A stretch of 29,242 nt of DNA from a virus. The position numbers and the translations under genes were made by a program. The stretch lies in IMG/VR virus record IMGVR_UViG_3300021960_000357, positions 1 through 29,242 of that record, one strand, 5' to 3'. This document shows positions 1 through 29,242 of the stretch, piece by piece (the first letter of the stretch is position 1; each line of letters opens with the position of its first letter). The notes below the pieces were generated by a model. That model was given only the letters and a program-made list of their open reading frames with translations. It was not told the DNA's origin and made no database searches.

Positions 1-915
1 CATTATTCAAGAGCTAAGTCTGGTAAATATTATTTAGATTATATTAAGGTAAGAGAAGAAGTTACAAAAGACGGAACATATTTTAGAATATGGACACCAG
101 AAGAAATTAACTATGTCTTTATGGATAGTGAAAGTGGAGATCCTAAAGTAGTAGATACTAAACCTAATGCATTGGGAATGATCCCAGCAGTTTGTTTGTA
201 TAACAAAAGATCACCTAAAAAGGGTATTGGTATATCTGATTTGACAGATGTTGCATTATTGCAACGCTCTATCTACAACGAACTTTCTGAAATGGAACAG
301 TTGATAAGATTATCGAACCACCCAAGCCTAGTTAAAACGCAAGGTGTTGAGGCGAGTGCTGGAGCTGGATCTGTTATCTCAATGCCAGATGATTTAGATA
401 CAGGATTGAAACCTTATTTATTACAGCCATCTGGTGCTAACTTGTCTGAGATTAGAGCATCTATTGAGCAAAAAGTAGAGATGATTGATAGAGCTACACA
501 TATGTCTGGTGTTAGACACACTAAAACTCAAGTTCAATCTGGTATTGCTTTACAGACAGAATTTGAAAACTTAAATAGTGCATTATCTGAGAAAGCTGAC
601 TTATTAGAGAACGCTGAAGAACAAATATGGACTATCTGGGGAATGTGGCAGAATAAGGTATTTGATGGTGAGATTTTTTACCCAGATACATTTAATCTTA
701 GAGATTATGCTTCTGATCTACAATATCTACAACTTGCAAAAGCTAGTGGTGTTAGATCAAGCACATTCCAAAAAGAGATTGATAAACAAATTGCAAAAGC
801 AGTTGTTGATGATGATGATATTATTAAAACGATCAATGACGAGATCACAGCACAGTCAGAAGTGGGAGTATTTGAAACAGCACAAACGCAAGCTGAAGTA
901 GCAGAAGAAGAATAA
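1..915 (+). CDS. Portal protein, 5' end missing
   Basis: The frame is open from base 1 through an internal ATG at 121 to the stop, giving 304 visible residues of a protein that starts outside the window. The portal ring sits at the capsid vertex used for DNA packaging and joins head to tail. The call rests on the overall composition: a conserved-looking central stretch around LLQPSGANLSEIRASIEQK, a long helical region with a Trp-rich IWTIWGMWQ segment, and an acidic Glu-rich tail, as in SPP1 gp6/HK97-like portals. It lies just upstream of a head-morphogenesis gene and, if the genome is circular, about 1 kb downstream of the terminase at the other end of the window. Residue 41 (ATG at 121) is not the true start, because coding continues upstream without a break. 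Confidence 0.8.
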   Translation, partial: HYSRAKSGKYYLDYIKVREEVTKDGTYFRIWTPEEINYVFMDSESGDPKVVDTKPNALGMIPAVCLYNKRSPKKGIGISDLTDVALLQRSIYNELSEMEQLIRLSNHPSLVKTQGVEASAGAGSVISMPDDLDTGLKPYLLQPSGANLSEIRASIEQKVEMIDRATHMSGVRHTKTQVQSGIALQTEFENLNSALSEKADLLENAEEQIWTIWGMWQNKVFDGEIFYPDTFNLRDYASDLQYLQLAKASGVRSSTFQKEIDKQIAKAVVDDDDIIKTINDEITAQSEVGVFETAQTQAEVAEEE

Positions 916-1274
916 TGAAAATATCGGAGGATACTACTCTATCTATGCCTATTCGTAATATGGCTATGATATTATTTTTTGCTGTTTCTGGTGCTTGGTT
1001 TGGATTTGGTGTTATTGAAAGATTAAACATTATAGAGACTGAATTGCAGTTAATGAATCAAGATTTACTTGAAGCATCTACTCAAAAGCCTATTGACCAG
1101 GAACAGTTTATGTTGTTGGAGTTTTTATCAAGTAATCAAGAAAAGATTAAAGACAACGTTGAAGATGAACTTCCTCGTATTACTGCATTAGATTTACAAG
1201 TACAGTTCTTAGAAGAACGTATAATAGATTTAGAAACATTAGTAGATAAGTTAAGAGGAAATGGAACTCACTAA
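915..1274 (+). CDS. Small membrane-anchored coiled-coil protein
   Basis: This 119-residue protein has one hydrophobic segment at about residues 15-36 (MAMILFFAVSGAWFGFGVIE), followed by a long acidic helical region (about 37-115) with heptad-like Leu/Ile spacing that suggests a coiled coil. Its ATG shares one base with the portal stop (TAATG), so the two are translationally coupled. I do not recognise a named family. A membrane span in the head operon is unusual for a virion protein and could mean a membrane-associated assembly or superinfection role, but that is a guess. Confidence 0.6.
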   Translation: MKISEDTTLSMPIRNMAMILFFAVSGAWFGFGVIERLNIIETELQLMNQDLLEASTQKPIDQEQFMLLEFLSSNQEKIKDNVEDELPRITALDLQVQFLEERIIDLETLVDKLRGNGTH

Positions 1275-1489
1275 TGATAGAAACAGTTGTTGCTCTATGT
1301 CTTATGCTTAATAATAAACTCGTTGAACACTCATTCAAAGAGGATATTGGTCAATGCCTTATGGATAAGCGTGTAGCTATACGATCTATTGGAGAAAATC
1401 AAGATGGAGTGACTATGAGTTGCGATATCGTTGAAGCTGAGACTGAAGTAGATATGGGAAGAAAGCGTATTATTAAAATCGTTGAATAG
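1274..1489 (+). CDS. Conserved-looking small hypothetical phage protein
   Basis: A 71-residue protein with a hydrophobic N-terminus (MIETVVALCLML) that could be a short signal or membrane anchor. The rest is mixed, with Cys28 and Cys50 positioned so that they could form a disulphide if the protein is exported. The layout recalls small marine-phage proteins with a signal-like start followed by a two-cysteine domain, but I cannot name a family. The start overlaps the preceding stop by one base (TAATG), so it belongs to the same head operon. Confidence 0.5.
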   Translation: MIETVVALCLMLNNKLVEHSFKEDIGQCLMDKRVAIRSIGENQDGVTMSCDIVEAETEVDMGRKRIIKIVE

Positions 1490-1497
1490 GGGGAGCT

Positions 1498-1650
1498 ATG
1501 CAATGTAAAAACTGCGAACACGAGTGTCATTGTGGAAACAATGGACAATGTGCTATATGTAAATGTTCTAACTGCGAACATAACGCATTAGACGAATTTT
1601 GGAAAAGAAATGCGGAAGATAAAGAATTACACGAGCCACATAAAGACTGA
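1498..1650 (+). CDS. Cysteine-rich metal-binding mini-protein
   Basis: A 50-residue ORF with a strong ribosome binding site (AGGGGGAG) six to eight bases before the ATG. The first 26 residues contain eight cysteines (3, 6, 10, 12, 18, 21, 23, 26) arranged as CxxC, CxC, CxxCxC, CxxC, plus two histidines; the remainder is a charged tail. This spacing implies a bound metal, probably zinc, as in small zinc clusters or metallothionein-like peptides. No enzyme motif is present. It overlaps the next micro-gene by 41 bases in another frame. Its place in the head operon suggests either a virion-associated or a regulatory peptide. Confidence 0.6.
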   Translation: MQCKNCEHECHCGNNGQCAICKCSNCEHNALDEFWKRNAEDKELHEPHKD

Positions 1651-1750
1651 GAAGGGAACTTCACAAGGTAGAAACCCTATAAAGTCCACTATGAATAAAT
1701 CTAAAAGAAGATCATATAAAAAATACAGAGGACAAGGCAAGAGAAGATAA
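1610..1750 (+). CDS. Highly basic mini-protein overlapping its neighbour
   Basis: A 46-residue ORF (10 Lys, 7 Arg, one acidic residue) starting at ATG 1610, inside the Cys-rich gene in another frame, and sharing its stop with the next ATG (TAATG at 1748-1752). A later ATG at 1691 would give only 19 residues. The longer form is preferred because its upstream part is also open and basic and a GGAAAAG lies just before it. The C-terminus (RRSYKKYRGQGKRR) looks nucleic-acid binding. A role in DNA condensation or as a virion-associated basic peptide is inference. Confidence 0.5.
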   Translation: MRKIKNYTSHIKTEKGTSQGRNPIKSTMNKSKRRSYKKYRGQGKRR

Positions 1751-2697
1751 TGGCTGATAAGATAGAAGATTTAGCACAGTTGAGAGAAAACCTTGTAGAT
1801 GATATAGAACTTAGACACACGAATAGATTAAATATAGCTCTTGAAAACCTAGAAAGAGATGTTGTTCAAATAGCAAACGAACTACCAACTAGACAAGGTA
1901 AGTTGTTTGAAGCACGATTAGCTGTTGAGATTAGACCAAAACTAAGACAAGCCATTGATGAACACTACACTCTATGGGCTGATGGTACTGTTAGAGAATA
2001 CGATAAAGTTGCAAAACAGATCGTAGAGAATATGAAGGTACTACCAATACCAGAAAGATTTAAAACTCTTACTGAAGTTGATATTGAAACAATAACAAAC
2101 CTTAAAAGAGTAAAGTTCACAGGCTTTACAAACATTGGAACGGAAACAGTAAACGCTTTGGCTGATAATGTTTATTCCTCGACAATAAGTGGAAAACCTA
2201 TTAATGATATGGTTAAGTCACTTCAACAAAGAATAAACGGAGTTTATATCAAAGCTGATGTTGATGAGATAAATGAATTAGTTGAGTTTGTTGCTACAAC
2301 AACAGATGAGACAGCAAAGGCAAAGGCGATAGAAAGATTACACACCTTTTATGGTGCAGATCGTGTTGGAAATAATATGAGAAGATATGCTAAACAATTA
2401 GCACACGACAGTTTAATGGAATTTGATGGACAGTTTACGAAAGCAAAAGCAGAAGAAGCTGGACTGACGCATTATCTTTATTACGGAGATATAATTGGGG
2501 ATAGTAGACCATTTTGTATAACGAATAGAGGTAAAATATTTTCAGAAGATGAACTTAGAGATAAGTGGTCATCTGAGATTTGGAAAGGTAAATCAACAAC
2601 CGATCCATTTACAAGTAGAGGTGGATATAATTGCCGACACCATCTACAACCGACTGATCCAAGTTGGTATAATGAACAAGGCGATTTAATAATATAG
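1750..2697 (+). CDS. Head morphogenesis / minor capsid protein (SPP1 gp7 / Mu F type)
   Basis: A 315-residue protein. Its C-terminal quarter carries the signature of the phage Mu F/SPP1 gp7 head-morphogenesis family: a Cys-containing RPFCITNRGKIF segment at about residues 252-263, then an STTDPFTSRGGYNCRHHLQP segment near 283-302, where a Cys-Arg-His-His end is typical. The N-terminal 200 residues are mostly helical. Such proteins sit inside the procapsid near the portal, and the gene lies between portal and scaffold as expected. Start coupling (TAATG) with the upstream basic peptide supports the ATG used. Confidence 0.85.
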   Translation: MADKIEDLAQLRENLVDDIELRHTNRLNIALENLERDVVQIANELPTRQGKLFEARLAVEIRPKLRQAIDEHYTLWADGTVREYDKVAKQIVENMKVLPIPERFKTLTEVDIETITNLKRVKFTGFTNIGTETVNALADNVYSSTISGKPINDMVKSLQQRINGVYIKADVDEINELVEFVATTTDETAKAKAIERLHTFYGADRVGNNMRRYAKQLAHDSLMEFDGQFTKAKAEEAGLTHYLYYGDIIGDSRPFCITNRGKIFSEDELRDKWSSEIWKGKSTTDPFTSRGGYNCRHHLQPTDPSWYNEQGDLII

Positions 2698-2707
2698 GAG
2701 AACTACT

Positions 2708-3406
2708 ATGGCTGACGAGCAAAAAACGGAGATTGAGAATACTGAATCTCTAGAAACAAAACAGGAAGAAATCGTAGAACAACAAGAACCAATGATCCCT
2801 CAAAGTGAGTTGGATAAAATACTTGAGAAACGATTAGCAAGAGAAAGAGCTAAATACGAAAAGAAATATGCTGGAATAGATCCAGATGAAGCAAAAAGAC
2901 TTCTAGAAGAAAAAGAACAAAAAGAACTAGAAGCACAAAAACAAAGAGGTGAGTTTGATAAAATCTTAAAAGAAACTGTAACCAAGAAAGACGCAGAACT
3001 TGAACAGATGAAAAACGAACTTACTAAAACAAGAATAGATGACGCATTGATTAAAGCGGCAAGCGAATATTCAGCAATTAAGCCAGATCAAGTTGTCAAT
3101 TTATTAAAAGATAAAGTTAAACTCGGTGAAGATGGCAAGCCAGAAATCATAGGTGAAAATAATGCACCAATGTATGACGATAAAGGCGAGCTTCTTACTA
3201 TTAACAAATATGTCGAACAGTTTTTAGACGACAATCCTCACTTCAGAACAGCTAACCCTAGTGGTGCTGGAAGCAAAGGAAGTATCGGTGGTGATACGCC
3301 TAAACCTTTAAACTTGGCGGAACTGGATATGAATAATCCAGAAGATAGAAAAAAATATGCTGAGATACGAAAAAAACGAATGTCTCAGCCAACAATCATT
3401 AATTAG
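2708..3406 (+). CDS. Capsid scaffolding protein
   Basis: A 232-residue, very charged, helix-rich protein with a long probable coiled coil at about residues 40-115 (runs of Lys/Glu). A glycine-rich linker (PSGAGSKGSIGGD) lies near residue 190, followed by a basic C-terminal tail (DRKKYAEIRKKRM), the kind of tail that contacts the capsid protein in other scaffolds. It lies immediately upstream of the major capsid gene with a good ribosome binding site (AGGAG). No protease motif is visible, so any scaffold removal must involve another protein or exit without cleavage. Confidence 0.8.
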   Translation: MADEQKTEIENTESLETKQEEIVEQQEPMIPQSELDKILEKRLARERAKYEKKYAGIDPDEAKRLLEEKEQKELEAQKQRGEFDKILKETVTKKDAELEQMKNELTKTRIDDALIKAASEYSAIKPDQVVNLLKDKVKLGEDGKPEIIGENNAPMYDDKGELLTINKYVEQFLDDNPHFRTANPSGAGSKGSIGGDTPKPLNLAELDMNNPEDRKKYAEIRKKRMSQPTIIN

Positions 3407-3416
3407 GAGATAAATA

Positions 3417-4262
3417 ATGGCTAATGAAACAACAAGCTCAACCCTCTCGGAATTATATACTGAGATGGTTGCAGAAGCTATGTTCACAATCCAGGAACAA
3501 AGCATTATGAAAAACTTGGTCAAAAACTACTCTATCCCATCTGGGCATAAAGCAGTTGAAGTACCAAAATACCCAGCAATAGCGGCAGCGGCAGTAGCAG
3601 AAGCAACTGACCTGTCAAATACTGCTGTTGATCCAACTTCAGTAACAATTACTGCGAGTGAAGTTGGTGTAATGACGACTTTAACCGACCTAGCAAGAAA
3701 CTCTGCTGGAAGAAACGTAGCGGCTGACATCGGAAGATTATTTGGTGAAGCTATTGCAAAGAAAATGGATCAAGACTTAATTGCTCTATTTGATGGTTTC
3801 TCAGTAACTCTAGGTGATGGAACTGGTGCAATTACTGCGGCAAGCATTTTCAATGCGGCTTCTACTCTAAGAGCAGAAGGTTTACCGATCAGCGAAACTG
3901 TTGCAGTTTTACATCCTAAAATTGCTTATGATCTAAAAGCTAACTTAACAAATACATTTGCTAATGCTAATGCAAATGATCTTGCTAACGAAGCTCTAAG
4001 AGAAGGCTTTGTAGGTCAGATTGCTGGTGTTAAAATATTTGAAACTTCAAATATGGCTAATACTGGTACTGCTGGTGACTATAAAGGTGGAATATTCCAC
4101 AAAGATGCACTTGCTCTAGCTATGATGCAAGACATCAAAATTGAAGTACAAAGAGATGCTTCTCTAAGAGCAGACGAGATCGTTGCTACTGCTGTTTATG
4201 GCGTAGGCGAATTGTTTGATTCTTATGGAGTTGAATTACATTTTGATTCTTCAATCCAATAA
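3417..4262 (+). CDS. Major capsid protein
   Basis: A 281-residue protein with the make-up of HK97-fold capsid subunits from small marine siphophages. The N-terminus is helical; an Ala-rich region follows (about 50-65), then an ITASEVGVMTTLTDLARNS segment matching the usual spine-helix surroundings, and a C-terminal part with IVATAVYGVGELFDSYGVEL. It follows the scaffold gene and has an AGGAG ribosome binding site. A strong GC-rich hairpin lies just after the stop. Codon use favours the common host codons, as expected for the most abundant virion protein. A cleaved delta domain is not obvious. Confidence 0.88.
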   Translation: MANETTSSTLSELYTEMVAEAMFTIQEQSIMKNLVKNYSIPSGHKAVEVPKYPAIAAAAVAEATDLSNTAVDPTSVTITASEVGVMTTLTDLARNSAGRNVAADIGRLFGEAIAKKMDQDLIALFDGFSVTLGDGTGAITAASIFNAASTLRAEGLPISETVAVLHPKIAYDLKANLTNTFANANANDLANEALREGFVGQIAGVKIFETSNMANTGTAGDYKGGIFHKDALALAMMQDIKIEVQRDASLRADEIVATAVYGVGELFDSYGVELHFDSSIQ

Positions 4263-4276
4263 TCTTTTATAAGATT
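4261..4276 (+). other. Short hairpin after the capsid gene
   Basis: AATCTT and AAGATT form a perfect 6-bp stem around a 4-base loop, overlapping the capsid stop codon. A 10-bp palindrome (TTAACGTTAA, 4275-4284) follows directly, then the large GC hairpin. Together they may stabilise the capsid mRNA 3' end or help termination. Confidence 0.4.
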
Positions 4277-4285
4277 AACGTTAAA

Positions 4286-4309
4286 AGGGGGGGATATTTC
4301 TCCCCCCCT
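4286..4309 (+). terminator. GC-rich terminator-like hairpin after capsid gene
   Basis: Seven G (4287-4293) pair with seven C (4302-4308) across an 8-base AT loop, with an A-T closing pair. It is the strongest GC stem in this AT-rich window and sits in the only sizeable gap in the head operon. The downstream tract (TAATTATTT) is only partly T-rich, so partial termination or mRNA stabilisation is as likely as full termination. Confidence 0.65.
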
Positions 4310-4332
4310 AATTATTTACAAGGAATTTTATT

Positions 4333-4791
4333 ATGGCATTTGCGGCACGCACAGATTTAATTACATATCAGCCAGATATAGGGGATATGGGGCTTAGTAC
4401 AGCACAGCTTGATACTTATGTAACGCAAGCAATAGCAGATGTACAAAGAGATATTAGGAACAAATGGTGGTCAGTTTATCAAGCTAATAAAGTTAGAGAC
4501 AGATCATATATAGGATCAGTAGAAATAGATTTAACTCTATTAACTGATTCACAATGGACAAGAGCAACAGTTTATAGATGTTTAGGATATTATGTTTGTC
4601 CTTCATTGACAAAGTTTAACGCTACTGGTGATGAAGATCGTTTCCAACAAATGGGAAGTTATTATAGAACAGCATACGAAGATGAATTTAGTGATATTTT
4701 AAGAGATGGTGTTGAATATGATGTTGATGATGATGGTACTGTAACGAATTCTGAAAAAGAAGCAGTACATTCATTAAGATTGGTTAGATAA
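4333..4791 (+). CDS. Head-tail adaptor (connector) with EF-hand-like loop
   Basis: A 152-residue protein in the position of the head-tail adaptor after the major capsid gene. The N-terminal 110 residues are helical and consistent with gp6/gp15-type adaptors that dock on the portal. The C-terminus contains a canonical 12-residue calcium loop, D130-V-D132-D-D134-G135-T-V-T-N-S-E141, with Asp at loop positions 1, 3 and 5, Gly at 6, a hydrophobic residue at 8 and Glu at 12. Calcium binding is therefore likely. The gene overlaps the next start by one base (TAATG). Confidence 0.7.
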   Translation: MAFAARTDLITYQPDIGDMGLSTAQLDTYVTQAIADVQRDIRNKWWSVYQANKVRDRSYIGSVEIDLTLLTDSQWTRATVYRCLGYYVCPSLTKFNATGDEDRFQQMGSYYRTAYEDEFSDILRDGVEYDVDDDGTVTNSEKEAVHSLRLVR

Positions 4792-5258
4792 TGGTAACAC
4801 TTAATATGCAAATAGAAGTATCTGCGGTTAAAGGTGCTTTAGATCATATTAAAAGAAGGATACCTTCAGCTACTAGTCGTGGTATGGCAAAGGCTGGTGC
4901 ATTTATTCAAAATGCTATAAAAGATCGTACTCGCAAAGGACAAGATTTTAAAGGTAGAAAGTTTAGACCATACTCAGCTAGTTATGCTAAAAAAAGAGCT
5001 AAAGAGGGAAGAACACAAACACCTAACTTATTTTACAGTGGTCAGATGTTTAGCAATATGACATATAAAAAAATATCACAAACTAAAGGCCAGATATTCT
5101 TTCCCAATAGAACACAAAATTTAAAAGCATTTTATAATGATACTCACGGAGTTGGTAAAGCTGACATAAAAAGAGAGTTCTTTTCTGTTAGCACTAAAGA
5201 AGAAGCTAAAGCAGTAAAAATATTTACTGAAACATTTGAAAAAGAATTAAGAATATGA
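4791..5258 (+). CDS. Virion morphogenesis / tail completion protein
   Basis: A 155-residue protein with the layout of the phage virion-morphogenesis/HK97 gp10 group. The N-terminus is helical and amphipathic (ALDHIKRRIPSATSRGMAKA), a strongly basic centre follows (RTRKGQDFKGRKFRPYSASY), and the second half carries NLFYSGQMFSNMTYK and REFFSVSTKEEAKAV, a region typical of these proteins. They sit at the head-tail joint and allow tails to attach to filled heads. It overlaps both neighbours, by one base upstream and four downstream. Confidence 0.7.
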   Translation: MVTLNMQIEVSAVKGALDHIKRRIPSATSRGMAKAGAFIQNAIKDRTRKGQDFKGRKFRPYSASYAKKRAKEGRTQTPNLFYSGQMFSNMTYKKISQTKGQIFFPNRTQNLKAFYNDTHGVGKADIKREFFSVSTKEEAKAVKIFTETFEKELRI

Positions 5259-5704
5259 GTGAAAGAGAAGATATTGCGGCTCACATAGTTACAACCTTAT
5301 CTGCGGTTAGCAGTCCGATTACATTCGGAAAAGTAACGAGAGAGCCTTTTGAAATAGATGAGTTGTCCCAACAACAGTTCCCAGCAGTCTATGTACAGAC
5401 CGCTGATGAGACTAGGGAAGATATTACAATCAAGAATAGTAATATTACTCGAACTGGGACAATAGATTTTAGAATATTTGGTTTTGTTACCAATGTAAGT
5501 TCAAGTACAGTAAATATAGATACTAAACGTAATGAGTTAGTTACAACAGTTGAGACTGCATTGGATAGCGACAGAACCAGAAATGGCAACGCATTGGACA
5601 CACAATTAGTTGCTGTTGAAACAGACGAGGGAAGTATATTTCCTTATGGTGGTGCTATCATCACTATAAGATGCTTCTATAACTTTACGCAAGGAACACC
5701 ATAA
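5255..5704 (+). CDS. Tail terminator-like protein
   Basis: A 149-residue mixed alpha/beta protein located just before the tail tube region, with size and order fitting the lambda gpU-type terminator that caps the tail tube. It has an N-terminal helix (REDIAAHIVTTLSAV), a FPAVYVQTADE strand region near 44-54, and a C-terminal strand (GGAIITIRCFYNFTQG). No catalytic motif is present. Assignment rests mostly on position and length. The ATG overlaps the preceding stop by four bases (ATGA). Confidence 0.6.
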   Translation: MSEREDIAAHIVTTLSAVSSPITFGKVTREPFEIDELSQQQFPAVYVQTADETREDITIKNSNITRTGTIDFRIFGFVTNVSSSTVNIDTKRNELVTTVETALDSDRTRNGNALDTQLVAVETDEGSIFPYGGAIITIRCFYNFTQGTP

Positions 5705-5705
5705 T

Positions 5706-5864
5706 ATGAGTGATAAAGTTTATTTAATTAAAAATGGGATTACTGTTTTAACAGACAATCCTAATAAATTTCTAGCAGATGGGTGGACACATAAACATAA
5801 CAACCCAGAAGCTAAGAAGCCAACAGGGAGAACTTATGGCAAAAAGAAAAAAACTTCAAAATAA
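5706..5864 (+). CDS. Small Gly-Trp motif protein A
   Basis: A 52-residue ORF starting one base after the terminator gene stop. It has an N-terminal beta-like part (VYLIKNGITVLT), a FLADGW motif near residue 30, and a very basic C-terminus (YGKKKKTSK). It overlaps the next gene by 29 bases in a different frame. Both proteins share the pattern KNG-x-T-[VI], about 14 residues, [FM]-x-x-x-GW, and then a Lys/Pro-rich tail, so they look like diverged copies. Function unknown; position suggests a tail assembly accessory role. Confidence 0.5.
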   Translation: MSDKVYLIKNGITVLTDNPNKFLADGWTHKHNNPEAKKPTGRTYGKKKKTSK

Positions 5865-5997
5865 AAATGGAGACACTATTGAGGTTTGGGATCACCAAGT
5901 AGAACATATGGTCAAGCAAGGCTGGTCAGATGGATCTTCAAAACCCAAAAAAACTAAACAACCAAAATCTTTTAATACAGAAGAAGGAGAAGAATAA
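5836..5997 (+). CDS. Small Gly-Trp motif protein B
   Basis: A 53-residue protein starting at ATG 5836, preceded by AGGGAG. The open frame extends upstream to an ATG at 5779, but that part lies inside the preceding gene and has no ribosome binding site, so the shorter form is preferred. It contains KNGDTIEVWD, then MVKQGW and a Lys/Pro-rich acidic-ended tail. It resembles the overlapping upstream gene in motif order. The stop overlaps the tail-tube start (TAATGG). Function unknown. Confidence 0.55.
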   Translation: MAKRKKLQNKNGDTIEVWDHQVEHMVKQGWSDGSSKPKKTKQPKSFNTEEGEE

Positions 5998-6386
5998 TGG
6001 CAGTACATACAGGATCAGCTGGACTAGTTAAAGTAGGTGGAAACACGATAGCCGAGGTCACGGCTTTCACTCTTGAAACCGTAGCCGATGTCATCGAGTC
6101 AACACAATTATCTGATTCAGCAAAATCATTTGAAGCTAGTCGAGTTTCATTTACAGCGACTATTGAATGTGCTTGGGATGAAACAGATACAAGCGGACAG
6201 ATAGCTTTGAATGAAGGTCAATCAGTAAGCCTACATCTACACCCAGAAGGTGCAGAAGCTGGTGATTATTACTACACAGGAAATGCTATTGTAACTGGAA
6301 ACTCAGTATCAGTAACGATGGATGATCTAATTAGATTATCTATATCTGTTCAAGGAACTGGTGGAATTACTAGAACTACAGTATAA
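5997..6386 (+). CDS. Major tail tube protein
   Basis: A 129-residue, beta-rich, acidic protein. The start (MAVHTGSAGLVKVGGNTIAEVTAF) and the repeated strand pattern (TLETVADVIESTQLSDSAKS, VSFTATIECAWDETD, GNSVSVTMDDLIRLSISVQG) fit short tube proteins of small siphophages. It lies directly before the tail assembly chaperone and tape measure, the conserved place for the tube gene. The ribosome binding site (AGGAGAAG) lies in the end of the upstream gene. Confidence 0.8.
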   Translation: MAVHTGSAGLVKVGGNTIAEVTAFTLETVADVIESTQLSDSAKSFEASRVSFTATIECAWDETDTSGQIALNEGQSVSLHLHPEGAEAGDYYYTGNAIVTGNSVSVTMDDLIRLSISVQGTGGITRTTV

Positions 6387-6423
6387 TTTGACAATTAAGT
6401 TAAAATAACTAATATGAGGGTAT

Positions 6424-6750
6424 ATGTCTAAGTCTATTGATTTTGTAAAAGAACATTTTAATCAACATCAAACTCGAAAAATAATTGTTCCTGAGTGGAA
6501 TAATTTAGAAATATTTGTTGAACCAATTACTTTAGAGCAGAAAAAGAAAATTTTAGATAAAACTAAAATAGATGAAGTTGAAGCTCTAGCATATGCCCTT
6601 ATATGGTTAGCAAAAGACAGCGAGGGTAAACAACATTTTACTCTTGAAGATAAATTTGCTTTAATGAAAAAAGCAGACCCCGATGTCGTAGCCAGAGTTG
6701 CTGGGGATTGTATGACAATGCCGTCATATGACGAAGCTAAAAAAAAATAG
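6424..6750 (+). CDS. Tail assembly chaperone, short form (G-like)
   Basis: A 108-residue protein in the position of lambda gpG, between tube and tape measure. It ends in three Lys codons formed by nine A bases (6739-6747) and a TAG. The helical middle (ITLEQKKKILDKTKIDEVEALAYALIW) and acidic surface fit chaperones that coat the tape measure before tube assembly. The short form is made when ribosomes do not slip at the A9 run. The gene is preceded by GAGGG. Confidence 0.8.
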   Translation: MSKSIDFVKEHFNQHQTRKIIVPEWNNLEIFVEPITLEQKKKILDKTKIDEVEALAYALIWLAKDSEGKQHFTLEDKFALMKKADPDVVARVAGDCMTMPSYDEAKKK

Positions 6751-6935
6751 CTAACGATAAAGAATTATTATCATATTTCGATCTAGCAGATTATTTAAAA
6801 ATTCCAGTCTTTGAAGTCTTAAAAATGACTTATGAAGAATATTTAATGTGGATTGCTTACTTAGATGATAAAGCTAAGAAGGAAAGAATCGAAATGAACA
6901 AACAAAGAAATCAAGCAAATATTCGTAGGAGATAA
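6424..6935 (+). CDS. Tail assembly chaperone, -1 frameshift form (G-T-like)
   Basis: Shifting back one base in the A9 run (6739-6747) joins the upstream frame to a second open frame that runs to the TAA at 6933-6935, one base before the tape measure ATG. This would give about 170 residues. The second frame has no obvious start codon or ribosome binding site of its own near its beginning. It encodes a coding-like sequence (LLSYFDLADYLKIPVFEVLK, then MTYEEYLMWIAYLDDKAKKE) matching the helical T domain of siphophage chaperones. Frameshifting here is a family-wide feature; the exact slip position and efficiency cannot be read from sequence. Confidence 0.8.
6739..6747 (+). other. Programmed -1 frameshift slippery run (A9)
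   Basis: Nine consecutive A bases lie in the last three zero-frame codons before TAG, containing the A AAA AAA slippery heptamer on which two Lys tRNAs can re-pair after a one-base backward slip. It separates the two frames of the tail assembly chaperone. No strong downstream stem or pseudoknot is evident by eye. Confidence 0.75.
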
Positions 6936-8981
6936 ATGACTAAACAAGTTAAAATAGATATTATAGCTAGAGATAAGACTAAAGCGGCTATTGCACAATC
7001 TCGCAAAAGTTTAGATGGATTAAAAAGTTCAGTTTTTAATTTAAGAAATGCGTTTTTAGGTTTAGGTGCTGGATTAGTTGTTAGAAGTTTAGTTCAAACA
7101 GGTAAAGAAGTTGAGAGTTTAAAAGTTAGATTTAAGTTTTTATTTGGCACTGTAGAAGAGGGAAATAAAGCATTTGATAATTTAGCTAAATTTGCAAGTA
7201 AAGTTCCATTTAGTTTAGAAGAAATATCTATGGCTTCTGGTAATCTTGCAGTTGTAGCAAAAGACGCTGATGATTTATCTCGTATATTAGAAATTACAGG
7301 TAATGTTGCGGCAGTTACAGGATTAGACTTTCAAACTACTGCTAGTCAGATTCAAAGAGCATTTAGTGGTGGTATTGCGGCCGCAGATATATTTAGAGAA
7401 AAAGGTGTAAGAAATTTATTAGGTTTTCAGCAAGGTGCAAAAGTATCTATTGAAGATACTGTAAAAGCATTTGAAAGTGCCTTTAGTGGTAATGGTAGAT
7501 TTGCACAAGCTACTAATGATTTAGCAAATACCTTTGAGGGTACTGTTTCAATGCTTGGTGATAAACTATTCAAGTTTAAAACAGATATTAACCAGAGATT
7601 TTTTACAGCTTTAAAAAACGCAGTAGGTGATCTTAATAAATTTTTTGAATCTAATGCTAAGGTTTTAGAATCAGTTGCCAATACTATAGGTAGCTTACTT
7701 GCAACAGCAGTTGTAAAATTATCTAATGGTATAGTTTTCTTAAAAGATAATGTTAATTTATTATTAGCAGGATTTGCTGGTATTGTTGCTTTAAAAGTTA
7801 CTACAGTATTTATGAATATTGCAAAATCAATAGGTGTAATGTCTATTGCTATGCGAGGTTTTAATGCCGCAACTAAAGCTAATATTATATTTGCTGGTAT
7901 TGCTGGATTTGCCGCTTCATTTGCTTTTCTTAATACGCAATTACAAAAATTCAAAGGTAACATTGATGATTTATCTGACGCTAACAAAAAACAACTGCAC
8001 ACAACTAAGGGTTTAGAAACAGAAATTGCAAGACTACGAGATGAATATAGTAAGTTAAGTACTATAGAGAAAGCTCATAAAAATATAGGCAAAAAACAAC
8101 TAGAACAAATAGAAAAACTTGAAGAACAATTAGCTGATTTAATTAAAACTGAAAAAGCATATAAAGATGAAATAAGAGCAACGATAAGAGAACAAGCTCG
8201 AATGAACTCAGTTTATGCAGTTGGTACCGAAGAAGTTAAATCATTAAGAGAGCAATTAGGTGAAAAATTAATTAAAGGCTTAGATGGTGCTGAAAAAGCA
8301 CTAGATAAATTTTCAACTGGTGTAGCTGAAGCTATTGTAAAAGGTAAAAGTTTTGGAGAAACATTGAAAGTATTAGCACAAGATATCTTAGTCTTTGTTA
8401 TTGCAGAAATAATAAAAACTATAGTTTATGTAACTTTCTTAAAATCAGCTTTAGATGCATTAGAAAAGAAATTAGAAGAAATATTTGGTACAACAGAAAA
8501 AGCGGCTAGTGGATTTATAAGATTATCAGCGGGATTAGGCTTAGCAACAGCTTCCCAATTTGCTTTCAATGCTAGTGTTAAAGAAACTAATAAATCATTA
8601 GCTTATCAAAACCAGTTAAGTAGAGGCGGTGGTGGTGATGGATTTGGTTCAACTATAGGAACAGCTATTGGCAATGCTATATTACCTGGCGGTATTGGTG
8701 CGGCAGTAGGCGGATTTTTAGGTGGTTTCTTTGCAGATGGTGGTAGACCACCTGTAGGTAGACCATCTATTGTTGGTGAAAGAGGTGCTGAAGTATTTGT
8801 CCCTGATCAAGCAGGAACAATAGTTCCTAACGATGCCTTAGGTGGATCAACTAATGTTACATTCAATATTAACACTGTAGATGCTACAGGCTTTGCAAGT
8901 TTATTAGACAGCAGAAGAGGACAAATTATAAATATGGTTAATTCAGCTTTAAATGTTAAAGGTAAGGCGGCTCTAGTATGA
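6936..8981 (+). CDS. Tail tape measure protein
   Basis: A 681-residue protein that sets tail length. It has an N-terminal helical region (TKAAIAQSRKSLDGLKSSVF), a conserved-type core (FEGTVSMLGDKLFKF), and several hydrophobic segments at about residues 275-335 (LLLAGFAGIVALKVTTVF, IIFAGIAGFAASFAFL). A central coiled coil follows (360-420), then further hydrophobic helices near 480-505 and a glycine-rich C-terminus with RPSIVGERGAEVFVP, which is common in tape measures. At about 1.5 angstrom per residue the tail would be near 100 nm. It overlaps the distal tail gene by four bases. Confidence 0.9.
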   Translation: MTKQVKIDIIARDKTKAAIAQSRKSLDGLKSSVFNLRNAFLGLGAGLVVRSLVQTGKEVESLKVRFKFLFGTVEEGNKAFDNLAKFASKVPFSLEEISMASGNLAVVAKDADDLSRILEITGNVAAVTGLDFQTTASQIQRAFSGGIAAADIFREKGVRNLLGFQQGAKVSIEDTVKAFESAFSGNGRFAQATNDLANTFEGTVSMLGDKLFKFKTDINQRFFTALKNAVGDLNKFFESNAKVLESVANTIGSLLATAVVKLSNGIVFLKDNVNLLLAGFAGIVALKVTTVFMNIAKSIGVMSIAMRGFNAATKANIIFAGIAGFAASFAFLNTQLQKFKGNIDDLSDANKKQLHTTKGLETEIARLRDEYSKLSTIEKAHKNIGKKQLEQIEKLEEQLADLIKTEKAYKDEIRATIREQARMNSVYAVGTEEVKSLREQLGEKLIKGLDGAEKALDKFSTGVAEAIVKGKSFGETLKVLAQDILVFVIAEIIKTIVYVTFLKSALDALEKKLEEIFGTTEKAASGFIRLSAGLGLATASQFAFNASVKETNKSLAYQNQLSRGGGGDGFGSTIGTAIGNAILPGGIGAAVGGFLGGFFADGGRPPVGRPSIVGERGAEVFVPDQAGTIVPNDALGGSTNVTFNINTVDATGFASLLDSRRGQIINMVNSALNVKGKAALV

Positions 8982-9577
8982 GTGGTGCATTTCCTACAAG
9001 TCCGATTGCTTCAAGTGTTGTTATTTCAAACAATCAAACAACATTAGTTTCAACATCTATTAGTGGTCGTAGACAAGCAAGACAATTACAAAACCAACGC
9101 TGGGGATTAAGAGTAGTTTTCCCACCAATGACTAGAGCAAGTTTTGCACCTATTTTTGCGTTTATAACAGCACAAAGAGGTCGTAAAGAAGCATTTACTT
9201 ACACACCACCAATATTTGATGATTCACTTGGAACAGAAACAGGATCAGTATTGGTAAACGGAGTACACGCTGTTGCTGATACTACTATTGCTATGGATGG
9301 ATTTGCTGGTGATGGTGCTGGTCGATTTAAAGCTGGTGATTATATTAAGTTCGCTTCACACGATAAAGTTTATATGGTCATATCTGATGTAACGTCATCA
9401 AGTAATGCGGCAACAGTAACAATAGAGCCACCATTAACAACTGCACTAGCTGATAATGAAGCAGTTACTTATGATAGTGTTCCATTTACAGTTGCTATGA
9501 AAAATGATATTCAAGAAATACAATTAGCTAGAGATGCTTTTTATAGATTTGAAATGGATTTAATTGAAGTATTATGA
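8978..9577 (+). CDS. Distal tail protein-like
   Basis: A 199-residue beta-rich protein immediately after the tape measure, the place of the distal tail protein that forms the hub between tube and tip. It includes RRQARQLQNQRWGLRVVFPP near residues 31-50 and FAPIFAFITAQRGRKEAFTY near 58-77, a pattern (reference to raw tail geometry, then a domain with FxPP strands) seen in DUF2460-like and related distal tail proteins. The order distal tail, hub, accessory gene, tip matches gene transfer agents and alphaproteobacterial siphophages. Start overlaps the upstream stop (ATGA). Confidence 0.65.
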   Translation: MSGAFPTSPIASSVVISNNQTTLVSTSISGRRQARQLQNQRWGLRVVFPPMTRASFAPIFAFITAQRGRKEAFTYTPPIFDDSLGTETGSVLVNGVHAVADTTIAMDGFAGDGAGRFKAGDYIKFASHDKVYMVISDVTSSSNAATVTIEPPLTTALADNEAVTYDSVPFTVAMKNDIQEIQLARDAFYRFEMDLIEVL

Positions 9578-10143
9578 CCAGAGGTTTACATTCAACTTTA
9601 CAAACTGAACTAGCTACAGATCATTTAGATCAGATACATTTAATAAAGTTTAGCATTGGCGGAACTACTTATTATCGTACTACTGGTTATTTTGATATTG
9701 AATATGATAGCAACACTTATACAGCTAATGGAGATGTGTTAGGTGTACCAAGTATAAATGAAAGCAGTACCTTAAATACATCTGAAGTTGATTTTACTAT
9801 CACAGCAGTTAATCAAGCATTTTTAAGTTTATTTTTAAATAACAATCATATTCATCAGCCTGTAACTATTTATCGTGCTTATTTAACAGATGCTGGTGCA
9901 TTGGTTACTAATCCTTATACTTATTTTGTTGGTTATATATCAGGCTATTCAGTTAATGAAACTACAACGAGTAGTAAATTAACAATTAAAATTGCTAATC
10001 ACTGGTCTAATTTTGAAATGAAAAAAGGTAGAAGAACAAATGATAATTCACATCAAATATTATTTAATGGCGATAAGTTCTTTGAATTTACTACTGCTCT
10101 TATTAGTGACATTGAATGGGGTAAAACTAACGATCAGCAATAA
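9574..10143 (+). CDS. Tail hub / baseplate protein, DUF2163-like
   Basis: A 189-residue protein that begins with a helical LHSTLQTELATDHLDQIHLIKF, followed by repeated beta segments (YYRTTGYFDIEYDSNTYTAN, SEVDFTITAVNQAFLSLF, PVTIYRAYL, TYFVGYISGYSVNETTTSS). This plan, with a nested beta domain after an N-terminal helix, fits the DUF2163 hub family of GTA-like tails. It sits between distal tail and tip genes. The stop overlaps the next ATG (TAATG). Confidence 0.6.
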   Translation: MTRGLHSTLQTELATDHLDQIHLIKFSIGGTTYYRTTGYFDIEYDSNTYTANGDVLGVPSINESSTLNTSEVDFTITAVNQAFLSLFLNNNHIHQPVTIYRAYLTDAGALVTNPYTYFVGYISGYSVNETTTSSKLTIKIANHWSNFEMKKGRRTNDNSHQILFNGDKFFEFTTALISDIEWGKTNDQQ

Positions 10144-10586
10144 TGTATAATGTTATATACGCTACTGATAGTGATATTACCTTATTAATTAAATTGCTTA
10201 TTAATATGCACGAAGAAGCGGACACTATATATCCGCCTTATGATAAATATTTAATGGCACGATTTATAAAACCTATTGTTGCTAATAAATTATGTTTATT
10301 ATTAAAAAAGGATAAAGAAATAGTTGGTAGTATAGGTGGACAAATAAGAAGATGGTGGTTTTCTCATAATGAATATTTAGGTGATGCTTTTTTTTATATA
10401 CATAAAGATCATCGCAGTTATCAAAACGCAAGTTTATTGATTAAAGGTTTTAATAATATTGCTAATGAAAAATTAATGCCTTGTATGGTAGGAACGCTAG
10501 ATGCAAAAGATTTAGACAGAAAGTCTGAATTGTATGAAAAGCTAGGGTTTAGAAGAATAGGAAATATTTTTGCTAATGGAGTGTAA
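10143..10586 (+). CDS. GNAT-family N-acetyltransferase-like protein in the tail operon
   Basis: A 147-residue protein with the GNAT fold plan. It has a first strand and helix (VIYATDSDITLLIKLLINMH), a KEIVGSIGGQIRR strand pair at about 58-70, a strand before the acetyl-CoA helix (DAFFYIHKDHRSYQNASLLI, about 79-98), and an ending with ELYEKLGFRRIGNIF, the typical (Y/L)YxxxGF motif. The usual Q/R-x-x-G-x-G/A loop is replaced by RSYQNA. It would transfer an acetyl group to an unknown amine. In related tail operons this position often holds an NlpC/P60 peptidase, so it may modify a tail protein or the host instead. Confidence 0.72.
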   Translation: MYNVIYATDSDITLLIKLLINMHEEADTIYPPYDKYLMARFIKPIVANKLCLLLKKDKEIVGSIGGQIRRWWFSHNEYLGDAFFYIHKDHRSYQNASLLIKGFNNIANEKLMPCMVGTLDAKDLDRKSELYEKLGFRRIGNIFANGV

Positions 10587-13532
10587 ATGGGTTTTATAAA
10601 AGATGCTATTGATGATGCTATTGATGGTGTAAAAGATGTCGTAGATGCAGCTGTTGACTTTGTAGGCGATGTTGTAGAAGAAGTAGTTTCTTGGTTTCAA
10701 CCTGAGATGCCTGAATTTGATACAAGTATATCAAATGATGGGATTTTAATTAATAAAAGATCCTCAGAAGATGCTTTACCTTTAATTTATGGAACTCGTA
10801 GAGTTGGTGGCAATTTAGTTTGGTTAGCAACTTCATCTGATAATCAATTCTTATATATAGTTATAGCTATGTGTGAGGGACAAGTTGCTAGATTTACTGA
10901 GTTATATATTGACGATACTTTATATGCTACTTACACAGGCTCTGATTCAAGTTATGGCACAGCACAAACTATTTCTAGTTTAGCAAGTGCAAGTACCTCA
11001 GTACCAACTAATACTTCTAATTTAACTATAGAAACAGACCACCCCGCATATTCTGGCGTAGAAGAAGAAGAGGGAGTTGAGACAACACACTATCTAACTA
11101 ATTTTGCTTTTTTTAATGGTACTGATGATGGTTTAAATGCAACAACATTAACAGGAATGTCAGAATTAAGTTCATTAGGCTGGACATCTTCACACAATGG
11201 TAAAGGTATATCACACGCAGTATTTAAGTTTAAATATAATTCAGACGCATTTAACTCTATACCCAAGATTAACTTTGTTATAAGAGGCAAACTAATTAAT
11301 ACTAATTTAAGTGGATCTAGTTATGCTTATTCTGCAAACCCAGCTTATTGTTTATATGATTATTTAACTTCTACTCGATATGGTAAAGGTTTATCTGCAA
11401 GTGACATAAACACGACTGCGTTTACGACTGCGGCTGGTGTTTGTAATACTCAAGTTACACCATATACAGGTGCAAGTAGTCAAAACTTATTTGAAACACA
11501 TACAATTTTAGGTAGTAAAACTAAAATCTTAGACAATGTAAAAAAACTTTTAACACCAATGCGAGCATTTTTTACTTACAGTGGTGGTCTTTATACAGTC
11601 AAAGTAGAGGGTACTGGATCAAGTGTTTTATCAGTAACTGAAGATATGATTATTTCAGGTATTCAAATTGAAGGTGAAAGTAAAAACAATCGTTATAATA
11701 GAATTATAGCAACCTTTGCCGATAAAGATAATAATTATCAATCAATGGAAGCTATTTATCCACCTACCGATGAAACTAATGTTGCCGCTAATTATAAATA
11801 CGCAACTATGTTATCAGCTGACAATAACGAAGAATTACATTTAAATATAGATTTAGGTGCAACGACAGATTATTATACAGCAGAAGATTTAGCTGAATTA
11901 ATTTTAAAACGATCACGTGCTGGATTAAGAATAGCATTTACAGGAACTTCAGAATTACAAAATTTAATAGTCGGAGATATATTTCAAATAACTCATACAG
12001 GTATGGGTTTTAGTTCTAAGAATTTTATAGTTACAGGATTAACTTTAGTTACAACAGGTACAGTATCTGTTAATGCAGTTGAATATATTGCTGATGCTTA
12101 TACTTATAATACAAAAATCCAACAATCAACTGCACCAACAACATTCTTGCCTGACCCTAAGACTGTCAATGCACCAGTTATAGCTTCTGTTACAAGTGAA
12201 GCAGTAAATGTAACTGAGGGTAATTTAAACGTCATAATGACTGCTACATTAAGAAATACGCCAGACTTCTTTGTAGATAAGTTTGAGGTGGTTTATAAAA
12301 AGAGTACCGATTCAATTTATAAATCCGCAGGTATTTCATCAAGTACAGTTCGAGAAATACCAGTTGAGAGTGGAGCAACTTATAACGTCAAAGCGAGAGC
12401 AATAAATGCATTAGGCTATAAATCAGCATTTGTGGCTCAAGATCATTTTGTTGTAGGATTTAGTGATCCACCAGCTAATGTTGCTAATTTCTCAATAGAC
12501 TTTCAAGACGAGATTGCAGTTTTAAAATGGGATCCTTCTGCTGATTTAGATTTAGCTTATTATCATATTAGGTATTCACCAAATGCTAGTGATAGTTATC
12601 CTAACAGTATTGTCTTAGTTGATAAGGTCAGTCCACCAGCTAACTCGGTTATAGTACCCGCTAAAGCTGGAGTTTATTTTATCAAGGCATTTGATTTATT
12701 AGGACACGAAAGTTTAACTGCTGGAAGTGTTATAGGAACTGTAACAGAATTTGCTGGTCAAAACCTAGCGACTACAATAACTGAAGAAACATCTTGGGCT
12801 GGAACTAAATCTCAAGTTGTTGTAGAAGATGATGCTTTAGTTCTTGCTGGTGATGAAGTTACGCTTTTTGATTCAGTTAGCGGATTATGGGACGACAGAG
12901 TTGGTTTCTTTGATGAGGTCGATGGATTTGAAAGCACAGGAACATATACATTTGCTAATCAAATTTCTTTGCCAGCTAAATATCAAGGTCGAGTATCATC
13001 TTATTTAAACGTAGATCAATTAGATCGAGTGTCATCATTTGACGGGCTTGCTGGGTTATTCGATTCTGCTCAAGGTTTATTCGATAGTGCTGGTGCTTCA
13101 CCCGATATGGACGCTAAATTATTTATTTCAACTTCAGATGATAATTCAACTTATACAGCGTTTACACCATTTCAAGATGGTAATTATGAATTTAGATATG
13201 CTAAGTTTCAATTATTATTGACAACAAATTCAAGTTCACAATCACCTAAGGTAAACAATGCACAGGTGAGATTATATATGATGGATCGAACTGATAAAGG
13301 ATCTAATATAGCAAGTACAACATCAACAAGTGGAAAAGCAGTAACATTTAACACAGCTTTTTATGCTGAGCCTAGTTTAACGATTGCCGCACAAAATTTA
13401 GCAACGGGTGATTTTTATACAATAACCAGTAAATCAGCGACAGGATTTACTATTGAATTTTTTAATTCTGGTGGATCAACAGTCGATAGAACATTCGATT
13501 ATGTTGCCAATGGACAAGGCAGAGCCATATAA
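10587..13532 (+). CDS. Tail tip / host-specificity protein (J-like)
   Basis: A 981-residue protein. The N-terminus has an amphipathic helix (AIDGVKDVVDAAVDFVGDVV), then the J-type start ALPLIYGTRRVGGNLVWLAT and IAMCEGQVARFTELYIDD. The centre (about 300-500) is beta-rich hub; two fibronectin-III-like segments occupy about 530-730 (TYNVKARAINALGY, and NVANFSIDFQDEIAVLKWDP). The C-terminus carries repeated short aromatic motifs (VTLFDSVSGLWDD, RVSSFDGLAGLFDS, AQGLFDSAG) and a final beta domain. It forms the tip that reaches the host receptor, together with the fibre encoded next. Confidence 0.85.
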   Translation: MGFIKDAIDDAIDGVKDVVDAAVDFVGDVVEEVVSWFQPEMPEFDTSISNDGILINKRSSEDALPLIYGTRRVGGNLVWLATSSDNQFLYIVIAMCEGQVARFTELYIDDTLYATYTGSDSSYGTAQTISSLASASTSVPTNTSNLTIETDHPAYSGVEEEEGVETTHYLTNFAFFNGTDDGLNATTLTGMSELSSLGWTSSHNGKGISHAVFKFKYNSDAFNSIPKINFVIRGKLINTNLSGSSYAYSANPAYCLYDYLTSTRYGKGLSASDINTTAFTTAAGVCNTQVTPYTGASSQNLFETHTILGSKTKILDNVKKLLTPMRAFFTYSGGLYTVKVEGTGSSVLSVTEDMIISGIQIEGESKNNRYNRIIATFADKDNNYQSMEAIYPPTDETNVAANYKYATMLSADNNEELHLNIDLGATTDYYTAEDLAELILKRSRAGLRIAFTGTSELQNLIVGDIFQITHTGMGFSSKNFIVTGLTLVTTGTVSVNAVEYIADAYTYNTKIQQSTAPTTFLPDPKTVNAPVIASVTSEAVNVTEGNLNVIMTATLRNTPDFFVDKFEVVYKKSTDSIYKSAGISSSTVREIPVESGATYNVKARAINALGYKSAFVAQDHFVVGFSDPPANVANFSIDFQDEIAVLKWDPSADLDLAYYHIRYSPNASDSYPNSIVLVDKVSPPANSVIVPAKAGVYFIKAFDLLGHESLTAGSVIGTVTEFAGQNLATTITEETSWAGTKSQVVVEDDALVLAGDEVTLFDSVSGLWDDRVGFFDEVDGFESTGTYTFANQISLPAKYQGRVSSYLNVDQLDRVSSFDGLAGLFDSAQGLFDSAGASPDMDAKLFISTSDDNSTYTAFTPFQDGNYEFRYAKFQLLLTTNSSSQSPKVNNAQVRLYMMDRTDKGSNIASTTSTSGKAVTFNTAFYAEPSLTIAAQNLATGDFYTITSKSATGFTIEFFNSGGSTVDRTFDYVANGQGRAI

Positions 13533-13571
13533 CTTTACAAATAAAACAAATAACATTATAAGGAGAACATA

Positions 13572-15110
13572 ATGTCACAACACGATTATAACATTTCCAA
13601 CGCCACATTCCCTTCGGTAAGGTCGGATATTAATGACGCATTAGGTGCAGTTGCAACTAATAACGCTGGTAACTCAGCCCCAGCCACGACGTACCCAAAC
13701 CAGTGGTGGTATGATTCAGACGATAACAAATTATATTTACGCAATTCGGACAATGATAACTGGGTATCTATTTTGACTATTGGTGCAACAAGTGATCTCC
13801 AAACAATTACAACGGATCTTATTTCAGAAGTAACAAGTGCCGCTGGTGTAACGATTGATGGTTTATTAATTAAAGATGGTGGTATTGGAGCGGCTGGTAC
13901 GACTTCAACTATTGCTGGTATTTCTATTGCTTCAGAAAACAATTCTATCTTTATGTCTGACTCAGACATTATGGACACTAGTGACACTGCTGCATTTGAT
14001 ACAGTATATGGTTGGGGTGCTGGTAAGGCATTGACAACTGGAGACTCAAATACATTTATGGGCTATTTGGCTGGTGCTGCTGTTACTACTGGACAAGGTA
14101 ACATTATGATTGGTGAAAGTGCTGGTGATGGATTTGATACTGAAGGTAACAATCTAGGAATTGGTAATGGAGCTTTAGGAGGTTCAATAGCTGGTGGAGA
14201 GTTCAATGTAGCTATTGGTAATTTAAGTTTAGATGCTTTGACTTCAGCAGATTATAACGTAGCTATTGGCTACGAGGCTGGGTCGTCAATAACTACCCAT
14301 AATTCAGATGTATTAATAGGGTATCAAGCTGGTAAAGCATTATCAACTGGTGATGATGGAGTAATAGCTATTGGTTATCAAGCTGGTCTTTCTTTAACAA
14401 CTTGTAGTTCTTCTGTATTTATTGGTAAAAATGCAGGAGATGGTCACGATACAGAAAACCACAATATGGGTATAGGTAGAAATTCTTTAACAGGGTCAAT
14501 AGCTGGTGGAGAATACAATGTGGGTTTAGGAAACTACACACTAGCTGCTTTGACTTCAGGTGATAGTAATACTGCTGTTGGATATCAAGCTGGTACTGAT
14601 CTTACAACAGCTACCAATACTTTATCTTTAGGATATGAGGCGGGTGGTTCAAATTCACCTAACCATACTGTAACAGGAAGCAATAAAATTGTTTTAGGCA
14701 ATAACAGTATTACTAATGCTTATATAAAAGTAGACTGGACAGTCACTTCTGATAAACGAGATAAAACCGATATAGAACCATTAACTATGGGGCTTGATTT
14801 TGTAAACAAATTAAATCCTGTAACTTATAGATGGGATATGAGAAGTGACTATGGAAATAAAACACCCGATGGCACACATAAAAAAGCAAAACTATCTGGT
14901 GGTTTATTAGCTCAAGATGTTGAAGTTTTAGAACGTGAGTATGGTTATAAAGTAGAAGATGAAACTTCTATTCTAACAAGTATTTCAGAAGATGGAAATT
15001 ATGGTTTAATTTATGGAAAATTTGTTCCTGTATTAATAAAAGCCGTACAAGAGTTGTCGGCTCAAGTAACAACTCTACAACAAGAAATAAACACTCTAAA
15101 AGGAGAATAA
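13572..15110 (+). CDS. Tail fibre with C-terminal S74 self-cleaving chaperone
   Basis: A 512-residue fibre. The N-terminus likely attaches to the tail. Residues about 150-375 hold repeated beta-helix units of the NVAIGYEAG / NTAVGYQAG type, like the heads of trimeric adhesins. The end is an intramolecular chaperone of peptidase family S74: the motif SDKRDKTDIEPL starts at Ser393, with Lys nearby as the catalytic partner. NPVTYRWD, GLLAQDVEVLEREYGY and a final coiled coil (VQELSAQVTTLQQEINTLKG) follow. The chaperone trims itself off before Ser393 after trimer folding. Expressed after the tip gene with an AAGGAG ribosome binding site. Confidence 0.88.
   Translation: MSQHDYNISNATFPSVRSDINDALGAVATNNAGNSAPATTYPNQWWYDSDDNKLYLRNSDNDNWVSILTIGATSDLQTITTDLISEVTSAAGVTIDGLLIKDGGIGAAGTTSTIAGISIASENNSIFMSDSDIMDTSDTAAFDTVYGWGAGKALTTGDSNTFMGYLAGAAVTTGQGNIMIGESAGDGFDTEGNNLGIGNGALGGSIAGGEFNVAIGNLSLDALTSADYNVAIGYEAGSSITTHNSDVLIGYQAGKALSTGDDGVIAIGYQAGLSLTTCSSSVFIGKNAGDGHDTENHNMGIGRNSLTGSIAGGEYNVGLGNYTLAALTSGDSNTAVGYQAGTDLTTATNTLSLGYEAGGSNSPNHTVTGSNKIVLGNNSITNAYIKVDWTVTSDKRDKTDIEPLTMGLDFVNKLNPVTYRWDMRSDYGNKTPDGTHKKAKLSGGLLAQDVEVLEREYGYKVEDETSILTSISEDGNYGLIYGKFVPVLIKAVQELSAQVTTLQQEINTLKGE
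14121..14297 (+). repeat. Fibre internal repeat, copy 1
   Basis: This 177-base unit is repeated 312 bases downstream (14433-14609). The copies share blocks such as TCAATAGCTGGTGGAGA and GCTTTGACTTCAG, and encode matching residues (FDTEGNNLGIGNGALGGSIA against HDTENHNMGIGRNSLTGSIA). Confidence 0.75.
14433..14609 (+). repeat. Fibre internal repeat, copy 2
   Basis: Second copy of the 59-codon unit, offset by 312 bases (104 codons). It has diverged more at the DNA level than in protein pattern, consistent with an old in-frame duplication that lengthened the fibre. Confidence 0.75.
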
Positions 15111-15111
15111 A

Positions 15112-15408
15112 ATGGCAGTAACTAAAGAATGGGTATCAGCTAAACCTAAAGTAAATGCTGATGGTAATGTAACAGAATGGTCAGTTGAGTATAAATATAC
15201 TGATGGTGACTTTTCTCATACATTCAGTAAATCTGAAAAGATAGATGTACCATCTAAAGCACCTAGTGGATATTCTAAATCTGAAATACTTGGTCTAATG
15301 GACGAAGCTCATTGGGACGATATGTTTAACAAAAAACATAACGTACACAAAAATCCACCAGTAGCAGATACTGTTGATAAAGACTTTGATATTAACTCAT
15401 TAAGCTAG
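15112..15408 (+). CDS. Small protein following the tail fibre
   Basis: A 98-residue protein starting two bases after the fibre gene. The first half is beta-rich (TEWSVEYKYTDGDFSHTFSK), the second half has an amphipathic helix (SKSEILGLMDEAHWDDMFNK) and an acidic end. The order of a strand pair followed by a helix is common in small proteins encoded after phage fibres, which may act as fibre assembly or attachment factors. I do not recognise a named family. Confidence 0.5.
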   Translation: MAVTKEWVSAKPKVNADGNVTEWSVEYKYTDGDFSHTFSKSEKIDVPSKAPSGYSKSEILGLMDEAHWDDMFNKKHNVHKNPPVADTVDKDFDINSLS

Positions 15409-15417
15409 GAGCTAAAA

Positions 15418-15579
15418 ATGGAAGATCAACTGAAACAAACAGTACAAGACTTAGTGGCTATTATTAATGAAAAAGAAATAATAATTACCAATCTTAAACT
15501 TAACAATCAATCTCTTTTAAGAGAAATAAACAACTTAAAAGGGGAAGAAGTTGATGCCGAGTCAAAGTCAGAAGAATAG
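15418..15579 (+). CDS. Small coiled-coil protein before the holin-like gene
   Basis: A 53-residue ORF with GGAGCT upstream of the ATG. Residues 3-42 form a strong amphipathic helix with Leu/Ile heptads (VQDLVAIINEKEIIITNLKL), followed by a short acidic tail. It overlaps the next gene by 26 bases in another frame. No membrane segment. A pairing of a soluble coiled coil with a membrane-anchored one is seen in lysis modules; function is otherwise unknown. Confidence 0.55.
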   Translation: MEDQLKQTVQDLVAIINEKEIIITNLKLNNQSLLREINNLKGEEVDAESKSEE

Positions 15580-15772
15580 CGAAACATTAATCCGTCTTGA
15601 AGCTCGGATAGAGACTATTGAGAACAATCATCTAACGCATATTCAAAATGCTATTGAAAAAATTGAAAGACATATTTCTTCAATATGGAAAGTAGTCGGT
15701 TTATTGTGTTTTATGTTTACGATAGTATTCGCAGAAACAGTTAAATCATTTATAGATTTATTAGTTATTTAA
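15554..15772 (+). CDS. XhlA-like holin-associated protein
   Basis: A 72-residue protein with a soluble helical N-terminal half (LIRLEARIETIENNHLTHIQ, a coiled coil), then one membrane span near 47-66 (WKVVGLLCFMFTIVFA) and a short tail. This matches XhlA-type haemolysin/holin proteins that work with an endolysin. A TTG at 15551 is also possible; both lie 6-9 bases after AAGGGGAA. The amidase and a second holin-like gene lie 1.5-2 kb downstream. Confidence 0.6.
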   Translation: MPSQSQKNSETLIRLEARIETIENNHLTHIQNAIEKIERHISSIWKVVGLLCFMFTIVFAETVKSFIDLLVI

Positions 15773-15786
15773 TAGAGGGTTATTGA

Positions 15787-16497
15787 TTGACCAAAAAATT
15801 TTCAAGGGTGCTTTTGATCTCTGATCTGCACCTACCATATGAACACCCAGACGCATTTGCCTTTCTTTCAGCATTAAAGAAACATATAAATCCAGATTGT
15901 GTCATAGGGGGCGGCGATGAAATTGACTTCCACGGAATATCGATGCACGACTCTGATCCAGATTTATATTCTGCTGGACACGAATTATATGAGGCTAAAA
16001 GAAAAATTAAAGAATTAGAAAAGATGTTCCCTACAATGAAGCTATTGCATAGCAATCATTCATCTTTAATTTATCGTAGAGGTTTAAAACACGGAATACC
16101 TAAAGGCTTATTAAAAGATTACAATGATTTTTTAGAAGTTGGTAAAGGCTGGGAATGGGTAGATAATTTAGTCATTAATTTATCAGATGGTAGTCAATGT
16201 TTTTTAACTCACGGAATGTCATCCAATGTATTAAAAGTTGCGATGCAATACGGAAAATCAGTAGTTCAATTTCATTATCATTCCACCTATTCTATACAAT
16301 ACTTTAGCAATCCAGATGCTTTAATATGGGCGATGCAGTTATCTTGCCTTGTCAATCAGAAAAGTTTGGCGTTTGCTTATGCTCGTAATTTTTCAAAAAG
16401 ATTTATTGTAGGTACAGGTGCTATTATAAATTCAAAACCTATTCTTTTCCCAATGGTATTAAATAACAAAGGACGCTGGATAGGTAAAATTGTTTGA
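15787..16497 (+). CDS. Calcineurin-like metallophosphoesterase
   Basis: A 236-residue phosphoesterase of the two-metal calcineurin fold. Visible motifs: Asp13-x-His15 (ISDLHLPYEH), Gly43-Asp44-x-x-Asp47 (GGGDEID), Asn90-His91 (SNHSS in place of GNHE/D), a later His in LTHGM, and a final His-x-His (QFHYHS in place of GHxH). Metal-binding residues are therefore kept while the surrounding glycines and acid are changed. Possible substrates are phosphorylated nucleic acids, nucleotides or proteins. The start is TTG, chosen because GAGGG lies seven bases upstream and no ATG is suitable. Confidence 0.8.
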   Translation: MTKKFSRVLLISDLHLPYEHPDAFAFLSALKKHINPDCVIGGGDEIDFHGISMHDSDPDLYSAGHELYEAKRKIKELEKMFPTMKLLHSNHSSLIYRRGLKHGIPKGLLKDYNDFLEVGKGWEWVDNLVINLSDGSQCFLTHGMSSNVLKVAMQYGKSVVQFHYHSTYSIQYFSNPDALIWAMQLSCLVNQKSLAFAYARNFSKRFIVGTGAIINSKPILFPMVLNNKGRWIGKIV

Positions 16498-16529
16498 TAT
16501 AATAATATAAATCTATTAATGTTCATCAA

Positions 16530-16751
16530 ATGAGTGCATTTAAAAAACAAGTCGGTGGAACACATTACAAAGATCATAAGATACAACCTTATGAATTTAT
16601 TCAAGAGAACAATTTAAACTACTTACAAGGCGTAGTTATAAAATACATAGTTCGATATCCACAGAAGAATGGAATACAAGACTTGGAAAAGATTATTCAC
16701 TATTGTCAATTAGAAATCGAAAGGTTAAAGAATGGTAATGGCAAGAATTAA
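16530..16751 (+). CDS. DUF3310-like phage protein (SaV-like)
   Basis: A 73-residue protein with the hallmark of DUF3310: KQVGGTHYKDHKIQPYEFI at residues 6-24, then NYLQGVVIKYIVRYPQKNG and a helical LEKIIHYCQLEIERL. Members are widespread in phages and are sometimes labelled nucleotide kinase, although no P-loop is present here. No clear ribosome binding site precedes the ATG. A four-codon ORF (16519-16533) ends at this start as ATGA, which may allow re-initiation. Confidence 0.8.
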   Translation: MSAFKKQVGGTHYKDHKIQPYEFIQENNLNYLQGVVIKYIVRYPQKNGIQDLEKIIHYCQLEIERLKNGNGKN

Positions 16752-17103
16752 AGTCCCAGATCGTATGCAAACAGTTAATATTCGTATGTCGATAGACAAT
16801 TTACGAGTGGTGGCTTCATTAGATTATAATTACAGTCCCACAGGAATTACGCCGATGGCGATATGGGTAAAGATTAAACCCAATGAAAGTACATTAGATC
16901 GTGAATTACGATCTTCTGGCAAGCTGGCTTCTCTATTAATGCAATATGGGTGTCCGATGAAAGAGATAGCCGACACACTAACAAAAGACAGTATAATCGG
17001 ACAAGTTGTAAACTATATAACAAAAAATTTAGAGGATATATTAGCTGGTAATCAACCAGATAAAATCCCTAATTTCTCAACTGACATTTATAAAATAAAA
17101 TAG
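16732..17103 (+). CDS. TSCPD-domain-like protein
   Basis: A 123-residue protein. The segment TPMAIWVKIKPNESTLDREL followed by SSGKLASLLMQYGCPMKEIA and a short helix recalls the TSCPD domain found at the C-terminus of B12-dependent ribonucleotide reductases and as a stand-alone phage domain (strand with a small/acidic start, then a helix ending LxxGxPxxEI). Cysteine Cys75 is in the helix rather than in a clear metal cluster. It overlaps the DUF3310-like gene by 20 bases. A link to nucleotide supply is an inference from the family. Confidence 0.5.
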   Translation: MVMARIKVPDRMQTVNIRMSIDNLRVVASLDYNYSPTGITPMAIWVKIKPNESTLDRELRSSGKLASLLMQYGCPMKEIADTLTKDSIIGQVVNYITKNLEDILAGNQPDKIPNFSTDIYKIK

Positions 17104-17113
17104 GAGAAACATT

Positions 17114-17218
17114 ATGGACTTTATGAATTATGTTTGGAAAGTAACTGACATAGCTAATTGGAAACTTCCACTATGGGCTGTTGCTTTAATTGTAATTGGA
17201 GTTGTAATCGTATTCTAA
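17114..17218 (+). CDS. Single-span membrane peptide next to endolysin
   Basis: A 34-residue peptide preceded by TAGGAGAAAC. Residues 17-34 form one membrane helix (LPLWAVALIVIGVVIVF) at the C-terminus, after a short polar start. The stop TAA overlaps the amidase ATG. Position right before the endolysin gene suggests a holin-type or accessory lysis peptide; other roles are possible. Confidence 0.6.
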   Translation: MDFMNYVWKVTDIANWKLPLWAVALIVIGVVIVF

Positions 17219-17637
17219 TGGAACTTAGAAAAAAAACAGATTATCTCATTATCCATTGTGCGGCTACTAAACCCTCAATGGATATTGGGGTTACTGAAAT
17301 TCGTAAATGGCATTTAGATCGTGGCTGGAGAGATGTAGGCTATCACTATATGATAAGAAGAAATGGTGAAGTTGAATTAGGTAGACGAGTAGATGATATG
17401 GCGGCTCACGCATCTGGTTATAATCACAATAGTATAGGTGTTTGCCTTATTGGTGGAATGGCTGATGACAATTCAGCAGAAAATAATTTTACAGATAGAC
17501 AATGGACAGCTTTGCTTGATTTAGTCAAACAGATCCAAGCGGACTATCCAGATATTAATGTCATAGGACATAACGAAGTAAGTCAAAAAGAATGTCCTAG
17601 CTTTGATGTACAACAATGGAAAGAAGATAATTTATAA
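17218..17637 (+). CDS. Endolysin, T7-lysozyme-like N-acetylmuramoyl-L-alanine amidase
   Basis: A 139-residue zinc amidase that cleaves the bond between muramic acid and L-alanine in peptidoglycan. All key T7 lysozyme residues appear at a constant offset of four: His13, Tyr42, His118, Lys124 and Cys126 match T7 His17, Tyr46, His122, Lys128 and Cys130 (zinc ligands and catalytic pair). Supporting motifs are YLIIHCAATKP and VIGHNEVSQKECPSFD. ATG 17218 overlaps the upstream stop; an in-frame extension to 17158 would only add an unrelated Cys-rich stretch inside the previous gene. No export signal is present, so it needs a holin. Confidence 0.92.
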   Translation: MELRKKTDYLIIHCAATKPSMDIGVTEIRKWHLDRGWRDVGYHYMIRRNGEVELGRRVDDMAAHASGYNHNSIGVCLIGGMADDNSAENNFTDRQWTALLDLVKQIQADYPDINVIGHNEVSQKECPSFDVQQWKEDNL

Positions 17638-18014
17638 TGTGGTTATCAATATTACCAACAGTTTTAAAAACAGGTGCTTCAATATTTGCTAATAGACAAA
17701 AAGCAAAAGTTTTAATGTCTGACGCTGAACTATTACACGCACAGAAGATGGCGAATGGCGAGGTGGAATACCAAGCGGCTGTAAGACAATCAAATGACAA
17801 AGGCTGGAAAGACGAGTTCGTTTTAATTTTGGTATCTGCACCTGTAATATTATTAATATGGTCAGTATTCTCGGACGATCCAAACATACAAGAAAAGCTA
17901 GATATGTTTTTTGATAAGTTTTCTAATTTGCCTTTCTGGTATCAATCGTTATTTATTGGAGTAGTCGCAAGCATATATGGTTTAAAAGGTGCGGACATAT
18001 TTAAGAAAAAATGA
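17637..18014 (+). CDS. Holin-like membrane protein
   Basis: A 125-residue protein with an amphipathic N-terminus (WLSILPTVLKTGASIF), a charged middle, a membrane span at about 62-78 (FVLILVSAPVILLIWSVF), another at about 97-117 (LPFWYQSLFIGVVASIYGL), and a Lys-rich end. It resembles the 3TM holins of alphaproteobacterial phages and gene transfer agents. It starts on the amidase stop (TAATG), the usual endolysin-holin coupling. Confidence 0.7.
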   Translation: MWLSILPTVLKTGASIFANRQKAKVLMSDAELLHAQKMANGEVEYQAAVRQSNDKGWKDEFVLILVSAPVILLIWSVFSDDPNIQEKLDMFFDKFSNLPFWYQSLFIGVVASIYGLKGADIFKKK

Positions 18015-18301
18015 AAAAGATAAAGGTGACACTTCACCAACCTTTAAACATCTTCACCTTAGTTAAATCTCTTTTAACAATTACAATCCTAGAAGAAGTT
18101 GTTGCACAATATGAACTCATTGATCTTTACCCTTCATTGGAAAGAACGCACACACTTGAAAAGCTAATCAAAGCTAATAAAGATAATGTTTACGCTAGTG
18201 ATGTTAGATTGGATTGTTTCTATGAATGTACTGAATTAGAAGATCGAGAACTCTTGGCGAGAGATTTCTCAACCAAGAGCCACGACTTAACGATTAATTA
18301 A
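18011..18301 (+). CDS. Last gene of the rightward unit, hypothetical
   Basis: A 96-residue protein overlapping the holin-like gene by four bases. It begins with strand-helix segments (KVTLHQPLNIFTLVKSLLTI) and ends with an acidic, Cys-containing part (DCFYECTELEDRELLARDF). No family recognised. It overlaps a - strand ORF by four bases tail to tail, marking the point where the two transcription units converge. Confidence 0.5.
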   Translation: MKKIKVTLHQPLNIFTLVKSLLTITILEEVVAQYELIDLYPSLERTHTLEKLIKANKDNVYASDVRLDCFYECTELEDRELLARDFSTKSHDLTIN

Positions 18302-18405
18302 AGATCACCAAATTCATCTTTAAACATTTTGATATAAGCTATTAAGCCCATATAACCTACCACCCCTAAGAGTGGTAGAATTACAAAGTATAATAAGTTT
18401 TCCAT
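18298..18405 (-). CDS. Single-span membrane mini-protein
   Basis: A 35-residue ORF on the - strand with a good ribosome binding site (AGAAAGGG, 18412-18419). Most of it is one membrane helix (LLYFVILPLLGVVGYMGLIA) with a short acidic cytoplasmic-type end (KMFKDEFGDL). It is the last gene of the leftward unit and follows the hairpin that ends the upstream gene. A 7-bp inverted repeat (CTACCAC 18357-18363, GTGGTAG 18372-18378) lies inside it and may help stop transcription from the + strand. Confidence 0.55.
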   Translation of the reverse strand: MENLLYFVILPLLGVVGYMGLIAYIKMFKDEFGDL

Positions 18406-18420
18406 TATATAACCCTTTCT

Positions 18421-18440
18421 GGGGTGGCTTACGCCACCCT
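18421..18440. terminator. Duplicated GGTGGC hairpin, copy 1
   Basis: GGGTGGC, loop TTAC, GCCACCC form a perfect 7-bp stem. The - strand gene upstream has its TAA stop inside the loop. The same 17 bases (GGTGGCTTACGCCACCC) recur at 23623-23639. On the + strand it is followed by TCTCTGTTGTT, so it could terminate late transcripts; on the - strand it is followed directly by a ribosome binding site. Confidence 0.6.
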
Positions 18441-18839
18441 CTCTGTTGTTAAGATGTAATTATTTTTTACTGATTCTTTTCTAGTATCATCTTGTCTTTT
18501 TAAAGGACAATCTAAAAAATAAATCTTATTTAATTCATTTTCGATTTCACAAAAGTAAAAAGCTCCATTGTGCAAACAATGTGTGCTACTTACTTTGTTT
18601 AAAAGTTTTTCACCAAAAGATTGATTAAAACTTTTTATATTTTTTGTGTCATAAATATAAAAAATATCGCCTTTGTTAGTTACCATAAAACCATATTCTT
18701 TACTTGCAAAATCATAATTGTCTTTAACAAAGCCCTCGTATTCGTGATGACCTTTAATTTGTTTTTGTAAATTTAGAGCATCGTCTAAATTATCAAATTT
18801 AGTAAATTCAACTATGTTTGTGTTTTTATATTTTTTCAT
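18429..18839 (-). CDS. Leftward gene with dedicated leader and stop-loop hairpin
   Basis: A 136-residue protein without recognised domains. It is mixed alpha/beta, with a Cys-rich second half (THCLHNGAFYFCEIENELNK, then FLDCPLK) and basic ends. No membrane segment. It is preceded by an AACGAAAGGGAC ribosome binding site and an AT-rich leader that resembles the leader of the 23652-23897 gene, so the two may be controlled together. The gap upstream (244 bases) separates it from the HNH gene, suggesting its own promoter. Its stop codon lies in a hairpin loop. Confidence 0.6.
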   Translation of the reverse strand: MKKYKNTNIVEFTKFDNLDDALNLQKQIKGHHEYEGFVKDNYDFASKEYGFMVTNKGDIFYIYDTKNIKSFNQSFGEKLLNKVSSTHCLHNGAFYFCEIENELNKIYFLDCPLKRQDDTRKESVKNNYILTTERVA

Positions 18840-18854
18840 TGTAGTCCCTTTCGT

Positions 18855-18890
18855 TTTGTTAATACCTATTTATATCAACATTTGTTAATA
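18855..18890 (-). promoter_or_regulatory. Candidate promoter with paired TATTAACAAA boxes
   Basis: Reading the - strand, TATTAACAAA at 18890-18881 and again at 18864-18855 flank a TATAAAT (18874-18868) that would serve as the -10 element. The downstream box runs into AACGAAAGGGAC. The same TATTAACAAA, TATAAAT and AACGAAAGGGAC order is found upstream of the 23652-23897 gene. A plausible -35 is weak. Confidence 0.5.
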
Positions 18891-18966
18891 TATCCAAACA
18901 AATAAAACATTATTTTCACTTTTTTTTATTATTCTGAGGTTTTGTTCCTCTAATGTTCTATTTATC

Positions 18967-18999
18967 AAAAATGCCCTAAAATACGCCTAAAAATGCTCA
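18967..18999. repeat. Three 11-bp tandem repeats (iteron-like)
   Basis: AAAAATGCCCT (18967-18977), AAAATACGCCT (18978-18988) and AAAAATGCTCA (18989-18999) are adjacent and spaced by about one helical turn. They lie in a non-coding, palindrome-rich 244-base gap. Such an arrangement fits a protein-binding array such as an origin or operator. Sequence identity between units is partial. Confidence 0.5.
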
Positions 19000-19032
19000 A
19001 GGCTTCTGCAAAGATCAAATTTAACTTAATAT

Positions 19033-19076
19033 GCTCATTTTGAGCCTCTTATAGCGTTTAAATGCTATTTAAAACG
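19033..19076. other. Two adjacent palindromes in the 18840-19083 gap
   Basis: GCTCA/TGAGC (19033-19037, 19041-19045) makes a 5-bp stem with a 3-base loop. CGTTTAAAT (19055-19063) pairs with ATTTAAAACG (19067-19076) with one bulged base. They lie just after the HNH gene stop and could be a terminator for the leftward operon, or structural parts of an origin with the nearby 11-bp repeats. No T run follows on the - strand. Confidence 0.45.
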
Positions 19077-19083
19077 AGTTTTT

Positions 19084-19557
19084 TCATTCATATTCCCCCT
19101 TACGATCAATAACTTCCCAAATGTCTTTTATTGAGGGTTCTAGCAATACTATCAATTCTAGGTTACTTAATCTATCTAATATGATCTGTTTTTTATTCAT
19201 TTGTGATCTAACCATCTTTTTTAAACTGCCTTCTAATTCACTAATATCTTCTTTGGTATGATGTGGCATAGATAATAAGTTCTTAAATTTCTTATTATAT
19301 AATTTAATTAAAAATTCTGCTCTTTCAGAAATAGTAATTATAAATCTATTGCCTAATGAAACATTACATTGTTTACAGGAAGGAATGGTATTAGATTTAT
19401 TAGTTGATGCACTTTTTGGATTAAAATTAGAAATTGATCTTGGGATAATGTGATCTCTATCTGTTGCTGACTCACCACAATAGGCACAAGTATATTTATT
19501 AAATATTTTTGTTATTTTTGTATCTTTATCTAATTCTTCTAAAATTTCTAAATTCAT
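19084..19557 (-). CDS. HNH endonuclease
   Basis: A 157-residue metal-dependent DNA endonuclease. The HNH core is complete: Cys24-x-x-Cys27, then Asp35-His36 in DRDHIIPRS, an Asn in the loop, and Cys61-x-x-Cys64-Asn65 (PSCKQCN). The two CxxC pairs hold a structural zinc and DRDH supplies the catalytic His. The C-terminal half is helical and basic. It starts at the preceding stop (TAATG on the - strand). As part of a recombination operon it may process replication or packaging intermediates, or degrade host DNA; a free-standing homing endonuclease is less likely. Confidence 0.88.
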   Translation of the reverse strand: MNLEILEELDKDTKITKIFNKYTCAYCGESATDRDHIIPRSISNFNPKSASTNKSNTIPSCKQCNVSLGNRFIITISERAEFLIKLYNKKFKNLLSMPHHTKEDISELEGSLKKMVRSQMNKKQIILDRLSNLELIVLLEPSIKDIWEVIDRKGEYE

Positions 19558-19985
19558 TATGGCAAATTACCGATATGTTCAGCACAATCTAATTTAAGAT
19601 AATAGACTTCTTTCTCTATTTTCTCATTATTATCAAATTCTGTTGTAGCTGGACACATCAAAGTCGATATTGGCGGCATTTGATTGAATAGATATAAGTT
19701 AGTCACATTCCAGCCTATGATCTCACCAGACTCAAAGCTGTTTATATACCAAAACTTTTTGCGGTTATCAAACGCCTCTTTCATTAGCCTTTTATACTTA
19801 TCCCTCTCTAAGATGTAATCGTTATATCTATTTAACTCAAAGTCTCGGTGTTTTAGTTCAACGATGGCATATTTGGATTTACAATCAAAATAAGAGTATT
19901 CATCATAGTATTGGTATTCCAGGGGATATAGAGCAAACTTAGTTTTATTTAATACTGATACGACTGCTAATTCTTTTTCAATCAT
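19557..19985 (-). CDS. PD-(D/E)XK-like nuclease, small
   Basis: A 142-residue protein with a compact restriction-enzyme-like core: Asp34 (FDCKSKYAIVELKHR) followed by Glu43-x-Lys45 on a strand, flanked by helices (RYNDYILERDKYKRLMKEAF). A second strand follows (KKFWYINSF). This D-(x)n-ExK spacing fits PD-(D/E)XK nucleases; catalytic activity is inferred. It overlaps the upstream gene by four bases (ATGA) and shares the HNH gene's start region. Probably acts on branched or linear DNA with the other nucleases of the operon. Confidence 0.55.
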   Translation of the reverse strand: MIEKELAVVSVLNKTKFALYPLEYQYYDEYSYFDCKSKYAIVELKHRDFELNRYNDYILERDKYKRLMKEAFDNRKKFWYINSFESGEIIGWNVTNLYLFNQMPPISTLMCPATTEFDNNEKIEKEVYYLKLDCAEHIGNLP

Positions 19986-20317
19986 AATCCGTGCTGAAGC
20001 AAAGTCCTTTGAGTTGAATGATAAGTTCGCAATAATTCAATATGGATTTTATGAGCCTCGTATTCAGCCCACTTACGACCATAATCTATTTCTGCCTCGT
20101 CAATCTTTTCATCAAGTGCCGCTAAATCCTCATCAGCTTTAGCTTTCATCTCAGCGTCTTTTTGAGTAGCTGTTAATCTGTGTTTTAGATATAAACGAGA
20201 TTTTAAACGATCACGCTGTCGCAATAATGAATCAACACCAACTTTAGATTCTCTTGCAACTTTGCTAAGAGTTTCAGTCTGTTGTTTTAGTTCTTGTAAT
20301 TCTTGTAATGTATTCAT
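19982..20317 (-). CDS. Coiled-coil protein of the recombination operon
   Basis: A 111-residue, highly charged helical protein with heptad-type spacing along most of its length (LQELQELKQQTETLSKVA; DEDLAALDEKIDEAEIDYGR). The C-terminus, HIELLRTYHSTQRTLLQHGL, matches short coiled-coil phage proteins that often neighbour exonucleases and ssDNA-binding proteins. No ribosome binding site precedes the ATG. A nine-codon ORF (ATG at 20343) overlaps this start as ATGA. Function is not established; a recombination accessory role is inference. Confidence 0.5.
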   Translation of the reverse strand: MNTLQELQELKQQTETLSKVARESKVGVDSLLRQRDRLKSRLYLKHRLTATQKDAEMKAKADEDLAALDEKIDEAEIDYGRKWAEYEAHKIHIELLRTYHSTQRTLLQHGL

Positions 20318-20323
20318 AGCTGG

Positions 20324-20367
20324 CGAGAGGTAAGTAAACGCATAGGGGTAGTCAAAACTTACCTCTC
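20324..20367. promoter_or_regulatory. 11-bp inverted repeat before a gene with no ribosome binding site
   Basis: GAGAGGTAAGT (20324-20334) and ACTTACCTCTC (20357-20367) are a perfect inverted repeat around 22 bases. On the - strand the upstream arm contains AAGGAGTTTATG-linked mini ORF (MRGKF, five codons), and the gene below it lacks a Shine-Dalgarno. This suggests control of translation by hairpin formation. Confidence 0.6.
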
Positions 20368-20376
20368 ATAAACTCC

Positions 20377-20898
20377 TTATCTGTTTAGTTGGATAAAGAA
20401 ACTTGTAGCTATGTCTTTCTTCAAGCCTGTATCTAATTTAGCAAGATATTCGTGAGTATGTATTGTCTTAAATATCTTAGCATAAAGATCAGCATAGTTA
20501 TTTATCTTAGCTTGAATCGGATCGTCTTTGACATTAGCTCCATAATTAAAGTCAGTATCATCATCAAGATCATCTTTTATTGTTTCAACTGTTGCGTCTG
20601 GAAACGCCTCTTTAATATCGGCAACAACATCATTTAGAACTTTTACTTTCTTATCGTTATCAATATTCACCCAACCTTTATTGACGTAATAACTAAAAGA
20701 TATTTTATTACCTTCTTTAGCCCAGTCTGGCATTTCATCATTATCAATAAATAAGTTACAGGTAAAATTATTATACTGTTCCTTATATGAGTTAGACGAT
20801 TTAATATCTTCGTTATCCTCTAAAGGTTTCAAAGACATTCCAAACTTACCACCTTTAGGTGGAAAGATTTTATTTATTTCGCATTGTATATTAGCCAT
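20377..20898 (-). CDS. Probable ssDNA-binding protein
   Basis: A 173-residue acidic protein. The N-terminal 100 residues are beta-rich (NIQCEINKIFPPKGGKFG, then KISFSYYVNKGWVNIDNDKK), consistent with an OB fold. The middle is very acidic (TIKDDLDDDTDFNYG), and a helical end follows. It lies immediately upstream of an exonuclease gene and overlaps it by eight bases, like many phage ssDNA-binding/exonuclease pairs. No direct signature was seen, so the call rests on fold type and neighbourhood. Confidence 0.5.
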   Translation of the reverse strand: MANIQCEINKIFPPKGGKFGMSLKPLEDNEDIKSSNSYKEQYNNFTCNLFIDNDEMPDWAKEGNKISFSYYVNKGWVNIDNDKKVKVLNDVVADIKEAFPDATVETIKDDLDDDTDFNYGANVKDDPIQAKINNYADLYAKIFKTIHTHEYLAKLDTGLKKDIATSFFIQLNR

Positions 20899-21679
20899 TG
20901 TTTAGTACTCCTTCATATAGCTTTGTTATTTGTTCTTTAAACTTCTTATCTGAAAAATAGAAGCTACTTAAATCTGGATATGGAAATGATAATAACCAAT
21001 CAGCTTTTGACTTACACATATCGTCAACCCTTTCGATTAATTTCATATTATGATAAATGATTTTCCACCCTTCCTCTAAGTAATTTTCTGAAATTTCCAG
21101 ATAATTAGTTTTCTTATTTGATACATACAGTAGAGCAAATTTCCTATTTTGACCAGTTAATTTCCAATAAAGTGACTGTTGCAAAAAATGAGATGGATTC
21201 ATTTGCATAGCACTTTCTAAAGAACTTGGTACTCTTTTGGTTGTTTTAATGTCTATTACCAATGGCATTGGTACATTCTTAAAATAACTAAAATCCATAA
21301 ATCCGTGTATGCCATATTTTAATCCAAACTCTTTACCATCATTGAACACCCTTTCTTGGTATTTCTCTGGTCGTTTAAGTTGTCTAGATTCTAATTCTTC
21401 TGCAATCTGAAAACCACATTGAATAGCAAACTGCAACTCATCATCACTTTGACCGCCCAGCTTTTTCCATTTCTTAGTGGCGTAATCTATTGCTTGATCT
21501 TTAGTTGGATCTTTAGCCATCATATAATAAGCTAGCGGCTCTGAAACGTTTCCCCTGATGGCGGCATCACCATATCCTGATTTAATACCCATAATCTTGT
21601 CGGCAACAAACAACTGAGGTACTTTCACAAATTTATCAGTTGATGACGCTGAATGTTTAAAGTTTTTAAGCAACGACAT
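20891..21679 (-). CDS. PD-(D/E)XK exonuclease, Cas4/RecB-like
   Basis: A 262-residue nuclease of the RecB-nuclease superfamily. Visible motifs: Glu47 in VSEPLAYY, Asp129 in HGFMDF, Asp143-Ile-Lys145 (VIDIKTTK) and Gln167-x-x-x-Tyr171 (FLQQSLYW), the QxxxY feature typical of this group. These proteins degrade DNA from ends, often 5' to 3', making single strands for annealing. Together with the ssDNA-binding-like protein it forms a probable phage recombination pair. It overlaps the membrane peptide gene upstream by 14 bases. Confidence 0.85.
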   Translation of the reverse strand: MSLLKNFKHSASSTDKFVKVPQLFVADKIMGIKSGYGDAAIRGNVSEPLAYYMMAKDPTKDQAIDYATKKWKKLGGQSDDELQFAIQCGFQIAEELESRQLKRPEKYQERVFNDGKEFGLKYGIHGFMDFSYFKNVPMPLVIDIKTTKRVPSSLESAMQMNPSHFLQQSLYWKLTGQNRKFALLYVSNKKTNYLEISENYLEEGWKIIYHNMKLIERVDDMCKSKADWLLSFPYPDLSSFYFSDKKFKEQITKLYEGVLNNG

Positions 21680-21758
21680 AAGCCACCAATAGGACAGTTA
21701 TAATTAAAACAATTACAACAGCTATTACAAACTTTCCAAATGTAGTAAAGTAGTTCAT
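21666..21758 (-). CDS. Single-span membrane peptide
   Basis: A 30-residue peptide consisting of a short polar start and one long membrane helix (KFVIAVVIVLIITVLLVAYV). A strong ribosome binding site (GGGGGAAAAC) precedes the ATG, and it overlaps its neighbours at both ends. No domain. Small membrane peptides in early phage operons often affect host membrane processes or superinfection; nothing here shows which. Confidence 0.6.
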   Translation of the reverse strand: MNYFTTFGKFVIAVVIVLIITVLLVAYVVA

Positions 21759-21916
21759 AAGTTTTCCCCCTTTTTAATTTTAGTTTTAGCTCTCTCTAAA
21801 GCATTTTTATCAAAATTATCTAGTTCTTCTGCTAATACCCATTTTATAAATGCTTTATATTCAGCCCTAGTCATTTTAATATTTAATTCTCTATATCCGT
21901 GATTCTGATTCACCAT
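21755..21916 (-). CDS. Small charged helical protein
   Basis: A 53-residue ORF with AGGAG nine bases before the ATG. It is mostly one or two amphipathic helices (RAEYKAFIKWVLAEELDNFD, then ALERAKTKIKKGE). The stop overlaps the membrane peptide start by four bases (ATGA). No family recognised. It is part of a run of overlapping mini-genes in the early operon. Confidence 0.55.
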   Translation of the reverse strand: MVNQNHGYRELNIKMTRAEYKAFIKWVLAEELDNFDKNALERAKTKIKKGENL

Positions 21917-22040
21917 TATCTTCATCTCCTAATTCACAGAATACATTCTCACAGTCGATACATATATTCTGATAGTTAATTTCATCGTGATCGCACATAG
22001 CTCCACACTCTTTACAAACTAATATTTTTCTACCTAACAT
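21891..22040 (-). CDS. Zinc-ribbon-like mini-protein
   Basis: A 49-residue ORF. Two cysteine pairs, CKEC (9-12) and CIDC (27-30), 15 residues apart, with further Cys16 and Cys35, make a typical small zinc ribbon or treble-clef-like knot (CKECGAMCDH, ICIDCENVFC), followed by an acidic tail. The ATG lies inside the end of the gene upstream on this strand, with a weak AT-rich leader. It may contact RNA, DNA or another protein; a phage regulator or anti-host factor is possible but unproven. Confidence 0.6.
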   Translation of the reverse strand: MLGRKILVCKECGAMCDHDEINYQNICIDCENVFCELGDEDNGESESRI

Positions 22041-22191
22041 TTAATTCTTCCGCTATGTCATCAACAGTAAACATTAGTTTCTCAATTTCATATTCGCACC
22101 AGCTTGATTTCACAAAAGTATATTGAGTGTAAACCATAAACAATAAACATATCGCTATTATAAAATGGATTATTCTATCTGTTGTTTTCAT
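22030..22191 (-). CDS. Single-span membrane protein
   Basis: A 53-residue protein starting at ATG 22191, preceded by GGGGGAAAT. An in-frame ATG at 22215 gives eight more residues but has no ribosome binding site. Residues 6-22 form a membrane helix (RIIHFIIAICLLFMVYTQY), followed by a soluble acidic part with a Trp-Cys pair. Orientation would be N-in. It overlaps both neighbours; function unknown. Confidence 0.55.
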   Translation of the reverse strand: MKTTDRIIHFIIAICLLFMVYTQYTFVKSSWCEYEIEKLMFTVDDIAEELNVR

Positions 22192-22573
22192 ATTTCCCCC
22201 AAGATGGTTTTTCATTAGACATTCCTAATTTGTACATAGATTCTTTAAACCTAAACTTTCTTGTATGTTTGATATGATCTTGATGATGAATCATATCTTT
22301 TATATAATTTTCTACCCACATTATACCATCTTCATCAATTCTTAATTTTAGTATACCTTCATCTGGATAGTTAAGTTGATTCTTTCTTAATTTAGCTTTT
22401 GCAGTTTTGATATCTATTCTTACTAATTTTTTTGTTTCTCTACTTTCAATTATTATGTCAATTTGACCATTGGACTCTACATTTTTATAAACATTATATC
22501 CTTCTCTTAATAATTGAAAAATTGCTTGGTATTCACCAATACTGCCTTTAGTTAATTTTATATTATCACTCAT
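22175..22573 (-). CDS. PD-(D/E)XK-type nuclease, Holliday-resolvase-like
   Basis: A 132-residue protein with a clear core: Glu14 in GSIGEYQAIFQLLREGYNVY, Asp39 in GQIDIIIE, and Asp54-x-Lys56 in VRIDIKTA. This E...D...DxK pattern is characteristic of Hjc-like and related PD-(D/E)XK nucleases that cleave branched DNA. ATG 22573 is preferred over an in-frame ATG at 22618 because GGGAG lies seven bases before it. Along with the exonuclease and HNH enzyme, it gives the operon four nucleases. Confidence 0.75.
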   Translation of the reverse strand: MSDNIKLTKGSIGEYQAIFQLLREGYNVYKNVESNGQIDIIIESRETKKLVRIDIKTAKAKLRKNQLNYPDEGILKLRIDEDGIMWVENYIKDMIHHQDHIKHTRKFRFKESMYKLGMSNEKPSWGKYENNR

Positions 22574-22575
22574 TT

Positions 22576-22881
22576 TTACTCCCACAAAAGGATCTGATGC
22601 CCTCTGCCAACAAGACACCTCTCCATTATTAATTTATAATTATCTGGTGCTTTTGGTGTAAGATTTAATAATCGTATTCTTGAAACATTATAAACCTTCT
22701 TACCAACTTCCCATAGTGCATTGGTATTATCTTCAGCTATTGCTTTGCAAGTATAAATATCATCGTGCTGTCTTGCAGCATCGTGAGGGATATTACCAGA
22801 TCCACCTCTACTATCAACGACAGGCATTGACGCACAAGCTGTTAAGCTAAATAATACCAATATCAGAATTGCCCTTTTCAT
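22576..22881 (-). CDS. Phage lipoprotein
   Basis: A 101-residue protein with a textbook lipoprotein signal: basic start, hydrophobic core (AILILVLFSL) and the lipobox LTAC with Cys16, followed by Ala, which in Gram-negative hosts favours the outer membrane. The mature part has two cysteines and ends with ERCLVGRGHQILLWE, similar to an ending seen in small phage lipoproteins. Placed in the early operon, it may block re-infection or change the envelope. It is followed at two bases by the resolvase-like gene. Confidence 0.8.
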   Translation of the reverse strand: MKRAILILVLFSLTACASMPVVDSRGGSGNIPHDAARQHDDIYTCKAIAEDNTNALWEVGKKVYNVSRIRLLNLTPKAPDNYKLIMERCLVGRGHQILLWE

Positions 22882-23041
22882 TCTTTACCCTTTCATTATA
22901 AAGTTTTTCTACTAAATTAAAAACTATATATTTTTGTTTCATAGATAGTTTTTCTTCAAGTTCAATCAACATCTGATTAATGTTATTGAATTGTTTATCG
23001 TCATAGTTGAAAGCCTTATACTTCCAATTTACTTTCTCCAT
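22847..23041 (-). CDS. Small helical protein overlapping the lipoprotein gene
   Basis: A 64-residue protein dominated by helices (NNINQMLIELEEKLSMKQKY, then IVFNLVEKLYNERVKNEKG). It overlaps the upstream regulator gene by 13 bases and the lipoprotein gene by 35, in other frames. AAGGAGATATA lies upstream of the ATG but about 14 bases away, so the start is uncertain. No family recognised. Confidence 0.5.
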   Translation of the reverse strand: MEKVNWKYKAFNYDDKQFNNINQMLIELEEKLSMKQKYIVFNLVEKLYNERVKNEKGNSDIGII

Positions 23042-23325
23042 ACTATTGTATATCTCCTTTTATTATTTAAATATGATCTGATTCCAGCGTTAGTCATCAT
23101 ACATTCTTGCTTTAGTTTTTTGGCTAACATAAATTTTCTTATTGCTTTCACACTCCAATATTTGTTAGTTTTGCTTTTGGGACTATGAGGCAAAATATCA
23201 AATTCTTTTGACCAATCTCTAATAATGTATTGAGGTAATTCTAAATAATATACAAGATCATTAATGTTATGATATGATTTTTTCTTAATTTCTTCCTCTA
23301 TTTTTTTCAATTTATTTTTTTTCAT
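23029..23325 (-). CDS. MerR-like transcriptional regulator
   Basis: A 98-residue DNA-binding protein. A basic coiled start is followed by a winged helix of the MerR kind: YYLELPQYIIRDWSKEFDIL (helix-turn-helix with the typical I-R-x-W) and KSKTNKYWSVKAIRKFMLAK (the wing and next helix, where MerR proteins read RxY followed by a D/A-I-x-x-L helix). The end MTNAGIRSYLNNKRRY corresponds to the ligand-helix start. The long MerR dimer helix is absent, so this is a short version. It may control the two divergent units; its sites could be the repeats near 18.9 or 23.9-24.1 kb. Confidence 0.65.
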   Translation of the reverse strand: MKKNKLKKIEEEIKKKSYHNINDLVYYLELPQYIIRDWSKEFDILPHSPKSKTNKYWSVKAIRKFMLAKKLKQECMMTNAGIRSYLNNKRRYTIVWRK

Positions 23326-23437
23326 TAAGACCTCGTATAAATTTAGTTAATGCTTCAAAATACCTAAGATGTTTTTTAAAATTCTCTAAGTCTCTATGTT
23401 GATATATTTCTTCCATTGGATCGTAAAATACTTTCAT
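23312..23437 (-). CDS. Mini-protein, early operon
   Basis: A 41-residue ORF with a good ribosome binding site (CGAAAGGG, 23443-23450). It overlaps the stop of the upstream gene and the start of the regulator gene. The sequence is acidic and helical at first (YDPMEEIYQHRDLENFKKHL), then basic at its end (RGLNEKK). No domain recognised. Too short for automatic prediction, but its spacing and overlaps are those of a real gene. Confidence 0.5.
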   Translation of the reverse strand: MKVFYDPMEEIYQHRDLENFKKHLRYFEALTKFIRGLNEKK

Positions 23438-23607
23438 TGTTTCCCTTTCGCTATAAATTCGTCAAATACAATTCTTGCTTCTTTGACTGAATATGGTTTT
23501 AAATTATAAGATTCTCTTTCTCGTCTATTCCAACGAAGCCATCGCTGAAACTCATTTTCTAAAGTTTGATCTTCATTCAGAATAAACTCTAAGTCTTTTG
23601 TAATCAT
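23434..23607 (-). CDS. Mini-protein after the copy-2 hairpin
   Basis: A 57-residue ORF with AGAAAGGG just upstream. It is charged and helical, with two Trp residues in EFQRWLRWNRRERE and an end of VKEARIVFDEFIAKGKQ. The ribosome binding site is immediately after the repeated GGTGGC hairpin, as for the 18298-18405 gene. It overlaps the next ATG by four bases (ATGA). Function unknown. Confidence 0.55.
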   Translation of the reverse strand: MITKDLEFILNEDQTLENEFQRWLRWNRRERESYNLKPYSVKEARIVFDEFIAKGKQ

Positions 23608-23620
23608 TATGCCCTTTCTA

Positions 23621-23640
23621 GAGGTGGCTTACGCCACCCC
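23621..23640. other. Duplicated GGTGGC hairpin, copy 2
   Basis: GGTGGC, loop TTAC, GCCACC form a stem identical to the one at 18423-18438, 5.2 kb away. On the - strand it lies between the 23652-23897 gene and the AGAAAGGG ribosome binding site of the next gene. On the + strand it is followed by TAATATTTTTATT, a better termination tract than on the - strand, yet no + gene leads into it. Confidence 0.6.
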
Positions 23641-23651
23641 TAATATTTTTA

Positions 23652-23897
23652 TTAAATTAATGTATTATAATAATCTTCATAATCTTGTTTTGAATTATAA
23701 ATTTTACCATTTCTTCCAAGATACTTTCCACTATGTTCTGCTAAAGCCCAAACTTTTGCTTCTGCTTTTGCTTTTAATTCATCATTTGAAAATGGGTGAT
23801 ACCAAGCACCTTTTTCTTTAGGAAATTTTTTTCCATCTAATTGAACTTGAAAATTGTGTCCGTACCAACTTTGTTCGTGTTTAAATTTAATTTTCAT
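23652..23897 (-). CDS. First gene of the leftward unit, hypothetical
   Basis: An 81-residue protein, basic and rich in aromatic residues (HEQSWYGHNFQVQLDGKKFP, then GAWYHPFSNDELKAKAEAKV). It has no membrane span and no recognised family. The AACGAAAGGGAC ribosome binding site and the AT-rich leader upstream match those of the 18429-18839 gene; the GGTGGC hairpin follows it. As the promoter-proximal gene of the leftward unit it is likely made early and in quantity. Confidence 0.6.
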   Translation of the reverse strand: MKIKFKHEQSWYGHNFQVQLDGKKFPKEKGAWYHPFSNDELKAKAEAKVWALAEHSGKYLGRNGKIYNSKQDYEDYYNTLI

Positions 23898-23927
23898 AAT
23901 GTCCCTTTCGTTTATTTAATATCTTAA

Positions 23928-23978
23928 ATTTATAGATATTTGTTAATATTGTAAATAATAAAATAAAAAAATATTGAC
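23928..23978 (-). promoter_or_regulatory. Leftward promoter region with TATTAACAAA box
   Basis: Reading the - strand, TTTACA lies upstream of TATTAACAAA (23948-23939), then TATAAAT (23934-23928) as a -10 candidate, followed by a leader ending in AACGAAAGGGAC before the first leftward gene. The box, -10 and ribosome binding site repeat the arrangement found at 18855-18890. The 15-base spacer is shorter than ideal. Confidence 0.55.
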
Positions 23979-24001
23979 GTTAAAATATGGGAGTTTATGG
24001 T
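23974..24001 (+). promoter_or_regulatory. Candidate rightward promoter
   Basis: TTGACG (23974-23979) is followed after 16 bases by TATGGT (23996-24001), a weak match to TATAAT. It points toward the 24118 gene and overlaps the leftward promoter, so the two units may compete or share a regulator. Confidence 0.45.
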
Positions 24002-24008
24002 CGATTTT

Positions 24009-24052
24009 GTGGCTAGTACATCTGACTTATGCCCTTTCGTCATACTAGCCAC
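24009..24052. promoter_or_regulatory. 10-bp perfect inverted repeat with a ribosome-binding-like loop
   Basis: GTGGCTAGTA (24009-24018) and TACTAGCCAC (24043-24052) pair perfectly around 24 bases. The loop holds TTATGCCCTTTC, identical to the region before the 23434-23607 gene, i.e. a - strand GAAAGGGCATAA. It sits between divergent promoters, a place for an operator, attenuator or origin hairpin. Confidence 0.6.
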
Positions 24053-24067
24053 GCTATTTTAAGACAA

Positions 24068-24110
24068 TTCTGACACTACACCCCTGTCATAAGTGTCATA
24101 CCTGTCAGAA
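24068..24110. repeat. Iteron-like 9-bp repeats before the rightward genes
   Basis: Three adjacent 9-bp units (CTGTCATAA 24084-24092, GTGTCATAC 24093-24101, CTGTCAGAA 24102-24110) are preceded by one inverted copy (TTCTGACAC, 24068-24076). The array ends seven bases before the first rightward start codon. Either an operator for autoregulation or an origin iteron cluster would fit. Confidence 0.6.
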
Positions 24111-24117
24111 AATAAAT

Positions 24118-24462
24118 ATGAAAAAAATCATACGATCAACAAAACACCTAAATTTCATTAGATCATTACCCTGTTACATATCTGAGCAAACACCAAGCCA
24201 AGCTTGTCATATAAGAATACTATCAGATGGTGGTACAGGATTAAAACCTAGTGATTGCTTTGTATTACCCTTTATCTACCAATACCATAAAATGCAGACT
24301 GATCTTGGGGAGCAAACATTTTATAAAAAATTTAATATTAATCCTTTTACTTTGGCAAAAGAACTAGTAATAATATCACCTTGTAGAAAAGTTAATAATT
24401 CAGAGGTGCTACACCTCTTAGAAGAAAGGGCAAAAACATATGGACGGGTTTATTCTTATTAG
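24118..24462 (+). CDS. DUF968-like / HNH-type nuclease
   Basis: A 114-residue protein with the plan of the DUF968 (NinG-like) recombination nucleases: KHLNFIRSLPC near the start, QACHIRILSDGGTGLKPSD at about 28-46, then a His-rich end IYQYHKMQTDLGEQTFYKKF. The metal Cys pair expected near the first PC is reduced to one Cys19, while ACHIR and YHxxQ remain, as in several phage members. The enzyme probably cuts DNA branches. No clear ribosome binding site precedes it; the iteron-like array lies directly upstream. Confidence 0.65.
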   Translation: MKKIIRSTKHLNFIRSLPCYISEQTPSQACHIRILSDGGTGLKPSDCFVLPFIYQYHKMQTDLGEQTFYKKFNINPFTLAKELVIISPCRKVNNSEVLHLLEERAKTYGRVYSY

Positions 24463-25234
24463 TCGTAAAATTTTATCTCATCCAGCATTAATAAAAAGAG
24501 ATCGTACTTATTGTGAAGTTGGTGCTTGGTTGTGGTTATTGTTAGAAGCTAGTTTTGCAGAAAGAGATTTTACAATAGGGACACAAACAGTAAGATTGAA
24601 ACGAGGTGAACTATGTCATTCAGTATCATATATGGCTGAAGCGTGGGGTTGGACTCAAAGTAGAACACGCCATTACTTAGATAAATTAGTAAAATTTAAC
24701 AGCATATCATTCGGCAAATCAGAAGGCAAATCAGCAGACTTCCCAAACACTATAAAAATAGTCAATTATGATGATTATCAATACAGTATTGGCAAATCAA
24801 ATGGCGAACCTCGTGGCAATAAACATAATAAAATAATAAATAAAGATATAATATATATAGATGAATTTAATAGAATATGGGCTAAATTAAGAGCTAAGAG
24901 AGGTAGTAAAAAGGTAGCTTTACAGAAATATAATAAGATTAAAAACAAAGTAGACGCTGACACCTTGATTGAAAAATATAATCAACTTGTTTCTAAAGCC
25001 TCTAGTCCAGAGTTTATTCCGCATTTTTCAACCTTTTTATCTCAAGAACGCTGGTTAGATGAAGATAGCATAGTAAAAGAAAAGAAGATAACACCAGAGC
25101 AATTTTTTCGTCAGAGATTTCCAAACACAGTTCCAGGTGGTTTTATTATGACATTTCATAGCTGGAATGAGATAACTTTTACCAATGGAAAAGAACAAGT
25201 TAGCTTTAATTATATGACTGGTGAAAAAATTTAA
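24440..25234 (+). CDS. Replication initiator-like winged-helix protein
   Basis: A 264-residue protein of the type found as phage replication initiators or replisome organisers. The start (FILISRKILSHPALIKRDRT, then WLWLLLEASFAERDFTIGTQ) and SVSYMAEAWGWTQSRTRHYL form a winged-helix region at about residues 1-85, with recognition helix around WTQSRTRHYLDKL. A linker with a low-complexity Asn/Ile stretch leads to a basic helical C-terminus (FNRIWAKLRAKRGSKKVALQ, then FIPHFSTFLSQERWLDE). It lacks ATPase motifs, so it probably recruits host helicase. GAAAGGG precedes the start, which lies inside the previous gene. Confidence 0.7.
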   Translation: MDGFILISRKILSHPALIKRDRTYCEVGAWLWLLLEASFAERDFTIGTQTVRLKRGELCHSVSYMAEAWGWTQSRTRHYLDKLVKFNSISFGKSEGKSADFPNTIKIVNYDDYQYSIGKSNGEPRGNKHNKIINKDIIYIDEFNRIWAKLRAKRGSKKVALQKYNKIKNKVDADTLIEKYNQLVSKASSPEFIPHFSTFLSQERWLDEDSIVKEKKITPEQFFRQRFPNTVPGGFIMTFHSWNEITFTNGKEQVSFNYMTGEKI

Positions 25235-25269
25235 GTGACTGGTTAGAACAAATACAGTACACTTCCGAT

Positions 25270-25743
25270 ATGGAAGTTTTAAAGAAAGAAGATCGCAGAA
25301 AGATAAAGCCTAAGTTCATAGGAACTAAAGAGCAAAAAGCCAAAGGACAAGGCAAAGTCGTGATGATTAATGTTGCTGAGTCAAGCTTAGATATATTGCG
25401 ATCTAAAAAAGTCTTAAATACTGTTCAATATTATACTGCATTGAGATTTCGCAGATTATGGGAAAAAAGTCGTATTGGAAGTTATACTGCTAACTTTAAT
25501 TCTATTGGCGGTGGCCACGCTTGGCAATCTATGGCTGAAGATCGGATAGATGCTATATATAAACTCAGTCGCAGTCATACTTGGTTAGGTGATTTTGCAT
25601 TTCAACTAATGTATAGAGTATGCGTAGAAGATTTTAATTTAAAAGAAATATCAGCTATTTATCAATTTAAAAAAGGTTACGCTGGTGATCGACTTAGAGA
25701 AGCTACAGAAGAATTAAAAAAATTTTTCGATCAAGCAATTTAA
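25270..25743 (+). CDS. DUF6456-like regulator
   Basis: A 157-residue protein. The segment from about residue 37 matches the plan of DUF6456, a domain found at the C-terminus of alphaproteobacterial helix-turn-helix regulators: SLDILRSKKVLNTVQYYTAL, RLWEKSRIG, a WLGDFAFQLMYRVCVEDFNL stretch and a final helix. No DNA-binding helix is present in this ORF itself. The reading frame is open 45 bases upstream of the ATG (SDWLEQIQYTSD), with no ribosome binding site for the ATG, so the protein may start elsewhere or be made by frameshifting from the upstream gene. Probable role: switch to late genes. Confidence 0.6.
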   Translation: MEVLKKEDRRKIKPKFIGTKEQKAKGQGKVVMINVAESSLDILRSKKVLNTVQYYTALRFRRLWEKSRIGSYTANFNSIGGGHAWQSMAEDRIDAIYKLSRSHTWLGDFAFQLMYRVCVEDFNLKEISAIYQFKKGYAGDRLREATEELKKFFDQAI

Positions 25744-25746
25744 TGT

Positions 25747-25785
25747 TTGACTTTGTCGTCAGACTATGAGATAAATTGCTATACT
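25747..25785 (+). promoter_or_regulatory. Probable late promoter
   Basis: TTGACT (25747-25752) is followed by ATAAAT (25771-25776), and a second, extended -10 (TGCTATACT, 25777-25785) follows closely. This 97-base gap precedes the basic-peptide and packaging genes and is the only break before them. Confidence 0.6.
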
Positions 25786-25839
25786 ACCATTCGTGTAGGT
25801 ATACATATCATTTTAACACCATTTTAAGGGGAATTTATT

Positions 25840-25926
25840 ATGCCAATGGGAAAAGGAACTTACGGATCTAGAGTGGGCAGACCACCTATGAAAAAAAAGA
25901 AAAAGAAAAAAAATAAAAGAAAATAA
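25840..25926 (+). CDS. Lysine-rich micro-protein
   Basis: A 28-residue ORF with a strong ribosome binding site (AAGGGGAA, 25826-25833). It has 10 Lys and 3 Arg and no acidic residues; the start MPMGKGTYGSRVGRPP is followed by a Lys run. Starts of the form GKGTYGSxVGRPP are common in tiny phage proteins next to packaging genes. It may bind DNA or RNA; its role is unknown. The stop overlaps the next ATG (TAATG). Confidence 0.6.
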   Translation: MPMGKGTYGSRVGRPPMKKKKKKKNKRK

Positions 25927-26105
25927 TGGCTAAACGAAGAAAGCCACCTAAAGACAAAAAAACAGGATTACCAAAAAAATACCTTTCTGGCTTGAAGGGT
26001 GCTAAAAGAACTAGACGAGCTAGTTTAATTAAAAGAGTATCTAATCTTTATAAAGCTGGAAAGCGTATTCCAAAAGCATTATTAAAATCAAGGACTAGAG
26101 CTTAA
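25926..26105 (+). CDS. Very basic small phage protein
   Basis: A 59-residue protein with 14 Lys and 9 Arg but only one acidic residue. The pattern TGLPKKYLSGLKGAKRTRRA followed by a helical LIKRVSNLYKAGKRIPKALL looks like a compact helix-rich domain and recalls conserved small proteins of marine phages. Its charge suggests nucleic-acid binding or an internal virion role. It is coupled to both neighbours by one-base overlaps (TAATG). Confidence 0.6.
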   Translation: MAKRRKPPKDKKTGLPKKYLSGLKGAKRTRRASLIKRVSNLYKAGKRIPKALLKSRTRA

Positions 26106-26356
26106 TGGTACAAAGAAAACCTTTATCAGCTAGTGTAAAAGCAACATTAAAAGCTAAAGCAAAAGCGTCTAAAAAATATACATATAGCACACTTGCTAAA
26201 GTATATCGTAGAGGACAGGGAGCTTTCTTAAGTGCTGGATCACGGAGAGTATCTATGTCACAATGGGCTTTCGGCAGAGTAAATAGCTTTTTAAGAGGAT
26301 CAAGAAAACACGATTTAGATTTAAGGAAAAAAAGAAATGTTTCAAAACGCAAATAA
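26105..26356 (+). CDS. DUF5824-like phage protein
   Basis: An 83-residue basic protein with VYRRGQGAFLSAGSR at about 34-48, then MSQWAFGRVNSFLRGSRKHD. The combination of an (R)RGxGAFxSSGSRPxV-type start with a WAxxRVNSF helix and a final RKHDxDL is the pattern I associate with DUF5824, seen in many marine and T4-like phages. The function is not known. It overlaps the structural gene that follows by 20 bases. Confidence 0.6.
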   Translation: MVQRKPLSASVKATLKAKAKASKKYTYSTLAKVYRRGQGAFLSAGSRRVSMSQWAFGRVNSFLRGSRKHDLDLRKKRNVSKRK

Positions 26357-27053
26357 CGTACCATTCGGATTATCAGTTCAAAAAGGATTAATTAATAATT
26401 TTGATGGAGTTCATAAATTTGGTTTAAATACTGCTGTTGGAAGTTCATTTGAGACTATCTGGGATGGCAATAACACATACACCTATCCATCATCTGCTGG
26501 TACTGCAACTGCAACATCAAGCGATACAGCTAGTGATAATACAGGAACAGTTAAGATATTTGGATTAGACTCAAACTATGATTTAGCTGAAGAAACCTTA
26601 ACAATAGGCGGATCTGCTGGATCAACAAGTTTTATAAGAGTATTTAGAGCATTTATGGTAAGTGCTAATACAGGAACAGGGAATGTTGGAGTTATCACAA
26701 TAACTGTATCTTCAACAACAGTTGCACAGATAAGGGCTGGTTATGGACAAACTTTGATGTGTGTTTATACAGTACCAAGAAAATATAACGCCTACTTAAT
26801 GCAGATTGATGTTGGAAGCTCAAAAGATTTAGAGAATGAAATAAGATTTATTACTAAAAAAATTAATGGAAGTGGTGATGTTTTTACTACAAAAGCATTT
26901 ATTACAACCAGAGGTGGATTTGTTGAAAAAAATTATGCAGTTCCAGTTAAAATTGAAGAAAAAACAGATATTGAATTAATAGGAAAAGCAAGTGCGACTT
27001 CAGCAATAAGTGGTGGATTTGAGCTTATACTAGAAAAAGTCGACCAATCGTGA
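26337..27053 (+). CDS. Virion structural protein, beta-rich
   Basis: A 238-residue protein without charged clusters. A glycine/threonine-rich beta-sandwich plan is clear: GLNTAVGSSFETIWDGNNTY, TYPSSAGTATATSSDTASD, KIFGLDSNYDLAEETLTIGG, FIRVFRAFMVSANTGTGNVG, then AVPVKIEEKTDIELIGKASA at the end. This order (an ETIWD start, a sugar-binding-like sandwich, an EEKTDIEL strand) is common to capsid-decorating or head-associated proteins of marine phages. It lies in the packaging module, fitting a head role. I cannot tell decoration from minor tail. Confidence 0.65.
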   Translation: MFQNANNVPFGLSVQKGLINNFDGVHKFGLNTAVGSSFETIWDGNNTYTYPSSAGTATATSSDTASDNTGTVKIFGLDSNYDLAEETLTIGGSAGSTSFIRVFRAFMVSANTGTGNVGVITITVSSTTVAQIRAGYGQTLMCVYTVPRKYNAYLMQIDVGSSKDLENEIRFITKKINGSGDVFTTKAFITTRGGFVEKNYAVPVKIEEKTDIELIGKASATSAISGGFELILEKVDQS

Positions 27054-27277
27054 TATGGGTTTTATCTACGATGCTTTGGTATGAGTCAATGACTCAACCT
27101 CAACAATCAGATTATTTACTAAAAACCTTTGAAAGCAAAACAGAGTGTCAACAATTTATAAGAGAAAACAAGGTAGAATTAGTTGAACAACTATTAAGAG
27201 AAATGAAAAATGTAAATGGCTATAAGCTGAAAACATTTGAGTATTTTTGCAAGAAAGAAAAACTATTAGAAGTATGA
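27050..27277 (+). CDS. Small protein with hydrophobic start
   Basis: A 75-residue protein with a hydrophobic N-terminus (MIWVLSTMLWYESM) that could be a signal or anchor. An acidic helical part follows (TECQQFIRENKVELVEQLL), then a basic end with Cys68. Two cysteines (33 and 68) would permit a disulphide outside the cytoplasm. It overlaps its neighbours by four bases on each side. It resembles in plan the 1274-1489 protein (hydrophobic start, two-Cys domain). Confidence 0.5.
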   Translation: MIWVLSTMLWYESMTQPQQSDYLLKTFESKTECQQFIRENKVELVEQLLREMKNVNGYKLKTFEYFCKKEKLLEV

Positions 27278-27402
27278 TAACGACAAGTGCATTATTATCA
27301 GAGTTAATTAAACCAGCTACATCTAAACAAAAGTTTAGACGCAGACCATTAAAAAAGATGGAGAAACAATTAAACCGATATGCCAAAAGGTTCATCAAAT
27401 AG
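27274..27402 (+). CDS. Basic mini-protein
   Basis: A 42-residue ORF overlapping the upstream stop (ATGA) and the metallopeptidase start by 23 bases. It has a helical start (TSALLSELIKP) and a Lys/Arg-rich end (KFRRRPLKKMEKQLNRYAKR). No family recognised. The tight overlaps argue for a real gene. Confidence 0.5.
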   Translation: MITTSALLSELIKPATSKQKFRRRPLKKMEKQLNRYAKRFIK

Positions 27403-27742
27403 CATAGAGCTACCAGAGTTTATTCGATTATCACACTATCGTATTAAACTAATAAAGATTAACAGTCATATTTGCTATGAGATTGGAGAGCAACAAGGCT
27501 CTTTTCATTCTAAACAAATGATTATATATCTTGATGAAGATATTATTGAAGAAGGTGGTAGTATTGCTTGTGATTTAGTCACCCACGAGATATTACATTC
27601 AGTGTGGTATCTAAGGCAATTTTCAAATTTAAAACCAAGTGAGGCTGAAGAAGATATTGTAAATGGTATATCTACTCACTTAATAGAAATATTTAAAAAC
27701 AATCCAGACTTTACGAGGTGGTTTTTAGACAACTTAAATTAA
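27380..27742 (+). CDS. Zinc metallopeptidase-like protein (HExxH)
   Basis: A 120-residue protein with the zinc motif His72-Glu-Ile-Leu-His76 (VTHEILHSVWY), which in gluzincin-type peptidases binds zinc through both His residues, with Glu as the general base. A later acidic stretch (SEAEEDIVNGISTHLIEIF) offers a third ligand (Glu or His). The N-terminal beta hairpin (IRLSHYRIKLIKINSHICYE) is typical of small phage-encoded IrrE/SprT-like enzymes. It sits between structural and terminase genes and could mature head proteins; regulation by cleaving a repressor is an alternative. Confidence 0.75.
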   Translation: MPKGSSNSIELPEFIRLSHYRIKLIKINSHICYEIGEQQGSFHSKQMIIYLDEDIIEEGGSIACDLVTHEILHSVWYLRQFSNLKPSEAEEDIVNGISTHLIEIFKNNPDFTRWFLDNLN

Positions 27743-27779
27743 ACTGTATAAACAGGGTTTACTCAAACAAGAGGTAAAA

Positions 27780-28148
27780 ATGGGAAGAAAAACATTACTA
27801 TATTCAGAATCAAAAGATCGTTTATTAGATGCGATTACAAAAGGTTTAACTATCAATGATGCTTGCGAATACGCTGGTATATCAGAACAAACCTATTATA
27901 ATTGGCTAAATAAAGACGTTTCTTCAATTAAAAACGAAGAAGATAAAAAAAAATATCTTGAGTTTTTAGAGTCTCTAAAAAAGGCTCAATCAGAATGTCA
28001 AATGTATTGTTTAGACTTCCTAATGAAAGATAAATCTTGGCAATCTAAAGCGTGGGTATTGGAGAGAAGATTCCCAGATAGATGGGCTAAAAAAGATATG
28101 ACAATCAATGAAAATAATGAGAAGGTTATAAACTTTACATATGGCTAA
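27780..28148 (+). CDS. terS: Terminase small subunit
   Basis: A 122-residue protein with an N-terminal helix-turn-helix (ITKGLTINDACEYAGISEQT, then YYNWLNKD) that recognises packaging DNA. A central helical part (YLEFLESLKKAQSECQMYCL) follows for oligomerisation, and then a DRWAKKDMTIN-type C-terminal stretch. This is the standard plan of phage small terminases of the HTH type, and terL follows after two mini-genes. A good ribosome binding site (AGAGGTAA) precedes it. Confidence 0.82.
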   Translation: MGRKTLLYSESKDRLLDAITKGLTINDACEYAGISEQTYYNWLNKDVSSIKNEEDKKKYLEFLESLKKAQSECQMYCLDFLMKDKSWQSKAWVLERRFPDRWAKKDMTINENNEKVINFTYG

Positions 28149-28413
28149 GTATAGAGGTAGAGAAGTTAAATTAAACAAACCAATGCGTGGTGATGTTAAG
28201 AAGTTTAAAGTCTTTGTAAGAGATAAGGCAACAGGGAATGTAAAGAAGGTTAATTTTGGCTCTAAAGAAATGAGTATCAAAAAGAACATTCCAGCTAGAA
28301 AAAGATCATTTGACGCTAGAATGGGTGGCGTGCTAAAAAGAGTCAAAGGACAAAAGAATTTATCAGCCGCTTATTGGAGTTTACAGGCTTGGAAAAAGGG
28401 ATTTAAATTGTGA
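28141..28413 (+). CDS. Conserved basic phage protein of the packaging region
   Basis: A 90-residue protein beginning MAKYRGREVKLNKPMRGDVK and continuing KKFKVFVRDKATGNVKKVNF, then KKNIPARKRSFDARMGG and a C-terminal AAYWSLQAWKKGFKL. This start and end match a small family widespread in marine and T4-like phages, in which the middle usually has a Cys pair (RHNCD...YWSCKAW); both Cys are missing here, replaced by Gly and Leu. Function unknown. It overlaps terS by eight bases. Confidence 0.65.
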   Translation: MAKYRGREVKLNKPMRGDVKKFKVFVRDKATGNVKKVNFGSKEMSIKKNIPARKRSFDARMGGVLKRVKGQKNLSAAYWSLQAWKKGFKL

Positions 28414-28589
28414 ATGATACCAGTAAGATTATGCAGTGGCTTAATCAAACAGTTAATGGTTTAAAACCATCTGAGGAAAAAGAATTTATATTTAATAGTG
28501 ATTACGCTGGAAGAAAAGTAAACATAAGAATTAAAATTAATGCCCTTAACAGTTCCTCAGAAACAAGTAATCGAATCCCAAGCTCGTAA
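28410..28589 (+). CDS. Mini-protein overlapping terL start
   Basis: A 59-residue ORF beginning with GTG overlapping the preceding stop (GTGA), or with ATG 28431. The sequence is mixed, with a hydrophilic helix (NDTSKIMQWLNQTVNGLKPS) followed by a strand (EFIFNSDYAGRKVNIRIKIN). It overlaps the terminase start by 50 bases in another frame. Its reading frame stays open with sensible composition, but no family is recognised and the support is limited. Confidence 0.4.
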   Translation: MNDTSKIMQWLNQTVNGLKPSEEKEFIFNSDYAGRKVNIRIKINALNSSSETSNRIPSS

Positions 28590-29242
28590 TAGAGTATTAA
28601 TAACAGGGAGAAGATTTGGCAAGACTTTTATCGCTATTGGAGAGTTATTAAACTTTGCCTGTAAAAAACCTAAACAAAAAGTCTGGTATGTAGCACCAAC
28701 ATATAGACAGGCTAAGCAAATTTGCTGGCAAAAGCTCAAAGAGATCGCAATAGAAAATGATTTAGTCAATTACATCAATGAGACTGATTTAACGATAAGG
28801 CTACACAATAACTCAGAGATATCATTGAGAGGTGCAGATAGATCAGCCGATACATTAAGAGGTGTTGGATTAAACTTTCTTGTATTAGACGAATTTGCAG
28901 ATATACCGAGTGATGCTTGGTTTAGTGTATTGAGAGCAACCTTATCAGACACAAAAGGCTCAGTATTTATGTGTGGAACGCCTAGAGGTTATGGCAACTG
29001 GGCTTATGACCTTTATATGAAGGGCAAAGAAGATAAGGATTGGAAGTCTTGGCAGTTTACAACACTTGAAGGCGGACAAGTAGAGCCAGATGAGATTGAA
29101 GCCGCTAAGTCTGATCTTGATGAACGGACATTCAGACAAGAGTATGAAGCAACATTTGAAACATACGCTGGAGCTATCTATTATAACTTTGATAGAGAGC
29201 AGAATGTAAAGACACTAAAGACTGATGAGACTGCTATTCATA
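28540..29242 (+). CDS. terL: Terminase large subunit, 3' end missing
   Basis: The first 234 residues of the packaging motor. The ATPase domain is clear: Walker A Gly23-RRFGK-Thr29 (TGRRFGKTF), Walker B at 114-118 with catalytic Glu118 (FLVLDEFADIP), and a C-motif-like CGTPRG near residue 146. An adenine-binding-type Gln (VPQKQVIESQ) lies at the start. The nuclease domain should follow outside the window. It is expressed after terS; the portal gene at the other end of the window would be next in a circular genome. Confidence 0.93.
   Translation, partial: MPLTVPQKQVIESQARNRVLITGRRFGKTFIAIGELLNFACKKPKQKVWYVAPTYRQAKQICWQKLKEIAIENDLVNYINETDLTIRLHNNSEISLRGADRSADTLRGVGLNFLVLDEFADIPSDAWFSVLRATLSDTKGSVFMCGTPRGYGNWAYDLYMKGKEDKDWKSWQFTTLEGGQVEPDEIEAAKSDLDERTFRQEYEATFETYAGAIYYNFDREQNVKTLKTDETAIH

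Follow-up and report, generated by a model that had tools for sequence, protein, structure and literature searches.

Two sites in the early region of a SAR11 phage appear to be exchangeable gene slots. At each, a small 3' neighbor (D1 or D2), and usually the 5' leader too, is kept, and the gene between them would be replaced by recombination. Many of the incoming genes end in a hairpin that carries the stop codon in its GUAA loop, with the SD of the next gene 0–6 nt further on. Comparison of contigs at the sequence level establishes the slots and their swaps, joints located at leader/ATG and at hairpin–SD, and a recurrent stop-in-loop hairpin whose stem covaries. We consider it probable that these features reflect homology-driven exchange of counter-defense or host-takeover genes, with the hairpin serving both as a translation-insulating 3' end and as a crossover zone.

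Results

Two loci with a shared leader and hairpin

The window, the whole stretch of 29,242 nucleotides analyzed here (IMG/VR virus record IMGVR_UViG_3300021960_000357), is, as judged from its major capsid protein, a SAR11 (Pelagibacter) phage of the HTVC111P/HTVC202P/HTVC112P/HTVC026P group, the protein being 66–80% identical to those of these four phages. The early region (~18.3–23.9 kb) runs leftward. This region had no nucleotide match in INPHARED (isolate genomes), and neither a relative of gene A nor a hairpin–SD match was found in isolate genomes; the 16-mer hairpin is absent from the four HTVC isolates, and the hairpin followed by AGAAAGG was not found in GTDB contigs (host genomes). 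The features considered below are as follows.

18298–18405, minus strand: D1, a 35-aa small membrane protein, constant 3' neighbor of slot A
18413–18420, minus strand: SD AGAAAGGG of D1
18422–18439, minus strand: hairpin A, GGGUGGC-GUAA-GCCACCC, with the stop UAA of gene A in its loop
18429–18839, minus strand: gene A, 136 aa, occupant of slot A; stop UAA at 18429–18431
18840–18905, minus strand: leader of slot A, promoter-like, with a 20-bp dyad ATATTAACAAATGTTGATAT at 18872–18891 and the RBS ACGAAAGGG
19084–19557: HNH endonuclease, early region
20891–21679, minus strand: putative exonuclease (PHROG 1706, 'CRISPR/Cas system associated', E 3.6e-6)
22175–22618: PDDEXK-like protein, early region (match below cut-off)
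23029–23325: MerR-like protein (MerR_1, PF13411, 26.8 bits versus a cut-off of 21.6)
23434–23607, minus strand: D2, 57 aa, constant 3' neighbor of slot B, with homologs in L332, L102, L344, and L339 behind differing occupants
23612–23619, minus strand: SD AGAAAGGG of D2
23618–23643, minus strand: hairpin B, UUAGGGGUGGC-GUAA-GCCACCUCUAG, 3' of the gene B stop
23652–23897, minus strand: gene B, 81 aa, occupant of slot B; stop at 23652–23654
23898–23973, minus strand: leader of slot B, 91.6% identical to the leader before gene A in L332 and 90% identical to that before U1 in L102

The initial annotation had described an identical hairpin 3' of both genes, and the two copies are exact: GGTGGCTTACGCCACC lies at 18423–18438 and 23623–23638 (plus strand), with 0 occurrences expected in shuffles. 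In the mRNA (minus strand) it reads GGUGGC-GUAA-GCCACC, with a GNRA-type tetraloop. The first copy folds into a 7-bp stem (z −2.9) and the second into an 11-bp stem (z −4.5), with energies of −15 to −19 kcal/mol, and the SD stays unpaired in both folded hairpins. The SD described for a further small gene was also confirmed, as AGAAAGGG and an ATG follow each hairpin (18403–18420 and 23605–23619); the downstream genes, corrected here, are D1 and D2. As had been noted, the UAA of gene A (18429–18431) sits within the GUAA loop. The stop of gene B lies ~12 nt before hairpin B, where the loop UAA goes unused. Stop and start are 23 nt apart in slot A, and gaps from hairpin to ATG are ~11–23 nt.

The proposed matching leader holds for the leader as a whole: leaders A and B are a true repeat of ~70 nt (73% over 75 nt, E ~2e-6), with AACGAAAGGGAC exact at 18844–18855 and 23901–23912. 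The TATTAACAAA box is, taken alone, no rarer than chance, and it occurs twice before gene A (18855 and 18881). Aligned with one another, 11 leaders show, in this order, TTTGNAG (T-rich, and present in most copies of slot A), ATATTAACAAATGTTRATAT, TATAAT/TATGGT/TATAAA, and ACGAAAGG. The arms of the dyad are perfect in L338 and L339 and are kept with other letters in slot A of L332; slot B leaders retain the first arm only. The sequence of the leader suggests a promoter whose spacer contains an operator. A promoter scanner called none on the window copy of leader A, in which TTGGAT-17-TATAAA is a possible promoter under the scanner threshold.

Occupants of slot A change in front of D1

A scan with the leader only, blind to the hairpin, returned 14 contigs. 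Counting the window and L332 (slot A copy) as well, 10 contigs show the order leader–occupant–D1, and they hold eight mutually unrelated occupants between leaders 69–100% identical and D1 genes 46–100% identical. In L349 and L090, for example, the leaders are 99% and the D1 genes 86% identical, and the occupants are unrelated. Four types of occupant (gene A, U1, and those of L090 and L105) end in the hairpin. The other four are hairpin-less, and the ATG of D1 overlaps their stop or lies at most 2 nt after it. Hairpin presence tracks the occupant and not the slot; with hairpin-ended and hairpin-less occupants in the same slot, the hairpin therefore travels with its gene. Where it is present, the neighbor's own SD is substituted for stop–start contact. 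In L099, as in gene B, the stop lies upstream of the hairpin.

Slot B and an exchange between the two contexts

Slot B is occupied by gene B in the window and in L339 (81% orthologue), by gene A in L332, by U1 in L102, and by an ArdC gene in L344, and the D2 homologs behind these occupants are 29–88% identical. The leader in L344 is of a differing type. In L332, a 17.7-kb contig that shares ~92% identity with the window where the two correspond, the block matching window positions 18413–18905 (92.5%) is joined to that matching 23336–23639 (93.4%). The two blocks overlap only in positions 7332–7358 of L332, 27 bp that are exactly hairpin plus SD. The leader of this gene A is B-type (91.6% identical to leader B, 73.6% to leader A). 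The joint and the leader type together mean that gene A was exchanged between two contexts, approximately from its ATG to the hairpin–SD. The encoded protein is 93% identical to that of the window; further orthologues of gene A occur in L328/L026 and L056 (70%), in other contexts.

Swaps concentrate at hairpin junctions

Among homologous gene pairs of at least 70% identity, the next gene is homologous at 3/23 hairpin junctions versus 62/84 hairpin-less ones; at 40–70% identity the counts are 0/27 and 47/101. The controls were same-strand junctions without a hairpin, at most 4 kb away, and the pairs are not independent. Counted by family, the difference is weak (swaps in 4/4 hairpin families versus 17/37 nearby, p = 0.11).

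The exchanged units are close to gene-precise. For hairpin-ended genes in differing contexts, nucleotide homology ends 0–15 nt past the hairpin and, on the 5' side, mostly 0–11 nt before the ATG (28 nt for window and L332, whose leaders are related). Between the U1 copies of L338 and L336, which are 96% identical, homology runs from 7 nt before the ATG to 10 nt past the hairpin; the gene A copies of L328 and L056 are 92% identical, with no homology outside. At least four to five contexts contain such hairpin-ended, gene-sized units. The contigs are metagenomic and could in principle include chimeras; several configurations recur in separate assemblies.

The hairpin in other marine phages

The exact 16-mer GGUGGC-GUAA-GCCACC, with which hairpin loci were sampled, occurs in at least 118 stretches of IMG/VR virus contigs and ends many unrelated marine-phage genes. 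Among the matches listed, the loop UAA terminates an open reading frame of at least 35 codons in 79% of 68 distinct low-GC junctions, as compared with 77/525 other GCGTAA/GTAAGCC sites in the same loci. The usual reading is ...GTG GCG TAA (Val-Ala-stop), with an SD and the following ATG behind it. A main role as a DNA palindrome was considered and rejected, since the loop follows the orientation of the genes and its in-frame UAA is used.

When the third stem pair was freed (GGNGGCGTAAGCCNCC), it was Watson–Crick in 91/116 sites, with all four pair types represented. No covariation was found past the 6-bp core, and the longer stems of some copies are therefore not taken as evidence. Genes of the U1 family end in GGUGGC-GUAA-GCCACC or GGAGGC-AUAA-GCCUCC, and the gene B orthologue of L339 has GGGGGGU-GAAA-GCCCCCC in the same place; thus, the structure is kept as its letters change. 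No Rfam covariance model matched the hairpin at E ≤ 1. An intrinsic terminator would be followed by a U-run, and what follows the hairpin on the gene strand is AGAAAGGG, with no U-run. Hairpins with GNRA loops lie 0–6 nt before SDs at several junctions. After the capsid gene, a hairpin is kept in position with a changing sequence.

Cargo of the slots

The sole occupant that gives the cargo a known function is that of L344, outside the window. This 294-aa protein has both an ArdcN domain (3e-21) and a zincin-like MPTase-PolyVal domain (1.6e-34), as expected of ArdC, and matches an anti-restriction PHROG (2.4e-68). ArdC genes belong to the U2 family of hairpin-ended genes, whose eight members have a next gene of a different family each time; the three members checked (L344, L185, and L056) carry both domains. 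Gene A has no Pfam or PHROG match, and its AlphaFold model (pLDDT 53) is not interpretable. U1 may be winged-helix-like, its best fold matches (E ~0.03, to CodY/MarR-type domains) being suggestive only. PADLOC called none of genes A, B, and U1 or two other slot A occupants. By extension from the ArdC occupant, the cargo probably consists of counter-defense or host-takeover genes, a role not established for all of it because, among hairpin-ended genes beyond the ArdC family, a DUF932 protein alone is above the Pfam cut-off.

Discussion

A model for exchange

The leader and the hairpin–SD recur because both flank exchangeable gene slots, and in essence the initial annotation was right to see a reused control cassette; the conservation in relatives that it had set as its own test was found, with leaders and hairpin recurring in homologous contigs. 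Exchange would proceed by homologous recombination through short stretches held in common, leader/RBS before the gene and hairpin plus SD after it, using phage recombination functions, for which the putative exonuclease (20891–21679) is a candidate. The hairpin would act as RNA. A terminating ribosome would melt it, and it could then refold behind the ribosome, just before the next SD. Refolded, it may insulate the two genes, such that the inserted gene ends cleanly and its neighbor uses its own SD instead of stop–start coupling. By analogy with ribosome termination structures (PMC7518266), this insulation would keep the constant neighbor, D1 or D2, translated whichever gene is inserted. Points against this reading include the shortness of 16–27 bp for homologous exchange, the weak family-level difference, a stem that covaries only in its core, the stop of gene B outside the hairpin, and the differing slot B leader of L344.

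Other readings were weighed against this one. The hairpin could be purely an RNA 3'-end element (for processing, exonuclease blocking, or weak termination) that stabilizes the upstream message, with the shuffling being the usual mosaicism of early regions. Its placement with GNRA loops just ahead of SDs, the fixed position and varying sequence of the hairpin after the capsid gene, and weak T-rich tails on the plus strand are consistent with such an element. However, the gene strand lacks a U-run, swaps are far commoner at hairpin junctions than nearby, and the L332 joint falls exactly in hairpin plus SD, and we regard this explanation as unlikely. Quite improbable, in our estimation, is the stop-dependent translation switch raised by the initial annotation, in which a ribosome that stops within the loop would unfold the hairpin and so favor translation of the gene behind it. 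The anatomy fits, with a UAA in the loop, an SD 0–6 nt past the stem, and the short stop-to-start distance of slot A. Melting is not needed to free the SD, however, because folding leaves it unpaired, and the stops of gene B and in L099 lie upstream of the hairpin.

That hairpin and leader boxes are operators of one phage regulator (e.g. the MerR-like protein) controlling a two-gene regulon is very improbable. The phage does encode a MerR_1 protein, and the operator-like dyad of leader A is kept in relatives. Nevertheless, leader B lacks an intact dyad; the hairpin varies by occupant and not by slot, moves with the inserted gene, and occurs in many unrelated phages, oriented with genes and with an in-frame UAA, neither of which an operator needs. 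Nothing ties the protein at 23029–23325 to the boxes. Integron-like movement, in which a recombinase recognizes the hairpin and moves gene-plus-hairpin units site-specifically, is extremely improbable: hairpin-ended units in several contexts suit it, but the joints vary (in the SD, in the hairpin, or right after the hairpin), no candidate integrase was found among the early proteins scanned, and the same slot accepts hairpin-less occupants.

Returning to homology-driven exchange, its interest lies in the open question of how mosaic phage early regions exchange single genes without breaking operons. In the present contigs, the sites of exchange are defined nearly to the nucleotide, as conserved leader, precise swap, stop-containing hairpin, and SD. 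Hairpin or leader could serve as a sequence handle for new counter-defense genes in SAR11 phages, of which the ArdC occupant is an example, and the system lends itself to asking cleanly whether neighboring genes are insulated by a hairpin with the stop in its loop. A rather doubtful extension is that marine phages in general use gene plus stop-in-tetraloop hairpin plus SD as a cassette format, its portable 3' end selected for translation insulation and as a recombination handle, perhaps recognized by a dedicated enzyme, such that unrelated phages trade counter-defense genes singly, as in an integron without an integrase.

Comparison with known systems

Integron gene cassettes, which have an attC site and a cognate integrase, consist of a promoterless gene and a 3' hairpin that are moved as a unit. 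In contrast, the hairpin described here is 16 nt, is not needed for occupancy of a slot, and is accompanied by no integrase among the early proteins scanned. Phage recombinases are known for relaxed homologous recombination, by which genes are exchanged via short or diverged homologies (PMC3945230); the 'short' region in that work is 700 bp, whereas the 3' joint here is 16–27 bp.

Ribosome termination structures are stable mRNA structures at operon stop codons, thought to insulate against re-initiation (PMC7518266), and the likeness is a stable mRNA structure at a stop between operon genes. They are a statistical folding signal just past stops (PMC7518266), whereas we describe one recurrent hairpin with the stop in its tetraloop and exchangeable genes. 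Their criterion is a structure of ≤ −6 kcal/mol per window that follows the stop immediately; the hairpins here reach −15 to −19 kcal/mol, one spanning the gene A stop and the other ~12 nt past the gene B stop.

The closest parallel is the PeSL (promoter early stem-loop) of T4-type phages (Arbiol 2010; Comeau 2014), described in PMC4503421 and PMC3950731 as a repeated intergenic regulatory stem-loop that marks, and probably mediates, the shuffling of small early genes. Shuffling of neighboring genes at the element is common to both. As portrayed there, PeSL unites early promoter and stem-loop in one intergenic element, and the stem-loop is a terminator (a promoter–terminator motif); here, the cargo is preceded by the promoter-like leader and followed by the hairpin, with no T-run on the gene strand. 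Also unlike PeSL as so described are the stop codon inside the loop and the hosting phages, which infect SAR11 and are of the HTVC111P/HTVC202P type. The open-license papers searched contained no account of exchangeable phage genes marked by a hairpin with the stop in its tetraloop. With the composite and terminator features of PeSL lacking, we therefore class the arrangement with gene-shuffling linkers, a known kind of element, and not as a PeSL.

Exchangeable genes at slot A and elsewhere

Slot A, the exchangeable gene position between the leader and the gene for a small membrane protein, is directly preceded on the same strand by an endonuclease gene.

19084-19557, - strand: HNH endonuclease gene, directly upstream of slot A

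The 1.15-kb stretch of the window that contains this gene is replaced by only 383 bp in the related contig L332. Because the HNH gene is adjacent to the slot and L332 carries so much less sequence there, a homing-type invasion adjoining slot A is possible.

Hairpin-ended exchangeable genes of the U1 family occur in at least five gene contexts.

L338:18382-18711, - strand: U1 family member, exchangeable slot gene in the virus contig L338

This member is predicted to adopt a winged-helix-like fold (pLDDT 76), and its matches to CodY/MarR-type domains are weak.

In a second phage group (L340, L070, L099, and others; GC ~0.40), a linker of ~38 nt, GGTGGYGTAAGCCACCCCTCTYACTGGAGAAGATTATG, recurs between changing genes. 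Two copies lie ~225-320 bp apart with one gene between them in L036, L070, L094, and L099.

Hairpins at other gene junctions

A hairpin also stands before the DnaD-like gene of the divergent operon.

24401-24417, + strand: hairpin AGAGGTG-CTA-CACCTCT, 6 nt ahead of AGAAAGGG and the DnaD-like gene's ATG

It is an opposite-strand instance of the same design, in which an RNA hairpin is followed by the Shine-Dalgarno sequence and start codon of the next gene.

Several genes of contig L114 are closed by hairpins of varied sequence whose loops hold the stop codon, and repeats of the palindrome TTGGATGTAATACATCCAA come next. Within the window, a strong 9-bp hairpin (4285-4308, + strand) lies 3' of the major capsid gene, immediately ahead of the next gene's Shine-Dalgarno sequence; hairpins of differing sequence occupy this same position in several relatives and in HTVC isolates.
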